Assembly: GCF_900112525.1 (NCBI RefSeq)
Contig: NZ_FOMD01000001.1
Coordinates: 868,001-932,000 of the forward strand
Length of the DNA: 64,000 nucleotides
From: Klenkia taihuensis
Lineage (GTDB): Bacteria > Actinomycetota > Actinomycetes > Mycobacteriales > Geodermatophilaceae
Reading direction: 5' to 3'
The notes beneath the pieces are model-generated. The model was not told where the DNA came from. It ran no database searches and saw nothing but the letters and a program-made list of their open reading frames with translations. Of this stretch, positions 1 through 64,000 are shown one piece after another. The position numbers were made by a program, and so were the translations under genes. Position 1 is the stretch's first letter, and each line of letters starts with the position of its first letter.

Positions 1-415
1 CCCGCGGAGCCGGGGGCGCGCCAGGGACACCGGCGCGGCTGCGCATCCACGCGTGGAGGCGGTCGAGCACCCGCAGCGCGCGGTCCTCGTCGGTCCGCAG
101 CTCGGCAAGGACCGGGAAGCCGTCGTCCATCGGCACGCCCTCGGTGGCCGCGGCAGCGCAGAGCGCCGACACCCATCCCGGCCCGAACGCAGACTCCGCA
201 CCGTACGTGACGACCGCGTGGGCAGCGTCCACCCGGGCGCCGGACTCGAGCAGCAGTTCGACCTCCACCCAGGCCAGGAGCGTGTACAGCGACGGCCCCG
301 GCCAGCGGCTCGTTGCCTCGTCGGCGGGTGGTTGCACGTCGAGAGACTGGCACCCGGACGAGCTCGCAGCACGCCGGCTGCCGGAGGACGGACAAGACGG
401 CAGAGGGGTGGTCAT
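1..415 (-). CDS. Hypothetical protein, cut by the left edge
   Basis: An ATG at 413-415 on the minus strand opens a frame that runs without a stop to the window edge (138 codons seen). The first 45 residues are Ser/Pro-rich and poorly structured. From about residue 46 a more protein-like segment starts (SLYTLLAWVEVELLLESG) and continues with Ala-rich helices and a closing HAWMRSR. I recognise no family. Codon choice includes TCT, TGT, CCT and CAA, less GC-biased than its neighbours. It lies divergent to the SDR gene, with about 115 bases between them. It could be a small regulatory or accessory protein; the C-terminus is outside the window. Confidence 0.5.
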   Translation of the reverse strand, partial: MTTPLPSCPSSGSRRAASSSGCQSLDVQPPADEATSRWPGPSLYTLLAWVEVELLLESGARVDAAHAVVTYGAESAFGPGWVSALCAAAATEGVPMDDGFPVLAELRTDEDRALRVLDRLHAWMRSRAGVPGAPPAPR

Positions 416-530
416 GCGGCGCAGTGGCCGTCGCCCTGGCGCGACGCCTGCCCGGACAACCCGGTCGACGGCCGTCCCCGGCCACGGCAGGGTGGGCCCG
501 ACGCGTCACCCGCTGCCGAGGAGGATCACC

Positions 531-1280
531 GTGCCCAGTGCGCTCGTCACCGGCCTGAGCCGACGGGCCGGCATAGCGGCGTCCGTGGCGGAGCGCCTGG
601 CCGCGGACGGCTGGGCGGTGTCGGCCACCGGCTGGCCGCAGCACGACGAGGAGCAGCCGTGGGGCGCGGACGCCGACGTCCCCGTGCCGGCCGGCGTCCA
701 CTGGGAGGCCGCCGACCTGGCCGACCCCGGCGTCCCCGCCCGGCTGGTCGAGGCGCACGCCGCCCGGCACGGCGGGCTCGACGCGTTGGTCGCGGTGCAC
801 GCGCGCTCCAGCGACCAGGACCTGGCCACGGTGACCGCCGACGAGCTCGACGCCTCCTTCGCCGTCAACGCCCGCGCCACCGTGCTGCTCGTGCAGGCCG
901 CCGCCCGGCTCGGGGTGCGCCGCGTCGTGCTGTTCACCACCGGCGTCCACCAGGGCCCGATGCCGACCGAGGTGCCCTACGCGCTGTCCAAGGCCGCCGT
1001 GCAGGGCATGACCGCCTCGCTGGCCGCCGCGCTGGCGCCGTCCGGGGCGACGCTGAACACGGTCAACCCCGGGCCGAACGACACCGGCTGGGCCGACGAC
1101 GGCACCCGCGCCTGGCTCGCCGACCGGATGCCGCTGGCCCGGCGCTGGGGGACGCCGGCCGACGCGGCGGAGCTCGTCGCCTTCCTCGTGTCGGAGCAGG
1201 CCGGGTGGATCACCGGGCAGACGATCGACTCCGACGGTGGGTGGGGCATCCGCGCCGGCGTCGCCCCGCGCGGCGGGTGA
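531..1280 (+). CDS. Short-chain dehydrogenase/reductase (SDR)
   Basis: Classical SDR of 249 residues, the usual length. Near the N-terminus VTGLSRRAGIA corresponds to the Rossmann TGxxxGxG cofactor loop. The catalytic pair appears as YALSK (YxxxK), followed by NPGPNDTGW, the usual post-catalytic NPG loop. A C-terminal ITGQTIDSDGGW matches the standard SDR end. The GTG start is chosen because GAGGAGG ends about 6 bases upstream; the frame stays open further upstream, but that part reads as low-complexity Arg/Pro. It probably reduces a ketone or 3-oxoacyl substrate with NAD(P)H in the cytoplasm; the substrate cannot be told. FabG-like is the closest subfamily. Confidence 0.85.
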   Translation: MPSALVTGLSRRAGIAASVAERLAADGWAVSATGWPQHDEEQPWGADADVPVPAGVHWEAADLADPGVPARLVEAHAARHGGLDALVAVHARSSDQDLATVTADELDASFAVNARATVLLVQAAARLGVRRVVLFTTGVHQGPMPTEVPYALSKAAVQGMTASLAAALAPSGATLNTVNPGPNDTGWADDGTRAWLADRMPLARRWGTPADAAELVAFLVSEQAGWITGQTIDSDGGWGIRAGVAPRGG

Positions 1281-1334
1281 GGTCCCGGGCAGGCCGTACC
1301 CGCGGGGGCGTCCGCGACGGCGCGCGGCCTCGCC

Positions 1335-1340
1335 TAGGTT
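1335..1340 (+). promoter_or_regulatory. -10 box for a leaderless start
   Basis: TAGGTT lies six bases before the ATG at 1347, and no Shine-Dalgarno sequence lies between. This placement would put the transcript start at the A of ATG, the leaderless arrangement common in actinobacteria. Inferred from spacing only. Confidence 0.4.
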
Positions 1341-1346
1341 GGGCGG

Positions 1347-1751
1347 ATGGACGCGCAGCCGACACCCCCCGGTCCGCAGCCCGCCCGGTCCCGCGGGCCG
1401 CTGCTCGCCGTGGGCGGGGCGGCGCTGGTCGTCGGGCTGGGCCTGGGGTGGCTGCTGCCGTCCCCGCTGTCCTCCGGGGGCGGGGCCGATGCCGCCGGCA
1501 TGCACGCGCAGGCGTGCGACCTCGCGGCCGGGGCGTTCCCCGACGGCGTCGACGAGGACGGCGCCCGGCTCGGCGACGGGCCGGGTCTGCAGCAGCTCCT
1601 GGCCATCTCGAGCCTGGCCCAGGCCGCGGGTGCCGCCGACGACTCCTACGCCGATGCGGCTGACGCCGGGGCGGTCCTCGGTCGGGGCGTCACGACCTCC
1701 GACCTCGACGGCATCAACACCTCCCTGGCCGACCTGCGCGCCACCTGCTGA
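1347..1751 (+). CDS. Small membrane-anchored exported protein, unknown
   Basis: A 134-residue protein with a Pro-rich cytoplasmic N-terminus, one hydrophobic segment at about residues 18-40 (LLAVGGAALVVGLGLGWLL) and an acidic, Ala-rich outside domain with two Cys (in QACDLAA and at the extreme C-terminus), which could form a disulfide. No family was recognised. A -10-like TAGGTT sits just before the ATG. It stands alone between an SDR gene and an S51 peptidase, both on the same strand, with about 66 and 118 base gaps. Confidence 0.65.
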   Translation: MDAQPTPPGPQPARSRGPLLAVGGAALVVGLGLGWLLPSPLSSGGGADAAGMHAQACDLAAGAFPDGVDEDGARLGDGPGLQQLLAISSLAQAAGAADDSYADAADAGAVLGRGVTTSDLDGINTSLADLRATC

Positions 1752-1869
1752 CCGGTGGGCGCGGCCGAGACGGTCCCCGTCGTCGACGGCGAGGTCCGCG
1801 GGGTGCGATGAGCCACAGGCTGGACGGCGGTCCTCACCTGCAGACGTCCCCGGCGAGAACGAGGTCACC

Positions 1870-2532
1870 GTGAAGCTGCTGCTCACCTCCGGCGGGGTCA
1901 CCAACCCCGGGATCCGCGAGGCCCTGGTCGACCTGCTCGGCAAGCCCGTCGAGCAGGCGCACGCGCTGTGCATCCCGACGGCGCAGTGGGGCCACCCGAT
2001 GTGCGGCCCGGCGTCGGCGCGCGGGTTCGTCGCCGCCGAGCCGCCGTCGGCGTCCCTGACCGGGCTGGGTTGGGCGTCGCTGGGCCTGCTGGAGCTCACC
2101 GCGCTGCCCACCGTCGACCGGGACCGCTGGGTGGCCTGGGTGCGCGCCGCCGACGCCCTGCTGGTGGACGGCGGTGACGCGACCTACCTGCACCACTGGC
2201 TGCGCGCCTCCGGCCTGGCCGACCTGCTGCCCGAGCTCACCGACACCGTCTGGGTCGGGGTCAGCGCCGGCAGCATGGTGCTCACGCCGCGGATCGGGCA
2301 GCTGTTCGTGGAGTGGTCCGGCGCCCCCGACGACCGCACCCTCGGACTGGTCGACTTCTCGGTCTTCCCGCACCTGGACCTGTTCCCGACCAACACCATG
2401 GCCGCCGCAGAGCAGTGGGCCGCGGACATCGGCGGCCCGGCCTACGCGATCGACGAGCAGACCGCGCTGCGCGTCGTCGACGGCCGGGTCGACGTCGTCT
2501 CGGAGGGCCGCAGGCGCCGCTTCCCGGATTGA
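1870..2532 (+). CDS. Peptidase S51 / dipeptidase E-like protein
   Basis: 220 residues, typical of S51 (PepE and cyanophycinase-like) enzymes. The family core is visible: LLLTSGG at the N-terminus, LLVDGGDATYLHHWL corresponding to the GGNT loop, and GVSAGSM, where Ser is the expected nucleophile. A conserved-looking FPHLD histidine region and a Glu/Asp-rich stretch follow. The GTG start has a GAGAACGAGG purine tract upstream. The protein lacks a signal peptide, so it is cytoplasmic. It probably hydrolyses a small Asp- or Glu-containing peptide; the exact substrate is unknown. It converges on the STAS gene, with a hairpin between them. Confidence 0.85.
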   Translation: MKLLLTSGGVTNPGIREALVDLLGKPVEQAHALCIPTAQWGHPMCGPASARGFVAAEPPSASLTGLGWASLGLLELTALPTVDRDRWVAWVRAADALLVDGGDATYLHHWLRASGLADLLPELTDTVWVGVSAGSMVLTPRIGQLFVEWSGAPDDRTLGLVDFSVFPHLDLFPTNTMAAAEQWAADIGGPAYAIDEQTALRVVDGRVDVVSEGRRRRFPD

Positions 2533-2533
2533 C

Positions 2534-2594
2534 CGTGCAGAACGGCACCGCCGACACGCGGACGGGCGGCGCGCCGCCGTTGCGGTTCTGCACG
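2534..2594. terminator. Inverted repeat between convergent genes
   Basis: The arms CGTGCAGAAC (2534-2543) and GTTCTGCACG (2585-2594) pair perfectly and enclose a GC-rich loop with further pairing (GGCACCGCCG against the later GCCGTTGC side). It starts just after the S51 stop and lies before the STAS stop, so it can serve both strands. No U-run is visible. Confidence 0.5.
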
Positions 2595-2623
2595 ATCGAC
2601 GCAGAGAGGCGGGCTCAGGCGGG

Positions 2624-3016
2624 TCAGCTGCCCGGCGGTCGCTCGTCCCGCACGTGGAAGCGGTGCCAGAGGCCCGACAGCTGCAGCGGCCGGGCGACGA
2701 CGGTGGTGCCGACCAGCAGCTCCAGCTCCGCGCCGCGGCCCTCGAGCATGCGGTGCAGCTGGACGACGGTGGACAGCCCGGCCGAGTTGAGGAAAGTGAC
2801 GCCGTGCAGGTCCAGCAGCACCCGCGACGGCGGGTCGCCGCCCAGCAGCAGGTCGGTGACCTCGCGGATCACCGGCCGGCGGGCCTCGGCCGTGAACTCG
2901 CCGGTGACCGTGATCCGGGCGCCGTCCGGGCCGGTCCGGTCGACCGACACCTCCGGGACGGCGGCGTCGACGGGGCTGTCGGCGGGGGCGGGCGGCGGAT
3001 CACCAGGACTCGTCAC
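2624..3016 (-). CDS. STAS-domain anti-sigma factor antagonist
   Basis: 130 residues with a Pro-rich N-terminal tail (about 30 residues) and one STAS domain. The segment LLDLHGVTFLNSAGLSTVV holds the Asp-x-Ser/Asn-Ser region in which Ser is the phosphorylation site in SpoIIAA/RsbV proteins. It would act in the cytoplasm by binding an anti-sigma kinase in a partner-switching pathway; no partner kinase is encoded in this window. It lies downstream of the histidine kinase on the same strand, with a 55-base gap, so it may be co-transcribed with the redox operon. The GTG start is uncertain. Confidence 0.82.
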   Translation of the reverse strand: MTSPGDPPPAPADSPVDAAVPEVSVDRTGPDGARITVTGEFTAEARRPVIREVTDLLLGGDPPSRVLLDLHGVTFLNSAGLSTVVQLHRMLEGRGAELELLVGTTVVARPLQLSGLWHRFHVRDERPPGS

Positions 3017-3071
3017 GTGGCCCGCCCTACCCGGGTGCAGCGCAGGTCACGCCTCCGGGCGCCGGGAACGA

Positions 3072-4613
3072 TCACCGGGGGTCGTCGAGCAGCTCTGGGT
3101 CGAGGTCGGCGCTGACCACCGTGGCGTGCGGCAGTCGGATGGTGAACTGCGTGCACCCGGGCTCGCTGGCCACCGCCACCGTGCCGTGGTGGGCGGTGAC
3201 GACCGCGTCGACGATCGCCAGCCCCAGGCCGGTGGACCCGGCCTGCCGGGAGCGGGAGGAGTCGCCGCGGGCGAACCGCTCGAACACGTGGGCCGCCAGC
3301 TCGGGCGGGATCCCCGGGCCGTCGTCGACCACCTGCAGCACCGCCCAGCCGCCCTCGGCGCGCAGCCGCGCGGTGGCGGTGGAGCCGGCGGGGGTGTGCG
3401 TGCGCGCGTTGGCCAACAGGTTGGCCAGCACCTGGTGCAGCCGGGCGGCGTCGCCGGGTACCAGCACGCCGTGGTCGGGCAGCTCGACCCGCCACCGGTG
3501 GTCGGGGCCGGCTGCGTGCGCGTCGGAGACGGTGTCGACCACCAGCGCGGCGAGGTCCACCTCGTCGACCGAGAGGTCGCGGCCGGCGTCCAGGCGGGCC
3601 AGCAGGAGCAGGTCCTCGACCAGGCCCGACATCCGCACCGCCTCGGACTCCACCCGACGCAGCGCGTGGCCCACCTCGGGCTCGACGTCGGCGTGCTGCC
3701 GGCGCACCAGCTCGGCGTAGCCGCGGATGGAGGCCAGCGGGGTGCGCAGCTCGTGGCTGGCGTCGGCGACGAACTGCCGCACCTGCGTCTCCGACGCCTG
3801 GCGGGCGGCCAGCGAGCCCTCGACGTGGTCGAGCATGGTGTTCAGCGCCGCCCCGACCTGGCCGACCTCGGTGCGCACGTCGGTGTCGGCCGGCGGCACC
3901 CGCTCGGCCAGCTGCACCTCACCGGTGGACAGCTCCAGCTGCGACACCCGGGTCGCGGTGGCCGCGACCCGGTCCAGCGGCCGCAGCTGCCGGCGGATGG
4001 TCAGCCCGGCGGCCAGCGCGGCCAGCAGGACGGCGACCACCCCGGCGACCAGCTCGACCACGACCAGCCGGGCCAGCGCCTTGCTCACCCCGGTCAACGG
4101 CAACCCGGTGACCACGACGGCGCCGTCGGGCACGGTCTCGGCCTGCGCCCGGTACGTGCCGAGGTCGTCGCCGAGGTCGACGGTCACCGGCCGGCCGTCG
4201 ACGGGCAGCCCGGCCAGCACGGCGCTCTGCGCGGCGCTCAGCGCCGTCCGGTCGCCGCTCCGGTCGATGACCACGGCGTTGGAGACCTCGCCGTCGTCCA
4301 GGTACGCGACCACGGTGCCCTCGCCCTGACCGGGGCCGCCGAAGTCCTCGGGGCCCTCGCCCTCGGGCGGCTGGCCCCCGGGCGGCTGGGGCCGGTCGTC
4401 GTAGTCGTCGGCGTACATGAGCGCCCGGTAGCCCGCCCCGCCCAGCTCCTCGTCGACCTGGGTCACCAGCTGGTGCCGCAGGGTCAGGGTGGAGACCAGC
4501 CCGACCACGCCCAGGACCACCACGGTCGGGACGAGGAAGGCCACCAGCAGGCGAGCCCGCAGCGAGAGCCGCCGTCGGGCGGGTCGGGCTGCGGGCTCGG
4601 TGCTGCCGGTCAT
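3072..4613 (-). CDS. Sensor histidine kinase
   Basis: A 513-residue membrane kinase. TM1 is at about 21-45. An extracytoplasmic sensor loop of about 130 residues contains a Pro/Gly/Glu-rich stretch (75-100). TM2 is at about 181-206, followed by HAMP. HisKA has the phospho-accepting His near residue 287 in ASHELRTP. The ATPase domain shows the N box (LANLLANARTHTP), G1 (DDGPGIPP) and G2 (GSTGLGLAIV). Its gene starts 7 bases after the response regulator stop, so the two form a cognate pair. Because that regulator overlaps the ferredoxin gene, the kinase is probably transcribed with the redox operon and may sense redox state or a cell-envelope signal; that is inference. Confidence 0.93.
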   Translation of the reverse strand: MTGSTEPAARPARRRLSLRARLLVAFLVPTVVVLGVVGLVSTLTLRHQLVTQVDEELGGAGYRALMYADDYDDRPQPPGGQPPEGEGPEDFGGPGQGEGTVVAYLDDGEVSNAVVIDRSGDRTALSAAQSAVLAGLPVDGRPVTVDLGDDLGTYRAQAETVPDGAVVVTGLPLTGVSKALARLVVVELVAGVVAVLLAALAAGLTIRRQLRPLDRVAATATRVSQLELSTGEVQLAERVPPADTDVRTEVGQVGAALNTMLDHVEGSLAARQASETQVRQFVADASHELRTPLASIRGYAELVRRQHADVEPEVGHALRRVESEAVRMSGLVEDLLLLARLDAGRDLSVDEVDLAALVVDTVSDAHAAGPDHRWRVELPDHGVLVPGDAARLHQVLANLLANARTHTPAGSTATARLRAEGGWAVLQVVDDGPGIPPELAAHVFERFARGDSSRSRQAGSTGLGLAIVDAVVTAHHGTVAVASEPGCTQFTIRLPHATVVSADLDPELLDDPR

Positions 4614-4620
4614 GCCTCGA

Positions 4621-5394
4621 TCATGCGTCCTGCCGGACGGCGGGCTTGATCACGTAGCCGGCGCCCCGCAGCGTGTGGATCATCGGGGTGCGGCCGGCGT
4701 CGATCTTGCGGCGCAGGTAGGAGATGTAGAGCTCGACGATGTTGCCCTGACCGCCGAAGTCGTACTGCCAGACGCGGTCGAGGATCTGGGCCTTGGACAG
4801 CACCCGCTTGGGGTTGCGCATCAGGTAGCGCAGCAGCTCGAACTCGGTGGCGGTGAGCCGGATGTCGTCGCCGCCGCGGGTGACCTCGTGCGACTCCTCG
4901 TCCAGGGTCAGGTCACCGACCACCAGCAGGCCGTCGTCGGCGACCGCGCGGGAGGTGCGGCGCAGCAGGCCGCGCAGCCGGGCCGCGACCTCCTCCAGGG
5001 AGAACGGCTTGGTGACGTAGTCGTCGCCGCCGGCGGTCAGCCCGGCGATGCGGTCCTCGACGGCGTCCTTGGCCGTCAGGAAGACGACCGGGACCAGCGG
5101 GGAGTCCGCGCGCAGCCGGCGCAGCACCTCCAGCCCGTCCATGTCGGGGAGCATGACATCCAGGACGACGGCGTCGGGGCGGAACTCACGGGCGGCGCGC
5201 ACGGCCTCCGCGCCGTCGGCGGCGGTCTTGACGTCCCAGCCCTCGTAGCGGAGGGCGAGGGAGAGCAGCTCGCAGATCGAGCGCTCGTCGTCGACGACGA
5301 GCACGCGCAGGGCGCTGCCGTCCGGGCGGGTGAGCTGGGCCCGGGAGGCGTTGGCGGTCCCGGCGGGGCGAGAGTCGATCGCGGTCATGGACAT
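4621..5394 (-). CDS. OmpR-family response regulator
   Basis: 257 residues: a 28-residue N-terminal tail, a receiver domain (VLVVDDE; phospho-acceptor Asp at about 79 in VVLDVMLPDMDG; Lys in VTKPFS) and a winged-helix DNA-binding domain ending in HTLRGAGYVIK. The ATG at 5392-5394 is chosen because GGAAGG lies 11 bases upstream and because it shares one base with the ferredoxin stop (TGATG), a classic coupling junction. A second ATG two codons on is possible. It pairs with the downstream kinase. It resembles the PhoP/MprA/TrcR type; the target genes are unknown, but autoregulation of the upstream redox genes is likely. Confidence 0.92.
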   Translation of the reverse strand: MSMTAIDSRPAGTANASRAQLTRPDGSALRVLVVDDERSICELLSLALRYEGWDVKTAADGAEAVRAAREFRPDAVVLDVMLPDMDGLEVLRRLRADSPLVPVVFLTAKDAVEDRIAGLTAGGDDYVTKPFSLEEVAARLRGLLRRTSRAVADDGLLVVGDLTLDEESHEVTRGGDDIRLTATEFELLRYLMRNPKRVLSKAQILDRVWQYDFGGQGNIVELYISYLRRKIDAGRTPMIHTLRGAGYVIKPAVRQDA

Positions 5395-5654
5395 CACTGT
5401 GCGGACCTTCCCTGCGTGCTTCCTGTGAGCCGTCCAGGAAGTGGCTGTCGGACCCCGGTGCGCTCCAGGAGCAGGGCGCGCGCGGGGCAGGCCGCGACGG
5501 CGCGCCGGGCCGGGCGGTGCAGCTCGCGGGGGAGCTCCCCGGCCGCCAGCAGGGGGTAGCCCCACTCGTCCAGGGCGACGGCCTCGGGCAGCAGGTCGGC
5601 GCAGGCGCCGTGGCCGGTGCAGGCGATGCGGTCCACGCGCAGCCGCTCGCTCAC
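5394..5654 (-). CDS. Single-cluster ferredoxin with a Cys-to-His ligand change
   Basis: 86 residues, the size of actinobacterial cytochrome-P450-type ferredoxins. Ligand candidates are Cys12, Cys18 and Cys56. The second canonical Cys is replaced by His15, giving CTGHGAC (CxxHxxC) with CPARA later. This favours a [3Fe-4S] cluster or a His-ligated [4Fe-4S] cluster. A basic Arg/Gln-rich tail follows. The GTG start overlaps the NuoF-like stop by four bases (GTGA), and its own stop overlaps the response regulator start. It probably carries electrons between the NuoF-like flavoprotein and the membrane cytochrome encoded upstream. Confidence 0.88.
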   Translation of the reverse strand: MSERLRVDRIACTGHGACADLLPEAVALDEWGYPLLAAGELPRELHRPARRAVAACPARALLLERTGVRQPLPGRLTGSTQGRSAQ

Positions 5655-6838
5655 CGGGCACCCCCCGGCACGGGCAGGAACGCGGGGGCGCCCGGCGCGG
5701 CGGTGCAGCGGCCGGCGGCGTGCTCGGCGAGCTCCGGGGTGAACACCCGCAGCGCGCTGGCCACCAGCCGGACGCTGCCGTCGGGGTGCGTGCAGGCGCC
5801 GCGGCCGACCACCAGGCCGGCCCAGCGCTCCAGGTCGGCCAGCAGCCCGGGCCGCCGCGGCCCGGGCCGGGCCAGCAGCTCCAGCGCGGCGGCGATCCGG
5901 GGCAGGCCGTTGAGGCACGGACCGCACTGCCCGGCCGACTGCGCGGCCAGGTAGGCCAGCACGGACGCCGTCTCGCGCACCCCGCACCGGTCCGCGGGCA
6001 GCGCGGCCAGCACACCGGCGCCCAGCGAGGCCCCGACCGAGGCCAGGGCGGACCGCTCCAGGGTCAGGTCCGCGGCGACCGCGGGAGGCAGCCAGCTGCC
6101 GTGGTAGCCGCCGACGAGCACCGCCTGCGTGCCCGGGGCCAGCGGCAGCACGTCGGCCAGCCGGGCGCCCAGCGGCACCTCGGCGACGTCCACCCGCCCC
6201 GCCGTGTGCCGGGTGACCAGGGTGTGCCCGGCTGCGTCGTCCCCGCGGGCCAGCAGCGCGAGCCGGGCCAGGGTCTCCACGTTCTGCACCAGCGTCGGCC
6301 GGCCCCGCACGCCGCGCTGCCATACCGGCGGCACCTTGCCGCGGGGCAGCGAGGGCCCGCCGTCGACGGCGGCCACCAGGGCGGTCTCCTCGCCGGCCAG
6401 GAACCGGTCGGGCAGCCCGACCAGCCGCACCCGGCCGCGGTCGCCGCGCTCGGCCAGCGCCCGGTCCAGGCCGCCCAGCTGGGAGTGCGCCGCGGCGAGC
6501 ACGACGGTGTCGGCGCCGACCGCCCGGGCGGCCAGCTGCAGGCCGTCGAGCACCAGGTGCGGGGAGCGGGCCAGCAGGGTGGCGTCCTTGGCCGCGGCCG
6601 GCTCGCCCTCGCCGCCGTTGCCGACGACGACGGCGGGAGTCCCCGCGGCCCGGGCGGCCTCGGCGACCGCGTGCAGCTTGCGGGCGGTGGGGAAGCCGGC
6701 GCCGCCGCGGCCGGTGAGGTCGCCGACGAAGGAGGTCGGGTGGCCGCCGTGCGGCAGCGGTCCGTGGGCGGCCACGTGCGCGGCCAGCGACGGGTCGCCG
6801 GTGCCGAGCAGGCCGCGGGTCAGGGGAGGGGCGCTCAT
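5651..6838 (-). CDS. NuoF-like NADH-binding flavoprotein (51-kDa type)
   Basis: 395 residues, shorter than NuoF (about 430-450). GRGGAGFPTARK (43-54) is the glycine-rich NADH/FMN loop and GNGGEGEP (73-80) the next conserved FMN patch. VQNVETLA and an SLBB-like region follow. The C-terminal cluster site reads SAGQCGPCLNG: Cys305 and Cys308 are kept and Cys349 follows in GRGACTHPDG, but the first of the four N3-cluster cysteines is Ala302. It would oxidise NADH in the cytoplasm. It is part of the redox operon and not of a complex I cluster: no other nuo gene is present. Confidence 0.88.
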   Translation of the reverse strand: MSAPPLTRGLLGTGDPSLAAHVAAHGPLPHGGHPTSFVGDLTGRGGAGFPTARKLHAVAEAARAAGTPAVVVGNGGEGEPAAAKDATLLARSPHLVLDGLQLAARAVGADTVVLAAAHSQLGGLDRALAERGDRGRVRLVGLPDRFLAGEETALVAAVDGGPSLPRGKVPPVWQRGVRGRPTLVQNVETLARLALLARGDDAAGHTLVTRHTAGRVDVAEVPLGARLADVLPLAPGTQAVLVGGYHGSWLPPAVAADLTLERSALASVGASLGAGVLAALPADRCGVRETASVLAYLAAQSAGQCGPCLNGLPRIAAALELLARPGPRRPGLLADLERWAGLVVGRGACTHPDGSVRLVASALRVFTPELAEHAAGRCTAAPGAPAFLPVPGGAR

Positions 6839-6843
6839 GTCGG

Positions 6844-7473
6844 TCACCTGTTCCGGAAGGCCGGGACGCGCCCGGCGGGGAGGTCGGCGCGGGTCCGCGC
6901 CAGGGCGGCGGGGGCACGGTCGAGGGCGGGGCGGACCCGCAGCCGGCCGGTGACGGCGACGGCGGTGGCGGCCGCGACGGCGACCGCGCAGGCCACCGCG
7001 CCGGCGAGCAGCCAGCCCGAGCCGAGGTCGGTGCCGGCGCCCAGGCCGTGCACGAAGGCCAGCGGCCACAGCGCGTAGGAGGTCCGGTGCACCCCGCGCC
7101 AGACCCGCAGCGGCAGCCGGCCGCGCAGCAGGCTGGTGACGACCACCAGGGCCGTCAGGTCGACGGCCAGGGTGCCCAGGCCCACCCAGGAGGTCTCGTA
7201 GCCGGCGACGAAGGGGACGACGGTGTCCAGCCAGCCGATGCTGACGTAGCCGTCGACCGCCGCGCTGACCACGTGCACCACCAGGAGCACCGCCGAGACC
7301 AGCGAGACGTCGCGGTGCAGCCCGACCGTGCCGAACCGGGGCAGGCCGGGCAGCCGCACCTGCCGCTGCACCAGCACGCCCAGCACGACCGTCGCGGTCA
7401 TGAGCAGCAGCGAGACCAGGCCGGTGGCCCGGTTGAGGTACCAGAGGAAGGACCCGTCGGACAGCACGCTCAC
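6844..7473 (-). CDS. Ferric-reductase-like two-haem membrane cytochrome
   Basis: 209 residues with about six hydrophobic segments. Two histidine pairs in neighbouring helices, His53/His67 (x13) and His129/His142 (x12), are the bis-haem b ligands of the ferric reductase/NOX/MsrQ superfamily. No FAD or NAD domain is attached, so electrons must come from separate proteins, here the NuoF-like protein and ferredoxin. The C-terminal 50 residues are Arg-rich and cytoplasmic. The GTG start overlaps the ApbE stop by four bases (GTGA); five bases separate its stop from the next gene. It should move electrons from the cytoplasmic face to an outside acceptor. Confidence 0.85.
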   Translation of the reverse strand: MSVLSDGSFLWYLNRATGLVSLLLMTATVVLGVLVQRQVRLPGLPRFGTVGLHRDVSLVSAVLLVVHVVSAAVDGYVSIGWLDTVVPFVAGYETSWVGLGTLAVDLTALVVVTSLLRGRLPLRVWRGVHRTSYALWPLAFVHGLGAGTDLGSGWLLAGAVACAVAVAAATAVAVTGRLRVRPALDRAPAALARTRADLPAGRVPAFRNR

Positions 7474-8396
7474 GCCGGCCACCCCCCGCAGGTGACGACG
7501 TCCCCGTGCTCGGTGACCAGCCGGGCCGGCAGCCCGAGCTCGCGCAGCCACGGCAGGGCGGCGTGCCCGCGGACGACGGCGGCGGTGCTCACCGTGTTGG
7601 CGTCGGTGCAGCTGCCGGCCGCGACGCTGACGGTGCGCCACACCGGGCGGGTGGGCAGCCCGGTGCGGGGGTCGAGCAGGTGGTGCACCTCGACCCCGCC
7701 GCGCAGCCAGCGGCGGGCGCGGGTGCCGGAGGTGGCCAGCCCGCCGTCGACGACCGAGACGGTGGCCGAGCCGGGCGGGGGCGGGGCGTCCGGGTCGCCG
7801 GTGACGTCCTCGACCCGAATCCGCCAGCCGCCGTCGGGGGCGGGGCCCGCGACGGCGACGTCCCCGCCGATCGACACCAGCACGCCGGCGCCGGTGCGGT
7901 CGGCGACGGCGGCCGCGGCCCGGTCGGCGGTCCACGCCTTGACGGTGGCGCCGAGGTCGAGCCGGGCGCCCCACGGGATCCGCACCCGGTCGCCGTCCAG
8001 CTCGACGGTCCGCCACCCGGCGACGGGGGCGAGCACCGGCGGCACGGTGCCGGGGTCGACGTCGGCCAGGTCGCGGTCGTAGCCCAGCGCGGTCATCGCG
8101 CCGCCGACGGTGGGGTCGACGTGCCCGTCGGTGAGCCGGGCGGCGCGCAGCGCGACGGCCAGGGCCTCGGCCAGCAGCGGGCCGACCGGGGTCCACCGCC
8201 CGGCGCCGGCGTCGACGGCGGCCAGGTCGCCATCGGGGCGGAAGCGGCTGCAGGCGGCGTCCACGGCGGCGATCTCGCGCTCGACGACGTCGCGGGCCGC
8301 GGGCAGGGCGGCGGGGTCGGTGACGGCGAGCCGGACCCGGCAGGTCCACACGGTCCAGTCGGCGGTGGCGACGGCGCGGTCCCGCAGCGCGGTCAC
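7470..8396 (-). CDS. apbE: FAD:protein FMN transferase (ApbE)
   Basis: 308 residues, usual for ApbE. Visible signatures are FRPDGDLAAVDAG near the N-terminus, LDLGATVKAWTADRA (FAD pocket), VSIGGDVAVAG (the S-x-GG-D/N site) and SCTDANTVSTAAVV, the Mg-binding Asp/Thr loop. No clear signal peptide or lipobox. ApbE attaches FMN covalently to Ser/Thr of target domains on membrane redox proteins. GTGA overlaps join it to the gene on each side, so all are one operon. No FMN-bind (DxxSGAT) target was seen nearby, which is unusual. Confidence 0.9.
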   Translation of the reverse strand: MTALRDRAVATADWTVWTCRVRLAVTDPAALPAARDVVEREIAAVDAACSRFRPDGDLAAVDAGAGRWTPVGPLLAEALAVALRAARLTDGHVDPTVGGAMTALGYDRDLADVDPGTVPPVLAPVAGWRTVELDGDRVRIPWGARLDLGATVKAWTADRAAAAVADRTGAGVLVSIGGDVAVAGPAPDGGWRIRVEDVTGDPDAPPPPGSATVSVVDGGLATSGTRARRWLRGGVEVHHLLDPRTGLPTRPVWRTVSVAAGSCTDANTVSTAAVVRGHAALPWLRELGLPARLVTEHGDVVTCGGWPA

Positions 8397-8653
8397 GACG
8401 ACCCGCTCGAGGCGTGGGAGGAGCCGCCGTGGCCGGCGCCGACGCCGCCGGGGGGACCCGAGAGCCGTCCGCCGTCCCCGGTGCTCGTGCCCGGGTCGGT
8501 CGCGGTGGTGGTGGCGCTCTCGGCGGCGGCCGGGTGGGCGTCGGCGACGACGACGGTCAGCGCGCCGGTGCCGACCAGGGCGCCGCCGGCGACGGCGGCG
8601 GTGACCAGCCGGACGCGGCGGGTGCCGCGGCGGCGGGCATCGGTGGGGTCCAC
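8393..8653 (-). CDS. Small single-pass membrane protein heading the redox operon
   Basis: 86 residues: a basic N-terminus (DARRRGTRRVR), one hydrophobic helix at about 16-38, then a 45-residue Ser/Thr/Gly-rich outside tail ending SSHASSGSS. In comparable actinobacterial clusters this place is often taken by an FMN-binding membrane protein; here that domain and its DxxSGAT motif are absent. The stop overlaps the apbE start (GTGA). It could be a shortened FMN-binding protein or an assembly factor; I cannot name its function. Its upstream flank is only about 100 bases to the tRNA-Phe gene. Confidence 0.7.
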   Translation of the reverse strand: MDPTDARRRGTRRVRLVTAAVAGGALVGTGALTVVVADAHPAAAESATTTATDPGTSTGDGGRLSGPPGGVGAGHGGSSHASSGSS

Positions 8654-8756
8654 GGGTCCTCCTCGGGTGACGAGGAGGACGGTGCCCGGCGCGGCGATGA
8701 GCAGCCGGTGCGGATGGTGTGCGGAGTCTGTGCGACCCGGCGGGTGGTGGAGGGGG

Positions 8757-8830
8757 TGGCCAGGGGCGGGGTCGAACCGCCGACCTCTCGCTTTTCAGGC
8801 GAGCGCTCGTACCGACTGAGCTACCTGGCC
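8757..8830 (-). tRNA. tRNA-Phe (GAA)
   Basis: Cloverleaf with acceptor stem GGCCAGG/CCTGGCC, anticodon stem CTCGC/GCGAG and loop CTGAAAA (anticodon GAA), and T-arm GGTTCGACC. No encoded CCA. Third of a three-tRNA array. Confidence 0.97.
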
Positions 8831-8859
8831 CCAGCCCGACATCCGTGGACATCGGTCGG

Positions 8860-8933
8860 CGACCCTGACGGGACTCGAACCCGCGACCTCCGCCGTGACA
8901 GGGCGGCGCGCTAACCAACTGCGCTACAGGGCC
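8860..8933 (-). tRNA. tRNA-Asp (GTC)
   Basis: Acceptor GGCCCTG/CAGGGTC with discriminator G, anticodon stem CCGCC/GGCGG and loop CTGTCAC (anticodon GTC), and T-arm GGGTTCGAGTCCC. No encoded CCA. Confidence 0.97.
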
Positions 8934-8975
8934 TTGCTGAACTACTGGGCTGTGCTGCTGTGGATCTGTGGTGCG

Positions 8976-9048
8976 TGCCCCCAACGGGGTTCGAACCCGT
9001 GCTACCGCCTTGAAAGGGCGGCGTCCTGGACCACTAGACGATGAGGGC
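8976..9048 (-). tRNA. tRNA-Glu (TTC)
   Basis: Acceptor GCCCTCA/TGGGGGC (one G-U pair), anticodon stem CCGCC/GGCGG with loop CTTTCAA (anticodon TTC), and T-arm ACGGGTTCGAACCCCGT. First gene in the Glu-Asp-Phe order on the minus strand; the three are probably one transcript. The 3' coordinate may be off by one base. Confidence 0.96.
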
Positions 9049-9132
9049 TCGTGCTCGCTGGAGGCAGGAGGAACCATACATGCCCACCGGACCCCCTCGT
9101 GACAGGGGGCCCGGCGGGTTGCCCCGCAGGGG

Positions 9133-9717
9133 TCAGGAGGCGGTCACCGACGAGCGGTCCACGGGGTGCGCTACCGGGTCGGCGACCGGCGAGGACCGGT
9201 ACTGCTCGATGTACTCCTCGGGGTCCTTGTCGTAGGTGATGCCCTCGCCGGAGTCGTGCGCGTACCGCCAGTCCAGCCAGCGCAGCGCCAGCTCGGCGCG
9301 CAGCTCGACCGAGGCGTTGCGGCGGAAGTCCGGCAGCGCGTCGTGCTCCTCCTCGGCGAGGTGGTCGTCGTTCTCCTCGCGGGCCTTGCGCACAGCGGCC
9401 CACCACGCCTCCGAGCCCGGCTCCTCCTTTTTCGCGGCCGCCACGGCGTCACGGATCTCGTCGTGGTCGCCGATCGCGTCGTCGGTCTCGTCCACCACGT
9501 CGCCCTCGGTGGCGTCGTCGTCGCCGGAGTCGCCGTACTTCAGCAGGTAGGGGTAGAAGACCTCCTCCTCGCAGGCGGCGTGGACGTCGAGCATCCGGGC
9601 CAGGCCCTTCCAGATCATCCCCAGCGCACGCGGGTCGTCCCAGCAGTCGTCGAGCAGGGCGAACTGGCGCCGCATGGTGTGGTGGTCCTCGAGGACCAGG
9701 TCGCAGACGTCGAGCAC
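9133..9717 (-). CDS. Hemerythrin HHE cation-binding protein
   Basis: 194 residues, all helical in appearance. Metal-ligand motifs in order: LEDHHTMRRQF, HAACEEEVFYPYL (H-x3-E), GDHDEIRDAV and HLAEEEHDALPDF (H-x4-E-H). A C-terminal WRYAHDSGEGITYDKDPEEYIEQYR tail follows. Such proteins bind a di-iron centre and are tied to O2/NO or iron handling and to stress; the exact ligand is unknown. The GTG at 9715-9717 is chosen because GGAAGG lies about 6 bases upstream; the in-frame ATG about 100 bases further up would add a basic, unlikely leader. It is a single gene downstream-facing to the tRNA array. Confidence 0.87.
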   Translation of the reverse strand: MLDVCDLVLEDHHTMRRQFALLDDCWDDPRALGMIWKGLARMLDVHAACEEEVFYPYLLKYGDSGDDDATEGDVVDETDDAIGDHDEIRDAVAAAKKEEPGSEAWWAAVRKAREENDDHLAEEEHDALPDFRRNASVELRAELALRWLDWRYAHDSGEGITYDKDPEEYIEQYRSSPVADPVAHPVDRSSVTAS

Positions 9718-9828
9718 GGGTGGCCTTCCGGTCGGGGGGGTGTTCCGGGCGCACCCGTCCCCGGTCCGGCGGTCCCCGAAACGGCAGGGCACCCTCACCT
9801 GACCCGCCGTGCGTGCCACGCTGGCCGC

Positions 9829-10467
9829 ATGCGCTCCGGAGCCCGCCGCCTGGCCGTCGTCCCGCTGTCCGCGCTGGTGCTGCTGGCCGGCTGCGGTGGT
9901 GGGGACCCCACGGAGACGGCGGCCACCGGGACGTCGACCTCGGCCGGCACGACGTCGTCGTCGGCCGGCACGCCGTCCGCCACGACGACGGCGCCGGCCA
10001 CCGACGAGGTCACCGACGCGCCGCCCTTCCCGGCCGACACCTCGCCCGACACCGGCGAGGCCGTCGCGGGCGAGGGCCCCACCGTGGTCACCGCCGTGCG
10101 GGTCGGCAGCCAGGACGGCGCGGACCGCGTGGTCCTCGACCTCGCAGGAACGGCCGTGCCCGGCTGGGACGTCGCCTACACCGACGCGCCCACCCAGGAG
10201 GGCAGCGGCTCACCGGTGGAGATGCCGGGCACCGTCTTCCTGCGGGTGACCCTGACCGGGGTCACCAACCCCTACGAGGCCCCGGGCACGCCCGAGACCG
10301 CCCGCGGCGTCTACCCCGGCCCGAGCGGTGGCCCGGTGCAGGCCATCTACTACGACTCCGTGTTCGAGGGGCAGGCGCTGGCCTACCTCGGCCTGGACGC
10401 CGAGCGCCCGTTCCGGGTGTACGCGCTGAGCAACCCGACCCGGATCGTGGTCGACGTCCAGCGCTGA
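9829..10467 (+). CDS. Lipoprotein with AMIN-like C-terminal domain
   Basis: 212 residues. Signal peptide with lipobox LVLLAGC (Cys at about 22), then a 50-residue Ser/Thr/Ala spacer and a beta-rich domain (TVVTAVRVGSQDGADRVVLDL ... RVYALSNPTRIVVDVQR) matching the AMIN-like type found in actinobacterial lipoproteins. It would sit on the outer face of the membrane, probably contacting cell wall. A CACGCT hexamer six bases before the ATG suggests a leaderless start. Its TGA is immediately followed by the stop of the converging gene, giving TGATCA with no spacer. Confidence 0.8.
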   Translation: MRSGARRLAVVPLSALVLLAGCGGGDPTETAATGTSTSAGTTSSSAGTPSATTTAPATDEVTDAPPFPADTSPDTGEAVAGEGPTVVTAVRVGSQDGADRVVLDLAGTAVPGWDVAYTDAPTQEGSGSPVEMPGTVFLRVTLTGVTNPYEAPGTPETARGVYPGPSGGPVQAIYYDSVFEGQALAYLGLDAERPFRVYALSNPTRIVVDVQR

Positions 10468-10791
10468 TCAGCCCAGGGAGGCGGTCAGCTCCACGCTGTC
10501 GTCCTGCACGCTGGTGCAGGTCAGCGTCAGCGGGCCGGCGCTGACGCTCTCGCCGGCGGCGCAGGAGACCTCGGCGTCGCCCACCGACAGGGTGGCCCGA
10601 CCGTCCTGGGTGCCGGCGAACACCAGGGAGTTGCCCAGGATCGAGGCCTCCGAGCCCTCGCCGGTCAGCGTGGCGGTGCACTCGTTGCCCGAGCACGACA
10701 CGTTGTTCGAGGTGAACGAGCAGCCGGCGACGGCGACGGCGACGGCGGCGAGCAGGGGGACGGCGAACCGGGCGGCGCGGAGGGTCGTCAT
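10468..10791 (-). CDS. Small lipoprotein, unknown
   Basis: 107 residues. Lipobox VAVAGCS (Cys at about 24), then a small beta-rich domain with four further Cys that could form two disulfides (SCSGNEC, SCAAGE, TCTSV). No family named with confidence. It follows the metallophosphoesterase gene by 18 bases on the same strand, so the two are likely co-transcribed, and it converges on the AMIN-like lipoprotein with zero intergenic bases. Confidence 0.75.
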   Translation of the reverse strand: MTTLRAARFAVPLLAAVAVAVAGCSFTSNNVSCSGNECTATLTGEGSEASILGNSLVFAGTQDGRATLSVGDAEVSCAAGESVSAGPLTLTCTSVQDDSVELTASLG

Positions 10792-10809
10792 GCCTGGTCA
10801 GCGTAGGGG

Positions 10810-12318
10810 TCAGGGGGTCGGGAGCGCGGGACCCTGCAGCGGTTCGTCGGTCGGTTCGCCGTCGCCGGTGGGCAGCGGGTCGACGTAGGTGCGCTGGATG
10901 GTGACCTCGGACTGGCCGAGCCCGCCGAGGGTGATCTCGTCGTAGGCGGTCAGCTCGCCGGTGACCGGGTCCAGGTAGAGCACGGTGCAGCTCAGCGGGG
11001 TGGGGTCCTCGCCCTGCAGCCCGCGCAGCCCGGCGCCGCCGGTGGAGCCCTCGACCATCAGCCGGGTGCCCTCGTCCAGCACCGACACGTCGCGCTCGTG
11101 GGTGTGCCCGGCCAGGACCAGCGGGACGACGCCGTCCAGCGGGTCGGCCTGCGGGGGCTCGTGCACCATCGCGATGGCCGGCGGCTCGTCCAGGGTGGCG
11201 ATGTAGTCGGCCAGCTCCTGCCCGGACTCCTCGAGGGTCTCGGTCTCCTCCTCGGCGTCCTTGTCCGGGGTGAAGCGGGGGTCGGGCGCTCCCGCGACCG
11301 TGATGCCGGCGATCGTCGTGGAGCTGTCGTCGAGGACGACGGCGTTGGGCTGCTCGGCGACCGCGGCGGCGGTGACCGCGGAGTCGTGGTTGCCGCGGAT
11401 GAACACGTAGGGGACGCCGAGGCCGCCGATCCAGCCGAAGGTCTGGTTCTCCACCGGGCTGCCCCAGTCGACGACGTCACCGGTGTCGAGCACGCCGTCG
11501 ACGTCGAACTGGGCGACCACCTGGCCGACCAGGTCGGCGCCGGCGGGGTTGAGGTGGATGTCGGAGACGTGCAGCAGCGCGACGCTGTCGGCCGTCCCGC
11601 CGGTGTCGGGCAGCGTGGAGACCGCCGAGTACAGCGTGCTGACGTTGCCGACCAGGTCCTGCAGGGACGCGCGGTAGGCGTCGTAGCGGGCCACGATGTC
11701 CTGCGCCGACCCGATCAGGCTGTTCGCGTTGACCAGCAGGCCGGTGTAGGTGGGCTGGGACAGCGCCTCGGGCCGCCAGGTGGCCGCGCCGAGGCCGGCG
11801 GTGCCGGCCAGCATCAACGAGGACAGGCCGAGGGCGACCCACTGCTCGCGGCGGCGGCGGAAGACGACCAGCGACAGCACCAGCGCACCGCCGACACCGG
11901 CCCCGGCGGTGGTCCAGGCGAGGCGCTCCACGGCGGCGCGCAGGTCGTCGCTGACCCGGTTGACGACGCCGTTGAGCTGGGTGGGGTCGGTGGCCAGGGC
12001 CTGGGCGCGCAGCTGGTCGACCCGGCGCAGCTGCACGTCCAGCCGCAGCGGGCCGTCGTAGGCGTCCACGGCCAGCGAGCCCAGCGGCGGGATCTCGACC
12101 TCCGCGCCCCCGGAGGGGGCCGGGGTGAAGGAGACCGTGGCGTCGAAGGGGCCGATGGGGGCCTGCACGTGGCCCAGCAGCGCGATGCCGAGGGTGGCCC
12201 CGGCGACGGCGACCACGACGCGCTGGGACCAGCGGACGGCGGTGCGCAGCCGGCGTCGTCCGGGCTGCTCGCCGGCGGGCCGGTCCACGTCGGGAGCGGC
12301 GTCCGCGGGCTCGGTCAC
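10810..12318 (-). CDS. Membrane-anchored metallophosphoesterase
   Basis: 502 residues. An N-terminal TM at about 32-52, an outside domain, a TM pair at about 135-190, then a calcineurin-like domain. All metal motifs are present in order: VSDIHL (D-x-H), LDTGDVVDWG (GDxxD), IRGNHDS (GNHD), MVHEP (H) and LAGHTHERD (GHTH). The phosphatase domain should lie outside or at the membrane face; the substrate is unknown. The start is GTG with TACCGT six bases ahead (leaderless type). The gene heads a two-gene unit with the small lipoprotein. Confidence 0.88.
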   Translation of the reverse strand: MTEPADAAPDVDRPAGEQPGRRRLRTAVRWSQRVVVAVAGATLGIALLGHVQAPIGPFDATVSFTPAPSGGAEVEIPPLGSLAVDAYDGPLRLDVQLRRVDQLRAQALATDPTQLNGVVNRVSDDLRAAVERLAWTTAGAGVGGALVLSLVVFRRRREQWVALGLSSLMLAGTAGLGAATWRPEALSQPTYTGLLVNANSLIGSAQDIVARYDAYRASLQDLVGNVSTLYSAVSTLPDTGGTADSVALLHVSDIHLNPAGADLVGQVVAQFDVDGVLDTGDVVDWGSPVENQTFGWIGGLGVPYVFIRGNHDSAVTAAAVAEQPNAVVLDDSSTTIAGITVAGAPDPRFTPDKDAEEETETLEESGQELADYIATLDEPPAIAMVHEPPQADPLDGVVPLVLAGHTHERDVSVLDEGTRLMVEGSTGGAGLRGLQGEDPTPLSCTVLYLDPVTGELTAYDEITLGGLGQSEVTIQRTYVDPLPTGDGEPTDEPLQGPALPTP

Positions 12319-12355
12319 CGGACGACGGTAACGAGTCCCGGGTGGACGGTCCTGC

Positions 12356-12850
12356 TCAGCGCCGGCCGAGCGCGCGGGCGGTGAACACCCAGGCGCGCAG
12401 CGCGACGAACCGGGCGAGGCCGATGGCGCCGGTGACCGCGCCGATCAGCAGCACCTGCACCTGCCAGGAGGCCTCGCCGGTCAGCTGGTCGAGCCCGGCG
12501 AGCGCCAGCGAGGTGGCGACCAGCCCGACCGCGGCCAGCCCGCCGCCCTCCCACTGCGCGGTGAACCAGCCGATGCGGCCGTCGGCGTGGAAGGTCAGGC
12601 GGCGGTGCAGCTCGTTGGCCACCAGCGTGGAGCCGATCGCGCCGGCCAGGTTCGCGGTCTGGTCGCCGATGCCGTCGAGAGCGACGAACAGGACGGCGTA
12701 GAGCGCGCTGGAGACCGCGCCGACGAAGACGAAGCGGGCGAACTGGGACCGGCCGTCCTCGCCGTGGCGCAGACCCGCCAGCAGGAGGGCGACCCGGGAC
12801 CGCGGGGAGCCCTCCGCACGGGGGCGGTGGAGCAGGGTCGCGCAGGTCAC
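12356..12850 (-). CDS. GtrA-like membrane protein
   Basis: 164 residues with four hydrophobic segments starting at FARFVFVGAVSSALY, the entry motif of GtrA. The pattern GxxxxxLxxxLxF and a central TFHADGRIGWF loop also fit. GtrA proteins help flip lipid-linked sugars for wall polysaccharide or glycolipid decoration; a glycosyltransferase lies about 1.2 kb away (14059-15186) but is not adjacent. The 36-residue N-terminal extension is Arg-rich and the start could be later. Lies 37 bases upstream of the metallophosphoesterase gene's start on the opposite side of its promoter. Confidence 0.83.
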   Translation of the reverse strand: MTCATLLHRPRAEGSPRSRVALLLAGLRHGEDGRSQFARFVFVGAVSSALYAVLFVALDGIGDQTANLAGAIGSTLVANELHRRLTFHADGRIGWFTAQWEGGGLAAVGLVATSLALAGLDQLTGEASWQVQVLLIGAVTGAIGLARFVALRAWVFTARALGRR

Positions 12851-13014
12851 GTGGGTCTCCGGTCATCCAGGGCAGATGGTTGCGTCCGCCCACAGTCTTC
12901 GGGACCAACCCGTGGTGGGGCTGTGCATTCCCGGTGCCCGAGGCTAGTCCGGTGATGGTTGTCACAAGCAACCGCCGCGCGGGGGTGCAGCGATGATCAG
13001 GGAGGTTGATCCAT

Positions 13015-13054
13015 GTCCGTCCCCCCGCACGAGATCTGGTGCAGGAGGACGGAC
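13015..13054. other. Hairpin in a 251-base intergenic stretch
   Basis: GTCCGTCC (13015-13022) pairs with GGACGGAC (13047-13054). A short inner stem GCAC/GGTGC lies within. It lies in the divergent space between the GtrA gene and the lipoprotein gene at 13102. It is upstream of both, so it is not a simple terminator; a regulatory or RNA-structure role is possible. Confidence 0.35.
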
Positions 13055-13101
13055 TTCCGTGCAGTAGGACGACGGCCCGCCCGGTTCTAGGGTGCCCGGG
13101 C

Positions 13102-13932
13102 ATGAGGGGTGTGCCGGTCGCCGTCGCCGTCCTCGTGCTGCTGGCCGGCTGCTCGGCCGATCGCGCCCCGGCCGCGGCGACCCCCACCCCGGTCCCGGCG
13201 TTCGACGAGGTGCCCGGCATCTCGGGCGAGGTGGTCCGGCTGCGCGCGGACGAGGCGCTCGGCGGCCAGGTGCAGGTGCGGCTGACCGACACCGGCGACG
13301 CCCCGTTCACCGTCCTCGGCGTGGCCCTGACCAGCCCGGCCTTCGCCGAGCAGCCGCCCACGGAGCAGACCGCGACCTACGCGCCCGGCCGCACCATCGA
13401 CCTGCCGGTGCCCTTCGGCCCGGTCGACTGCGCCGCCGACGTGCACCCCGTCGGCGCCCGGCTGCAGCTGGACAGGGGCGCCGGCCCGGTGGAGGTCGTC
13501 GTCCCCCTGGCCGGCGACGCGCTCGACCTCGTGGCCGGCGAGCAGTGCGCCGCCCAGCGGCTCGCCGAGCACGTCGTGGTCGCCGTCGACGGGTTCACCG
13601 AGGACGGCGACGGCGTGCGCGGGTCCGTCGTCCTCACCCGGGTGGACGACGACGGCGGCGAGGTCCGGGTCGACGCGCTGGGCCGCAGCGTGCTGCTGGA
13701 GCCGGCCGCGCCCGACCTGCCCGCGACGCTGGGCGCGGGGGAGCAGGAGCTGACCCTGCCCCTCGTCGTCGGCCTGGCCAGCTGCGACCCGCACGTGCTG
13801 GCCGAGACCAAGAAGCCGTTCGTGTTCCCGCTGACGGTCGAGGCGGCCGGGGAGACCGCGGTGGTCGACCTGCCGCTGTCCGACGTCCAGCGGGGGCAGC
13901 TGCAGGCACTGGTCGACCGCGTCTGCGGCTGA
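13102..13932 (+). CDS. Lipoprotein, unknown
   Basis: 276 residues. Short signal peptide with lipobox LVLLAGC (Cys at about 16), Ala/Pro-rich spacer, then two beta-sandwich-like halves, each with a cysteine pair (PVDCAADV/GEQCAAQR and ASCDPH/VDRVCG). The repeated PVPFGPVDC and LPLVVGLASC segments look like a duplicated fold. No known family was recognised; it is probably an outside adhesion or wall-associated protein. TAGGGT lies eight bases before the ATG, so a leaderless start is likely. A strong terminator follows directly. Confidence 0.72.
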   Translation: MRGVPVAVAVLVLLAGCSADRAPAAATPTPVPAFDEVPGISGEVVRLRADEALGGQVQVRLTDTGDAPFTVLGVALTSPAFAEQPPTEQTATYAPGRTIDLPVPFGPVDCAADVHPVGARLQLDRGAGPVEVVVPLAGDALDLVAGEQCAAQRLAEHVVVAVDGFTEDGDGVRGSVVLTRVDDDGGEVRVDALGRSVLLEPAAPDLPATLGAGEQELTLPLVVGLASCDPHVLAETKKPFVFPLTVEAAGETAVVDLPLSDVQRGQLQALVDRVCG

Positions 13933-13936
13933 CGGC

Positions 13937-13981
13937 CCGACCCCGGACGCGCCTCAGGGGGGAGGGCGTGTCCGGGGTCGG
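13937..13981. terminator. Strong bidirectional hairpin
   Basis: A 17-bp stem, with CCGACCCCGGAC facing GTCCGGGGTCGG and five further inner pairs, and an 11-base loop. It starts 5 bases after the lipoprotein stop and faces the converging glycosyltransferase gene. No U-tract, as usual in this GC range. Confidence 0.75.
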
Positions 13982-14058
13982 GGTCGTGCACCCGCGACCG
14001 CGGTGGGGGGCCGCGGCGCAGGCATGAGGGGTGACCGGAGGGGGCCGGCCACCCCTGG

Positions 14059-15186
14059 TCAGGGGACGCGCAGGGCGCGGGCCCAGCCGGCGGCCGTGCA
14101 GCCGACGCGCAGCCACAGGTCGACCTCGCCGGGGAGCACCAGCGCACCGGCGACGACGTCGGCGGGGGAGCGGTGCGGCAGCCGCCACGCCTGCACCCCG
14201 CCCACGACCGCGGCGACGGCCGCGACGGCGAGCCAGGGCCACAGCGGGGCGCCGGCGGCGAGGGCGCCCACGAGCACGGCGAGCAGCCCGACCCGGGCGC
14301 CGGCGCCGAGGAGCAGGGCGGTGCGGGCGCGGCCGAGCCGCCGGGGGTCGCCGGACCGCAGCGCCAGCGCGTCGCGCTCGGCCCGGACCCGGCGGCGCCG
14401 GGCCAGCCCGCCCACGGTGAGCACCGGACCGGCGTGCACCCGGGCGGTCGCGACGGTGCTGGTCGGTGCCCCGGCGCGGCGCAGGTCGCGCAGCAGCTGG
14501 GGGTCGCCGTCGAGCAGGTCGAACGGGCCGGGGGTGTCGCGGCGGGCGGTGACGGTGCGCAGCGCGTCGCCGTCGTAGAGCCCGACCTGGCCGTCCAGGG
14601 CGTACTCGGCCCGCTCGCCGCGCAGCGCGCCGAACGTCCAGTCGGCGAGCTCGGCGGCGTCACGACGGACCAGCCGCCGGGCGACCGGGGTCGAGCCGAG
14701 CTCCTGGTCGACGCCGTAGCGGGCGACGACGCCACCGGTCCGCCCGTCGAGTGCCCGCTCGAGCTGCTCGAGGCAGTCGGGGGCCAGCACGGTGTCGGCG
14801 TCGACGACGGCGACCAGGTCGGCGCCGGTGCGGAACCGGCGCCAGCCGGCGGTCAGCGCGCCCGCGCGGCCGTCGGGGTTCTCCACGGTGCGCATGACGG
14901 TGACGCCCTCGAACCCGCGGGCGACCTGCTCGGTGTCGTCGAGGCAGTCGTCGGCGAGCACCACGACGCGGTCGGGCACCCGGGTCTGCGCCTGCAGGGA
15001 GCGCAGGGTCGCGGCGATCGTGCGCTCGGCGTCCTGGGCGGGCACGAGCACCAGCAGCCGCGCGGCGGAGGGAGCGGCCGGTTGCGCACGGTGACGACCC
15101 AGCCGGGTGAGCAGGCGCGGGCGCGGCGGCAGCACGCGGCCCTGGACGAGCGGCCCGGTCGGGGAGACCTGGTGCTTGCCGGGCAT
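14059..15186 (-). CDS. Family 2 glycosyltransferase
   Basis: 375 residues. A Pro/Arg-rich N-terminus, then the GT-A fold: LLVLVPAQDAERTIAATLRSL, VVVLADDCLDD, GRAGALTAGW and the DxD motif as VAVVDADTVL. An acidic DGQVGLYDGDAL region and a QLLRDLRRAG acceptor segment follow, then two C-terminal TM helices at about 285-335. It should use a nucleotide sugar at the inner membrane face to build wall or exopolysaccharide; sugar and acceptor are unknown. A monocistronic gene with a terminator at its 3' side. Confidence 0.87.
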   Translation of the reverse strand: MPGKHQVSPTGPLVQGRVLPPRPRLLTRLGRHRAQPAAPSAARLLVLVPAQDAERTIAATLRSLQAQTRVPDRVVVLADDCLDDTEQVARGFEGVTVMRTVENPDGRAGALTAGWRRFRTGADLVAVVDADTVLAPDCLEQLERALDGRTGGVVARYGVDQELGSTPVARRLVRRDAAELADWTFGALRGERAEYALDGQVGLYDGDALRTVTARRDTPGPFDLLDGDPQLLRDLRRAGAPTSTVATARVHAGPVLTVGGLARRRRVRAERDALALRSGDPRRLGRARTALLLGAGARVGLLAVLVGALAAGAPLWPWLAVAAVAAVVGGVQAWRLPHRSPADVVAGALVLPGEVDLWLRVGCTAAGWARALRVP

Positions 15187-15327
15187 GGGGGCGCTCGCTT
15201 CCTGCAGGGTCTGGGCGGGGACCCGGACGACGCTAGGTGACCCTGCGTGGCCGCGGCATCCCTCGATCGGTGCGCGCGCGGCCCCGGACGGGTGACCGGT
15301 CGGGCGCCGGCCACGCTGGGTGGTCGC

Positions 15328-15846
15328 TCAGGCGCTGAACACCGACCAGCACAGGGCGTCGCGCCGCTGCTGGTCCTCCAGCACCAGGTCCCGGACGGCG
15401 GCGGGCAGCAGGGTGCGCTGCGCGTCGCGCTCCCGGCGTCCGGCGTCGGGGCCCCCGGCCGCGCGGACCGCCTTGATCGCGTAGGCGGCGGCGCCGAGGT
15501 CGTGCTCGGCGACGTGCGCGACGACGGCGGCCTGGCCGGCGGCGTAGGCGGCGAACCGGGCGGCGCCGCGCAGGTCGCGGGCGGCGCCCATGGCGTGCCC
15601 GCCGGCGGCGCGGGTGACCATCATCGGCAGCTCGCCGCGGGTCCAGGCCCGGACGGCGGCCAGTGCGTCGGCGGGCCGGGGGTCGTCGGGGCGCTCGGCC
15701 GCGAACAGCGGCAGCACCCGCTCGGCGCACGCGGCGGCCCACAGCGCGAGCAGGTGGTGGTGCTCGTCGGTCAGCGTGCCGCCGCGGCGCACGGTGACCA
15801 TCCGCGGGTCGCGCACCGGCGGCAGGATCACCGGCCCATCGTGCAC
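15328..15846 (-). CDS. Imm-5-like putative immunity protein
   Basis: 172 residues, alpha-helical and Ala-rich. LLALWAAACAERVLPLF, DALAAVRAWTRGE and AAGQAAVVAHVAEHDLGAAAYAIKA follow the pattern of actinobacterial Imm-5-like (putative immunity) proteins. In other genomes some sit beside polymorphic toxins; here no toxin, T7SS or Rhs gene is near, so its role is open. The start could instead be the Met of MVTVRRGG, 15 residues later. It is divergent to the tRNA-Lys gene. Confidence 0.7.
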   Translation of the reverse strand: MHDGPVILPPVRDPRMVTVRRGGTLTDEHHHLLALWAAACAERVLPLFAAERPDDPRPADALAAVRAWTRGELPMMVTRAAGGHAMGAARDLRGAARFAAYAAGQAAVVAHVAEHDLGAAAYAIKAVRAAGGPDAGRRERDAQRTLLPAAVRDLVLEDQQRRDALCWSVFSA

Positions 15847-15880
15847 CCGCCCGTAGGCTCACCGGGTGGCGTCGCGCCAC

Positions 15881-15953
15881 GGGCCTCTAGCTCAACTGGC
15901 AGAGCAGCGGACTTTTAATCCGCGGGTTGTGGGTTCGATCCCCACGGGGCCCA
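15881..15953 (+). tRNA. tRNA-Lys (TTT)
   Basis: Acceptor GGGCCTC/GGGGCCC (one T-G pair), anticodon stem CGGA/TCCG and loop CTTTTAA (anticodon TTT), and T-arm GTGGGTTCGATCCCCAC. CCA not encoded. No integrase or repeated 3' end nearby. Confidence 0.97.
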
Positions 15954-16071
15954 CCCCTCCAGTGGTACCCGGCGACATCGGGTTGCGAGGATCCCGCCCA
16001 CTCGATGGGCGACGGCAGGGCGAGAACCCCGCAACGCGGCACACCCACGCGGCGCGCCGCGGCACAAGCTG

Positions 16072-16107
16072 TTGACATTCGATAGGTAGCTATCGATAGT
16101 CGATGTA
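16072..16107 (+). promoter_or_regulatory. Leaderless promoter with overlapping CTATCG/CGATAG operator
   Basis: TTGACA (16072-16077), a 17-base spacer and GATAGT (16095-16100) place the transcript start at the ATG at 16107. Three half-sites, CGATAG (16080-16085), CTATCG (16090-16095) and CGATAG (16094-16099), form an inverted repeat and the perfect palindrome CTATCGATAG across the spacer and -10. The HTH protein encoded two genes on is the likely repressor. Confidence 0.8.
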
Positions 16108-16583
16108 TGCCTCGTCTGCGGGTGGTCCCGCTGCTCCGCGTCTTCCTGGTCGCCCTGTTCGGGGTCGTGCTGGTGCTGCAGCTGTTCTCCTTCCCCGGCC
16201 AGTTCGCCTACATGGCGCGCGTGGACACCGAGCTGGCCTGGCTGCGCTGGCCGCTGACCCTGGTCGCCGGAGGCACCCTGCTCGGGTTCGAGGTCGTGCT
16301 GGTCGCCACCTGGAAGCTGCTCGGCATGGTCGAGCGCGACCGCATCTTCACCCCCGACGCGCTGCGCTGGGTGGACGTGATCGTGCGGGCGACCGCCGGC
16401 GGGGGAGCGGTGTTCGCCGCCGGCTTCCTGCTGGTCGGCGTCAACGCGACCGACCCGGGCCTGCCGCTGCTGCTGTTCGTCGTGCTGCTCGGCATCGTCG
16501 TCGTCGAGCTGGTCGTGCTGGTGCTGCGCTCCCTGCTGCGCCAGGCCACCGAGCTGCGCGCCGACCTCGAGCAGGTCATCTGA
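16107..16583 (+). CDS. DUF2975 membrane protein
   Basis: 158 residues with four TM helices (about 7-28, 48-68, 90-112, 120-142). The connecting segment LLGMVERDRIFTPDALRWVD is the hallmark of DUF2975 (the family of Bacillus YoaS). DUF2975 genes commonly stand directly before a YozG-type HTH gene, as here, and are suspected to report a membrane or metabolite signal. The stop overlaps the next start (TGATG). The promoter lies immediately upstream with an operator overlapping it. Confidence 0.88.
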   Translation: MPRLRVVPLLRVFLVALFGVVLVLQLFSFPGQFAYMARVDTELAWLRWPLTLVAGGTLLGFEVVLVATWKLLGMVERDRIFTPDALRWVDVIVRATAGGGAVFAAGFLLVGVNATDPGLPLLLFVVLLGIVVVELVVLVLRSLLRQATELRADLEQVI

Positions 16584-16807
16584 TGCCGATCGTCGTGCGC
16601 ATCGACGTGCTGCTCGCCGAGCGCCGGATGGGCGTGGGCGAGTTCGCCGAGAAGGTCGGGCTCACCCCCGCCAACGTCGCCGTCCTGAAGAACGGCCGGG
16701 CCAAGGCCGTCCGGTTCAGCACCCTGGAGTCCATCTGCCGGGTGCTGGACTGCCAGCCCGGCGACCTGCTGCAGTGGGTCGACGAGGACGCCGAGGTGGT
16801 CTCGTGA
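16583..16807 (+). CDS. Cro/CI-type HTH regulator (YozG-like)
   Basis: 74 residues, only a DNA-binding domain: VRIDVLLAERRMGVGEFAEKVGLTPANVAVLKNGRAKAVRFSTLESICRVLDCQPGDLLQW in essence, cut here for length: MGVGEFAEKVGLT is helix 2 and TPANVAVLKNG the recognition helix. The closing CQPGDLLQW is typical of YozG-like proteins. Likely a dimeric repressor of its own operon through the CTATCGATAG site. Coupled by TGATG to the DUF2975 gene and by GTGA to the next gene. Confidence 0.9.
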   Translation: MPIVVRIDVLLAERRMGVGEFAEKVGLTPANVAVLKNGRAKAVRFSTLESICRVLDCQPGDLLQWVDEDAEVVS

Positions 16808-17967
16808 CCGACGTCCTGGTGGTCGGCGCCGGCCTGGCCGGCCTGCACACCGCCACCGGCCTGGCCCGCCGCGGCCACGACGTCGTCCTGGTCGACCGCC
16901 GCTCCCGGCTGGACGGCGCGGTGCGCACCACCGGCATCTTCGTGGCCCGCACCCTCGCCGACTTCCCGCTGCCCGCCGCCCACCTCGGCCCGCCGATCAG
17001 CCGGGTCGTGCTGCACCCGCCCTCGGGCCGCCGCGCGGTCGTGCTGGACAGCCCGCGCACCGAGTACCGGGTCGGCGACATGGCGGGCCTCTACCTCGCC
17101 GCCGCCCGCGACGCCGTCGAGGCCGGCGTGCGCATCGCGCTGTCCACCCGCTTCCTCGGCCGGGACGGCGACGGCTGGCGGCTGGCCGGCCCGGACGGCG
17201 AGCGCACCACCCGGGCCCGGTTCCTGGTCGGGGCCGACGGCGCCCGCTCCCGGGTGGCCGCCGAGCTCGGCCTGGACCGCAACCAGCACCTGCTGGTCGG
17301 CGCGGAGGCCGTCTTCGCCGTGCCCCGGCACGACCGGCCGCCGGCCTTCCACTGCGTCCTGGACCCGGTCCTCGCACCCGGCTACCTCGCCTGGGTGGTC
17401 GACGACGGTGAGCACGTGCACGTGGGCACCGCCGGCTACCCCGACCGCTACCCGCAGGGCCTCACCGCGGCGCTGCGCCGCTTCACCGCGACCGCCCCCG
17501 GCCTGCACCACGCCGTCCCCGCCGACGCCGAGCGCCGGGGCGGCCCCATCCCGGTCGGCGGCCTGCTGCGCCGGATCAGCTCACCCGAGGGCCTGCTCGT
17601 GGGCGACGCCTCGGGCGCGGTCTCCCCGCTGACGGCCGGCGGCCTGGACCCGTGCCTGCGCCAGGCCGCGCAGGCCGTCGACGTCCTGCACACCGCGCTG
17701 CGCACCGGCGCGGCCCCCGTGGGCTACAACGGCGCGGCGCTGCGGCGGGCCTTCCGCGGCCGGATCGCGCTGCGGCGGGCACTGGCCGCCGTCCGCGCCC
17801 CCGGGCTGGTGGAGGCCGGCTTCCCGCTGCTGGCCTCGCCCCCGGGCCGGGCGCTGGCCGGGGCCGTGCTGTTCGGGGACCGCTCGTTCCCCGACGCGGT
17901 CAGCGACGCCCGCGCAGCCGGGGTGCCAGCACGATCCCCAGCAGCACCAGCGCCACGACGAGGATGA
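16804..17967 (+). CDS. FAD-dependent oxidoreductase (geranylgeranyl-reductase-like)
   Basis: 387 residues. DVLVVGAGLAGLHTA is the N-terminal FAD GxGxxG fold, VDRRSRLDG the ribose-binding end, FLVGADGARSRV the central DG motif and GLLVGDASGAVSPLTAGGLD the second FAD motif. This order is that of the group-A flavin monooxygenase/geranylgeranyl reductase superfamily. The substrate is unclear, possibly an isoprenoid or lipid. Co-transcribed with the DUF2975/HTH pair (GTGA overlap), so it is probably under the same operator. Its last about 22 codons are low-complexity (RSPAAPAPRRG) and run antisense over the 3' end of the next gene. Confidence 0.85.
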   Translation: MTDVLVVGAGLAGLHTATGLARRGHDVVLVDRRSRLDGAVRTTGIFVARTLADFPLPAAHLGPPISRVVLHPPSGRRAVVLDSPRTEYRVGDMAGLYLAAARDAVEAGVRIALSTRFLGRDGDGWRLAGPDGERTTRARFLVGADGARSRVAAELGLDRNQHLLVGAEAVFAVPRHDRPPAFHCVLDPVLAPGYLAWVVDDGEHVHVGTAGYPDRYPQGLTAALRRFTATAPGLHHAVPADAERRGGPIPVGGLLRRISSPEGLLVGDASGAVSPLTAGGLDPCLRQAAQAVDVLHTALRTGAAPVGYNGAALRRAFRGRIALRRALAAVRAPGLVEAGFPLLASPPGRALAGAVLFGDRSFPDAVSDARAAGVPARSPAAPAPRRG

Positions 17968-18109
17968 CGATGTCGCCCCACGGCCAGATCGAGCCGGTGT
18001 CGCCGCGGGCCAGGCCGTAGACCGCGTAGGCGCCCACCAGCACCGGCACCGCCGTCCACCAGACCGGGGTCTTCTGCGGTTCGGGGGTCTCCTCGGCGGG
18101 CTCGGTCAT
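17900..18109 (-). CDS. Small membrane protein
   Basis: 69 residues: an acidic Pro-rich N-terminus (EPAEETPEPQ), then two helices (WWTAVPVLVGAYAVYGLA and GDIVILVVALVLLGIVLA) and a basic end. No family. TACCGT lies six bases before the ATG, the leaderless pattern. Its 3' end overlaps the converging oxidoreductase gene by 68 bases. It lies 13 bases before nothing else on its strand, so it seems monocistronic. Confidence 0.7.
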   Translation of the reverse strand: MTEPAEETPEPQKTPVWWTAVPVLVGAYAVYGLARGDTGSIWPWGDIVILVVALVLLGIVLAPRLRGRR

Positions 18110-18122
18110 GCCGCCACGGTAG

Positions 18123-19133
18123 TCAGCGGGCGAGCCGGAGCAGGTCCCGCTCCTGCTCCGCGGTGAGCCCTGCGGCCAGGCCCTCGTCCAGCGCGTGGTC
18201 CCACGCCCACTGCAGGGTGTCGCGGGCGGTCTCCACGACCGGCCGGAACGACAGCCCGGCCGCCAGCGCGGCCGAGCTGTCCACGGCGTCCTGCGGGATC
18301 TGGTCCTCGGGGAACCACAGCGGACGGCGCTCCTCGGGGACACCGGCCAGCCCCTCGCGCAGCCGGTCCTCGTCGCCCCACACGACCTCGACGTCACCCG
18401 GGCTGCCCCCGGCGGCGACCAGGCAGGCGTCGAGCACCTCGCCGAGGGTCTCCCGGCGGCCGGGGCCCACCGCGTTGAACGTGCCCGACGCGCCCTCGGC
18501 GAGCATCGCCACGGCCCAGTCGGCGACGTCCCGGGCGTCGCTGTGCTGCACCGGCCGCGCCGGGTCGCCGGGGGCGAGCACCGGTCCCTCCCGGGTGCCG
18601 GCCAGCGCGCGGGCCAGCCGCAGCGGCCAGTAGCTGAACCGGTCGGAGGGGTCGCGCGGGCCGACCATGATGCCGACCCGGGGGACGAACACCGGGCCGT
18701 CGAACACGTCGTCCAGCAGGTCCTCGGCGCCCAGCTTGGCCAGCGACCGCTCCTGCAGGGGGTCGTCGCCGGGCTCGGTGCCGGCGGTGCGCACCGGGGC
18801 GGACTCGTCGGGGACGGCGGGGCCGGCCGGTGCGTAGACGCTCATCCCCGACACGTAGCCGTAGGTGCCCACCCGGCCCGACAGCAGCTCGGCGGTGCGC
18901 CGGATCGCCGGCCGGCCCGGGCGCGGGTCGGTGAAGGTGTCCAGCACCGCGTCCCAGGTGCCGCTGCCCAGCGCGGACAGGTCGCCGTTCCGGTCGCCGG
19001 TGAGCACCACCGCGTTCTCGACCGGGGTGTCCCCGGAGCGGTTGAGCACGGTGACCTCGTGGCCGCGGCCCAGCGCGGCGGTGACGGCGTGGTGGCCGAG
19101 GAAGCCACCTCCGCCCAGGACCAGCAGGTGCAC
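18123..19133 (-). CDS. NAD-dependent epimerase/reductase (extended SDR-like)
   Basis: 336 residues. LLVLGGGGFLGHHA is the GxxGxxG cofactor loop and DVLDTFTD-like residues shape the second strand. YGYVSGMSVYAPAG sits where the catalytic Ser-Tyr usually lies, but there is no clear YxxxK, which places it with the atypical isoflavone-reductase/mRNA-binding-type group. VPRVGIMVGPRDPSDRF and QHSDARDVADW follow, typical of NAD-epimerase proteins. Probably acts on a sugar or small molecule in the cytoplasm; the missing Lys makes a redox role uncertain. Confidence 0.82.
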   Translation of the reverse strand: MHLLVLGGGGFLGHHAVTAALGRGHEVTVLNRSGDTPVENAVVLTGDRNGDLSALGSGTWDAVLDTFTDPRPGRPAIRRTAELLSGRVGTYGYVSGMSVYAPAGPAVPDESAPVRTAGTEPGDDPLQERSLAKLGAEDLLDDVFDGPVFVPRVGIMVGPRDPSDRFSYWPLRLARALAGTREGPVLAPGDPARPVQHSDARDVADWAVAMLAEGASGTFNAVGPGRRETLGEVLDACLVAAGGSPGDVEVVWGDEDRLREGLAGVPEERRPLWFPEDQIPQDAVDSSAALAAGLSFRPVVETARDTLQWAWDHALDEGLAAGLTAEQERDLLRLAR

Positions 19134-19184
19134 GGCGGTTCCCCTCGTCGGCGTCGGGGCCGCCTACCCCCGCCGTCGGGGGGC

Positions 19185-19871
19185 TCAACCCAGGGCGTCG
19201 GAGACCCGGTCGGCGGCCGTGACCAGCACCGGGCCGACCACCCCGGCGTCGACGGTCTGGTCCACGAAGATGACCGCCAGGGCTCCCGCGGCCGAGCCGT
19301 CGGGACGGCGGACCGGCGCGGCGACGGCCCGCATGCCCGGGATGACCTCGCCCAGCGACGACGCCCACCCGCGCGCCCGGGCGGCGACCAGTTCGGCGCG
19401 GTCGTCGTCGGCGGGCGGTTCGGGGATCAGCAGCGCCTGCCCGGTGGCGCCGAGCTCGACCGGGTGCCGGTTGCCCGGCCGGAAGGCCACGTGGGCGGGG
19501 GAGTCGCGGGGCTCGACGGCGTTGACGGTGACCGCCTCGGCGCCGTCCCGCACGACGAGGAAGGCGGTCATGCCCAGCTGCTGCACCAGCCGGGCCAGCT
19601 CGGGGGTGGCGGCGGCCTGCAGGGTGCGGCGGACGGCGCGGGACAGCCCGACCACGCCCAGGCCCACGCCGTAGCTGCCCTCGGCGTCGCGCTCGACCAG
19701 CCGGTGCGCCTCCAGGGTGCGCAGCAGCCGGTAGGCGACCGACCGGTGCACCCCGACCGCGGCGGCGACCGTGGCGATCGACTGCGGGGTGCGGGTGGTG
19801 GCCAGGTGCTCGAGCACGCGGATGCCCCGGTCCAGCGTCTGGGACGCCGGGACCTCGCCGTCGTCGGCCAC
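19185..19871 (-). CDS. IclR-family regulator
   Basis: 228 residues. An N-terminal winged helix (LDRGIRVLEHLATT, TVAAAVGVHRSVAYRLLRTLEAH) and a C-terminal effector domain with HPVELGATGQALL and GMRAVAAPVRRPDGSAAGAL, the IclR ligand fold. The GTG start has GGAGGGAG at good distance upstream. It is divergent to the TetR gene, 104 bases apart, with two GCACAC palindromes between. It may control itself, the TetR/MFS pair or the epimerase gene that follows it on the same strand (51 bases on). Confidence 0.9.
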   Translation of the reverse strand: MADDGEVPASQTLDRGIRVLEHLATTRTPQSIATVAAAVGVHRSVAYRLLRTLEAHRLVERDAEGSYGVGLGVVGLSRAVRRTLQAAATPELARLVQQLGMTAFLVVRDGAEAVTVNAVEPRDSPAHVAFRPGNRHPVELGATGQALLIPEPPADDDRAELVAARARGWASSLGEVIPGMRAVAAPVRRPDGSAAGALAVIFVDQTVDAGVVGPVLVTAADRVSDALG

Positions 19872-19884
19872 CTGTCTCCCTCCG

Positions 19885-19899
19885 CGCACACCGTGTGCG
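19885..19899. promoter_or_regulatory. Operator-like palindrome, proximal to the IclR gene
   Basis: CGCACAC-C-GTGTGCG, perfect 7-base arms around one base, 13 bases ahead of the IclR start codon. It shares the GCACAC half-site with the second palindrome in the same intergenic region. Confidence 0.55.
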
Positions 19900-19949
19900 G
19901 AGATCGAACCACGGGCGTCCAGCGTGACTGGCTGCACACCGAGCAAACT

Positions 19950-19962
19950 TGCACACTGTGCA
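19950..19962. promoter_or_regulatory. Operator-like palindrome, proximal to the TetR gene
   Basis: TGCACA-C-TGTGCA, 13 bases ahead of the TetR ATG. TGCACAC also occurs as a direct copy at 19933-19939, 17 bases away. Position suggests control of the TetR/MFS operon. Confidence 0.5.
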
Positions 19963-19975
19963 GCGAAGGTGTCCG

Positions 19976-20593
19976 ATGGTTGCCGTGAGCACCGGACTGC
20001 GCGAGCGGAAGAAGGCCGACACCCGGGCCGCGCTGGCCGCGGCGGTGCTCCGGCTGGCGGTGGAGAAGGGCTTCGAGCACGTCACCGTCGAGGAGGTCGC
20101 GGCTGCCGCCGACGTCTCCTACCGCACCTTCTTCAACCACTTCGCCTCCAAGGAGGAGGCGCTGCTGCAGCCCGAGGGCCCCGACCGGCCGAGGCTGGGC
20201 GACCGGCTCGCCGAGACCGACCCCGGCCTGCCGCTGCTGGACGCGCTGCGCGCCGCGATGCGCGCCGACCTCGCCCGCATCGAGGACGACGCCGCCACCT
20301 GGCGCGACCGGTTCTCCGTCATCGCCGCCACCCCGGCGCTGCTGCCCCGCCTCGTCGAGCTCGGCGCCACCGACGAGCGCGCCCTGGCCGAGGCCGTCGC
20401 CGCCCGCACCGGCACCACCGCCGGCACCGACCTGCACCCCGACCTGGTCGCCGCGGTCACCACCGCCGCCGTCCGGGTCGCCTTCATGCGCTGGCACGCC
20501 GGCACCGTCCCCCTGGCCGAGCTGGTCGACGAGGCGCTGGACGCCGTCGCCGCCGGCCTGCCCACCCCACCCCGGAAGAAGAAGGAACAGTGA
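19976..20593 (+). CDS. TetR-family regulator
   Basis: 205 residues. The N-terminal HTH is clear: GLRERKKADTRAALAAAVLRL, then VTVEEVAAAADVSYRTFFNHF, the TetR recognition helix. The C-terminal region (HPDLVAAVTTAAVRVAFMRWH) fits the ligand domain. The ATG at 19976 is chosen; the frame is open nine codons further, giving HTVQRRCP, with no better signal. Its stop overlaps the MFS start (GTGA), so it is the local repressor of the efflux pump, responding to a substrate of the pump. Confidence 0.92.
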   Translation: MVAVSTGLRERKKADTRAALAAAVLRLAVEKGFEHVTVEEVAAAADVSYRTFFNHFASKEEALLQPEGPDRPRLGDRLAETDPGLPLLDALRAAMRADLARIEDDAATWRDRFSVIAATPALLPRLVELGATDERALAEAVAARTGTTAGTDLHPDLVAAVTTAAVRVAFMRWHAGTVPLAELVDEALDAVAAGLPTPPRKKKEQ

Positions 20594-22143
20594 CCACCAC
20601 GCAGGAACCCGTCGCCGGAGCGCAGACGGCCATGGACCGCCGCTCGGTGCTGCAGGCGCTGTCCGGCCTGATGATGGGCATGTTCGTGGCCATCCTGGCC
20701 GGCACCGTCGTCTCCAACGCCCTGCCCACGATCATCAGCGACCTCGGTGGCAGCCAGTCGGTCTACACCTGGGTGGTCACCGCCGAGCTGCTGGCGATGA
20801 CCACCACCGTGCCGCTGTGGGGCAAGCTCGCCGACCTCTACAGCCAGAAGCTGCTGGTGCAGGGCTCGCTGGGCCTGTTCGTCGTCGGCTCGCTGGCCTC
20901 GGGCCTGGCGCAGGACACCACGATGCTCATCGCCGCCCGCGTGGTGCAGGGCATCGGCGCCGGCGGCCTGACCGCGCTGGTGCAGATCGTGATGGCCGCG
21001 ATGATCCCGCCGCGCGAGCTGGGCCGGTACGCCGGCATCTTCGGCGCCGTCTTCGCCGTCGGCACCGTCGCCGGGCCGCTGATCGGCGGGCTGCTGGTCG
21101 ACACCTCGTGGCTGGGCTGGCGCTGGTGCTTCTTCATCGGCGTGCCGTTCTCGCTGGCCGCCATCGTGCTGCTGCAGAAGACGCTGAAGCTGCAGCAGGT
21201 CACGCGGACCGGTACCCGCGTCGACTGGCTCGGCGCGCTGCTCATCACCGCCGGCGTCTCGACCCTGCTCATCTGGGTCACCCTGGCCGGGAACTCCTAC
21301 GACTGGGTCTCGGGCACCAGCGCGCTGCTGGTCGCCGGCGGGCTGGTCCTGCTGGCCCTGGCCGTCTGGGTGGAGTCGCGGGTCGCCGACCCGGTCGTGC
21401 CGCTGAGCATCTTCCGCAACCGCACGATCACCCTCACCGTGGTCGCCAGCGCCCTGGTCGGCATCGCGCTGTTCGGCGGCACGGTGTTCCTGTCCCAGTA
21501 CTTCCAGGTCTCCCTGGGCTACTCGCCGACCGCGGCGGGCCTGCTGTCGCTGCCGATGATCTTCGGCCTGCTGGTCTCCTCGACCGTCGCCGGTCAGCTG
21601 ATCACCCGCAGCGGCCGGTGGAAGCGCTACCTGGTGGCCGGTGCCTCGCTGATGACCCTCGGCTTCGGCCTGCTGGCCACGATCGACGCGCAGACCTCGA
21701 TCGTGCTGATCGGCGCCTACATGGTCGTGCTCGGCTCCGGCGTCGGCATGCTCATGCAGAACCTGGTGCTGGCCGCGCAGAACGACGTCCCCGCCGCGCA
21801 GCTGGGCTCGGCGACCTCGGTGCTGTCCTTCTTCCGCAGCCTGGGCGGCACGGTCGGCGTCAGCGTGCTCGGCGCGGTCCTCGCCGCCCGGGTCAGCTCC
21901 GACCTCGGCGCCCTGGGCGGTGCGTCGGGCGGCGGGCACGCCGCGGCGCCGGACATGTCGGCCCTGCCGCCGGAGGTCGCCGGCCTGGTGCGCGACGCCT
22001 ACGGCGACGCCACGGCCGAGCTGTTCCTCATCGCCACCCCGCTGGCGGCGCTGGCCCTGGTCGTCGTCGTGTTCATCAAGGAGAAGGCGCTCAAGACCAC
22101 CAGCGGTGCCCAGCGTCTCGAGGACGAGCGTTCCGTGGTCTGA
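20590..22143 (+). CDS. DHA2-type multidrug efflux MFS transporter
   Basis: 517 residues and about 14 TM helices. MFS signatures are LWGKLADLYSQKLL (motif A, loop 2-3), ARVVQGIGAGGLTALV (motif C-like) and VFAVGTVAGPLIGGLLVD. Usual length for EmrB/QacA-type 14-TM drug:H+ antiporters. GTG start overlapping the TetR stop, so translationally coupled to its likely repressor. Substrate unknown. The enoyl-CoA hydratase gene follows by 8 bases and may be co-transcribed. Confidence 0.93.
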   Translation: MTTTQEPVAGAQTAMDRRSVLQALSGLMMGMFVAILAGTVVSNALPTIISDLGGSQSVYTWVVTAELLAMTTTVPLWGKLADLYSQKLLVQGSLGLFVVGSLASGLAQDTTMLIAARVVQGIGAGGLTALVQIVMAAMIPPRELGRYAGIFGAVFAVGTVAGPLIGGLLVDTSWLGWRWCFFIGVPFSLAAIVLLQKTLKLQQVTRTGTRVDWLGALLITAGVSTLLIWVTLAGNSYDWVSGTSALLVAGGLVLLALAVWVESRVADPVVPLSIFRNRTITLTVVASALVGIALFGGTVFLSQYFQVSLGYSPTAAGLLSLPMIFGLLVSSTVAGQLITRSGRWKRYLVAGASLMTLGFGLLATIDAQTSIVLIGAYMVVLGSGVGMLMQNLVLAAQNDVPAAQLGSATSVLSFFRSLGGTVGVSVLGAVLAARVSSDLGALGGASGGGHAAAPDMSALPPEVAGLVRDAYGDATAELFLIATPLAALALVVVVFIKEKALKTTSGAQRLEDERSVV

Positions 22144-22151
22144 TCAGCGGC

Positions 22152-22901
22152 ATGGCTGACAGCGAGGTCCTGCTCGAGGTGGACGGCGGCGTCGCCGTCG
22201 TCACCCTGAACGCCCCCGACCGGCGCAACGCGCTGACCCCCGCGATGGCCGCGGAGTTCATCGCGGTGCTCGACGAGGTCGACGGGCGGGACGACGTCGG
22301 CGCGCTGGTGCTCACCGCGGTGGGCAGGAGCTTCTGCGCCGGCGGCGACGTGCAGACCCTGCTCGACGCCGGCCAGGACCCCGCCGCCGGGCCCGCCTGG
22401 GACGGCATGGGTGCCATCTACGACTCGTTCTACCGCCTCGGCCAGGTGCGGGTGCCCACGGTGGCCGCCGTCCGCGGGTCGGCCGTGGGGGCGGGGATGA
22501 ACATGCTGCTGGCCGCCGACCTGCGGGTCGTGGCCGACGACGCCCGGCTGATCTGCGGGTTCCTCAAGCGCGGCCTGCACCCCGGTGGCGGGCACTTCGT
22601 CATCCTGTCCCGGCTCGTGGGGCGGGAGGCCGCGTCGGCGATGGCGCTGTTCGGCGAGGAGGTCAGCGGTGCCCGCGCCGCCGAGCTCGGCCTGGCCTGG
22701 GCGTCGCTGCCGGCCGACGAGGTCGAGCCCCGCGCCCGGGAGCTGGCCGCACGCGTGGCGGCCGACCCCGAGCTGGCCCGGGTCGCGGTGGCCAACTTCC
22801 GCAAGGAGACCGGCCCGCCGCACGTCTCCTGGGAGATCGCGACCCAGTTCGAGCGGCCGGCGCAGATGTGGTCGATGCGCCGGTCCGCCGAACGGGGCTG
22901 A
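22152..22901 (+). CDS. Enoyl-CoA hydratase/isomerase family protein
   Basis: 249 residues. LNAPDRRNALTPAMAAEF, GRSFCAGGDVQTLL (oxyanion hole) and AVRGSAVGAGMNMLLAADLRV are the crotonase core. GLHPGGGHFVILSRLVG is where the catalytic glutamates of hydratases usually sit; a clear Glu is lacking there, so hydratase activity is not assured and isomerase or another crotonase role is possible. It acts in the cytoplasm on an acyl-CoA. It is in tandem with the MFS gene and converges on the BrkB gene with only 3 bases between. Confidence 0.88.
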   Translation: MADSEVLLEVDGGVAVVTLNAPDRRNALTPAMAAEFIAVLDEVDGRDDVGALVLTAVGRSFCAGGDVQTLLDAGQDPAAGPAWDGMGAIYDSFYRLGQVRVPTVAAVRGSAVGAGMNMLLAADLRVVADDARLICGFLKRGLHPGGGHFVILSRLVGREAASAMALFGEEVSGARAAELGLAWASLPADEVEPRARELAARVAADPELARVAVANFRKETGPPHVSWEIATQFERPAQMWSMRRSAERG

Positions 22902-22904
22902 GCC

Positions 22905-23906
22905 CTACGTCGTCCGCTGGTCCTTGGGCTCCGCGCGGGCGTCGAGCTGGATCTCCTTGTCCGCGCGGGGCACGCCCTCGCGCAGCTCCACGGTCCGCTC
23001 GCGCTCCGCGTCGAGCTCCAGGCCGACCAGCAGCACCAGGTTGGTGATCCACAGCCAGACCAGGAACACGACGACGCCGGCCAGCGCGCCGTAGGTCTTG
23101 TTGTAGCTGCCGAAGTTGGCCACGTAGAACGCGAACAGCGCCGACGCGACCAGCCAGACGACCAGCGCGAAGGCCGCCCCGGGGGAGACCCAGCGGAAGC
23201 CGCGCAGCCGGACGTTGGGCGTGGCGTAGTACAGGACCGCGATCATGATCGCGACGAGCACGACCATCACCGGCCACTTGGCGATGTCCCAGACGGTGGT
23301 GGCGGTGCTGCCCAGCCCCAGGGCGTTGCCGATCGCGTCGGTCAGCGGGCCGGTGGCCACCACGGCCAGGCCGATGACGACGACGAACAGGATGCCGATC
23401 AGCGTGACCAGCAGCTGCAGCGGCTTGAGGACGTAGAACTTCCGCCCCTCCGGGGTCTCCCAGATGACGTTGGCCGCGCGGGTGAACGCCCCGACGTAGC
23501 CCGACGCCGACCACAGCGCGCCGGCCAGGCCGACCACGAGCCCGAACCCGGCGGTGGTGGTGCTGCCGGCCACCTGCTCGATGACGCCGGAGAAGGTCTG
23601 CGAGGCGGTGCCCGGTGCGACCTGGTCGAGGATCTGGGTCAGCGCGTCGGTGATCTGCCGGGGGTCGAACACCAGCCCGACGATCGAGACCAGGGCGATC
23701 AGCGCCGGGAACATCGCCAGCACGAAGTAGTAGGTGAGCGAGGCCGCCCAGTCGGTGAGGTTGTCCTCGCTGGTCTCGGTGACCAGCCGCTTGAGCGTGC
23801 CCCCGGTGGTGGCCTTCGGGTCCGCCCCGGTGGGGGCGTGGTCGGCGCGCCCACCCTGGGAGATCTTCTCGTCACGGGGCGGTGCGCCCCGGTTGCTGCT
23901 GGACAT
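22905..23906 (-). CDS. YihY/virulence factor BrkB family membrane protein
   Basis: 333 residues. A charged N-terminal region of about 60 residues, then six TM helices starting at LTDWAASLTYYFVLAMFPALIALVS, the YihY/BrkB entry motif. WSASGYVGAFTRAAN, PLQLLVTLIGILF and LRGFRWVSPGAAFALVVWLVAS are further family patterns. Function is not settled in the family (transporter or lipid-handling). The ATG at 23906 is chosen over one 16 codons upstream since the extra residues read as unstructured. Confidence 0.88.
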   Translation of the reverse strand: MSSSNRGAPPRDEKISQGGRADHAPTGADPKATTGGTLKRLVTETSEDNLTDWAASLTYYFVLAMFPALIALVSIVGLVFDPRQITDALTQILDQVAPGTASQTFSGVIEQVAGSTTTAGFGLVVGLAGALWSASGYVGAFTRAANVIWETPEGRKFYVLKPLQLLVTLIGILFVVVIGLAVVATGPLTDAIGNALGLGSTATTVWDIAKWPVMVVLVAIMIAVLYYATPNVRLRGFRWVSPGAAFALVVWLVASALFAFYVANFGSYNKTYGALAGVVVFLVWLWITNLVLLVGLELDAERERTVELREGVPRADKEIQLDARAEPKDQRTT

Positions 23907-24023
23907 CGTGGGACTCCGGCGGTCGCAGGGAAGCGGTTTGCTCCCGCCGTCCACCCTGGTGCCCGGGATCGCGGAACGGAAACGGACGCCGGTCGGCGGG
24001 TCGCCCCGCCGACCGGCGACCGG

Positions 24024-24677
24024 TCAGGCCGCGGTGCGGACCGAGCTGAGCCGGCGGCCGTGCTCGGCGGCCTCCTGCTCGGCGGAGGCCTTGAGGTCCG
24101 CGGCCAGGTCGGCGAACTCGTCGAGGGCGGGGTTGACGCCGACCAGGGTGAACTCGCGGGTGACCACGGTGAGGTCGAGCTGCCAGACGTCGGCCAGGAT
24201 GCGGCGCAGCCAGCCGGTGGCGTGGTCCCAGCCCTCACGGGGGGTGCCGGCGCTGTAGTTGCCGCCGTGCACCGTGACCAGGACGGCGGGCTTGCCGGCC
24301 AGGGGCGGCTGCTGCCCGGGCGCCATGCGGGGGTCGGTGATGACCAGGTCGACCCAGGTCTTCAGGTGCTGGGAGACGCCGAAGTTGTACAGCGGGACGG
24401 CGAGGAGCAGCGCCTCGGCGTCGACGAGCTCGTCGGTGAGCGTGGCGGCCAGGGCGATCGCGTCGGACTGCTCGGGGGTGCGCTGGTCGGCGGGCGCGTA
24501 CGAGCCGTTGACCGCGGCGGCCCAGGCGGTGGCCGGCAGCGGCTCGGTGCCCACGTGCCGGCGGGTGACCGGGGCGTCGGGGTTCCCGGCGCGCCACTCG
24601 GTCTCCACGATGTCGGCGATGGCCCGGCTGGCCGAGCCCTCGGTGCGGATGCTGGCGTCCAGGCGGAACAGGGACAT
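24024..24677 (-). CDS. FMN-dependent NADH-azoreductase-like flavodoxin-fold protein
   Basis: 217 residues. LFRLDASIRTEGSASRAIAD is the FMN phosphate loop of the NQO/AzoR family, ALLLAVPLYNFGVSQHLKTWVD the flavin-ring loop, and VLVTVHGGNYSAGTPREGWDHATGWLRRI the conserved C-terminal half. Likely an FMN dimer that reduces quinones or azo compounds with NAD(P)H in the cytoplasm. Divergent from an HxlR regulator, as is common for quinone- or electrophile-sensing pairs. Confidence 0.9.
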   Translation of the reverse strand: MSLFRLDASIRTEGSASRAIADIVETEWRAGNPDAPVTRRHVGTEPLPATAWAAAVNGSYAPADQRTPEQSDAIALAATLTDELVDAEALLLAVPLYNFGVSQHLKTWVDLVITDPRMAPGQQPPLAGKPAVLVTVHGGNYSAGTPREGWDHATGWLRRILADVWQLDLTVVTREFTLVGVNPALDEFADLAADLKASAEQEAAEHGRRLSSVRTAA

Positions 24678-24684
24678 GGCTACC

Positions 24685-24710
24685 TCGCTAGGTTCGTAGA
24701 GGTCGCTAGG
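24685..24710. promoter_or_regulatory. Direct repeat in the azoreductase/HxlR gap
   Basis: TCGCTAGG occurs at 24685-24692 and 24703-24710, 18 bases apart (start to start), right upstream of the azoreductase ATG. It is a candidate HxlR site; a related GCTAGC lies at about 24734 near the HxlR -10 box TACGCT. Confidence 0.45.
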
Positions 24711-24757
24711 GAAAAACGAGCGACCGGCACGAAGCTAGCACGAGTACGCTGGCCCGC

Positions 24758-25102
24758 GTGAGCGACGACGTCCAGCACGCCCCGCGGACGTGCGACGCCG
24801 CCCTCGCCCACGCGTTCGGTTTCCTCGGCAAGCGCTGGAACGGCCTGGTCATCGGGGTGCTCAGCAGCGGCCCGGCCAGCTTCAGCGAGCTGCGGCGGGC
24901 CGTCGGCGGGATCAGCGACTCGGTGCTGTCCGACCGGCTCACCGAGCTGGCCGCCGCCGGTCTGGTCGAGCGCACCGTCGACGCCGGCCCACCGGTCGGG
25001 GTCAGCTACGCGCTCACCGACTCGGGCGCGGCGCTCTCGCCGGTGCTCGAGCAGCTCGCCGCCTGGGCGTCGACGAACCTCGCGCCGCGCTGCGCCCCCT
25101 AA
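24758..25102 (+). CDS. HxlR-family regulator
   Basis: 114 residues, the full length of a winged-helix HxlR protein. CDAALAHAFGFLGKRWNGLVIGVLSSG, FSELRRAVGGISDSVLSDRLTELAAAGLVER and SYALTDSGAAL show the domain; the N-terminal Cys (in RTCDAAL) is the redox-sensing Cys position of HxlR members. Predicted to repress the divergent azoreductase gene, perhaps released by quinones or electrophiles. TACGCT seven bases before the GTG suggests a leaderless transcript. Its stop overlaps that of the converging MFS gene. Confidence 0.93.
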   Translation: MSDDVQHAPRTCDAALAHAFGFLGKRWNGLVIGVLSSGPASFSELRRAVGGISDSVLSDRLTELAAAGLVERTVDAGPPVGVSYALTDSGAALSPVLEQLAAWASTNLAPRCAP

Positions 25103-26559
25103 CGGATCCCGCTCACCGGGGACCACTCGCCGGCGCAGGCGGTGGCCCGCTCGACGTCGGCGAGCTCGTCGGGCCGCCGTCGCGCACTGCGCCGGCCCCA
25201 CAGCGCGACCAGGCCGGTGACCAGCGCACTGCCGCCGCCGAGCAGGGCGACCACGGTGAACGAGCCGTTCGACGGCAGCCCGGTCGCGTCGGCCGAGCCC
25301 GCCACCACCGTGATGATCAGCGCGCTGGCCAGGGCGCTGCCCACCGACCGGGTGATCGAGTTGACCCCGTTGGCCACCCCGGTCTCGCTCGGGTCGACCG
25401 CCTGCACCACCAGCGCCGGGAGCGCAGCGAAGGCGACGGTGACCGCCAGCTGGGTGAGCAGGCCGATGAGCACCACCACCCACGGCACCGACCGGGCCAG
25501 CGCGAACAGGGTGAAGCCGACCAGCCCGGACGCCGCCCCGATGAGCAGCGTGGTCTCCCCGCCGATGCGGGACACCACCTGCCCCGCGAAGGGCGCCAGC
25601 ACGATCCCGACCACGCCGCCGGGCAGCAGGTAGACCACGGCCGCCTCGAGCGTGGACGCCCCGAAGCCGTAGCCCGCCGCCTCGGGCACCTGCACGAACT
25701 GGGTGACCGCGAGGAAGGAGGCGAACAGGCCGAACCCGGTCATCAGCCCGGCGACGTTGGGCACCAGCATCCGGCGGTCGGCCAGCAGCTGCGGTCGCAC
25801 CAGCGGGTGGGTGCGGCGCCGCTGCAGCAGCACCCAGCCGACCAGCACGACGACCGCGCCGGCCAGGCAGCCCAGCGTCAGCGGGGAGCCCCAGCCCCAC
25901 GTGTGGCCCTGCGAGAGCGGCAGAAGGAGCAGCACCAGCCCGGCGCCGAGCAGCACCGCGCCCCACCAGTCGACCCCGCCGGTGGCGCTGGCCGGGCGGT
26001 CGGGCAGCGCCCAGGCGACCAGGGCCAGCGACACCAGCGCGATGGCCAGGCCCAGCCAGAACGGGCCGTGGTAGTCGCCGCCGTCCCGGGTGAGCAGCCC
26101 GGTGACCACCAGGCCGATGACGCCGCCGACCGCGAGCGTGCTGGACACGACGGACATCGCGACGGTCAGCCGGCCGGCGGGCAGCTCGCGGCGCAGGATC
26201 GAGATCGACAGCGGGAACAGCCCGTAGGAGGCGCCCTGGAGCACCCGGGCCACCAGCAGCGACGGCAGGGACGTCGTCAGCACCGCCAGCAGCGTGCCGG
26301 CGCTGATCACCACCAGGACGCCGAGCACCACCCGCCGCTCGCCCAGGGTGTCGCCCAGCCGGCCGATCACCGGCGTCAGCACCGCGGCGGCGAGGAGGTT
26401 CGCCGTCAGCACCCAGCCCGCGGCGCCCGCACCCACGCCGAGCTGCTCCCCGATCACCGGGAGCATCGGCACCACCAGCGACTGGAGCAGCGACAGCGTG
26501 GTCACCGCCAGCGACAGGGTGAGCACCAGCAACCCGGCACGCGGGGCATCGCGGGTCAC
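25099..26559 (-). CDS. DHA2-type MFS transporter
   Basis: 486 residues and 14 TM helices. LGERRVVLGVLVVISAG, VARVLQGASYGLFPLSISILRRELPAG and GVIGLVVTGLLT are MFS motifs of the 14-TM drug-efflux group. The TAG stop overlaps the HxlR TAA by two bases on the other strand. A basic C-terminal tail (RRSARRRPDELADVERATAC) follows. Substrate unknown; it may export what the azoreductase makes, as it flanks the HxlR gene. Confidence 0.91.
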   Translation of the reverse strand: MTRDAPRAGLLVLTLSLAVTTLSLLQSLVVPMLPVIGEQLGVGAGAAGWVLTANLLAAAVLTPVIGRLGDTLGERRVVLGVLVVISAGTLLAVLTTSLPSLLVARVLQGASYGLFPLSISILRRELPAGRLTVAMSVVSSTLAVGGVIGLVVTGLLTRDGGDYHGPFWLGLAIALVSLALVAWALPDRPASATGGVDWWGAVLLGAGLVLLLLPLSQGHTWGWGSPLTLGCLAGAVVVLVGWVLLQRRRTHPLVRPQLLADRRMLVPNVAGLMTGFGLFASFLAVTQFVQVPEAAGYGFGASTLEAAVVYLLPGGVVGIVLAPFAGQVVSRIGGETTLLIGAASGLVGFTLFALARSVPWVVVLIGLLTQLAVTVAFAALPALVVQAVDPSETGVANGVNSITRSVGSALASALIITVVAGSADATGLPSNGSFTVVALLGGGSALVTGLVALWGRRSARRRPDELADVERATACAGEWSPVSGIR

Positions 26560-26757
26560 GGGACCTCCCGGTAGGTATCGGTAGCCTGACCCCGGTATGG
26601 GACCACGCCGTCCGGAATTGTGAGCAGTGTTACGGGATGTTCACCTGGGTTCCGGGTGATGCGGGGTTCGGTTGCCGAAGATGCGGGCAGTGGACGTCAC
26701 GGACGACGTCCCGGCGGGCCTCCGCCGGGTTCTCGAGAGGATGGGGAGACCAACCCG

Positions 26758-26925
26758 ATGCTGCTGTGGCCGGTCGTGACCCTGGTGGGTTTCCTGCTGC
26801 TGACCGCCCTGGTGATCGCGATGGGGACGCAGTCGACGTCCCGGTACGAGACCGAGAAGCGCACCGCGAACGCCCCCACCCCCCGCGGTCGGCACGCCGC
26901 CGCCGCCGAGTCCGCCGCCGCCTGA
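26758..26925 (+). CDS. Small single-TM protein
   Basis: 55 residues. MLLWPVVTLVGFLLLTALVIAMG is one strong helix, then a polar end and an Ala-rich tail. AGAGGATGGGGAG precedes the ATG at SD distance. It is a lone gene between converging neighbours and has GC-rich codons in line with real coding. No family. The intergenic stretch before it (26560-26757) holds no other ORF I can support. Confidence 0.6.
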   Translation: MLLWPVVTLVGFLLLTALVIAMGTQSTSRYETEKRTANAPTPRGRHAAAAESAAA

Positions 26926-26935
26926 CCGCGGCTGC

Positions 26936-28726
26936 TCAGAGCCAGTCCGGGTCGGCGTCCAGCGTCGTCCGGTCCAGGCTCGCCAGCAGGTCCAGCTGCG
27001 GCCCCGTCCGCGGCAGCTCGTAACGCTGGAAGTACCGGGCCGCGGCCCGCTTGCCGGCGTAGAACGCCCCCTCGCCGTCCCCGGCGACCAGCACCTGCTC
27101 CAGCCACAGCCAGGCCACCACGACGTGGCCCACCGCCTCCAGGTAGACCGTGGCGTTGGCCAGCGTGGCGTCCGGGTCGCCCGCACCCCACAGCGTCGCG
27201 GTCACCTCGCCCACCCGGGCCACCGCCGCGTCGACGTCCGCGGCCAGGTCGGCCCACTCGGTGCTCGCCGCCCGCGCGGTCGTCGCTCCGATGGTCTCGG
27301 CGAGCAGCCGCAGGCCCTCGCCGCCCCCCGCGACGACCTTGCGGCCGAGCAGGTCCAGGCCCTGGATGCCGACCGTGCCCTCGTGGATGGGGTTGAGCCG
27401 GTTGTCCCGGTAGAACTGCTCGACCGGGAAGTCGCGGGTGTAGCCGTAGCCGCCGTGCACCTGGATGGCCAGGTCGTTGGCCGCCAGGCCCCACTGCGAG
27501 GGCCAGCTCTTCGCGATCGGGGTGAGCACCTCGAGCAGGGTGTGCGCCGCCGCGCGCTCCTCGGCGGTCTCCGCCGTCTGCTCCTCGTCGACCAGCTTCG
27601 CGCAGTACAGACCCAGCGCCAGGCCGCCCTCGACGTAGCTCTTGGCGGCCAGCAGCATCCGCTTGACGTCGCTGTGCTCGATGATCGGCACCGGCGGCGC
27701 CAGCGGGTCCTTGCCGGCCGGCGGGCGGCCCTGGGTGCGGGTGCGGGCGTAGTCCAGCGCGTGCAGGTAGCCGGTGTAGCCCAGCGCGGTCGCGCCCAGC
27801 CCGACGCCGACCCGGGCCTCGTTCATCATGTGGAACATCGCGGCCAGGCCGCGGTTCTCCTCGCCGACCAGCCAGCCGACGGCGCCGGCGCGCCCGCCCG
27901 GGGTGTGCACGCCCTCCCCGAAGTTGAGCAGGGTGTTCGTCGTCCCGCGGTAGCCCATCTTGTGGTTCAGCCCGGCCAGCACGACGTCGTTGCGTTCGCC
28001 GACGCCGTCCCCCTCGGGCAGGAACTTGGGGACGACGAACAGCGAGATCCCCTTCACCCCGGCCGGTCCGCCCGGCACCTTCGCCAGCACCAGGTGGACG
28101 ATGTTCTCGCTGAGCTCGTGGTCGCCGCCGGAGATCCACATCTTGGTGCCGGTGAGCCGGAAGGAGCCGTCGTCCTGCCGCTCGGCCCTGGTGGTGATGT
28201 CGGCCAGGCTCGACCCGGCCTGCGGCTCGCTGAGCGCCATCGTGCCGAACCAGCGGCCCTCGGCCATCGGCCGCACGTAGGTGTCGACCTGCTCCTGGCT
28301 GCCGTGCGCGAGCAGCAGGTGCGCGTTGGCCATGGTGAGGAACGGGTAGGCCGAGCTGCCCACGTTGGCCGCCTGGAACCACACGGTGGCGGCCTTGCTG
28401 ACCACCTGCGGCAGCTGCAGGCCGCCCAGCTCCTCGGGCAGCGTGCCGGCCACCAGACCGGCCTCGCCGAACACCTTGAGCGCGGCGGCGACCTCGGGCA
28501 CCAGCACGACCTTGCCGTCCACCACGTGCGGCTCGTGCTCGTCGGCGGCGCGGTTGTGCGGCGCGAAGTGCTCGACGGCGATCTCGGCCGCGAGGTCGAC
28601 GACGGCGTCGAAGGTCGCGCGGTCGTGGGCGGCGAACCGCTCCCGCTTCGTCAGCTGCTCGACCTGCAACCACTCGTGCAGCAGGAAGTCCAGGTCGCGG
28701 CGGGACAGGACGAGTGACTCGCGCAT
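26936..28726 (-). CDS. Acyl-CoA dehydrogenase (long, C-terminal extension)
   Basis: 596 residues, as in the AcdA/DmdC/FadE5-like group with an extra C-terminal domain. FLTMANAHLLLAHG, GTMALSEPQAGSSLADI and TGTKMWISGGDHELSENI are the mid-domain FAD and substrate motifs, and HGGYGYTRDFPVEQFYRDNRLNPIHEGTV is split here for length: the Glu of HEGT is the catalytic base in this group. Beta-oxidation step one in the cytoplasm, FAD-bound. TAGCCT six bases before the ATG suggests a leaderless start. Neighbours: the small membrane protein (converging) and a haloacid-type hydrolase (same strand, upstream). Confidence 0.92.
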   Translation of the reverse strand: MRESLVLSRRDLDFLLHEWLQVEQLTKRERFAAHDRATFDAVVDLAAEIAVEHFAPHNRAADEHEPHVVDGKVVLVPEVAAALKVFGEAGLVAGTLPEELGGLQLPQVVSKAATVWFQAANVGSSAYPFLTMANAHLLLAHGSQEQVDTYVRPMAEGRWFGTMALSEPQAGSSLADITTRAERQDDGSFRLTGTKMWISGGDHELSENIVHLVLAKVPGGPAGVKGISLFVVPKFLPEGDGVGERNDVVLAGLNHKMGYRGTTNTLLNFGEGVHTPGGRAGAVGWLVGEENRGLAAMFHMMNEARVGVGLGATALGYTGYLHALDYARTRTQGRPPAGKDPLAPPVPIIEHSDVKRMLLAAKSYVEGGLALGLYCAKLVDEEQTAETAEERAAAHTLLEVLTPIAKSWPSQWGLAANDLAIQVHGGYGYTRDFPVEQFYRDNRLNPIHEGTVGIQGLDLLGRKVVAGGGEGLRLLAETIGATTARAASTEWADLAADVDAAVARVGEVTATLWGAGDPDATLANATVYLEAVGHVVVAWLWLEQVLVAGDGEGAFYAGKRAAARYFQRYELPRTGPQLDLLASLDRTTLDADPDWL

Positions 28727-28735
28727 GCCCCGAGG

Positions 28736-29644
28736 CTAGGCCTGCGCCAGGAAGCTCCGCAGGGCGGCCAGGGTCGCGTCCGGGGCCTCGTCGACGAGGA
28801 AGTGGCCGGCGTCCACCGGCTGCCCCTGGACGTCGTCCGCCCGTTCGCGCCAGACCGCCAGGACGTCCTCCGGGCCGGTGCCGACCACGCTGCGCCCGCC
28901 CCACAGCACCAGCAGCGGGCAGGTGACCCGCCGGCCCGCGGCGGCGTCGGCCTCGTCGTGCTCCAGGTCGATCGACGCGCCGGCCCGGTAGTCCTCGAGC
29001 ATCGCGTGCCGGGTGGCCGGGTCGGCGAAGCAGCGCTCGTACTCGGCCAGCTGCGCGGGGGAGTGCGCGCCCAGCGGACCGCCCCACCCGCCGAGCAGGC
29101 TGTGCAGGTAGCCGGTCGGGTCCCCGGCGATGAGGTTCTCCGGCAGCGGCGCGGGCTGCAGGTAGAAGAACCAGTGGTAGTAGGCGGTGGCCAGCCGGCG
29201 GTCGACGTGCGCGTAGACGTGCGCGGTCGGCAGCACGTCGAGGACGGCGGCGCGGGTGATGCGGTCGGCGTGGTCGAGGGCCAGCCGGTGGGTGACCCGG
29301 GCGCCGCGGTCGTGGCCGACCACCGCGTACCGGTCGTGGCCGAGGTGGGCCATCAGCGCGGCGGCGTCGGCGGCCATCGCGCGGAAGGAGGAGCCGGCGT
29401 GGTCCGGGGTGTCGGCGGGCCTGCCGGAGTCGCCGTAGCCGCGCAGGTCCGGGACGACCAGCGTGTGGTCGCGGGCCAGGTCGGGCGCGATCCCGGCCCA
29501 CAGCGCGTGGGTCTGCGGGTAGCCGTGCAGCAGGAGCAGCGGCGGACCCTCGCCGCCGGTGACCGCGTGCACCCGCGTGCCGCCCTGCGGGTGCTCGACG
29601 TCGACGTCCAGCACCTCGAACCCGGGGAACAAGGGGTCGCCCAT
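28736..29644 (-). CDS. Haloacetate (fluoroacetate) dehalogenase-like hydrolase
   Basis: 302 residues, alpha/beta hydrolase. GHDRGARVTHRLALDHAD carries Asp112 (nucleophile) with Arg113 and Arg116, LDVLPT has Asp136, YYHWFFYLQPAPLPEN has His157-Trp158, EDYRAGASIDLEHD has Tyr219 and GHFLVDEAP has His281. These match, in order, the Asp-His-Asp triad, the two substrate-carboxylate arginines and the His/Trp/Tyr halide pocket of fluoroacetate dehalogenases as I know them. All key residues are present, so haloacetate defluorination/dechlorination is likely, though other ester or epoxide hydrolases share the fold. It precedes the acyl-CoA dehydrogenase by 9 bases on the same strand. Confidence 0.85.
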   Translation of the reverse strand: MGDPLFPGFEVLDVDVEHPQGGTRVHAVTGGEGPPLLLLHGYPQTHALWAGIAPDLARDHTLVVPDLRGYGDSGRPADTPDHAGSSFRAMAADAAALMAHLGHDRYAVVGHDRGARVTHRLALDHADRITRAAVLDVLPTAHVYAHVDRRLATAYYHWFFYLQPAPLPENLIAGDPTGYLHSLLGGWGGPLGAHSPAQLAEYERCFADPATRHAMLEDYRAGASIDLEHDEADAAAGRRVTCPLLVLWGGRSVVGTGPEDVLAVWRERADDVQGQPVDAGHFLVDEAPDATLAALRSFLAQA

Positions 29645-29714
29645 GGCCGCACCTTGCCCGAACGCCCCCACCCCCGCACCCTCCCGCGCCCTCCCCCCGC
29701 CCTCCCCCCGCGCA

Positions 29715-29787
29715 GTTGATCATCGTCAGGTGCAGCCGGGGCTCGCCGGCGCGCGGCGTGTCCGGCCTGCACCTGACGATGATCAAC
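29715..29787. repeat. Intergenic palindrome, copy A
   Basis: Perfect 21-base arms: GTTGATCATCGTCAGGTGCA plus G (29715-29735) and its complement (29767-29787), with a 31-base GC-rich loop containing GCGTGTCC. Lies between the haloacetate dehalogenase start side and the DHA2 transporter end. A near copy is found at 36496-36568. Confidence 0.85.
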
Positions 29788-29866
29788 AGGGGGTGGGGGG
29801 CGCAGGTGCGACGAGGCCCCCGGCCGCGGGTGCGGTCGGGGGCCTCGGCGGTGGTGCGGGCGGACG

Positions 29867-31810
29867 TCAGTCCTGGGGGCGGCCGGCCGGGAGGTGGTCG
29901 GCGGGGATGCTGTCCAGCCCCGTGGGCCGGCCGTCGTCCCCCTCGTGCCTGCCGTGGTCGGCCCCGGTGTCCTCGTGCTTGCCGGCCGGCTGGTCGGTCA
30001 CGACGCCGTGCCGGCCGGTGTCGGTCGTGGCCCGGTCCGTGGCGGGGTCCGTGGCGGGGTCCGTGGCGGCGACCGAGGTGGGCGCGGCCGCACCGGCGGC
30101 GTTCGCCGCGACGGTGGCCGGCTGCTCCGTGGGCGCGTCGGCGGTCGGCGCACCGGCACCGGCGGCCCGGGCCTGGACGCCGGACTGGTTGCGCAGGGCG
30201 ACCTGCGGCAGCCAGAACAGCACGACCAGACCGATGACCAGGGCGGCGGCGGCGAGCAGGAACACGAAGTCGATCGAGGTGGAGAACCCGTCCTTGAACG
30301 GCAGGGCCAGGGTGGGGTCCAGCCGCTGGACGAACGAGGTGTCCGACAGGTCGGCGCCGGCGCCCTGCAGCTGCTGGAGCTGGTCGGGGTTGGCCTGCGC
30401 GGCCTGCTGGAACGCAGCGCTGGACTGCGCGTCGGCGTAGGCGTCGCCGATGTTGGTCGGCAGCGAGCTGAACAGCACCGACAGGAAGATCGCGGTGCCC
30501 AGCGTGCCGCCCATCTGGCGGAAGAAGGTCACCGAGGAGGTGGCCACGCCGATCTCGCGGGGGCTGACGGCGTTCTGCACGGCCAGGATGATCGGCTGGA
30601 AGTTGAAGCCCAGGCCGACACCCATGGCGACCATGAACGGCACCATGACCCAGTAGTTCGTGTCGGCGCCGACGATGAACGACAGCGAGGTCAGCGCGCC
30701 GATCATCAGCACCAGGCCGATGAGCGGGAACTTCTTGTACTTGCCGGTCCGGCCGATCACGATGCCGGAGCTCATCGCGCCGGTCATGATGCCCAGCACC
30801 AGCGGGATCATCTGCAGGCCGGCCTCGGTGGCCGAGGAGCCGTGCACGATCTGCAGGTACTGCGGGAGCAGCAGCAGGCCGCCGAACATGCCCATGCCGA
30901 CGACGACCGAGCTGATCGCGCTGACGGAGAACGTGCGGTTGGCGAACATCCGCAGCGGCAGCAGCGCGTCGTCGCGGTAGGCCCGCTCGGCCAGCACGAA
31001 GGCGACGAAGCCGACGGCGCCGATGGCGTAGCAGACGATCGCGCTGGTGGAGCCCCAGCCCCAGGTCCGGCCCTGCTCGGCCACGATCAGCAGCGGCACC
31101 AGGAAGGCGACCAGGGTGATGGCGCCGGGGTAGTCGATGCGCCGGCTCTGCCGCTGGTGGGGCAGGTGCAGGTTCTTGAACACGACGGCCAGCGCCAGGA
31201 TGCCCAGCGGCACGTTGACCCAGAAGATCCAGCGCCAGCCGGCCAGGCCCAGGATCGAGTCCTGGCCGGCCAGGGCGCCGCCGATGACCGGGCCGAGCAC
31301 CGAGGAGGTGCCGAAGACGGCCATGAAGTAGCCCTGGTACTTCGAGCGCTCACGGGGCGGCACGATGTCGGCGATGATCGCCAGCGCCAGCGACATCAGG
31401 CCACCGGCGCCGATGCCCTGCACGGCCCGCCAGGCGGCGAGCTCGTACATCGAGGTCGAGATGCCGCACAGCGCCGACCCGACCACGAACACCGCGATCG
31501 CGAAGAGGAAGAACGGACGACGTCCGTAGATGTCGGAGAGCTTGCCGTACAGCGGGGTGGCGATCGTCGACGTGATGAGGAACGCCGTGGTGGCCCAGGC
31601 CTGCAGGTCGTAGCCCTGCAGGTCGTCGGCGATGGTCCGGATGGCCGTGGAGACGACCGTCTGGTCGAGCGCCGCCAGGAACATGCCGAGCAGCAGGCCC
31701 ACCAGGATGGTGATGATCTGCCGGTGGGTGAAGGTGCCGTCGGCACCGGGCGCGGCGGCTGCGGCGCGGGTGCCGGCGGCCGCGGGACCGCGGTCGGTGG
31801 TCTGGGTCAT
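29867..31810 (-). CDS. DHA2-type drug efflux MFS transporter with long C-tail
   Basis: 647 residues: 14 TM helices (starting RQIITILVGLLLGMFLAALDQTVV) then a 110-residue Ala/Thr/Pro-rich cytoplasmic tail that includes the ATDP repeat. LDQTVVSTAIRTIADDL, GKLSDIYGRRPFFLFAI (motif A) and RAVQGIGAGGLMSLALAIIADIVPPRERSKYQGY (in parts) are the EmrB/QacA pattern. Coupled to the MarR gene by ATGA overlap, so the MarR protein is its likely repressor. Drug or other toxic-compound efflux is expected. Confidence 0.93.
   Translation of the reverse strand: MTQTTDRGPAAAGTRAAAAAPGADGTFTHRQIITILVGLLLGMFLAALDQTVVSTAIRTIADDLQGYDLQAWATTAFLITSTIATPLYGKLSDIYGRRPFFLFAIAVFVVGSALCGISTSMYELAAWRAVQGIGAGGLMSLALAIIADIVPPRERSKYQGYFMAVFGTSSVLGPVIGGALAGQDSILGLAGWRWIFWVNVPLGILALAVVFKNLHLPHQRQSRRIDYPGAITLVAFLVPLLIVAEQGRTWGWGSTSAIVCYAIGAVGFVAFVLAERAYRDDALLPLRMFANRTFSVSAISSVVVGMGMFGGLLLLPQYLQIVHGSSATEAGLQMIPLVLGIMTGAMSSGIVIGRTGKYKKFPLIGLVLMIGALTSLSFIVGADTNYWVMVPFMVAMGVGLGFNFQPIILAVQNAVSPREIGVATSSVTFFRQMGGTLGTAIFLSVLFSSLPTNIGDAYADAQSSAAFQQAAQANPDQLQQLQGAGADLSDTSFVQRLDPTLALPFKDGFSTSIDFVFLLAAAALVIGLVVLFWLPQVALRNQSGVQARAAGAGAPTADAPTEQPATVAANAAGAAAPTSVAATDPATDPATDRATTDTGRHGVVTDQPAGKHEDTGADHGRHEGDDGRPTGLDSIPADHLPAGRPQD
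30034..30069 (-). repeat. Three 12-base tandem copies inside the efflux pump tail
   Basis: GGTCCGTGGCGG three times in perfect tandem, in frame, encoding the ATDPATDPATD-type repeat of the cytoplasmic tail. Likely prone to length change between strains. Confidence 0.8.
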
Positions 31811-32385
31811 CGGTCCTTCTCGGGGGTGGGTCGGGTCCGCTGCACGCCGGCGGCGGCAGCGGGGATCTGGGGGGCGGCCGTGCCCTGGGCGGCGGCCGCG
31901 ACGGAGGGCAGGGCGTCGGTGAGGTCGCTGACGAAGCGGTCCAGCAGGCTGCCGAAGGTGGCGAGCTCGGCGTCGGACCACTCGGCGGTGACGGTGTGGA
32001 ACAGCGCCTCGCGCTCGCGGTGCATCGCGGCCACCACGGACTCGCCGGCCGGGGTGATCACCAGCTGGCTGGCCCGGCCGTCGCTGGCGTCCGCCTCCCG
32101 GCGCACCAGGCCGTTCTCGACCAGCAGCGCGACGTGCCGGCTGATCGTCGAGGGGTCGGCGTGCACCATCTCGGCGAGCGCGCTCTGCCGCTGCGGTCCG
32201 AGACGGAGCAGCGGGAAGAGCAGCACGTGGGCGGCCCGCTCGCGGGAGTCGCCACCGGCGGTGATGGCCGCCTTGAGGGCGTGGATGACCCGCATCAGGC
32301 GGGAGATCTGGTCGGAGACCGTGGACACGTCGCCCGGCCGGCTGCACACCCCGTCGAGGTTCGGCGTGAGGAGGGAGTCGGTCAT
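31807..32385 (-). CDS. MarR-family regulator
   Basis: 192 residues. The core HTH is RQSALAEMVHADPSTISRHVALLVENGLVRREADASDGRASQLVIT, shown in its pieces: EMVHADPSTISRHVALL is the recognition part, DGRASQL the wing. The ATG at 32385 is chosen; an upstream extension to 32514 would overlap the operator region. The C-terminal tail (about 35 residues) is Ala/Pro-rich. The stop overlaps the transporter start (ATGA). Predicted repressor of its own operon through three CAAC-GTTG palindromes upstream. Confidence 0.92.
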   Translation of the reverse strand: MTDSLLTPNLDGVCSRPGDVSTVSDQISRLMRVIHALKAAITAGGDSRERAAHVLLFPLLRLGPQRQSALAEMVHADPSTISRHVALLVENGLVRREADASDGRASQLVITPAGESVVAAMHREREALFHTVTAEWSDAELATFGSLLDRFVSDLTDALPSVAAAAQGTAAPQIPAAAAGVQRTRPTPEKDR

Positions 32386-32436
32386 GCGTGCTCCTCGCGG
32401 GTGGGGCGACCCGCGGTCGCGGGACGGTTGGACGGT

Positions 32437-32505
32437 ACAACTCGTTGTGCGGTACATGCAATCAGTTGCAGGGTGCATGTTGATGTGAGGTGGGCAACTG
32501 GTTGC
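32437..32505. promoter_or_regulatory. Three MarR-type operators
   Basis: ACAACTCGTTGT (32437-32448), GCAATCAGTTGC (32458-32469) and GCAACTGGTTGC (32494-32505) share (A/G)CAA(C/T)nnGTTG(T/C). Centres are 21 and 36 bases apart, the first pair two helical turns. The third lies near the hrpA start, so it may touch that gene as well. Confidence 0.75.
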
Positions 32506-32552
32506 TCCCTGCACCGAGAACCGGGTGGCGGGCGGGTGGGACCCTGGAGGGC

Positions 32553-35500
32553 GTGCCTGCCGAGACCCACGAACTACGGTCCCGGCTGCCCGCGCTGACC
32601 CTCGACGACGAGCACCGGCTGCGCCGGCGGCTGGACCAGCTGCGCGGGGTGCGCGACCCCGCCGCCCGCGCCCGCAAGCACGAGCAGCTCGCCGCCGACG
32701 TCGCCCGTGCCGAGGCGCGCATCGCCGCCCGCGCGGCCGCCGTCCCCGCGGTGACCTACCCCGAGCAGCTGCCGGTCAGCGGACGGCGCGACGACATCGC
32801 CGCGGCGATCCGCGACCACCAGGTCGTCGTGGTGGCCGGCGAGACCGGGTCGGGCAAGACCACCCAGCTGCCGAAGATCCTGCTCGAGCTCGGCCGGGGT
32901 GTCCGCGGCCGCATCGGGCACACCCAACCGCGCCGGATCGCCGCGCGCACGGTCGCCGAGCGGATCGCCGAGGAGCTGGGCTCCGCGCTGGGCGAGGTGG
33001 TCGGCTACAAGGTGCGGTTCACCGACCAGGTGAGCGACACCAGCCTGGTCAAGCTGATGACCGACGGCGTCCTGCTGGCCGAGGTGCAGCGCGACCGGCT
33101 GCTGCGCCAGTACGACACCATCGTCGTCGACGAGGCGCACGAGCGGTCGCTGAACATCGACTTCCTGCTCGGCTACCTGGCCCAGCTGCTGCCCCGCCGT
33201 CCCGACCTCAAGGTCGTCATCACCTCGGCGACCATCGACGTCGACCGGATCGCCAAGCACTTCGGCGACGCCCCCGTCGTGGAGGTGTCCGGCCGCACCT
33301 ACCCGGTCGAGGTCCGGTACCGGCCCGTGGTGGACCCGGACGACCCGGAGGCCGACCCCGACCGCGACCAGGTGACGGCGATCGTCGACGCCTGCCGCGA
33401 GCTGGTGGCCGAGGGTCCGGGCGACGTCCTGGTGTTCCTGGCCGGCGAGCGGGACATCCGCGACACCGCCGACGCCCTGGCCGACGCGGCCCTGCAGGCC
33501 GAGGTGCTGCCGCTCTACTCCCGGCTGTCGGCCGCCGACCAGCACAAGGTCTTCCAGCCGCACACCGGCCGGCGGATCGTGCTGGCCACCAACGTCGCCG
33601 AGACGTCGCTGACCGTGCCCGGCATCCGGTACGTGGTGGACCCCGGCACGGCGCGGATCAGCCGGTACTCCGCGCGCACCAAGGTGCAGCGGCTGCCGAT
33701 CGAGGACATCAGCCAGGCCTCGGCCCGGCAGCGCTCGGGCCGGTGCGGCCGCACGTCGGACGGCATCGCGATCCGGCTCTACTCGGAGGAGGACTTCGAG
33801 AGCCGGCCGGAGTTCACCGACCCGGAGATCCTGCGGACGTCGCTGGCCTCCGTGCTGCTGCAGATGGCGTCGCTGGGGCTGGGCGCGGTGGAGGACTTCC
33901 CGTTCCTGGACCCGCCGGACCGGCGCGCGGTGGCCGACGGGTACGCCCTGCTCGACGAGCTCGGTGCCTTGACCGAGGGCCGGCTGACCGAGACCGGCCG
34001 GGCGCTGGCCGCGCTGCCGCTGGACCCGCGGCTGGCCCGGATGGTCGTCGAGGCCGACCGCCGCGGGGTGCTGGAGGAGGTGCTGGTCATCGCCGCCGGG
34101 CTCACCGTGCAGGACGTGCGCGAGCGCCCCGCCGACGCGCAGGCCGCCGCCGACCAGCTGCACGCCCGGTTCGCCGCCGAGGACTCCGACTTCACCTCGA
34201 TCCTCAACCTCTGGCGCTACCTGGTCGGGCGTCAGGCCGAGCTGTCGGGCAACCAGTTCCGCCGCACCGTGAAGCGCGAGTACCTGCACTGGCTGCGGAT
34301 CCGGGAGTGGCAGGACCTGCACGGCCAGCTGCGCGGCACCGCCCGGCGCCTCGGGATGACGACCGGCGACCTGGCGCCCGAACCGGACGAGCGCGGTGTG
34401 CACGCCGCGCTGCTGTCGGGCCTGCTCTCCCAGGTCGGGCTGCAGCAGGACCTCGGCAAGGACGCCTCGCCCGGCGACAAGCGGCGCGGATCGCGGGAGT
34501 ACCTCGGCGCGCGGGGCGCCAAGTTCGTCATCGCGCCCGGGTCGGTGCTCACGAAGAAGCCGCCGCGGTGGGTGGTCGCCGGCGAGCTGGTGGAGACCAG
34601 CCGGCTGTTCGCCCGCACCGTCGCCCGGGTCGATCCCGAGACCATCGAGAAGCTCGCCGACCACCTGGTCAAGCGCCAGTACTCCGAGCCGCGGTGGGAC
34701 GCCAAGCGCGGCTCGGTCGTGGCCACCGAGCGGGTCACCCTCTACGGCATCCCGCTCGTGGTCGGCCGCCGCGTGCAGTACGGCTCGATCGACCCGGTGC
34801 TCAGCCGCGAGCTGTTCATCCGGCACGCGCTGGTCGAGGGCGAGTGGCACACCAACCACCGGTTCTGGGCGCACAACCAGGCGGTGCTCGCCCAGGTCGC
34901 CGAGCTCGAGGAGCGCGCCCGCCGCCGCGACCTGCGGGTCGACGACGAGACCGTCTTCGAGCTCTACGACGCCCGCATCGGGCCCGAGGTCGTGTCCACC
35001 CGGCACTTCGACACGTGGTGGAAGCAGGCCCGCCGGCGCGACCCGCACCTGCTGGACCTCACCCCGGAGATGGTCACCGACGCCGCCGTCGCCGAGGAGG
35101 TGCGGGCCGGGGACTTCCCGGACGAGGTGCACCTGACGCACGGCCTGGTGCTGCCGCTGTCCTACGCCTTCGACCCCGGCGCCGAGGACGACGGCGTGAC
35201 CGTCGACGTCCCGCTGGGTGTGCTGGACACGGTGGCCGCGGAGACGTCGGGTGCCTCGCTGGCCTGGACCGTCCCGGGGCAGCGGGAGGAGCTGGTGACG
35301 GCGCTGCTGCGCGGGCTGCCCAAGCAGCTGCGCCGCGGCCTGGTGCCGATCCCCGACCGGGTGCGCGAGGTGCTGCCGCACATCGACCCCACCGAGCCGC
35401 TGCTGCCGGCCCTGGAGCGGGAGATCCGCCGCGCGGTGGCGGTGCAGGTGCCGCCGGACGCGTGGTCGCCGTCCTCGGTGCCCGACCACCTGCGGGCCAC

Positions 35501-36485
35501 CTTCCGGGTGCTCGACGACCGCGACCGCCCGCTGGCCACCGGCAAGGACCTCGACGCGCTGCGGGCGCAGGTGGCGGGGGAGTCGCGGAGGGCGCTGGCC
35601 CGGGCCTCGGCCGACGTCTCCCGCACCGGGCTGACCTCCTGGACCCTCGGCACGCTGCCGGAGACCGTGCAGGTCGACCGGCAGGGCCACCTGGTCACCG
35701 CCTACCCGGCGCTGGTCGACGAGGGCACCACGGTCGGCGTCCGGGTCGTGCCCACCGCCGCCGAGGCGTCGCGGCTGAGCTGGGCCGGGGCGCGCCGGCT
35801 GCTGCTGCTCACCGTGGGCTCCCCCGCGGCCAAGGTGGTCAAGTCGCTGCAGCCGCGCAGCCGGCTGGCCCTGCAGTTCAACCCGGACGGCGAGATCCCC
35901 GACCTGGTGGCCGACTGCGTGGACGCCGCCGCCGACGAGCTGGTCGCCCTGCACGGCGGGCCGCCGCGGACCCAGGAGGCCTTCGACGCGCTGGTGGAGG
36001 CCTCGCGCACCCAGCTGCACACGCTGACCGCCGAGGTGGTGCGCCGGGTGGAGACCGTGCTGACCCAGGCGCGCGAGACCGCGATCGCCATCGGCGCGGC
36101 CCCCGGCCGGGGCGTGCCGGCCGCGGTGGTGGCCGACCTGCGGGCGCAGATGACCGGCCTGCTGCACCGCGGTTTCGTCGCCGCGACCGGCCGCAGGCGG
36201 CTGCCCGACGTCGTCCGCTACCTCAGGGGGATGGCGGTGCGGCTGGAGAAGCTGCCCGCCGCCTCCGCCCGCGACACGCTGTGGCAGGCCCAGGTCGAGG
36301 CGGTGTGGGCCGAGTACCTGGAGGTCCGAGGCCGGGTGCCGCGGGTGGGCGGACCGGACGACCCGGTCGTGCGGATCCGCTGGATGGTCGAGGAGCTGCG
36401 GGTGAGCCTGTTCGCCCAGTCGGTGGGCACGCCCCGCCCGGTCAGCGAGCAGCGGATCCACAAGGCGATCGACGCCCTCGGCTGA
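32553..36485 (+). CDS. hrpA: ATP-dependent RNA helicase HrpA
   Basis: 1310 residues, the length of HrpA. An N-terminal coiled segment, then GETGSGKTTQLPK (Walker A, about 95-107), GHTQPRRIAARTVAERIA (Ia), VVDEAHERS (DEAH, about 191-199), ITSATID (III), TNVAETSLTVPGIRYVVD (V) and ASARQRSGRCGRTSDG (VI). The HA2 and OB domains and a DUF3418 C-terminal part follow. Unwinds RNA, probably in mRNA handling or ribosome rescue. GTG start with GGAGGG about 5 bases upstream. Runs in the opposite direction to the MarR/MFS operon. Confidence 0.95.
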   Translation: MPAETHELRSRLPALTLDDEHRLRRRLDQLRGVRDPAARARKHEQLAADVARAEARIAARAAAVPAVTYPEQLPVSGRRDDIAAAIRDHQVVVVAGETGSGKTTQLPKILLELGRGVRGRIGHTQPRRIAARTVAERIAEELGSALGEVVGYKVRFTDQVSDTSLVKLMTDGVLLAEVQRDRLLRQYDTIVVDEAHERSLNIDFLLGYLAQLLPRRPDLKVVITSATIDVDRIAKHFGDAPVVEVSGRTYPVEVRYRPVVDPDDPEADPDRDQVTAIVDACRELVAEGPGDVLVFLAGERDIRDTADALADAALQAEVLPLYSRLSAADQHKVFQPHTGRRIVLATNVAETSLTVPGIRYVVDPGTARISRYSARTKVQRLPIEDISQASARQRSGRCGRTSDGIAIRLYSEEDFESRPEFTDPEILRTSLASVLLQMASLGLGAVEDFPFLDPPDRRAVADGYALLDELGALTEGRLTETGRALAALPLDPRLARMVVEADRRGVLEEVLVIAAGLTVQDVRERPADAQAAADQLHARFAAEDSDFTSILNLWRYLVGRQAELSGNQFRRTVKREYLHWLRIREWQDLHGQLRGTARRLGMTTGDLAPEPDERGVHAALLSGLLSQVGLQQDLGKDASPGDKRRGSREYLGARGAKFVIAPGSVLTKKPPRWVVAGELVETSRLFARTVARVDPETIEKLADHLVKRQYSEPRWDAKRGSVVATERVTLYGIPLVVGRRVQYGSIDPVLSRELFIRHALVEGEWHTNHRFWAHNQAVLAQVAELEERARRRDLRVDDETVFELYDARIGPEVVSTRHFDTWWKQARRRDPHLLDLTPEMVTDAAVAEEVRAGDFPDEVHLTHGLVLPLSYAFDPGAEDDGVTVDVPLGVLDTVAAETSGASLAWTVPGQREELVTALLRGLPKQLRRGLVPIPDRVREVLPHIDPTEPLLPALEREIRRAVAVQVPPDAWSPSSVPDHLRATFRVLDDRDRPLATGKDLDALRAQVAGESRRALARASADVSRTGLTSWTLGTLPETVQVDRQGHLVTAYPALVDEGTTVGVRVVPTAAEASRLSWAGARRLLLLTVGSPAAKVVKSLQPRSRLALQFNPDGEIPDLVADCVDAAADELVALHGGPPRTQEAFDALVEASRTQLHTLTAEVVRRVETVLTQARETAIAIGAAPGRGVPAAVVADLRAQMTGLLHRGFVAATGRRRLPDVVRYLRGMAVRLEKLPAASARDTLWQAQVEAVWAEYLEVRGRVPRVGGPDDPVVRIRWMVEELRVSLFAQSVGTPRPVSEQRIHKAIDALG

Positions 36486-36495
36486 GCCTTGCTCT

Positions 36496-36568
36496 GTTGA
36501 TCATCGTCATCCGCAGCTCGGACGCGCCGACGCCGGGCGTGTCCGACCTGCACCAGACGATGATCATC
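36496..36568. repeat. Intergenic palindrome, copy B
   Basis: TGATCATCGTC (36498-36508) and GACGATGATCA (36556-36566) pair; the left arm starts GTTGATCATCGTC. The right half (GCGTGTCCGACCTGCACCAG, then GACGATGATCA) closely follows copy A at 29715-29787. It lies 10 bases after the hrpA stop, a position where it could also end transcription. Confidence 0.85.
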
Positions 36569-36582
36569 ACGGGGGTGGGTGC

Positions 36583-37584
36583 ATGAGGGCGGCCGGGGCC
36601 GTCGCCGCGGCCGCGGACGCCGTCCTCGGACGGTGGTCGGGCGATCCAGCTCTCCGCGGGGCGTTCCTCGCCGGCTCGGTCACCGATCTCGAGCCGGACG
36701 ACGAGGTGCCTGCGACCTCCGACATCGACGTCACCGTGGTGCTGGCTGGGACGACGGGTGGACGACGCAAGGCCCGTATCGGGGAGCTCGTCGTGGAGAC
36801 CACCCTGCTGGACGTCGCCGAGCTCGCCGACGAGGAGCGGGTGGCCCGCACGCACTGGTTGGCGCCGTCCTTCCGCGGAGGGTTCGTGCTCGCCGACCCG
36901 ACCGGTGCGCTGCGGCGGCTCGAGGACCGCATCGCACCGGGGTTCACCGCGCCGGACGCCGTCCTGGGCCGAGTGGACGACGTGCTGGAGCTGGTGCGGC
37001 ACCGTCTGGCTGCCGCCGGACCGGCCGGTTCGTGGGCTGCCGCCGTCCTCGGGTGGGTGTTCCCGATCAGCCTGCCCACCCAGGCGCCGCTGATCGCTGC
37101 CCTGCGCACCCCGACCGTCCGCCGGCGGTACGCGGCGACTCGCGAGGTGCTCGACGCGGAGACCTACGCATGGCTGGTCGACCTGCTGGTACCGGAGGAC
37201 CCGGGGCCTGCTGCCGTGCGCGCCGCGCTCGCCGACCTGACCGCCGCGTGGCCGGCGGACGGGGTCGACGACGTGGACCTGCCCTTCTCCGCGGACCTCT
37301 CGGCGTGGGCACGCGCAGTGGCGTTGGGCAGCGGCGCGGAGCTGGTGGACGCCGGTCTGCACCGCGAGGCGGTCTTCTGGACGGTCGTCTCGGCGGCCCG
37401 GTGCGCGGTGGCGCTCGGGCGGGGCGACGGCGCACCGTTCGCCGACCTGGCCGCGGGGTTGACCGGCCTCAGGGGTCCGACGGACCTGGCGGCTCGAAGC
37501 GACCGCTGCCTCGCCGGGCTCCCGGCGCTTCGCCAGGCGTGCGTCGACCTGATCTCCCGGGCTCCGGCGGGCGGTTTGCCGTGA
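36583..37584 (+). CDS. Nucleotidyltransferase-fold protein
   Basis: 333 residues. Near the N-terminus LAGSVTDLEPDDEVPATSDIDVTVVLAG holds the GS ... DxD pattern of the DNA-polymerase-beta/MNT nucleotidyltransferase fold (GS at about 31, SDIDVTVV at about 46). The rest is alpha-helical, like the C-terminal half of aminoglycoside-type transferases. The substrate is unknown; DUF4037-like proteins are alternatives. Codon choice is softer (GGT, GCT, TGG-flanked codons with A/T ends) than in neighbouring genes and the repeat copy B is just 15 bases upstream; together a hint of later acquisition. ATG start follows GGGGGTGGGTGC. Confidence 0.65.
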   Translation: MRAAGAVAAAADAVLGRWSGDPALRGAFLAGSVTDLEPDDEVPATSDIDVTVVLAGTTGGRRKARIGELVVETTLLDVAELADEERVARTHWLAPSFRGGFVLADPTGALRRLEDRIAPGFTAPDAVLGRVDDVLELVRHRLAAAGPAGSWAAAVLGWVFPISLPTQAPLIAALRTPTVRRRYAATREVLDAETYAWLVDLLVPEDPGPAAVRAALADLTAAWPADGVDDVDLPFSADLSAWARAVALGSGAELVDAGLHREAVFWTVVSAARCAVALGRGDGAPFADLAAGLTGLRGPTDLAARSDRCLAGLPALRQACVDLISRAPAGGLP

Positions 37585-37636
37585 CCTGCTGGCGGGGAGG
37601 GTCTGCTGGACCGTCCACCGACGAAGGGCTCCACCG

Positions 37637-37801
37637 ATGAGCAAGCACAGCGCCGAGACCCACGCCGCAGGCGAGGGGGTCAGCGACCGCGAGATGGTCG
37701 AGGCCGTCGCCGAGCAGACCGACAGCGCGTCGGTCAACGCCCAGAACGCCGGCAAGGACTGGGACGGCGAGGCCGCCCAGGCGCCCGACCCGACGGAGTG
37801 A
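37637..37801 (+). CDS. Small acidic protein, unknown
   Basis: 54 residues: MSKHSAETHAAGEGVSDREM then VEAVAEQTDSASVNAQNAGK and an acidic end. No TM. GAAGGG about 10 bases before the ATG serves as SD. It lies 53 bases after the nucleotidyltransferase stop and converges with the CynX-type transporter (3 bases between stops). Codons fit coding. The sort of small protein found in Geodermatophilaceae, but I cannot name it. Confidence 0.6.
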   Translation: MSKHSAETHAAGEGVSDREMVEAVAEQTDSASVNAQNAGKDWDGEAAQAPDPTE

Positions 37802-37804
37802 TCC

Positions 37805-39019
37805 TCAGGCCCGCGCCGCCTCCGGCAGGACGACGGCGCGGGCCGCACCCCACCCCGCCCACGCCATGGGCACCAGCAGGACCAGCAGCAGCCCGATCGA
37901 CCACGCCCAGCCGCCGGTGAGGTCGTGCAGCGCGCCCAGCACCACCGGCCCGGTCGCCGCGACCAGGTAGCCCAGGCACTGCGCCACCCCGCCCATCCGG
38001 GCCGCGGTCAGCGGCGTCGCGCTGCGCAGCACCACCAGGGTCAGGCCCAGGGCGAACCCGCCGCCCTGCGCGACCCCGAACACCGCCACCCACACCACCG
38101 TGGCGCTCGCCGGGGCCAGCAGCAGGCCGGTCAGCCCGGCGAGGTAGCAGGCCAGCACCACCCCGACCAGCGGCCGCTGACCCCGGCCGCGCACCTGCAG
38201 CCGCCCGGCCAGCGTCGGGCCGAGGAACGCCCCGACCGCGCCGGTCACCGTGGCCACCGCCAGCATCAGCCCGGCGTCGGCGAGCTCGAGCCCCGCGTCG
38301 ACCAGCAGCGTCGGCAGCCAGGCGCTCAGGCCGTAGAACTGGATGCTCTGCATGCCCAGGAACAGCGTCACCCGCCAGGCCAGGGCGTGCCGCAGCAGCC
38401 CCCACGCCGTCCCGGGCGGGGCGGCGGCCCGGTCGGCCCGCCCGGTCCCGGCCACCGGCAGCCACACCGCCAGCGCCAGGACGGCGAGCAGCCCCCACGC
38501 CGCCAGCGACCCGCGCCAGCCCCAGCCCAGCGCCAGGCCCAGCGGCACGGTCAGCCCCGCGGCCAGCGCGGCCCCGACGTTCAGCGCGGCCGAGTAGACG
38601 CCCATCACCAGGCCGGGCTCGGCGAACTCCCGCTTCACGTAGGCAGGCACCAGCACGTTGGCCACCGCGATCGCCCCGCCGGCCACCACGGTGCCGGCGT
38701 ACAGCGCGGTCACCGGGGGCAGCAGGCGCAGCGCCGTCCCGGCGCCCAGCAGCACCAGGGACGCCGCGACCGCCGTCCCCAGGCCGACCCGGCGGGCCAG
38801 CTGCGGCGCCACCGGCGCGAAGGCGCCGAAGCACAGCACCGGCAGCGCGGTCAGCAGCCCCGCCAGCGCGCTGGACAGGCCGGTGTCGGCCCGCAGGTCG
38901 CCGAGCAGCGGGGCGACGCCGACCAGCGCGGGGCGCTGGTTGAGCGCCACCACGACGACGGCGACCAGGACCAGCAGCAGCCGTCCGCGGGTCCGGGTGG
39001 GGGCCGGGGCGGTGCGCAC
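37805..39019 (-). CDS. CynX/NimT-type MFS transporter
   Basis: About 404 residues and 12 TM helices. ALNQRPALVGVAPLLGDLRADTGLSSALAGLLTALPVLCFG (shown in pieces: NQRPALVGVAPLLGDL is the family entry motif) and LFLGMQSIQFYGLSAWLPTLL match the CynX/NimT (cyanate or 2-nitroimidazole export) subfamily. Start uncertain: GTG at 39017-39019 is used; a GTG 27 bases upstream is also possible. Divergent to coxL with about 135 bases between. Substrate unknown; drug or small anion export is possible. Confidence 0.88.
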   Translation of the reverse strand: MRTAPAPTRTRGRLLLVLVAVVVVALNQRPALVGVAPLLGDLRADTGLSSALAGLLTALPVLCFGAFAPVAPQLARRVGLGTAVAASLVLLGAGTALRLLPPVTALYAGTVVAGGAIAVANVLVPAYVKREFAEPGLVMGVYSAALNVGAALAAGLTVPLGLALGWGWRGSLAAWGLLAVLALAVWLPVAGTGRADRAAAPPGTAWGLLRHALAWRVTLFLGMQSIQFYGLSAWLPTLLVDAGLELADAGLMLAVATVTGAVGAFLGPTLAGRLQVRGRGQRPLVGVVLACYLAGLTGLLLAPASATVVWVAVFGVAQGGGFALGLTLVVLRSATPLTAARMGGVAQCLGYLVAATGPVVLGALHDLTGGWAWSIGLLLVLLVPMAWAGWGAARAVVLPEAARA

Positions 39020-39154
39020 CGCGCCAGGGGACCACAGGCGTGGCACCGGGTGCCGACCAGGGTGGTCCTGCTCACACGCGACGTGCGAGAGTGACGTCGA
39101 GCACCCCGTCCGCGGGGCGCGCCCCACCCGTCGTCCAGCTACGGAAGCGAGCGC

Positions 39155-41458
39155 ATGAGCATCCTCGGCACCCGGGTCGTCCGCACGGAGGACCCCCTCT
39201 TCCTGACCCGTGGGGCGGTCTACACCGACGACCTCACCGACGAGCGCCTCGCCGGCGCCCTGCACGCCACCTTCGTCCGGTCCAACGTCGCCCACGGCAC
39301 CGTGACCTCGGTCGACGCCTCGGCCGCCCGGGAGGCCCCCGGCGTCGTGGCCGTCTACACCGCCGAGGACCTCGGCGACCTCAAGCCCGTACCCCCGCCG
39401 CTGCCCTTCCTCGACGCCGGCTTCTCCCGTCCGTGGCTGGTCCCGGTCGGTGGCCGCGTGCACTTCGTGGGTGACCTGGTCGCCGTCGTCCTCACCGAGG
39501 AGCGGTACCAGGGCGAGGACGCCGCCGAGCAGGTCGTGGTCGACATCGACCCGCTGCCGGCCGTGGTCACCACCCGGGCCGCCGCCACCGACGAGACGGT
39601 GCTGTTCCCCGAGGTCGGCACCAACAAGGTGGCCGCCTTCGGCGAGCCCGCGCCCGAGGACTTCTTCGCCGACTGCGAGGTCGTCGTCTCCCGCGCCATC
39701 ACCAACCAGCGCGTCGCGGCCGCACCCCTGGAGACACGTGCCGCCTCGGCCGCCTGGGGCGAGGACGGCCGGGTGACCATCTGGTGCACCAACCAGGGCG
39801 CCCAGCAGGCCAAGGGCCAGATCGCCGGCTGGCTGGACCTCGACCCCGCGCTGGTGCACCTGATCACCCCCGACGTCGGCGGTGGGTTCGGCGCCAAGAT
39901 CGGCGCCGACCAGGAGTACGCCTTCGTCGCGTGGCTGGCCCAGCAGGCGGGCCGTCCGGTCCGCTGGAGCGAGAGCCGCTCGGAGAACATGACCGGGATG
40001 CTCCAGGGCCGCGCCCAGGACCAGGTCGTCACCATCGGCGGCAGCCGCGACGGCAAGGTCACCGCCTACAGCCTCGAGGTCACCCAGGACTGCGGCGCCT
40101 ACCCGCGCATCGGCACCGTGCTGCCCACCCTGACGATGCTCATGGCCGCCGCGGTCTACGACATCCCCAAGGTGCACGCGCAGGCGACCTGCTACGCCAC
40201 GAACGGCACCTCGATCGGCGCCTACCGCGGCGCCGGCCGGCCCGAGGCCACCGCGGCGGTCGAGCGGGCGATGGACCTGTTCGCCGCCGAGATCGGCATG
40301 GACCCGGCCGAGGTGCGCCGGATCAACTTCATCCCCGCCTTCACCGAGCCGGTGCAGACCTCCTCGGGCGCCACCTACGACAGCGGCGACTACGAGGCCG
40401 CGCTCGACCGCGTGCTCGAGGCCGCCGGCTACGCCGAGCTGCGGGCCGAGCAGGCCCGCCGCCGCGAGCGCGGCGACGTCCGGCAGCTGGGCATCGGGGT
40501 GTCGGCCTACGTCGAGATCACCGGGGCCGACTCCGGCCACGGGACGTCGGAGAACGCTGAGCTGGAGGTCCACCCCGACGGGACGGCGACCGTGCTCACC
40601 GGCACCTCGCCGCACGGCCAGGGCCACGCCACCACCTGGGCGATGCTGGCCAGCGAGCAGCTGGGCATCCCGGTCGAGAAGATCACCGTGCTGCACGGCG
40701 ACACCGACAAGGTCCCCGACGGCGGCGGCACCATGGGCTCCCGCTCGCTGCAGCAGGGCGGCGCCGCGGTGCACCAGGCCGCCGTCGAGCTGGTCGAGGT
40801 GGCCCGCAAGCGCGCCGCCGAGCTGCTGGAGGCCAACCCCGACGACCTCGAGGTGGACCTCGCCAACGCCGGCCTGTCGGTCAAGGGCACGCCCGGCACG
40901 GGCGTCACCTGGGCCCAGCTGGCCGCCGACGAGCAGCTGATCGTGCAGACCACGTTCACCGCCAACGCGCCGACCTTCCCCTTCGGCGCGCACGTCGCCG
41001 TCGTGGAGACCGACGTCGAGTCGGGCAAGGCCGTGGTCACCCGGCTGGTCACCGTCGACGACGCGGGCACGATCATCAACCCGCTGCTGGCCGAGGGTCA
41101 GCGGCACGGCGGCATCGCGCAGGGCGTCGGCCAGGCGCTGCTGGAGGAGATCCTCTACGACGAGGACGGCAACCCGCAGACCTCGACGTTCGCCGACTAC
41201 CCGTTCGTCTCCGCCACCGAGCTGCCCAGCTTCGAGCTCGTCGAGATGGCCACGCCCACCCCGATGAACCCGCTCGGCGCCAAGGGCATCGGCGAGGCCG
41301 GGACCATCGGCTCCACCCCGGCGGTGCAGTCCGCCGTCGTCGACTCCGTCGCCCACCTCGGCGTCCGGCACGTCGACATGCCCGCCACCTCCATGCGCGT
41401 CTGGCGCGCGATCCGCGAAGCCCAGAACTCCGGCGCCCAGAAGGGGAGCACCAACTGA
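39155..41458 (+). CDS. CO-dehydrogenase-like molybdenum hydroxylase, large subunit (form II)
   Basis: 767 residues. Xanthine-oxidase-type Mo-binding domains: [19 protein letters not shown], then [12 protein letters not shown] (about 356-362). AYRGAGR is the form-II active-site motif, as opposed to AYxCSFR of true CO dehydrogenase (form I). [23 protein letters not shown] and [12 protein letters not shown] complete the Mo/MCD binding. Acts as an oxidoreductase with MCD-Mo, 2Fe-2S and FAD (from the next genes). Substrate unknown; aldehydes, CO or small aromatics. GGAAG upstream of the ATG. TGATG overlap with the small subunit. Confidence 0.92.
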
Positions 41459-41961
41459 TGCAGGTCTCGATGACCGTCAACGGGCAGCAGCGGACCGACG
41501 AGGTCGAGCCGCGCACCCTGCTGGCCCACCACCTGCGGGACAACCTGGGGTTGACCGCGACCAACATCGGCTGCGACTCCACGTCCTGCGGGGCGTGCAC
41601 CGTGATCGTCGACGGGCTGACCGTCAAGAGCTGCACGGTGCTCGCGCTGCAGGCCGAGGGCTCGGAGGTGACCACGCTGGAGGGGCTGTCCACCGACGGC
41701 GAGATGCACCCCGTGCAGGCGGCGTTCCGGTCCGAGCACGGCCTGCAGTGCGGGTTCTGCACCTCGGGCATGGTGATGGCCGCCGTCGGCGTGCTGGCCG
41801 ACAACCCGAACCCCACCGACCGCGAGGTCCGCGAGGGCCTGGAGGGCAACCTCTGCCGGTGCACCGGCTACCACAACATCGTGCGGGCGGTGCTCAAGGC
41901 CGCCGAGTCCGGCCCCGCCGCGGGCCAGGTCCCCGCGGCCAAGCAGGAGGTGACCGCGTGA
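41458..41961 (+). CDS. Molybdenum hydroxylase 2Fe-2S small subunit
   Basis: 167 residues. Plant-type cluster ligands Cys39, Cys44, Cys47 and Cys59 ([17 protein letters not shown]), then the second cluster with Cys98, Cys101, Cys133 and Cys135 ([18 protein letters not shown]). All eight are present. Transfers electrons from Mo to FAD within the hydroxylase. Start overlaps the large-subunit stop (TGATG); the stop overlaps the next GTG (GTGA). Confidence 0.95.
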
Positions 41962-42035
41962 CCGAGCGTGCGAGGTCCATGAACACTGCCCCCGGGGTCA
42001 CGATCCCGACGAGCGTCAGCGAGGAGCGGTCGTGA
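41958..42035 (+). CDS. 25-codon linker ORF between small and medium subunits
   Basis: GTG at 41958 overlaps the small-subunit stop (GTGA) and its own TGA at 42033-42035 overlaps the medium-subunit GTG (GTGA). The peptide [20 protein letters not shown] then SEERS has no known motif. Perfect four-base overlaps on both sides suggest it is translated as a coupling bridge, or that it is the relic of a fused N-terminus. Too short to judge from codon use. Confidence 0.5.
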
Positions 42036-42895
42036 TCCCCGCGCCGTTCGACTACGTCCGGGTCTCCACCGTCGACGAGGCGGTGGCCGCCCTGGCCGAG
42101 CACGGCGAGGACGCCAAGGTCCTCGCCGGCGGGCACTCGCTGCTGCCGATCATGAAGCTGCGGCTGGCCGTGCCGTCGGTGCTGATCGACATCTCCGGGG
42201 TGCAGGAGCTGTCCTACGTGCGGGTCGAGGGCGACGAGGTCGCCATCGGCGCCACCACCCGGCACCACGAGCTGGAGAAGTCCGAGGTCGCGCAGGCCGA
42301 GGTGCCGCTGCTGCCGCACGTGGCGTCCCGGGTCGGCGACCCGCAGGTCCGGCACAAGGGCACCCTCGGCGGCACGGTCGCGCACTGCGACCCCGCCTCC
42401 GACCTGCCCACGGCGCTGCTGGCGCTCGGCGCGACCGTGGTGGTCCAGGGCCCGTCGGGCCGGCGTTCCATCCCGATCACCGAGTTCTTCCTCGGGTTCT
42501 TCGAGACCGCGATGGAGGAGGGCGAGCTCGTGGTCGAGCTGCGGGTGCCGCGCACCGGCGCCGGCGGCTGGGGCTACGAGAAGTTCACCCGCCGGGAGAA
42601 CGACTGGCCGATCGTGGCCGCCGCCGCGGTGCACCTGCCCGACGGCTCGACCGGGGTGGCGCTGGCCAACATGGGCGGCGTCGTGCTGCGGGCCTCGGCC
42701 GTGGAGGCCGCGCTGGCCGAGGGGAAGAGCATCGAGGAGGCCGCGGAGCTCGCCGCCGAGGGCACCTCGCCGTCGTCGGACATGCACGCCGACGCCGAGT
42801 ACCGCTCGCACCTGGCCCGCCTGCTCACCAAGCGCGCCCTGAAGGTCGCGGCCGGCGAGACCGGGGCCAGCACCGCGGAGTCCACCGCCGCGTAG
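42032..42895 (+). CDS. Molybdenum hydroxylase FAD-binding medium subunit
   Basis: 287 residues. [14 protein letters not shown] and [25 protein letters not shown] (in pieces: [16 protein letters not shown]) are the two FAD-contact motifs of CoxM/XdhB proteins. An Ala/Glu-rich C-terminal tail. Start GTG overlaps the linker ORF stop. Passes electrons from the 2Fe-2S subunit to an acceptor, likely quinone or NAD. Followed by a strong terminator. Confidence 0.94.
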
Positions 42896-42912
42896 CCGCC
42901 GTCGTGCGACGT

Positions 42913-42946
42913 CGGGGACCCGTTTCCGCGCGGGAACGGGTCCCCG
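42913..42946. terminator. Strong hairpin after the hydroxylase operon
   Basis: A 15-bp stem (CGGGGACCCGTTTCC against GGGAACGGGTCCCCG, one T-G pair) with loop GCGC. It lies between the converging medium-subunit and cysN genes and can end both. Confidence 0.85.
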
Positions 42947-42976
42947 GCGTCGTGTGACGGGTCGGGTCGAGCGGCG

Positions 42977-44263
42977 TCAGAGCATGCCGGCGCCGACGGT
43001 GGCGTTGGTGGCCTCGTCGACCAGGATGAAGCGGCCGGTCGCCCGGTTGCGGGCGTAGTCGTCGACGAACAGCGGCTGCGTGGTGCGCAGGGTGACCCGG
43101 CCGATGTCGTTGAGGCCCAGCTCGCCGGCCTCGACGTCGTGGTCGAGGGTGTTGACGTCCAGCCGGTGGTGCACCGACTTCACGATCGCCCGCACCGAGC
43201 GGGTGGTGTGCTTGAGCACCAGCTTGCGGCGGTCGCGCAGCGGCTCGTCGGTCATCCAGCACACGACCGCCTCCAGGTCCTGGGTGACCGTGGGGGCGTC
43301 CTGGACCGGGCAGAGCAGGTCGCCGCGGGAGACGTCCACGTCGTCGGCCAGCCGGACGGTGACCGCCATCGGCGCGAACGCCTGCTCCAGCGGACCGGAG
43401 GGCCCGTCGATGGCCGCGACCGTCGTCGTCAGGCCGCTGGGGAGCACCTGGACGGCGTCCCCCACCCGGACGACGCCGCTGGCCACGCTGCCGGCGTAGC
43501 CGCGGTAGTCGCGGTGCGCGTCGGACTGCGGCCGGATGACGTACTGCACCGGGAAGCGCAGGCCGGTGTGCACCAGCTCGCTGCCGACCTCGACCTCCTC
43601 GAGGTGGTGCAGCAGCGACGGGCCGTCGTACCAGGGCATGTTCTGCGACGGCGTCACCACGTTGTCCCCGGCCAGCGCCGAGATGGGGACGACGGTGACG
43701 TCGGGGACGTCGAGCCGGGCGGCGAAGGCGGTGAACTCGTCGCGGATGGCGGTGAAGACGTCCTGGGACCAGTCGACGAGGTCCATCTTGTTCACCGCGA
43801 CCACCAGGTGCGGCACCCGCAGCAGCGCGGCCAGGAACGCGTGCCGGCGGGACTGCTCGAGCATGCCCTTGCGGGCGTCGACCAGCACGATCGCCAGGTC
43901 CGCGGTGGAGGCGCCGGTGACCATGTTCCGGGTGTACTGCACGTGCCCGGGGGTGTCGGCGAGGACGAACGTGCGCCGGGGGGTGGTGAAGTACCGGTAG
44001 GCGACGTCGATGGTGATGCCCTGCTCCCGCTCGGCGCGCAGGCCGTCGGTGAGCAGCGACAGGTCGACGTGGTCACCGCGCGAGGCCCGGGAGATGGCCT
44101 CGTACTGGTCCTCCAGCACGGCCTTGGAGTCGTAGAGCAGCCGGCCGATCAGGGTGGACTTGCCGTCGTCCACCGAGCCCGCGGTGGCGATGCGCAGCAT
44201 GTCCTTGCGGGCGGTGGCGATCTCCGCGGCGGCGGTGGACAGGTCGTCGACGGGGGCGCTCAC
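42977..44263 (-). CDS. cysN: Sulfate adenylyltransferase large (GTPase) subunit
   Basis: 428 residues, EF-Tu-like GTPase: AGSVDDGKSTLIGRLLYDSK (P-loop), DTPGHVQYTRNM (G3), NKMDLV (G4), then beta-barrel domains. No CysC kinase is fused, so APS kinase is elsewhere or absent. With CysD it makes APS from ATP and sulfate, driven by GTP. GTG with AGGAGGTGG upstream. In this genome the cysD stop is 266 bases away and a membrane ORF on the opposite strand occupies the gap. Confidence 0.96.
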   Translation of the reverse strand: MSAPVDDLSTAAAEIATARKDMLRIATAGSVDDGKSTLIGRLLYDSKAVLEDQYEAISRASRGDHVDLSLLTDGLRAEREQGITIDVAYRYFTTPRRTFVLADTPGHVQYTRNMVTGASTADLAIVLVDARKGMLEQSRRHAFLAALLRVPHLVVAVNKMDLVDWSQDVFTAIRDEFTAFAARLDVPDVTVVPISALAGDNVVTPSQNMPWYDGPSLLHHLEEVEVGSELVHTGLRFPVQYVIRPQSDAHRDYRGYAGSVASGVVRVGDAVQVLPSGLTTTVAAIDGPSGPLEQAFAPMAVTVRLADDVDVSRGDLLCPVQDAPTVTQDLEAVVCWMTDEPLRDRRKLVLKHTTRSVRAIVKSVHHRLDVNTLDHDVEAGELGLNDIGRVTLRTTQPLFVDDYARNRATGRFILVDEATNATVGAGML

Positions 44264-44322
44264 GCGGCCACCTCCTGGGTGTCTGGCTGGCTGGGGAGCG
44301 CACCGGGGCGGACGCTGACCGG

Positions 44323-44538
44323 GTGTTCCTCGCGCCGCTGGTGCCCGGCCTGCTGGTCGTGGTGGTCGGCTACCTGGCCGGCTACGGCGCCACCTCGCTG
44401 GTCGACCACCTGCTCGGCGGGGCACTGGGCCCGCGCACGCCCGAGGTGGTGGGCTGGCTGACCGGCCTGGTGCTGCTGGTGGGCGTGCTGTGGTGGCTGC
44501 TGCGCCGGCGCCGCCGTGCGGACCGGCATCAGAAGTAG
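44323..44538 (+). CDS. Small two-TM membrane protein inside the cysD-cysN gap
   Basis: 71 residues: FLAPLVPGLLVVVVGYLAGY is helix 1, VVGWLTGLVLLVGVLWWLL helix 2, then RRRRRADRHQK. Third codon bases are almost all G/C, as in true genes here. It runs opposite to cysN and cysD and its end overlaps cysD's 3' end by 10 bases. No clear SD; start could also be a later GTG. Function unknown; sulfate uptake or sensing would be only a guess. Confidence 0.65.
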   Translation: MFLAPLVPGLLVVVVGYLAGYGATSLVDHLLGGALGPRTPEVVGWLTGLVLLVGVLWWLLRRRRRADRHQK

Positions 44539-45440
44539 CCCTCCTTCTTGCGGTCCTCCATGGCGGCGTCGCTGACCTTGTCGTCGCCGCGGGTGGCGCC
44601 GCGCTCGGTCAGCCGGGTGACCGCGATCTCGGCGATGACCTCCTCGACCGTCGACGCGGTCGAGCGCACCGCGGCGGTCAGGTTCGCGTCGCCGACGGTG
44701 CGGTAGCGCACCGACTCCCGGGTCACCGTCTCGCCGGGCTTGGCCGTGATGAACTCGTTGACCGCGTAGAGCATGCCGCCGCGGTCGACGACGTCGAGCT
44801 CGCGCGCCAGGTACAGCTCGGGGATCGCGATCTGCTCCTGCGCGATGTAGGACCAGATGTCCAGCTCGGTCCAGTTCGACAGGGGGAAGACCCGGATCGA
44901 CTCGCCGAGGTGGATGCGGCCGTTGTAGAGGTCCCAGAGCTCGGGCCGCTGGTTCTTGGGGTCCCACTGGCCGAACTCGTCGCGGAAGCTGAACACCCGC
45001 TCCTTGGCCCGCGCCTTGTCCTCGTCGCGGCGGGCCCCGCCGAACAGCGCGGTGAACCCGTGCTGCTCCACCGCTTCGAGCAGCACCGGGGTCTGGATGC
45101 GGTTGCGCGAGCCGTTGGGCTCCTCGCGCACGGTGCCGGCGGCGATCGCGTCGGGCACCGAGGCCACCACCAGCTCGACGCCGAGCTCGGCCACCCGGCG
45201 GTCGCGGAAGGCCAGCACCTCGGGGAAGTTCAGGCCGGTGTCCACGTGCATCACCGGGAACGGGATGCGGGCCGGCGCGAAGGCCTTGCGGGCCAGCTCC
45301 AGCATCACGATGGAGTCCTTGCCGCCGCTGAACAGCAGCACCGGCCGCTCCAGCTCGGCGGCGACCTCGCGCAGCACGTGGACGGACTCGGCCTCGAGCG
45401 TCTGCAGCTGGGTCAGGTGCAGGTCGGCGGTGGTGGTCAC
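44529..45440 (-). CDS. cysD: Sulfate adenylyltransferase small subunit
   Basis: 303 residues, PAPS-reductase fold. LLFSGGKDSIVMLELARKA is the PP-loop, HVDTGLNFPE, GGARRDEDKARAKERVFSFR and PLSNWTELDIWSYI are CysD patterns. Forms APS with CysN. GTG start 92 bases after the cysQ stop, with an ACCACA-GCGG-TGTGGT palindrome in that gap. Confidence 0.96.
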   Translation of the reverse strand: MTTTADLHLTQLQTLEAESVHVLREVAAELERPVLLFSGGKDSIVMLELARKAFAPARIPFPVMHVDTGLNFPEVLAFRDRRVAELGVELVVASVPDAIAAGTVREEPNGSRNRIQTPVLLEAVEQHGFTALFGGARRDEDKARAKERVFSFRDEFGQWDPKNQRPELWDLYNGRIHLGESIRVFPLSNWTELDIWSYIAQEQIAIPELYLARELDVVDRGGMLYAVNEFITAKPGETVTRESVRYRTVGDANLTAAVRSTASTVEEVIAEIAVTRLTERGATRGDDKVSDAAMEDRKKEGYF

Positions 45441-45483
45441 GCGCGGGCGCTCCGGGACTCGGGGACGGCGGTCAGGACCTCCA

Positions 45484-45499
45484 ACCACAGCGGTGTGGT
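45484..45499. promoter_or_regulatory. Operator-like palindrome upstream of cysD
   Basis: ACCACA-GCGG-TGTGGT, 6-base arms, in the 92-base gap between cysQ and cysD. It is the only clear dyad there. Could be a site for a sulfur regulator; none is encoded nearby. Confidence 0.35.
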
Positions 45500-45532
45500 G
45501 CGGATTCCGGCGACCAGTGTCCGGTACGGGCC

Positions 45533-46264
45533 TCAGCGCACCGCAGCCAGCACCCGGTCGGCCAGCTCGGGGCGGCACACCACCAGGTCGGGCAGCCACG
45601 CGTCTTGGGCGTTGTAGACCAGCGGCGACCCGTCCAGCCGCGACGTCCACAGCCCCGCGGCCCGGGCGACGGCGACCGGCGCGGCGGAGTCCCACTGGTA
45701 CATCCCACCGGCGTGCACGTAGGCGTCGGCCTCGCCGCGCACGACCGCCAGCGTCTTGTAGCCGGCCGACCCCAGCGGCACCAGGACGGCGTCCAGCGCG
45801 GCCGCGGCGGCCCGGGCGACCTCGGGGGCGCGGGACCGGGACACCGCCACCCGCAGCGGCCCGGCCGGCACCGGGGGGACGACGGGCGCCGGGTCGGTGG
45901 CCAGCACCTCGCCCAACGCGGGCAGGCCGACCGCGCCGACGGTGAGGTCACCGGGGCCTCGCTCCCACAGCGCGACGTGCACCGCCCAGTCGTGCCGGCC
46001 ACCGGCGCGGTACTCCTTGGTGCCGTCGAGCGGGTCGACCACCCACACCCGGTCCGCGGTCAGCCGTGCGGGGTCGTCGGCGGCCTCCTCGCTGAGCACG
46101 GCATCGCCCGGGCGGTGCGCGGCCAGCACCGCGGCGATCGCCCGCTGGGCGGCGGCGTCCCCGGCGTCCCCGAGCGCGCCGTCGCGCAGGTCGCCGTCCC
46201 GCAGCGGCAGCAGCACCTCGGCCGCGGCGCGGGCGGCCGCGACCGCGACCTGGACGTCGTTCAC
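45533..46264 (-). CDS. cysQ: 3'(2'),5'-bisphosphate nucleotidase
   Basis: 243 residues, inositol-monophosphatase fold: DAVLSEEAADD, then WVVDPLDGTKEY (the Mg-binding D-P-L-D-G motif) and QWDSAAPVAVARAAG near the end (WD). CysQ clears PAP in sulfate assimilation. GTG start overlaps the thioesterase stop (GTGA). Its place beside cysD/cysN supports the call. Confidence 0.91.
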   Translation of the reverse strand: MNDVQVAVAAARAAAEVLLPLRDGDLRDGALGDAGDAAAQRAIAAVLAAHRPGDAVLSEEAADDPARLTADRVWVVDPLDGTKEYRAGGRHDWAVHVALWERGPGDLTVGAVGLPALGEVLATDPAPVVPPVPAGPLRVAVSRSRAPEVARAAAAALDAVLVPLGSAGYKTLAVVRGEADAYVHAGGMYQWDSAAPVAVARAAGLWTSRLDGSPLVYNAQDAWLPDLVVCRPELADRVLAAVR

Positions 46265-46992
46265 GGGGCGGTGCCGTCGGTCGCGGCCTCCGCGTGGCCC
46301 GGGGCCCGCTGGCCGTCGGCGGTGGTCAGGTCACCGAAGTAGCGCTCCAGCAGCTCGGGGCGCGGGGACACGAACACGCCCTCGCCGCGGACCAGCTCGC
46401 GGTCGGGCTCGGCGGCCAGCGCGACGGTGCCGGTGACGACGGTCTTGCGGCCGGAGGTCTCGGCGACCCGGCCGACGAGCACCAGCGGGGTCTGCAGCGG
46501 GACGGCGCCGCGGTACTCCAGGCCCAGGTGCGCGGTCATGCCCCACCGGCCGGCGAGGAACGCGGTGCTGCCCAGCAGCTGGTCCATGAGCATCGCGGTC
46601 ATCCCGCCGTGGGAGTGCGCGGGCGGGCCCTCGTGCCGCAGCCCCAGGGTGCACTCGCCGACCACGGCGTCGCCCTCGCGCCGGAACCGCACCGGCGGGG
46701 CGAACCCGTGGCCGGCGCCGGAGACGGGGGAGTAGGTGCGGCGGAAGGTCGGCAGGTCGTCCAGCGCGGACAGGGTGTGCCGGTCGCGGGTGGCGGTGGC
46801 CAGCCGTGCGGTGAGCTCGCGCAGGCGGGCGGCGACGTCGGCCTGCTCGGCGGGGGGCACGGTGGTGGCGACGCTGGTCTCCAGCAGGTCCCGCACGGCG
46901 CTGCCCAGCTCGGTGACCGCCGCCTGCAGCTCCGGGTCGGGGGTGAAGGTGTCCTGCGGGGACGCGCCCCAGGACGACGGTGTCGTGGTCAC
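46261..46992 (-). CDS. PaaI-type hotdog thioesterase
   Basis: 243 residues. A helical N-terminal half of about 120 residues, then a hotdog domain: PPAHSHGGMTAMLMDQLLG is the PaaI/YiiD motif (HGG with acid) and LGLEYRGAVPLQTPLVLVGRV follows. Hydrolyses an acyl-CoA. GTG start; CAGACT seven bases ahead (leaderless type). First gene of the minus unit thioesterase-cysQ-cysD-(cysN). A link of thioesterase to sulfur metabolism is not known; co-location may be chance. Confidence 0.88.
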   Translation of the reverse strand: MTTTPSSWGASPQDTFTPDPELQAAVTELGSAVRDLLETSVATTVPPAEQADVAARLRELTARLATATRDRHTLSALDDLPTFRRTYSPVSGAGHGFAPPVRFRREGDAVVGECTLGLRHEGPPAHSHGGMTAMLMDQLLGSTAFLAGRWGMTAHLGLEYRGAVPLQTPLVLVGRVAETSGRKTVVTGTVALAAEPDRELVRGEGVFVSPRPELLERYFGDLTTADGQRAPGHAEAATDGTAP

Positions 46993-47017
46993 CCGGGGGA
47001 GTCTGGCACCCGGGCGG

Positions 47018-48451
47018 TCAGTCCTGACCGGTCGGGCCCGTGCGGGGCAGCCGGACGGTGAAGGTGGCGCCCTGCCCGGGGGCGGTGGTGAGGGTGACCG
47101 TGCCGTGGTGCGCGGCGACGAGCGAGGAGACGATCGACAGGCCCAGCCCGCTGCCGCCGGCGACCCGCGCCCGGGAGGCGTCGGCGCGGTAGAAGCGCTC
47201 GAACACCCGCTCGGCGTCCTCGGGCGGCAGGCCCGGGCCCTCGTCGGCGACCGCGACCAGGACGACGTCGGGGTCGGCCGGGTCCTCGGCCACCCGCACG
47301 GTGATCGGGGTGCCGGCCGGGGTGTGGGTGAGCGCGTTGGTCACCAGGTTGGCCAGCACCTGGCGCAGCCGGCCCTCGTCGCCGAGCACCACGGGGACGT
47401 CGGTGAGGGAGTCGTCCATGTCCAGGGTGATCGGCCGGTCGGGGGCGACGGCACGGGCGTCGTGGACGGCGTCGTCGGCCAGCTCGCCCAGGTCCACCGG
47501 CAGCGCGTCGACCGGTCGCTGCTGGTCCAGGCGGGCCAGCTGCAGCAGGTCCTCGACGAGGGAGCCCATCCGCGCGGCCTCGGACTCGATCCGGCCCATC
47601 ATCCGGTGGGTCTCGGCCGGCTCGGCGTAGGCGCCCTGCCGGTACAGCTCGGCGAACCCGCGGATCGAGGTCAGCGGGGTACGCAGCTCGTGGCTGGCGT
47701 CGGCGACGAACCGGCGCATCCGCCCCTCCGAGGCCCGGGCCTGCTCCTCCGAGGCGGCCTGGGCACGGAAGGCGCCCTCGATGCGGCCGACCATGCCGTT
47801 GAACGCCCGGGCCAGCCGGCCGACCTCGGTCCGGTCGTCGCCCTCGGGCACGCGCTGGGAGAGGTCCCCGGCGGCGATGGCCGCGGCGGTGTGCTCGACC
47901 TCGACCAGCGGGCGCAGGGAGGTGCGCACCAGCACGTAGCCGGTGACCCCGAGCAGCACCAGCACGACCAGCCCGACGACGACCTGGACGACGACCAGGT
48001 GGCCCAGCGTCGCCTGGTCCCCGGCCAGGTCAAGCCCGACCACGATGATCTGGTCGGTCGGCAGGGCCACGGCGATCAGCAGCCAGGTGGTGCTGCCGTC
48101 CCTGGCCTGCAGCGTGAAGGGCGCGTCGTAGTACTGCTGGATGGTCTGCGCGGTGATGCCCGACAGGTCGGGCAGGTCGTCGCCGGAGGTGTTGCCACCG
48201 TTGACGATGGCCCCGGACCCGCCGCTGTCGACGCAGGCCAGCAGCTCGGGCCCGACCAGCCGGTCGGGCTGCCCGCACGCCCGCTGGGCCTGCTGCACGT
48301 CCAGCAGCGAGTTGACCCGTTCGCGCAGCTGCTCCTGCTGCTGGTCGACCAGGTAGCTGCGCAGCATCGAGGTGCCGACGAAGCCGGTCACCGCGAGGGC
48401 GACGGCGACCAGGAGGACGAGCAGCGCCACCAGGCGCACCCGCAGGGGCAC
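47018..48451 (-). CDS. Sensor histidine kinase
   Basis: 477 residues from the GTG at 48451. TM1 at about 8-28, outside domain with two Cys (RACGQ, LACVD), TM2 at about 151-176, HAMP, HisKA with His254 in DASHELRTP, ATPase motifs LANLVTNALTHTP, DEGPGLPP and GSGLGLSIV. Cognate to the upstream regulator. In-frame codons continue 41 upstream of the GTG (ADIAADTATT...) without ATG/GTG/TTG, so the GTG is the only canonical start. A perfect hairpin lies between the pair. Confidence 0.92.
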   Translation of the reverse strand: MPLRVRLVALLVLLVAVALAVTGFVGTSMLRSYLVDQQQEQLRERVNSLLDVQQAQRACGQPDRLVGPELLACVDSGGSGAIVNGGNTSGDDLPDLSGITAQTIQQYYDAPFTLQARDGSTTWLLIAVALPTDQIIVVGLDLAGDQATLGHLVVVQVVVGLVVLVLLGVTGYVLVRTSLRPLVEVEHTAAAIAAGDLSQRVPEGDDRTEVGRLARAFNGMVGRIEGAFRAQAASEEQARASEGRMRRFVADASHELRTPLTSIRGFAELYRQGAYAEPAETHRMMGRIESEAARMGSLVEDLLQLARLDQQRPVDALPVDLGELADDAVHDARAVAPDRPITLDMDDSLTDVPVVLGDEGRLRQVLANLVTNALTHTPAGTPITVRVAEDPADPDVVLVAVADEGPGLPPEDAERVFERFYRADASRARVAGGSGLGLSIVSSLVAAHHGTVTLTTAPGQGATFTVRLPRTGPTGQD

Positions 48452-48510
48452 CCGGGTGCGCCACGGGTCGGCGGGGCGCCGGGCGGCCCTCGCCGGGGCG
48501 GGTGCGGACG

Positions 48511-48549
48511 CCGGGACGGGCGGGGAGGTGTCCTCCCCGCCCGTCCCGG
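48511..48549. other. Hairpin between the regulator and kinase genes
   Basis: Perfect 18-base arms (CCGGGACGGGCGGGGAGG and complement) with a three-base loop, 26 bases after the regulator stop and 59 bases before the kinase start. It probably attenuates transcription or stabilises the upstream mRNA, giving more regulator than kinase. Confidence 0.8.
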
Positions 48550-48575
48550 CGGTCGTCGCGGTGTCGGCGGCGATG

Positions 48576-49298
48576 TCAGCTCCCGCGCGGCAGCCGAAGG
48601 GAGTACCCGACGCCGCGCAGCGTGTGCAGCAGCCGGGGCTCGGTGGTGTCGATCTTGCGCCGCAGGTAGGAGATGTAGGACTCCACGACGTTGGCCTCGC
48701 CGTTGAAGTCGTAGTTCCACACGTGGTCGAGGATCTGCGCCTTCGACAGCACCCGGCCCGGGTTGCTCATCAGGTAGCGCAGCAGCTTGAACTCCGTCGG
48801 CGACAGGCTGATCAGCTCGCCGGCCTTGAGGACCTCGTGGGACTCCTCGTCCAGCTCGATGTCGGCGAAGACCAGGCGCGGGGCCTCCTCGACCTTGCGG
48901 GCCCCCTGGGTGCGGCGCAGCACCGCGCGGATGCGGGCCAGCACCTCGTCGAGGCTGAAGGGCTTGGTGACGTAGTCGTCGCCGCCCAGGGTCAGCCCGG
49001 ACACCTTGTCCTCGGCGGCGTCGCGCGCGGTGAGGAACAGCACCGGGGTGTGCGTGCCGTTCTGCCGCAGCCGGCGGACGACGCCGAAGCCGTCCAGGCC
49101 CGGCATCATCACGTCGAGCACGAGCAGGTCGGGGCGGAACTGCGCGGCGGCGGCCAGGGCCTGCTGCCCGTCGGCGGCGGTGGCGACCTCGAAGCCGGCG
49201 TAGCGCAGGCTCGCCGACAGCAGTTCCCGGATGTTCGGCTCGTCGTCGACCACGAGCAACCGCGCCTCGGGTGCTCGCTGGCCCACGGAACCGGTCAT
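48576..49298 (-). CDS. OmpR-family response regulator
   Basis: 240 residues. Receiver with Asp at about 62 (LLVLDVMMPGLDG), Thr/Lys as LTARDAAED and VTKPFS; winged helix ending HTLRGVGYSLR. The ATG at 49296-49298 is chosen because GGGAGGAC ends five bases upstream; two earlier starts (49337 and 49343) are in frame but have no SD. Pairs with the kinase downstream. Neighbour: an SIP-type reductase, 121 bases further and in the same orientation. Confidence 0.93.
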   Translation of the reverse strand: MTGSVGQRAPEARLLVVDDEPNIRELLSASLRYAGFEVATAADGQQALAAAAQFRPDLLVLDVMMPGLDGFGVVRRLRQNGTHTPVLFLTARDAAEDKVSGLTLGGDDYVTKPFSLDEVLARIRAVLRRTQGARKVEEAPRLVFADIELDEESHEVLKAGELISLSPTEFKLLRYLMSNPGRVLSKAQILDHVWNYDFNGEANVVESYISYLRRKIDTTEPRLLHTLRGVGYSLRLPRGS

Positions 49299-49419
49299 CT
49301 GTCCTCCCACGGAACGCTCGGGCGCGGTCGTCGTCATGGGCACACGGTGCGCACAGGGTCTGAGGTCGTCCTGGACGCTACCTGTGAGAACACTGCGAAC
49401 GGGGGCGCCGACGGCCAGG

Positions 49420-50196
49420 TCAGCCCGCGGGCGACATGGCGCGGCCGCGCCGCCAGTACCCGATCGCGTGGTGCTGCGCCCGGCCCAGGCCCCAGCGCCC
49501 GCGCAGGTCGGCCCGCACGGCCCGGACGGCGGCGGACTCCGCGGCCACCCAGGCGAACACGTCCGCGCCCGCCGGCGGGTCGAGGGCGGCGACGGCGTCG
49601 GCCAGCAGCGGCAGCGTGCCGGGCTCGGCGTCCCCGCGGTGCAGCCAGCGGAGCGAGACCCCCGGCGGGGCCGGCAGCGGCTGCTCCTCGGCCGGGCCGG
49701 CCACCTCGAGCAGGGCGGTGCCCCGGGTCGCCGGGTCGGCGGCGGCCAGGATGCGGGCGACGGCCGGCAGCGCGGTCTCGTCGGCGGCCAGCAGCAGCCA
49801 GCCGGCCGGGCGGTCCCCGAGCGGGGCGCTGCTGGCCAGGCCGAGCACGTCCCCGGGCTGCGCCGCGGCGGCCCACGCGGCGGCCGGGCCGTCGCCGTGC
49901 CGGACGAAGTCGACGTCGACCTCGCCGGTGGCCGGGTCCTGCCGGCGCGCGGTGTAGCTGCGCAGGCTCACCCCGTGGCTGCCCTGCGGCCACACGACCC
50001 GGCCGTCGCGGGCGACCGCCGGCCACGCGGGCCCGCGGTCGCCGACGCGCGGCACCAGCACGGCGAGGGTGGGGTCGGCGGCGGCGACCACCTCGGGGGC
50101 GCCGCGCAGGGTGACCCGGACGACGGAGGGCGTGACCGGGGCGGAGGAGACCACGGTCAGCACGTCGACGGGGCGGGCGCCGGTCGGGTCGGTCAC
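49420..50196 (-). CDS. Siderophore-interacting (SIP-type) flavin reductase
   Basis: 258 residues. VRVTLRGAPE, then GVSLRSYTARRQDPATGEVDVDFVRHGDGPAAAWA (in pieces: SLRSYTAR is the FAD loop) and FAWVAAESAAVRAVRADLR (NADPH-loop E), ending GYWRRGR. Reduces ferric siderophores in the cytoplasm with FAD and NAD(P)H. GTG start with TAGGCT eight bases ahead. No siderophore biosynthesis is nearby. Confidence 0.92.
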   Translation of the reverse strand: MTDPTGARPVDVLTVVSSAPVTPSVVRVTLRGAPEVVAAADPTLAVLVPRVGDRGPAWPAVARDGRVVWPQGSHGVSLRSYTARRQDPATGEVDVDFVRHGDGPAAAWAAAAQPGDVLGLASSAPLGDRPAGWLLLAADETALPAVARILAAADPATRGTALLEVAGPAEEQPLPAPPGVSLRWLHRGDAEPGTLPLLADAVAALDPPAGADVFAWVAAESAAVRAVRADLRGRWGLGRAQHHAIGYWRRGRAMSPAG

Positions 50197-50277
50197 GACC
50201 GGCCAGCCTAGGGGGCGGGACGGGCCGACCCGGCCGGTCCCGGGGGAGGGGACCGACCGGGCCGGCGTCCGCGGGGC

Positions 50278-50356
50278 CGGTGCTCACCCTGCGTGAGATC
50301 CGCTGCGCTCACGGTGGGGATCTCCCGGGCCCGATGACCACGCTACGTGAGCACCG
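50278..50356. other. Nested inverted repeats in a 293-base intergenic stretch
   Basis: CGGTGCTCAC (50278-50287) pairs with GTGAGCACCG (50347-50356); inside, GAGATCC (50295-50301) pairs with GGATCTC (50318-50324). It lies between the divergent SIP gene and the DUF2945 gene and includes short CGTGAG repeats. The rest of the stretch shows no ORF. Confidence 0.4.
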
Positions 50357-50489
50357 CGGCGCTGCGCCGTCGTCCGGCGGCGGTCTCACCCCGACGGGGG
50401 ACGGCCGGACCGGCCGGCGGGGCCGGGTGTGCTACCCCCCGGCCGTGGGCAGTGGTCGGCGACACCGGACGCGAGCACAGGAGGGCACC

Positions 50490-50699
50490 GTGAGCGACGA
50501 CCTGAAGAAGGGTGACGACGTCACCTGGAAGACCCACGGAACCGAGACCGAGGGCACCGTCACCCGCAAGATCACCGACGACACGAAGGCGGCCGGGCGC
50601 ACCGTCAAGGCCAGCGACGACGACCCGCAGTACGAGGTCAAGAGCGACAAGTCGGGCAAGAAGGCCGTGCACAAGCCCGACGCCCTGGAGAAGCAGTGA
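50490..50699 (+). CDS. DUF2945 (HVA1/TUDOR-like) protein
   Basis: 69 residues. LKKGDDVTWKTHGTETEGTV and YEVKSDKSGKKAVHKPDAL are the DUF2945/HVA1 core, a small SH3-like fold of unknown role. GTG with AGGAGGG in SD position. TGA overlaps the GTG of the next gene (GTGA). Actinobacterial members often travel with DUF2795 proteins, as here. Confidence 0.85.
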   Translation: MSDDLKKGDDVTWKTHGTETEGTVTRKITDDTKAAGRTVKASDDDPQYEVKSDKSGKKAVHKPDALEKQ

Positions 50700-51115
50700 C
50701 CGGCCCCGGCGAGGACCGGCAGACCTCGGGCACGCACGGCGCCCGGGCGGACGACGTCCTCGCGGCCGAGGCCGAGCCCATCACCCGGTCCGGGCACAGC
50801 GGCCGGGCCGAGGAGTCCCGCGAGGTGGAGCCCAGCGGGGAGGACCAGCCCGACGTCGACCTGGCCCCGGACGGCACGCTGACCGGCGGGACGCCGACCG
50901 GCATCGACCAGGCCACCGTGCAGCTGCGCGCCGAGCTGGCCCGCTGGCTGGACCGGGCCGACTTCCCGGCCACCGGCGCCGAGCTGGTCGAGGCGGCCCG
51001 CGACCACCGGGCACCCGACGCGGTGGCCGACGAACTGGCCCGCCTCGAGCCCACGCGCAGCTACGACCGGGTCGGCGAGGTCGTGCGCGCCCTCGGCCAC
51101 CCGACCGAGGGCTGA
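50696..51115 (+). CDS. DUF2795-domain protein
   Basis: 139 residues. A disordered acidic N-terminal half (DDVLAAEAEPITRSGHSGRA), then the DUF2795 domain: FPATGAELVEAARDHRAPD and ARLEPTRSYDRVGEVVRALG. The domain is short and helical; its role is unknown. Start GTG overlaps the DUF2945 stop, so the pair is coupled. Converges on the repeat protein with 13 bases between stops. Confidence 0.82.
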   Translation: MTGPGEDRQTSGTHGARADDVLAAEAEPITRSGHSGRAEESREVEPSGEDQPDVDLAPDGTLTGGTPTGIDQATVQLRAELARWLDRADFPATGAELVEAARDHRAPDAVADELARLEPTRSYDRVGEVVRALGHPTEG

Positions 51116-51128
51116 GGGAGGCCGGGGG

Positions 51129-51926
51129 TCAGCGCCGCTTGCCCCCGGCCTCCTCCTCGGCGATCTCCTCCGCGCCGCGGCGGCGGAACAGCTTGGACCC
51201 CGGGAAGCCCTTCGCCAGCTCCCGGAGGTCCTGCACGGTGTCGAGCAGGGCGTGCACGTCGGGCGCGACGTTGTCCAGCGAGGCGAGCACCGGGAGGATG
51301 TCCTCGTCCAGGTGCGTGACCAGGGTGGGCAGCCGGTCGACCAGGTGCACGAGGGCCTCGACCTCGGCCGGGTCCAGGTCGTCGGCGAAGCGCTGCAGCA
51401 GCGGCGCCAGCTGGGTCAGCGCCGGCTCGTAGGAGGCCAGCAGCGGGCTCGTGCGGTCCAGCAGCCCGCCGGCCGAGCCGACCAGCTCGTCGGCGCGCTC
51501 CCGGGTGGCCCGGGCCTCGGCGACCAGCGCGTCGGCGCCCTCCCGGGTCGAGCGCGCGCCGGCGACGAGGTCGTCGGCGCCCTGCCGGGTGCCCTGCGCC
51601 TGCTCGACCAGCGCGTCGGCCGCGCGCAGCGTGCTGCCCGCGCCGGCCACGGCGGCGTCGGCGGAGACGCGGGTGGCCTCGACGCCGCGGATGACCGCCT
51701 CGGCGCGTTCGCGGGTGCCGGCGACGTCGGCGACCGCGGTCTCGGCCCGGTCCACCACCGCCTCCACCCGGTCCAGCAGGGCGCCCACCCGGGTGAGCAG
51801 CTGCTCGGCCTGCCCGACGGCGGTGACCACCCGGGGGACCAGGGCGAGGGACTCGGCGACCAGGTCGCGCAGGCCCTCGGCGGCGCCGATCAGGTCGGCC
51901 GGGCCCGGTAGCTGCGGGAATCTCAC
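51129..51926 (-). CDS. Coiled-coil protein with seven 14-residue repeats
   Basis: 265 residues, nearly all helix. Residues 61-158 are seven tandem 14-mers with the pattern AD-x-x-V-x4-T-R-x-x (e.g. ADALVAEARATRER, ADDLVAGARSTREG). The C-terminal part (VEALVHLVDRLPTLVTHLDE) looks like a second helical bundle; the end is basic. No TM or signal. Function unknown; the repeats suit an extended coil or lipid-contact helix. GTG start; TAGCGT lies seven bases ahead (leaderless type). Confidence 0.75.
   Translation of the reverse strand: MRFPQLPGPADLIGAAEGLRDLVAESLALVPRVVTAVGQAEQLLTRVGALLDRVEAVVDRAETAVADVAGTRERAEAVIRGVEATRVSADAAVAGAGSTLRAADALVEQAQGTRQGADDLVAGARSTREGADALVAEARATRERADELVGSAGGLLDRTSPLLASYEPALTQLAPLLQRFADDLDPAEVEALVHLVDRLPTLVTHLDEDILPVLASLDNVAPDVHALLDTVQDLRELAKGFPGSKLFRRRGAEEIAEEEAGGKRR
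51453..51746 (-). repeat. 42-base coding repeat, seven units
   Basis: DNA of the seven 14-residue repeats inside the coiled-coil gene. Units are similar, not identical, and keep reading frame; not a CRISPR array as no spacers exist. Confidence 0.8.
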
Positions 51927-52008
51927 CGGGCGGACGCTACGCAGCGGCGGCCCGCGCGGCGACCGCGAGGACCGTCGTCGTGACGGCGGGTCGACAAGTC
52001 GACCACGG

Positions 52009-52023
52009 CGTGTGAATCACACG
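52009..52023. promoter_or_regulatory. Operator-like palindrome before the LCP-like gene
   Basis: CGTGTGA-A-TCACACG, perfect 7-base arms around one base, in the 199-base gap between divergent genes. GTCGACAAGTCGAC, another dyad, lies about 20 bases left. A TAGTCT at about 52039 could be a -10. Regulator unknown. Confidence 0.45.
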
Positions 52024-52125
52024 GGTGTCGTTCAGCCCGTAGTCTGTGCGGACGGCGCCGCGGACGGCGTCGACGCGGAGCCGGTCGATCGCCATGTCGA
52101 CCGGCCGGGGGACCACGACAGCGGG

Positions 52126-54228
52126 GTGCGGACACCGGTGGCGGAGCAGGACAGGCGCGGGGGACCCGACGAGGCCCCCGCCGTCCCCCCGCGTGCCCGG
52201 GGCGCCACCACCGACTCCCAGCTCACCGTCGAGGCGCTGCTCGCCCGCTCGCGCGAGGCCGCCGTCGCCGGCACCGGCGGGCGCCGCCGGGCCGACCGGC
52301 GGGCCTCCTCGCCCGCGCCGCCGTCCCGGCCGGCCTCGTCCGCGCCGCGGCCGAACACCACCACGCCCCCGCCGCCGCCCCGGCCGAGCAGTCCGCCGCC
52401 GGTGCGCGCCACCCCGGTCGCCCGCGCCGCCGCACCCGCCCGGCCGGCCCCGTCGCCCGGGCCCGCGTCCGCCCCGACCCCGCCGGTGCCGCCGTCGTCC
52501 GCCCGCCCGGACCCCTCGCCGGGCCCCGCCTCGGCCCCGACGCCCCCCGTCACCGCACCGGCCGCCCGCCCGGCCCCGTCGTCCGGCCCCTCGTCGGCGC
52601 CCCCGCCGCCGGTCCCGCCGCCCGTGTCCGCCGCCCCCGGGACCAGCGAGCTGCCGGCCTCCGGCATCGTGGTCGCCCCCGCCCCGTCCCCCGGTACGAG
52701 CGCGCTGCCGGCGCAGACCGCCGGGCCCCGGCCCACGCTGCCCCCGGTGCCGGCCGCCGAGGACGCACCCCCGGTGCGCGCGTCGGCCCCGGTCACCCGG
52801 CAGTCCGCGCCGGTGCCCCCGCTGCCCGGGACCGAGCGCGGTCGGCGTCCGTCCGCCCCCGTGCCGCCGCTGCCGGGCACCGAGCGGGCCCGGACGTCGG
52901 CACCGGTGCCGCCGCTGCCCGGGCTGCGGCCGGCCGCGCCGCTGCCTCCGATCCCGGGCCGCGACGTGCCCGTCCCCGAGGTGCCGCGCACCCGCGCCGA
53001 GCGGCTGGCTGCGCGCAGCCCGCTGCACCGCCGGCTGGTCCGCGTCGCCGTCGTGGTGTCGGTGCTCGTCGCCCTGGTCGGCGGGTTCTACGTCGGGCTC
53101 TACGTCTACGCCGACCGCTCGGTCGACCGGGTCGCCGCGCTGTCGACGACGGCGCCGGAGATCCTCGCCCCGCAGCTGCAGGACGGCGCCACCACCTGGC
53201 TGGTGCTGGGCACCGGCGCCCCCGGGGAGCAGGGCGCGGCGGCGGTCAGCGCCTCGCTGCTCCGGCTGACCGGTGACGGCGACCGCGCGCTCGTCCTCGA
53301 CGTCCCCTCCACGGCCCTGGTGGACACCCCGCTGTGCCGCACGCCCGACGGCGAGGTCCGGCAGCCGGTGACCGAGCCGCTCGCGCAGGCGCTGGCCGCC
53401 GGCCCCGGGTGCCTGGTGCGGGCGGTGCAGCAGCTGTCGGGCCTGCGCGTGGACCACTACCTGGACGTCGACCTCGGCCGGGCCGGCGGCGGCGTCCCGG
53501 CGTCCTGCCCCACCGACGCGCTCCCCGTCGCGACCGTCGCCACCCTGCTCAACCCGGTGCGGGCGGTGTCCCTGGCGACCGGCGCGGCCGACGTCGCCAC
53601 GACCGACGAGGAGACCTCGCTGGCCGACCTGCGCGGCCTGGCGGACACGCTGCGGGCGCTGCCGGCCGGCGCGGTCGAGCGCAGCTCGCTGCCCGTCGCC
53701 CGGCCCGGCTACCTGCCGGTCGGGTCGACCACCGCCGCGGTGGTGCTCGACGGCACGGCCACCCGCGAGCTGTTCGACTCCGTCATCAGCACCGGCGAGC
53801 TGCCCCCGCCGGTGCCGGCCGACCCGGCCACCCCGGCCGCGGGCGAGGACGTCAGCGTCACCGTCCCGCCGAGCGGGGTGACGGTGTCGGTGCTGGACGC
53901 CACCGGCGACACCACCGACCCGGCCACCGGCGCGGGCGCGGACACCGCGGCCGCGCTGGCCGCGCAGGGCTTCGTGCCCGGCGCGGTGGGCATCGAGCCG
54001 GCCGCGGTGCCCACCAGCCTGGTGCGCTACGCCCCCGACGCGGTGGAGCAGGCCCGCACCGTCGCCGCCGCCGTCCCCGGCGCGGTGCTCGAGCCGGTTG
54101 CCGCGCCCGGCAGCGGCGTCCAGCTGGTGGTCGCGAGCCCCGACCTCCCGGTGTCCCCGGTGGCCGTGGGCGCCGCCGTCCCCGACACCGCCCTGCCGGC
54201 CCGGGCCCCCACCGCCACCTGCGGCTGA
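52126..54228 (+). CDS. Degenerate LytR-CpsA-Psr (LCP) protein with LytR_C domain
   Basis: About 700 residues. The N-terminal 300 are Pro/Ala/Ser-rich with repeats (SGPASAPTPPV-like, SAPVPPLPGTER). One TM at about 305-329. Then an LCP-shaped domain: TTWLVLGTGAPGEQG, SLLRLTGDGDRALVLDVPST, GCLVRAVQQLSGLRVDHYLDVDLG, the last a clear LCP segment. The R-x-D-T and PRD catalytic Arg/Asp are missing. The end (VTVSVLDATGD ... GFVPGAVGIE) matches LytR_C. Likely non-catalytic, wall-binding. The start is uncertain; GTG 52138 is an alternative. Confidence 0.75.
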   Translation: MRTPVAEQDRRGGPDEAPAVPPRARGATTDSQLTVEALLARSREAAVAGTGGRRRADRRASSPAPPSRPASSAPRPNTTTPPPPPRPSSPPPVRATPVARAAAPARPAPSPGPASAPTPPVPPSSARPDPSPGPASAPTPPVTAPAARPAPSSGPSSAPPPPVPPPVSAAPGTSELPASGIVVAPAPSPGTSALPAQTAGPRPTLPPVPAAEDAPPVRASAPVTRQSAPVPPLPGTERGRRPSAPVPPLPGTERARTSAPVPPLPGLRPAAPLPPIPGRDVPVPEVPRTRAERLAARSPLHRRLVRVAVVVSVLVALVGGFYVGLYVYADRSVDRVAALSTTAPEILAPQLQDGATTWLVLGTGAPGEQGAAAVSASLLRLTGDGDRALVLDVPSTALVDTPLCRTPDGEVRQPVTEPLAQALAAGPGCLVRAVQQLSGLRVDHYLDVDLGRAGGGVPASCPTDALPVATVATLLNPVRAVSLATGAADVATTDEETSLADLRGLADTLRALPAGAVERSSLPVARPGYLPVGSTTAAVVLDGTATRELFDSVISTGELPPPVPADPATPAAGEDVSVTVPPSGVTVSVLDATGDTTDPATGAGADTAAALAAQGFVPGAVGIEPAAVPTSLVRYAPDAVEQARTVAAAVPGAVLEPVAAPGSGVQLVVASPDLPVSPVAVGAAVPDTALPARAPTATCG

Positions 54229-54305
54229 CCGGCCCGCGCTCCCGGTCCCACCACCACAGGTCGGCGCGGCCCTGGCGCCACTCGACGGGCGAGCCTGCGG
54301 GGACG

Positions 54306-54344
54306 ACGGAGCCCCCGCCGACCGGTGGTCGACGGGGGCTCCGT
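54306..54344. terminator. Hairpin between the LCP-like gene and pstB
   Basis: ACGGAGCCCCCGCCGACC against GGTCGACGGGGGCTCCGT, one mismatch in 18, three-base loop. Serves both converging transcripts. Confidence 0.8.
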
Positions 54345-54357
54345 GGTGGGTGCCGGC

Positions 54358-55137
54358 TCAGCCGAAGCGGCCCGAGATGTAGTCCTCGGTGGCCTTCTGG
54401 TCGGGGTTGGAGAAGATCTTCTCGGTCGGGTTGAACTCGATCAGCCGACCGGGCTGGCCCACCCCGTTGAGGTTGAAGAAGCCGGTCTGCTCGCTGACGC
54501 GGGCGGCCTGCTGCATGTTGTGGGTGACGATGACGATGGTGAAGCGGTCCTTCAGCTCCGTCATCAGGTCCTCGATGGCCAGCGTCGAGATCGGGTCCAG
54601 GGCCGAGCAGGGCTCGTCCATGAGCAGCACCTCGGGCTGGACGGCGATCGCGCGGGCGATGCACAGGCGCTGCTGCTGGCCTCCGGACAGGCCCGAACCG
54701 GGCCGGTCGAGGCGGTCCTTGACCTCGTTCCACAGGTTGGCGCCCTTGAGGGAGGACTCGACCAGGTCGTCGAGGTCGCTCTTCTTCATCTTGCGGGCGT
54801 TGAGCCGGACGCCGGCGACCACGTTGTCGTAGATGGACATGGTCGGGAACGGGTTGGGCCGCTGGAAGACCATGCCGATCTGGCGGCGGACGTCGACCGG
54901 GTCGACGTCGGAGCCGTAGAGGTCCTGGCCGTCGATGACGACCTTGCCCTCGACGCGGGCGCCGGGGATCACCTCGTGCATGCGGTTCAGCGACCGCAGG
55001 AAGGTGGACTTGCCGCACCCCGAGGGGCCGATCAGCGCGGTGACGCTGCGCGGCTCGATGGAGACGTTGACGCCCTCCACGGCCTTGAAGTTGCCGTAGA
55101 AGATGTCGAGGTCCGAGACGTCGATGCGCTTGGCCAT
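54358..55137 (-). CDS. pstB: Phosphate ABC transporter ATPase
   Basis: 259 residues, full length. [20 protein letters not shown] (Walker A), [14 protein letters not shown] (Q-loop), [16 protein letters not shown] (signature) and [13 protein letters not shown] (Walker B) with [12 protein letters not shown] (H-loop). Drives phosphate uptake with PstC, PstA and PstS. Start ATG 28 bases after pstA. No phoU gene follows within the window. Confidence 0.97.
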
Positions 55138-55165
55138 GTCTGGTCCTTTACTCCTGGTTCCTCGG

Positions 55166-56245
55166 TCAGCGACCGGTCTTGGGGGCGAAGAATCGGCTGA
55201 TCAGGCGGGCCACGACGTTGAGGGCCATGACGATGATGATGAGCACCAGGGCCGCTGTCCAGGCCCGGTCGATGCCGAACTGCGGCGGCACGCCCGGCTG
55301 GGTGAGCTGGTAGTAGGCGTAGACCGGCAGGGTGGCCATGCGCCCGTCGAAGGGGTCGAAGTTGGTGGCCGCGGTGATGCCGACGATCACCAGCAGCGGG
55401 GCCGTCTCGCCGATGACGCGGGCGATGGCCAGCGTCACCGACGTGCCCAGGCCTGCGATGGCGGTGGGGATGACGACCTTGGTGATCGTGCGCCACTTCG
55501 GCACGCCCAGGGCGTAGGAGGCCTCGCGCAGCTCGTTGGGGACGAGCTTGAGCACCTCCTCGGAGGACCGGACGACGACCGGGATCATCAGCACCGACAG
55601 CGCCACCGCGCCGCCGAGGCCGAACCGGACGCCGGGGCCGAAGAAGATCACGAAGAACGCGTAGGCGAACAGGCCGGCGACGATCGACGGGATGCCGGTC
55701 ATGACGTCGACGAAGAACGTCAGGGCCTTCTTCAGCTTGCCGCGGCCGTACTCGACCAGGTAGATCGCGGCCAGCAGGCCGATCGGCACCGAGATCAGCG
55801 CGGCCAGGGCGGTGATGATCAGCGTGCCCATGATGGCGTGGTAGGCACCGCCGCCCTCGCCGACGACGCCGACCATCGAGTTGGTGAAGAAGGTGCCGTC
55901 CAGCCGGGTGATGCCGTTGCTGACCACGGTGTAGACCAGCGAGACCAGCGGCACCATGGCGATGGCGAACGCGGAGCTGACCAGGCAGGTGACCAGCCGG
56001 TCGGTGGCCTTGCGGGGGCCCTCGACGACCCGGGAGCCGACGTAGGTGACCAGGGTGCCCAGCACGATGCCGTAGACGGCGAACAGGCCCCAGGACCAGC
56101 CCGACAGCGCGGTGAGCAGGCCGGCGACGACGAGGCCGGCGACGAACAGCCCGGTGCCGCCGAAGCGGGGCAGGCCCCGCCGGGTGCGGACGGCGGGCGC
56201 CTCGGGCTCGGGCGCCTCGGGGCGGGTGGGGGCCGTGGTGGTCAT
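55166..56245 (-). CDS. pstA: Phosphate ABC permease PstA
   Basis: 359 residues, six TM or more after a long acidic N-terminus ([19 protein letters not shown], 30 residues more than usual). [22 protein letters not shown] is the permease EAA loop. Start overlaps the pstC stop (TGATG). Forms the channel with PstC. Confidence 0.96.
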
Positions 56246-57201
56246 CAGTTCGCTCCGGAGAAGTCGGCCCGGCGGTTGACCACGTACCGGGCGAGCATGT
56301 TGACCGCGAGGGTGATCACGAACAGCACGAGGCCGGTGAAGATCAGCGTGCTGACGCCCAGCCCGCTGGACTCGGGGAACTGCAGCGCGATGTTCGCCGC
56401 GATCGTGGAGGGGTTCGACGAGCTGATCAGGTTGAACGTCACGCCGCCGGAGACCGACAGCACGATGGCGACCGCGAGGGTCTCGCCGAGCGCGCGGCCC
56501 AGGCCGAGCATCGAGCCACCGATGACGCCGGACTTGCCGTAGGGCAGCACCGCCATCTTGATCATCTCCCAGCGGGTGGCGCCCAGGGCCAGCGCGGCCT
56601 CGCGGTGCAGCGCCGGGGCCTGGGAGAAGACCTCGCGGGAGATGGCCGAGATGATCGGCAGGATCATGATCGCCAGCACCAGGCCGGCGGTGAGCATCGT
56701 GCGGCCTGTCGCGGAGGCGGGGCCGGCGAAGAACGGGATGAAGGACAGGTTGTCCTCGGCCCAGGCGTAGAAGGGCACCATCGCCGGCGCGAGCGCGGCC
56801 AGGCCCCAGAAGCCGTAGACGACGCTGGGGATGGCGGCCAGCAGGTCGATCAGGTAGCCCAGCGTCGCGGCGACCCGCTTGGGCGCGTAGTAGGTGATGA
56901 ACAGCGCGATGGCCACGCCCAGCGGGGTGGCGACCACCAGCGCGATGACGGCGGCGACCAGGGTGCCGAAGACGAGCGGGCCGACGTAGGCCCAGACGCC
57001 CTCGCCGCCGGCGATGTCCTCGGCCGGGGCGGAGATGGCGTCGAGGGACTCGGAGACCAGGAAGGCGGCCACCCCGGCGAGCACGAGCAGGATGAGGATG
57101 CCGGCGCCGGTGGACAGCCCGGCGAAGGTGCGGTCACCGGGGCTGCGGACCGGCTTGGGCGGCTGGGCGTCCTTGCGGCGCTGGGTGTCGAGCGAGGTCA
57201 C
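56245..57201 (-). CDS. pstC: Phosphate ABC permease PstC
   Basis: 318 residues and six TM helices. REVFSQAPALHREAALALGATRWEM (in part: LHREAALALGATRW) is the EAA loop and GLGRALGETLAVAIVLSVSGG a conserved PstC end. GTG start; 123 bases after pstS, with a hairpin in the gap. Confidence 0.96.
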   Translation of the reverse strand: MTSLDTQRRKDAQPPKPVRSPGDRTFAGLSTGAGILILLVLAGVAAFLVSESLDAISAPAEDIAGGEGVWAYVGPLVFGTLVAAVIALVVATPLGVAIALFITYYAPKRVAATLGYLIDLLAAIPSVVYGFWGLAALAPAMVPFYAWAEDNLSFIPFFAGPASATGRTMLTAGLVLAIMILPIISAISREVFSQAPALHREAALALGATRWEMIKMAVLPYGKSGVIGGSMLGLGRALGETLAVAIVLSVSGGVTFNLISSSNPSTIAANIALQFPESSGLGVSTLIFTGLVLFVITLAVNMLARYVVNRRADFSGAN

Positions 57202-57281
57202 GTGGACTCCGTGCGGGCGTGGCGGGCGGTGCGGGGCGTGGTGCGGGGGTGGTGCCGGCCGGCCGGACGGCCGACGCGCGA

Positions 57282-57314
57282 ACGGCCCGGGCGCGGTGTG
57301 CGCGCCCGGGCCGT
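57282..57314. other. Attenuator-like hairpin between pstS and pstC
   Basis: ACGGCCCGGGCGCG pairs perfectly with CGCGCCCGGGCCGT around five bases, 11 bases after the pstS stop. It would lower read-through into pstCAB, giving excess PstS, as in other pst operons. Confidence 0.8.
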
Positions 57315-57324
57315 CCGCCAGGGG

Positions 57325-58440
57325 TCAGCTGCCGGAGGTGATGGCGTCGACCGCGGTCTGCGCCTGCTCGCGCAGGGAGTCCGAGATCGGCGAGCTGCCG
57401 GCGGCGGACGCGGCGGCGTCCTGGCCCTCGGAGCTGATCACGTAGGACATGAAGGACTTGACCAGGTCGGCCTGGGCGGCGTCCTCGTAGCTGATGCACC
57501 CGATGTGGTAGCTGACCAGCACGATCGGGTACTCGTCGGGGTTCTCGGTGGTGCGGTTGATGTCGTAGGCGAAGTCGTACTCGCCACGGCCGCTCTGCAG
57601 CTCCGAGCCCTCGACGACGGCCGCGGCGCCCTCCGGCGACGGCGCGACGAACTCGCCGCCGACACCGATGTTGGCCACGCCCAGGTCACCGGCCTGGGAC
57701 TCGTCGGCGTAGCCGATCGCGCCCTCGCCGGCCTGGACGGCGGAGATCATGCCCGAGGTCTGGTTGGCGGCCTCGCCACCCTCCAGCGGCCACTCGCCGT
57801 CCGGCTCCTCGGTCCACACGTCGGGGGCGGTGGCCGACAGGTACTGGGTGAAGTTGTTCGTGGTGCCGGAGTCGTCGGCCCGGTGCACGGGGGTGATCGA
57901 CGTCGAGGGCAGGGTCGCGTCCGGGTTGTCGGCGGCGATGGCCGCGTCGTCCCAGGTCGTGATCGCGCCGGTGAAGATCCCGGCCAGGGTGGCGGGGGAG
58001 AGGTTCAGGTCGTCGACGCCGGGGAGGTTGTAGACCACGGCGATGGCCGAGATGTAGTTCGGCAGCTCGAAGATGCCGTCGGTGCCGCAGCGCTCCTCGG
58101 CCTGGGTCAGCTCCTCCTCGTCGAGGGGGGAGTCCGAGCCGGCGAAGTCCACGCCGCCGGAGAGGAACTGCTCCCGGCCGCCGCCGGAGCCGACCGGGTC
58201 GTAGTTCACGGTCACGTCGGGCTGCTGGGCGTTGTAGCCGGCGACCCACCCCTGGACGGCGGCCTGCTGGCTGGAGGCGCCGGCGCCGTTCAGGGTGCCG
58301 CTCAGCTGCTCCTGGCCGCCCGAGGCGTCCGCGGAGGTGCCACCGCCGCCCTCGTTCGAGGCGCCGCAGGCGGCGAGCGCGAGGGTGCTGGCGAACGCCG
58401 CGGACAGGGTCACGGCGCGCGTCTTGGTGCTGAGCTTCAA
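57325..58440 (-). CDS. pstS: Phosphate-binding lipoprotein PstS
   Basis: 371 residues. Signal with lipobox LALAACGAS. Phosphate-binding motifs GAGASSQQAAVQGW, SGGVDFAGSDSPL and HRADDSGTTNNFTQYL are present. The start codon is TTG (GGAAAGG eight bases upstream), which is rare. First gene of pstSCAB, controlled by the Pho box about 100 bases ahead. Confidence 0.95.
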   Translation of the reverse strand: MKLSTKTRAVTLSAAFASTLALAACGASNEGGGGTSADASGGQEQLSGTLNGAGASSQQAAVQGWVAGYNAQQPDVTVNYDPVGSGGGREQFLSGGVDFAGSDSPLDEEELTQAEERCGTDGIFELPNYISAIAVVYNLPGVDDLNLSPATLAGIFTGAITTWDDAAIAADNPDATLPSTSITPVHRADDSGTTNNFTQYLSATAPDVWTEEPDGEWPLEGGEAANQTSGMISAVQAGEGAIGYADESQAGDLGVANIGVGGEFVAPSPEGAAAVVEGSELQSGRGEYDFAYDINRTTENPDEYPIVLVSYHIGCISYEDAAQADLVKSFMSYVISSEGQDAAASAAGSSPISDSLREQAQTAVDAITSGS

Positions 58441-58538
58441 CTCAGTGCCTTTCCGATGGTGCCCGGACGTCGGTGCCGGGCAGTGAGGTCCAACGGGGAG
58501 GACGCTAGGGAGCCGAGGTGGACGGATCTGGCTGCGTC

Positions 58539-58556
58539 GGTGAACGCGGGATGAAC
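58539..58556 (-). promoter_or_regulatory. Pho box upstream of pstS
   Basis: On the minus strand GTTCATC-CCGC-GTTCACC, two 11-base direct units of the PhoP type (GTTCACC consensus). A further GTTCACC lies at 58605-58611. About 100 bases before the pstS start. Confidence 0.75.
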
Positions 58557-58623
58557 GCCGACGGAGGTCTGCGCCACACCCGGGCGGACCGCGGACGGCG
58601 ACCAGGTGAACGGGGGCGCGTCG

Positions 58624-59544
58624 TCAGGCGCGCACGGCCTCGCGGTGCCATTGGACGTCGGCGGAGAACCGGGTGAAGCCGGACTTCTCGTAGAGCGAGA
58701 CCGCGGCGGTGTTGTCGGCCTCGACGTAGAGCAGCACCTCGCCCAGCCCGCGGCCGCGCAGGTGCGCCAGGCCCAGGTCGGTCAGCGCCCGGCCCAGCCG
58801 CAGCCCCTGCGCCTGCGGGGCGATGCCCAGCACGTAGACCTCGCCCACGGCCTCGTCGGCCGCCTCGCCGGGCGGGTGCACCTTGGTCCAGTGCGAGCCC
58901 AGCAGGGTCTCGCCGTCGGGCCCGGTGCGCCAGGCGAGCAGGAAGCCGGCCGGGTCGAACCACTCCTCGGCCTCGCGCAGCTCCAGGTCGCGGCGGGTCA
59001 TCCCGCCCTGCTCGGGGTGGTGAGCGAAGGCGGCGGCGTTGACGGCCAGCCAGGCGTCCTCGTCCACCCCGGGGCGGAAGGGCCGGACGACGACGTCGTC
59101 GGGCAGCGCGGGCGAGGGGTCGGGGTCGACACCGGCCAGCGGCATCCGCATCTGCAGCAGGGTGCGGGCGCGGGTCCAGCCGCGGGCGGTGCCCAGCTCG
59201 GTGGACCCGGGCAGCTCGCCGTGCGCCCAGACGGCCAGCCGGTCGTCCCCGGCCAGCTCCTCGAGCTGGGCGGCCAACGCCGCGCCCAGCCCGCGGCGGC
59301 GGAAGCGGGGGTGGACGACGAACTCGGCCTGCCAGCCGTCGCCGTCCCGGTCCAGGCGCGCGTAGCCCGCCGGGCCGTCCGCGTGGTGCAGGAGCACGTC
59401 CCGGCCGTCGTCCGGCCCGCCGTGCCGCAGCCGGAGCTCGGCCTCCTCGCTGAGGGGACGGACGCCGTCCTCCCGCGCGGCGGCCTCGAGGGCCTCGACC
59501 GCGGCGGCGAGCACCGCGCCCTCGCTGCGCGGCACGACCGACAC
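58624..59544 (-). CDS. mshD: Mycothiol synthase (acetyl-CoA:Cys-GlcN-Ins acetyltransferase)
   Basis: 306 residues, two GNAT domains. The N-terminal one has EFVVHPRFRRRGLGAALAAQLEEL (R-x-x-G-x-G/A), the C-terminal one VYVLGIAPQAQGLRLGRALTDLGL and LYVEADNTAAVSLYEKSGF. Last step of mycothiol synthesis in actinobacteria. The GTG at 59544 is the first canonical start; a CTG at 59593-59595 overlaps the glnR stop and would give [10 protein letters not shown], which looks like a real N-terminus. Follows glnR as in mycobacteria. Confidence 0.92.
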   Translation of the reverse strand: MSVVPRSEGAVLAAAVEALEAAAREDGVRPLSEEAELRLRHGGPDDGRDVLLHHADGPAGYARLDRDGDGWQAEFVVHPRFRRRGLGAALAAQLEELAGDDRLAVWAHGELPGSTELGTARGWTRARTLLQMRMPLAGVDPDPSPALPDDVVVRPFRPGVDEDAWLAVNAAAFAHHPEQGGMTRRDLELREAEEWFDPAGFLLAWRTGPDGETLLGSHWTKVHPPGEAADEAVGEVYVLGIAPQAQGLRLGRALTDLGLAHLRGRGLGEVLLYVEADNTAAVSLYEKSGFTRFSADVQWHREAVRA

Positions 59545-59591
59545 CCCGACGGCGACGGGGCCGTCGGGGAGGGGGTCGAACCGGGGTGCGG

Positions 59592-60332
59592 TCAGGAGAC
59601 GACCGGCTCGTCGGTGGTCTCGGCGGCCACGTTCGCCGCCGCGGTGGCGTCGGCCACCTGCTGGTCGAGCTTGTAGCCGACGTTGCGCACGGTGCCGATC
59701 AGCGCCTCGTGCTCGGTGCCGAGCTTGGCGCGCAGCCGCCGGACGTGCACGTCGACGGTGCGGGTGCCGCCGAAGTAGTCGTAGCCCCAGATCTCCTGCA
59801 GCAGCTGCGCCCGGGAGAAGACCCGGCCCGGGTGCTGGGCCAGGTACTTGAGGAGCTCGAACTCCTTGTAGGTCAGGTCGAGCGGGCGGCCGCGCAGCTT
59901 GGCGGAGTAGCTGTGCTCGTCGATGACCAGCTCGCCGGCCTTGGTGACGCCGCCGTCGTCGGCCGCGTTCGGGGCGCTGGCCGCCTGCCGGCGGGCGGTG
60001 GCCCACTTCAGCCGGGCGTCGACCTCGGCCGGGCCGGCGGTGTCCAGGACGACGTCGTCGACCCCCCAGTCGGCCGACAGCGCGACCAGCCCGCCCTCGG
60101 ACAGGACGGCGACCAGCGAGGCGGCCACCCCCGTGGAGGACAGCAGCGCGCACAGCGTGCGGGCCGAGACCAGGTCGTGGCGGGCGTCGACCAGCACCAC
60201 GTCGCCGGCGTCGCCGTCGAGCAGGCTGGACAGCTCGGGGGCGACCACCCGGACCTGGTGGGCGAGCAACCCCAGGGCAGGCAGGACCTCGGTGGTCGCC
60301 TGACGGGCGGAAGTCATGAGCACGAGCCGCAT
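59592..60332 (-). CDS. glnR: Orphan OmpR-type nitrogen regulator GlnR
   Basis: 246 residues. Atypical receiver ([44 protein letters not shown]-like segment as [19 protein letters not shown]), then the winged helix with [22 protein letters not shown] (in part) and [20 protein letters not shown]-like text. Very close to Streptomyces/Mycobacterium GlnR as known to me. No kinase partner nearby. Controls nitrogen-uptake genes elsewhere. ATG start; divergent from the hydrolase gene by 60 bases. Confidence 0.92.
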
Positions 60333-60392
60333 GCCGTCTCCTCACAGGTGGCGTCGACACCGGTGTCGGGGGGAGAGCGCAGACTATCCGAC

Positions 60393-61250
60393 GTGAGGCA
60401 CCGTGGGACCCCGCCGTTGCCCCACCGTGACGTGACCGTGCGCACGGCGGACGGGGTGCGGCTGCACGGCATCGTGGTCCCGCCGGCGCTGCCCCGTCCA
60501 CTGCCGGCAGGTGAACACCCGCTGACGTTCGTGCTGGCCCACGGCTTCACCAACTCCACAGCCCGCCCGCCGTTCCTGCGGCTGGCCGGGTACCTGCGCC
60601 GCTTCGGCGAGGTGCGCGGCCTGGACTTCCGCGGCCACGGCCGCTCCGGCGGCCTCTCCGGCGCCGGCGGCGACCCCGAGCTGCTGGACGTCGACGCCGC
60701 GGTCGCCGCGGCCCGCGCCGACGGGGCGGCCACGGTGGTGACGGTGGGCCTGTCGATGGGCGGGGGCGCGGCGCTGCGGCAGGCGGCGGTGGGTGCGCAC
60801 CGCCCCGACGCGGTGGTCAGCGTCAGCGCGGTGAGCCGCTGGTTCGTCCGCGACACCCCGCCGATGCGGCGGGTGCACTGGCTGCTGGAGACGACCGCCG
60901 GCCGGCGGCTGGGCTCGCGCCTGGTGGGCATCCGGCTGGGCCCGCCGTGGCCGGTCAACCCGCCGGCGCCGGTGGAGCTGGTCAGCTCGATCGCGCCCAC
61001 GCCGCTGCTGCTGGTGCACGGCGACCGCGACGCCTACTTCCCGCTGGAGCACTTCCGGCTGCTCGCGCAGGCCGCCGGCCCCGCCGCCACCGTCTGGGTG
61101 GTGCCGGGCATGGGGCACGCCGAGAACGGCATGACCGGCCCGCTGGCCGAGCGGATCGGCCGCTGGGCGCGGGGGACGGTCGGGCGGGACCCGCTCTGCG
61201 ACGATGGCCCGGTGACCCGACCCGCCGTCCCCGCGCCGGCCGGGCGATGA
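60393..61250 (+). CDS. Alpha/beta hydrolase
   Basis: 285 residues. LAHGFTNSTARPPFLRLAG (oxyanion side), VGLSMGGGAALRQ (nucleophile Ser in GxSxGG), LLVHGDRDAYFP (Asp) and PGMGHAENG (His) give the triad in order. Cytoplasmic esterase or thioesterase of unknown substrate. GTG start; GACTAT lies just before it. The stop overlaps the next ATG (ATGA). Confidence 0.87.
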   Translation: MRHRGTPPLPHRDVTVRTADGVRLHGIVVPPALPRPLPAGEHPLTFVLAHGFTNSTARPPFLRLAGYLRRFGEVRGLDFRGHGRSGGLSGAGGDPELLDVDAAVAAARADGAATVVTVGLSMGGGAALRQAAVGAHRPDAVVSVSAVSRWFVRDTPPMRRVHWLLETTAGRRLGSRLVGIRLGPPWPVNPPAPVELVSSIAPTPLLLVHGDRDAYFPLEHFRLLAQAAGPAATVWVVPGMGHAENGMTGPLAERIGRWARGTVGRDPLCDDGPVTRPAVPAPAGR

Positions 61251-62068
61251 GCCACACGGCCCCGGCGGTCGAGCTCTCCCGCACGGCGCACCACCTGCCG
61301 GCCGCCGGCGGGGTGCTGCTGGCCACCGGCCTGCTCGCCGGCCTGCCGCTGGCGCTGGGCGACACCGGCCGGGCGGTCGCGGTCGCGGTGCTGCAGCTCG
61401 CGCTGGTCGCTGCCTGGGTGCTGGCCACCGGCATCCGCGGGTTCATCGGCTCGCTGGCGATCGGCGCGGCCGCCGCGGTCGGCGCCGACCTGCTGCTCGG
61501 GCTGCCCGAGGACCCCGAACCGGGCGCCCTGCTGCTGGTGCTGGGCCCGGGGTTCCTGGTCTGCGTGCTGCACCAGATGGCCCGGCCGGCGCCGCGCCGC
61601 TACCTGGTGGCCTCCCTCGCCGGCGTCCTGCTGCTGCTGTGCGCCGTCACCGCGCCCGCCCTGCTGCTGGCGCTGGGCCGCACCCCGGACGGCGACCGGC
61701 TGGCGTCGACCGCCGTCCTCGTGGTCGGCGCCGTGCTGCTGGTCGGGCACGCCGTGGACTACCTGCTGCCCCGCCCGGCGATCGCGCCGGGCGTGCCGCG
61801 GGGCCTGCCCGGGCTGGTGCTGGCGGTGCTCGCGGGCGTCGTCGTCGCCGTGCTGCGCCGGCAGTCCGAGGACCTCCCCGGTGCCCTCGCCGCCGCGCTG
61901 GTCGGTGCGGCCCTCGCCGGGGTGGCCGCCCTGGTCGCCGTCGGTGCCTCCTTCGGCGCGGTCGACCGGCCGCAGCGCGGGTGGGCGCTGCCCGCCGTGC
62001 AGGCGGTGCTGCCCTTCGCCGCGGCCGCGCCGGTGGCCTGGTTCCTCGCGCTGCAGACCAGCCTGTGA
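61247..62068 (+). CDS. Membrane protein, unknown
   Basis: 273 residues, about seven or eight TM helices (GGVLLATGLLAGLPLALG to AVLPFAAAAPVAWFLALQ). Gly/Ala/Leu-rich, with an LPEDPEPGALLLVLGPGF loop. No transporter motif. Coupled by ATGA to the hydrolase and by GTGA to the LmeA gene, so it may serve lipid or wall-glycan handling, as LmeA does. Confidence 0.75.
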   Translation: MSHTAPAVELSRTAHHLPAAGGVLLATGLLAGLPLALGDTGRAVAVAVLQLALVAAWVLATGIRGFIGSLAIGAAAAVGADLLLGLPEDPEPGALLLVLGPGFLVCVLHQMARPAPRRYLVASLAGVLLLLCAVTAPALLLALGRTPDGDRLASTAVLVVGAVLLVGHAVDYLLPRPAIAPGVPRGLPGLVLAVLAGVVVAVLRRQSEDLPGALAAALVGAALAGVAALVAVGASFGAVDRPQRGWALPAVQAVLPFAAAAPVAWFLALQTSL

Positions 62069-62751
62069 AGGGCCTGCTGATCACCCTCGGGGTGCTCGTC
62101 GTGCTGCTCGTCGCCGCCGACCGGGTGGGCGTGCTGGTCGCCGAGGACCAGGTCGCCGCCCGGGTGCAGCAGCAGGCCGGGCTGGCGGGGGAGCCGTCGG
62201 TGGACATCACCGGCTTCCCGTTCCTGACCCAGGCCGGCGCCGGCCGCTACGACGACGTGCGCATCGCGCTGACCGCCGACGACCTCGGCCAGCCCGCCGG
62301 CACCTCGGCGCGGGTGTCCCTGCAGGGCGTGCGGCTGCCGCTGTCCGACGTCGTCGGCGGTCAGGTGTCCCAGCTGCCGGTGGACCACGTCGACGCCCGC
62401 GCCTCCGTGCCCTTCGACCTGCTGGCCGCGCAGCTGGGCGGCGACACGACGCTGACCCGCGAGGGCGACGGGCTGCGCATCACCAAGACCGTCGAGGTGC
62501 TCGGCCAGAGCGTGCCGCTCACGGCTGCGGGCACCGTCGACCTGGACGGCCAGGACCTCGTCGTGACCGTCGACTCCGCCGCGGGGGCCGGCGTCGACGT
62601 CCCGCAGTTCCTGCTCGACGCCGCCCAGGACCTGCTGGACTTCCGCTACACGCTGCCCGCGCTGCCCTTCGGCCTGCAGCTCACCGGGCTGCAGGTCACC
62701 GGCACCGGCGTCGACGTCACCGCGGTCGCCGACGACGTCGTCCTGCAGTAG
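62065..62751 (+). CDS. LmeA-like DUF2993 phospholipid-binding protein
   Basis: 228 residues. One N-terminal helix (LLITLGVLVVLLVAADRVGV) then a beta-sandwich: DITGFPFLTQAGAGRYDDV, then FDLLAAQLGG and LPALPFGLQLTGLQVTGTGV. Fits DUF2993; in mycobacteria LmeA is a lipid-binding protein in lipomannan synthesis and lies next to glnR. GTG start overlapping the upstream stop. Confidence 0.86.
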   Translation: MKGLLITLGVLVVLLVAADRVGVLVAEDQVAARVQQQAGLAGEPSVDITGFPFLTQAGAGRYDDVRIALTADDLGQPAGTSARVSLQGVRLPLSDVVGGQVSQLPVDHVDARASVPFDLLAAQLGGDTTLTREGDGLRITKTVEVLGQSVPLTAAGTVDLDGQDLVVTVDSAAGAGVDVPQFLLDAAQDLLDFRYTLPALPFGLQLTGLQVTGTGVDVTAVADDVVLQ

Positions 62752-62781
62752 CGGGGAATCCCCACCGGACCGGTCGCGTTG

Positions 62782-63234
62782 GTGCCGGTCGTGGACTTGA
62801 CCGGTGCGGTGGTGCTCGGCGCCGCCCTCCTGCTGACGGCGGTGGTGGCCTGGTGGCTGCGGACCCGCAGCGGGGCGGTCCGGACGACGGGAGGGGCAAC
62901 CGTGCGGGAGGTCGAGGTGCTGCGCGGGCTCGGCGTGCGGCCCGAGGACGCCGACCTGACGGTGGTCCAGTTCGCCACCGCGTTCTGCGCGCCCTGCCGC
63001 GCGACGAAGGCCCGGCTGACCCAGCTGCAGACCCGCCACCCGGGTCTGGCCGCCGTCCACGTGGACGCCGAGAGCGAGCTGGACGCCGTCCGGGCGCTGG
63101 ACGTGCGGCGCACCCCGACGCTGTTCTACCTCGACCGCAGCGGTGCCCTGCTGGGCCGCAGCAGCGGTGCGCCCCGCCCCGACGAGCTGGCCGCCCTGGT
63201 GGCCGCGCACGCCCCGGCGCAGGGGCACGTGTGA
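62782..63234 (+). CDS. Membrane-anchored thioredoxin-like protein
   Basis: About 150 residues. One TM (VVLGAALLLTAVVAWWL), then a thioredoxin fold with FATAFCAPCRATK (CAPC active site) and the cis-Pro loop RRTPTLFYLD. Start is GTG 62782 or TTG 62779. Related to ThiX of mycobacteria, which sits between LmeA and a sulfurtransferase as here. Probably a disulfide oxidoreductase in sulfur handling. Confidence 0.85.
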   Translation: MPVVDLTGAVVLGAALLLTAVVAWWLRTRSGAVRTTGGATVREVEVLRGLGVRPEDADLTVVQFATAFCAPCRATKARLTQLQTRHPGLAAVHVDAESELDAVRALDVRRTPTLFYLDRSGALLGRSSGAPRPDELAALVAAHAPAQGHV

Positions 63235-63244
63235 TGGGTGTTGC

Positions 63245-63250
63245 TACCCT
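63245..63250 (+). promoter_or_regulatory. Extended -10 of the leader peptide
   Basis: TGC-TACCCT (63242-63250), seven bases before the GTG at 63258, so the transcript would start at the GTG. No SD is present, in line with leaderless translation. Confidence 0.55.
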
Positions 63251-63257
63251 CCCCGGC

Positions 63258-63341
63258 GTGGGCACCCTGCTGACTCAGCGACGCACAGTCGACCTGTGCC
63301 GCCTGGGCAGCTGCCTGTGTCGCGCCTCCCTCCGAGGCTGA
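63258..63341 (+). CDS. Cys-containing leader peptide (attenuator) of the sulfurtransferase operon
   Basis: 27 residues from GTG: VGTLLTQRRTVDLCRLGSCL then CRASLRG. Cys at positions 14, 19 and 21. The RRxVDLCR core matches the small leader peptides seen before actinobacterial sulfur genes, where ribosome stalling on Cys codons controls the operon. TCCGAGG at its 3' end (63331-63337) can pair with CCTCGGA (63372-63378), which overlaps the SD GGAAGG of the next gene. Alternative start: ATG at 63235, in frame. Confidence 0.75.
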   Translation: MGTLLTQRRTVDLCRLGSCLCRASLRG

Positions 63342-63391
63342 CCTCCCGCCTCGACGAGCCCTCACCCCGCTCCTCGGAAGGCCCCCACCCC

Positions 63392-63823
63392 GTGACACCT
63401 CCCCGGCAGGTCGACGTCCGTGGCCCGCGCTTCGGCGCCTGGGTCACCACGGTCGTACTGGCCGTCGTGCTGCTGACCGGCAGCGGATGGCTGCTCGCCG
63501 CGCAGGCGGTCGTGTTCGCCGTCGGCGCCTTCGCCGGCCTGCGGCACGCCCCCTACGGCGTGCTGTTCCGCACCCTCGTCGCCCCCCGGCTGGGGCCGGT
63601 CCGCGAGACCGAGGACGAGGCGCCCCCGCGCTTCGCCCAGCTCGTCGGGTTCGGCTTCGCCCTCGTGGGCACCCTCGGCTACCTGACCGGCGCGCCGGTC
63701 GTGGGCGCCGTCGCGACCGGGCTGGCCCTCGTGGCCGCCCTGCTCAACGCGGCCGTGGGCTTCTGCCTCGGCTGCGAGCTGTACCTGATCGTCCGGCGGG
63801 CCCGTCCCGCCCGTTCCCACTGA
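63392..63823 (+). CDS. DUF4395 membrane protein
   Basis: 143 residues and three or four TM helices. [22 protein letters not shown] starts it and [17 protein letters not shown] (CLGC) near the end is the DUF4395 hallmark. Usually beside thioredoxin and sulfurtransferase genes, as here. GTG start with GGAAGG upstream. Likely a redox-active membrane partner in sulfur metabolism, function unproven. Confidence 0.9.
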
Positions 63824-63848
63824 CCCCCACCCGCAGGAGGAGAAACCC

Positions 63849-64000
63849 ATGAGCCGCAGCGACGTGCTCGTCAGCGCCGACTGGGCCCAGGAGCACCTGG
63901 GCGACGCCGGCCTGGTCTTCGTCGAGGTCGACGAGGACACCAGCGCCTACGACAAGGGCCACCTCGAGGGCGCGGTGAAGCTGGACTGGAAGACCGACCT
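63849..64000 (+). CDS. Thiosulfate sulfurtransferase (rhodanese), 5' part
   Basis: The first 50 residues are visible ([31 protein letters not shown]...[10 protein letters not shown]). This is the rhodanese N-domain pattern with the [17 protein letters not shown] GHI/LPGA box. AGGAGGAGAAA precedes the ATG. The catalytic Cys loop is past the window. Comparable to the CysA/SseC-linked enzyme next to thiX in mycobacteria. Confidence 0.88.

What the first reader, a model, noticed from the sequence alone, without database searches (positions are those of the whole stretch)
4613..8653. Redox operon with unusual Fe-S ligand sites, coupled to a two-component system
Five genes, small TM protein, ApbE, bis-haem membrane cytochrome, NuoF-like protein and ferredoxin, run in one direction with 4-base overlaps at most junctions, and the ferredoxin stop shares a base with the response regulator start. 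Two oddities are read directly: the NuoF-like cluster motif has Ala302 in place of the first of four Cys, and the ferredoxin has CxxHxxC with His15. Both suggest 3Fe-4S or His-ligated clusters. It forms a plausible NADH to membrane haem path, with its own regulator. I do not know a described system with exactly this make-up.
Basis: partly seen in the sequence, partly recalled or inferred. Interest (0 to 1): 0.75.

Follow-up and report, generated by a model that had tools for sequence, protein, structure and literature searches.

The report
Flavin tag on a membrane tether
A small unnamed membrane protein at the head of this bacterial redox gene set ends in what looks like a natural attachment tag for a flavin cofactor, which would make it a minimal 'flavin on a string' for carrying electrons out of the cell.

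Summary
The operon is real: small membrane protein, ApbE, two-haem cytochrome, NuoF-like protein, ferredoxin, then a two-component pair. ApbE + MsrQ-like cytochrome + NuoF-like clusters are in print.

The unexpected part is the small protein. The genome has one ApbE and no match to four known ApbE-substrate families. Just upstream of this kind of ApbE, 97 of 102 assessable loci (repeats included) carry an ORF with a membrane helix and low-complexity tail, found by a filter blind to the last four residues. Of 86 distinct ones, 83 end in [ST]-x-[GAS]-S (12.3 expected) and 30, nearly all Streptomyces, match the ApbE motif D-x-x-[ST]-G-A-[ST] exactly. In one genome a sister operon has an FMN_bind protein in that slot.

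I propose that ApbE attaches FMN to the last serine of a disordered, membrane-anchored tether. Flavinylation is inferred, not shown; the window's own tail (HASSGSS) is a relaxed form of the motif.

The parts
8393..8653 (-). Tail protein: Arg-rich N-terminus, one membrane helix, low-complexity linker; 86 aa, GTG start. Proposed ApbE substrate.
   Evidence: AlphaFold model has a helix at residues 3-39 and a short one at 41-47, no fold and pLDDT under 50 in the linker (mean pLDDT 54.6, 11-row alignment).
8396..8416 (-). Codons of the last seven residues, HASSGSS: proposed flavin attachment tag, acceptor the last Ser.
   Evidence: C-terminal conservation; synonymous codon variation in homologues; only [ST]G[AGS][ST] in the five redox proteins apart from TGST at ferredoxin residue 77.
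7470..8396 (-). ApbE, FAD:protein FMN transferase family; no signal peptide seen.
   Evidence: PF02424 2.8e-48; aligned to solved ApbE structures; N-terminus.
6844..7473 (-). MsrQ-like / ferric-reductase-type membrane cytochrome, two pairs of His as haem ligands by inspection.
   Evidence: PF01794 1.9e-8.
5651..6838 (-). NuoF-like protein with FMN/NAD region; cluster motif A302-C305-C308-C349.
   Evidence: PF01512 and PF10589.
5394..5654 (-). Ferredoxin, CXXHXXC(X)nCP class.
   Evidence: PF13459 7.2e-13; best solved relatives are M. tuberculosis FdxE and Fdx (paper listing).
4621..5394 (-). OmpR/PhoB-type response regulator.
3072..4613 (-). HAMP-type sensor histidine kinase.

Best explanation
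The operon makes a transmembrane electron path ending in a tethered flavin. NADH is oxidised at the FMN of the NuoF-like protein; electrons pass its three-Cys cluster and the [3Fe-4S]-type ferredoxin to the two-haem membrane cytochrome, which carries them outward. The acceptor outside is FMN joined by ApbE to the C-terminal Ser of the small protein: a membrane anchor plus a disordered linker whose last residues are the whole recognition site, with no FMN-binding fold. ApbE lacks a signal peptide, so the tail would be modified in the cytosol and then exported. The free-swinging flavin would pass electrons to an unknown acceptor at the outer face. Shown here: gene order, conservation of the tail end, its association with one ApbE clade, and its swap with FMN_bind in one operon. 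Inferred: flavinylation, direction of electron flow, topology, end acceptor.
For: (1) Own genome: one ApbE and no FMN_bind, DUF2271, NqrB/RnfD or DUF3570. (2) 97 of 102 assessable ApbE loci (repeats included) have a helix + low-complexity ORF just upstream, by a filter blind to the last four residues; six loci had two candidates and I took the one nearer ApbE. Of 86 distinct, 83 end [ST]x[GAS]S against 12.3 (sd 3.0) expected from internal four-residue stretches; among 34 with a low internal rate, 32 against 0.45; 30 match D-x-x-[ST]-G-A-[ST] exactly. (3) Control ORFs elsewhere passing the same filter: 21 of 626 end so, and 15 of these are, by my reading, tail proteins of this kind. (4) In genome G322 two sister ApbEs (SH-aLRT 99) sit behind a tail protein (L152) and behind an FMN_bind protein (L162; PF04205 2.2e-7) in the same slot. 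(5) ApbEs next to FMN_bind (12) and the others (67) split cleanly, SH-aLRT 99. (6) L051's tail ends HATSGATS, a full SGAT plus one residue. (7) G249 has tail + ApbE but no cytochrome or NuoF-like match, so the tail can go with ApbE alone. (8) Published: seven residues suffice for ApbE and N- or C-terminal tags work best (PMC12052999, passages).
Against: No flavinylation is shown. The exact motif is found in 30 of 86, of which 28 are Streptomyces or Streptomyces-like loci and 2 Geodermatophilaceae, so these are not independent. The window's tail has His for Asp and Ser for Ala. One paper calls the Asp essential (PMC10722498, passage); another reports only a minor effect of losing it and a preference for Thr over Ser (PMC12052999 section 8). 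Mycobacterial ends (SRGS, SHGS) lack the Gly before the small residue. ApbE is cytosolic by sequence while the tail should lie outside (R/K before the helix outnumber those after it in 83 of 84). L071 and L128 have ApbE and no tail found; L146 ends STGGSGG. L049 and L079 have cytochrome + NuoF-like genes with enough flank, no ApbE nearby and no tail found. L162's locus holds FMN_bind and also a tail protein on the other strand about 2.5 kb from ApbE. The end pattern was defined after seeing it. Flavodoxin_4, FMN_red and fumarate-reductase type substrates were not searched in the genome.
Confidence: 0.6

Rival explanations
1. The conserved C-terminus is not a flavin site. It is a docking, sorting or anti-proteolysis signal for the cytochrome/NuoF complex, and ApbE serves another protein.
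For: In several mycobacterial loci the tail lies beside cytochrome + NuoF-like genes with no ApbE in the locus (of 13 loci listed there with a cytochrome above 100 bits, 9 show a tail). The ends vary (SGAS, SGGS, SRGS, SSGS).
Against: G249 has tail + ApbE without cytochrome or NuoF-like matches; the slot is taken by FMN_bind in L162; the end resembles the ApbE motif, exactly in 30 of 86; no other known substrate family was found in the genome.
Confidence: 0.2
2. ApbE here is an FAD pyrophosphatase or supplies FMN to the NuoF-like protein, as reported for the Treponema pallidum homologue; the tail protein is a passenger.
For: FAD pyrophosphatase activity is described for the Treponema homologue (PMC4767422, search listing only).
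Against: Tail and ApbE stay together across distant lineages and without NuoF; a passenger would not keep its last four residues.
Confidence: 0.1
3. The conserved tail end is a DNA-level effect of overlap with the ApbE start (ribosome site, GTGA/ATGA overlap).
For: In 50 of 86 the tail stop overlaps or lies within 4 nt of the extrapolated ApbE start.
Against: 25 of 86 are more than 10 nt away; tails far from any ApbE keep the end; synonymous codons vary, with four Gly codons at -3 and five Ser codons at -1.
Confidence: 0.03

Closest known systems
MsrQ-like flavinylation clusters with a NuoF-like protein (PMC8238504, section 10)
   Same: ApbE, PF01794 two-haem cytochrome, NuoF-like PF10589 protein; broadly in Actinobacteria.
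   Different: Those typically hold an FMN-binding domain gene. Here the slot holds a protein without a domain, and the genome has no FMN_bind.
ApbE substrates FMN_bind, NqrB/RnfD, DUF2271, DUF3570, Flavodoxin_4, FMN_red (PMC8238504 section 7; PMC11334425 passages)
   Same: [ST]GA[ST]-like acceptor in a protein encoded near apbE. FMN_red members carry their sites on an unstructured C-terminal extension.
   Different: All have a folded domain. The tail protein has one helix and no Pfam domain, and the acceptor would be the last residue.
Flavin-tag, an engineered seven-residue ApbE tag (PMC12052999 passages; PMC10722498 passages)
   Same: Short motif at a protein end is enough for ApbE.
   Different: Man-made; the window's end is a relaxed form (His for Asp, Ser for Ala).
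DUF4266 (PMC8238504 section 12, passage)
   Same: Small secreted protein with a conserved C-terminal motif in a flavinylation cluster.
   Different: CXC, proposed to cycle thiols, in DsbD systems.
CXX?XXC(X)nCP [3Fe-4S] ferredoxins (PMC6237146, passages)
   Same: Motif and size.
   Different: Described beside cytochrome P450 genes; here beside a NuoF-like protein.

Membership tests
ApbE FAD:protein FMN transferase (PF02424) | Family domain over its length | tested here: met
   165 bits, profile 7-258 of 266; aligned to solved ApbEs.
ApbE FAD:protein FMN transferase (PF02424) | FMN transfer to Ser/Thr | not testable with these tools
   Needs biochemistry.
ApbE flavinylation substrate | D-x-x-[ST]-G-A-[ST] motif | tested here: inconclusive
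   Window tail HASSGSS departs at two specified positions; exact in 30 of 86 distinct homologues.
ApbE flavinylation substrate | Known substrate domain | tested here: not met
   No Pfam family for the window's small protein or for five other tail proteins scanned.
ApbE flavinylation substrate | Encoded beside apbE | tested here: met
   97 of 102 assessable loci, repeats included.
MsrQ-like flavinylation cluster | PF01794 cytochrome with apbE | tested here: met
MsrQ-like flavinylation cluster | FMN-binding domain gene in the cluster ('typically') | tested here: not met
   None in the genome; L162 is the exception among relatives.
NADH dehydrogenase subunit NuoF | Curated family cut-off | tested here: not met
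   TIGR01959 124.8 bits against 558.65.
NADH dehydrogenase subunit NuoF | Four Cys for the [4Fe-4S] cluster | tested here: not met
   Ala302; 0 of 109 distinct homologues with Cys.
NADH dehydrogenase subunit NuoF | Nuo51 fold | tested here: met
   Model pLDDT 88; best Foldseek matches are NuoF/HydB/NfnB subunits, TM 0.75-0.83 by query length. The model is poor at residues 45-47 and 345-352, so it says nothing on the cluster.
CXX?XXC(X)nCP ferredoxin | Motif with non-Cys at '?' | tested here: met
   His15; non-Cys in 116 of 116 distinct homologues, CP in 111.
CXX?XXC(X)nCP ferredoxin | [3Fe-4S] cluster | not testable with these tools
   Needs EPR or native mass spectrometry.

The most novel reading that the evidence does not exclude
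Actinobacteria carry a natural flavin tag. A membrane-anchored, disordered tether is flavinylated by a cytosolic ApbE on the very last residue of the chain, a Ser, and is then exported, with no flavin-binding fold at all. The tag is modular: one ApbE serves the operon tether and a second tether behind marR-osmC genes. It accounts for a share of the 'orphan' ApbEs left unexplained in print.
Probability: 0.55. Interest if true: 0.85.

Novelty: new variant of a known kind. Interest (0 to 1): 0.78.

Why it matters
In the 2021 survey 4% of genomes still had an ApbE with no known substrate (PMC8238504 section 7), and that survey set aside genes without a predicted signal peptide or lipid site. A substrate that is only a helix, a linker and a seven-residue end would widen what counts as a flavoprotein. 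It would mean that a redox cofactor can work on an unfolded tether, and give orphan ApbEs in streptomycetes, mycobacteria and relatives a testable partner. Such proteins escape domain searches because they have no domain. One co-expression experiment decides it.

Tried and rejected
Selenocysteine: several NuoF homologues were flagged with one inner TGA. Of nine such loci re-read, the TGA appears in the translated match only as the ordinary stop at the gene end, where it appears at all; rejected.

Cys285 as a replacement ligand: invariant (109 of 109). But the matched solved hydrogenase/Nfn subunits, which keep the Cys that is Ala302 here, carry a Cys at the place of 285 too (alignments), so its conservation is no sign of compensation; left open.

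His as ferredoxin ligand: the position also takes R, V, F and A and the published His forms are [3Fe-4S] (passages); rejected as the likely case.

DNA-level explanation of the tail: rejected. Noise of Ser-rich ORFs: rejected by the internal four-residue rate and by control ORFs; both use a pattern defined after seeing the tails.

Whole-genome DNA pattern for the tail end: in the own genome 2 matches against 3 in the reversed-pattern control, so the count alone shows nothing; the weight lies in both matches being helix-plus-tail proteins. In 41 genomes the match counts are likewise near control.

Is the tail already described? Searches gave no description in the titles, abstract starts or passages that I saw; bioRxiv and most subscription journals are not in that library. 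Seen: PMC8238504 sections 7 and 10 plus passages; PMC12052999 section 8 plus passages; PMC11334425, PMC10722498 and PMC6237146 passages only; PMC4767422 and all other papers only as search listings.

Counting ApbE catalytic motifs by regular expression was too crude (85, 89, 52 and 2 of 94 for four patterns); not relied on. Tree: 79 of 106 ApbE rows (27 Streptomyces rows dropped to thin them), quick method, no mixture model, no bootstrap; the program warned of long branches, L146 among them.
Full report
1. Observation. Pfam names every protein but the first. The genome has 4.3 Mb. The closest named relatives of its NuoF-like protein are Klenkia (Geodermatophilaceae; up to 91% identity), so I take the host to be a Klenkia or near relative.

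2. The Fe-S oddities are ordinary for the family. Over the loci held, 109 distinct NuoF-like cluster stretches (found by a pattern that requires the other three Cys) have Ala (108) or Leu (1) at the first-Cys place and Cys at 285 in all. In a 41-row alignment that I chose from the loci, A302, C305, C308 and C349 are invariant. The ferredoxin has CXX?XXC with H (84), R (28), V (2), F (1), A (1) in 116 distinct homologues. Ferredoxins of this motif, His included, were isolated as [3Fe-4S] (PMC6237146, passages). The NuoF-like protein keeps the NuoF fold and aligns to NAD-binding subunits of complex I and of bifurcating hydrogenases, but lies far below the NuoF family cut-off.

3. The system type is in print. 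[quoted passage not shown] The same paper reports ApbE genomes without FMN_bind and leaves 4% unexplained after adding DUF2271 and DUF3570 (section 7). It set aside genes without a predicted signal peptide or lipid site (passage).

4. This genome is such a case. It has one ApbE and no FMN_bind, nor DUF2271, NqrB/RnfD or DUF3570. Flavodoxin_4 and FMN_red were not searched. Among 41 genomes (own plus 40 relatives), 12 have FMN_bind (13 matches), each beside an ApbE; 25 have ApbE; 13 have ApbE and no FMN_bind.

5. The small protein. Upstream ORFs in relatives differed in length and linker but shared their last residues. I then took every locus with this ApbE (at least 100 bits by tblastn) and at least 600 nt upstream: 102 loci, genomes fetched twice included; 39 others were skipped for short flanks or weak ApbE matches. 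A filter for a membrane helix plus a low-complexity tail, blind to the last four residues, found an ORF in 97. Six loci gave two candidates; I took the one nearer ApbE, and none of the six set aside ends in the pattern. The 97 are 86 distinct proteins. 83 end [ST]x[GAS]S, 84 end in Ser (29.8 expected from composition), 62 end [ST]G[AGS][ST], 30 match D-x-x-[ST]-G-A-[ST] exactly. The internal four-residue rate of the same tails predicts 12.3 (sd 3.0) for the first pattern; among 34 tails with an internal rate of 5% or less, 32 end so against 0.45 expected. The three that fail: L051 ends HATSGATS (a full SGAT plus one residue), L146 ends STGGSGG, L162 is an FMN_bind protein. Of the five loci with no hit, L063 has a tail beside its cytochrome; L148's genome has one beside its separate cytochrome-NuoF genes (L120); L101 has an ORF ending RTSGS that the filter missed; L071 and L128 remain without.

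6. Controls. The same filter on other ORFs in the loci then held and in the window gave 626, of which 21 end in the pattern; by my reading 15 of the 21 are tail proteins of this kind, leaving 6. Entry by the ApbE Pfam model instead of NuoF gave 22 ApbE places without FMN_bind beside them, of which I fetched 20 (not the window's own, not G324). Two could not be assessed (L151 too short, L154 no match to the window's proteins). 16 of the other 18 have the pattern next to ApbE; the exceptions are L146 and L148. Several of these genomes are also among the loci. In the 13 FMN_bind loci (L155-L167) a loose screen flagged three further ORFs, but with the helix filter only L162 showed a tail protein, on the other strand about 2.5 kb from ApbE. 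The last codons vary synonymously, and 25 of 86 tails stop more than 10 nt before ApbE. So the constraint is on the protein.

7. The swap. Genome G322 has two such operons. L152 has a tail ending SASSGGS; L162 has an FMN_bind protein (PF04205, 2.2e-7) in the same slot. Their ApbEs are sisters (SH-aLRT 99), inside the side of the tree that holds the 67 other ApbEs, opposite the 12 ApbEs of FMN_bind loci (SH-aLRT 99). A canonical flavoprotein and the tail protein thus stand in for each other in one context.

8. A second tail protein. A degenerate DNA pattern for [DH]xx[ST]Gx[ST]-stop has two matches in the genome (reversed control: three): the window tail and another that codes for DASSGSS at the end of a 101-aa helix-plus-tail protein. 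Homologues at E 1e-18 or better occur in five genomes of the genus, the window's own included, each behind the same marR-like and osmC-like genes. Of nine genomes of the genus, seven have ApbE, cytochrome and NuoF-like genes and two (G297, G299) have none of the three. All seven show the operon tail by the DNA pattern. In G297 and G299 the pattern has six and one matches: by their letters none of the six spells [ST]x[GAS]S, and the one in G299 (DRSSGSS) ends a 66-residue open frame without the helix. The protein search found nothing in them, but it also missed G301's operon tail, so its silence is weak evidence.

9. Topology and the ApbE problem. R/K residues before the helix outnumber those after it in 83 of 84 tail proteins, which puts the tail outside by the positive-inside rule. 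The window's ApbE has no hydrophobic N-terminus. Among 23 loci printed, two (L012, L077) have a hydrophobic stretch in the open frame, upstream of the start that I chose. The FMN_bind-linked ApbEs of relatives have little room for a signal either: the stop of the SGA[ST]-bearing ORF lies 26-80 nt before the ApbE domain in 11 of 12 loci. By inspection, seven of those partners whose start could be read begin with a membrane segment. So modification before export may be the rule in these bacteria. How a flavinylated tail crosses the membrane is unknown.

10. Mechanism. See Best explanation. Published support: seven residues suffice for ApbE and a tag at either terminus works best (PMC12052999, passages). 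In the motif, Asp to Ala has only minor effect, Ala to Val about halves flavinylation, and Ser is accepted less well than Thr (section 8); against this, PMC10722498 calls the Asp essential (passage). The window's HASSGSS departs at Asp and Ala.

11. Regulation. In Klenkia-type loci the two-component pair follows the ferredoxin directly. Elsewhere it lies before the tail gene (L140), after extra tail genes (L086/L123, L094) or divergent (L124, L153), and at 106 of 127 loci no regulator match above 150 bits was found. The coupling is real in this lineage but not a defining part.

12. Verdict. The reading as an odd Fe-S operon is ordinary; the head gene is not. New variant of a known kind (flavinylation-based electron transfer), with a substrate class that I did not find described in the papers searched.

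Noticed in passing
L168:1501-1806 (-) = G000:C10:755481-755783, outside the window: A second tail protein ending DASSGSS, behind marR-like and osmC-like genes, in five genomes of the genus. A flavin tether tied to peroxide stress would be a separate use of the same tag.
   Followed up: partly
L058, L060, L062, L064, L066, L069, L070, L074, L075, L078, L080, L088, L092, L120: Mycobacterial-type tails end S-[RH]-G-S with a Pro/Ala/Thr-rich linker in most, and in several the tail lies beside the cytochrome with no ApbE in the locus.
   Followed up: partly
L086, L094, L140: Two tail proteins in one locus: after the ferredoxin and before the regulator (L086, L094), or on either side of the two-component pair (L140).
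   Followed up: no
L132/L136 (G249) and L150 (G325): Tail + ApbE without cytochrome or NuoF-like genes beside them; G249 has neither anywhere at the thresholds used, G325 has them on another contig.
   Followed up: partly
window 8755-9048 (-): tRNA-Glu, tRNA-Asp and tRNA-Phe genes lie just upstream of the operon on the same strand.
   Followed up: no
window 9133-9819 (-): ORF that looks like a hemerythrin-type (HHE) protein by eye; no family search was made.
   Followed up: no
window 2624-3016 (-): ORF resembling a STAS-type anti-sigma factor antagonist by eye, just downstream of the kinase; no family search was made.
   Followed up: no
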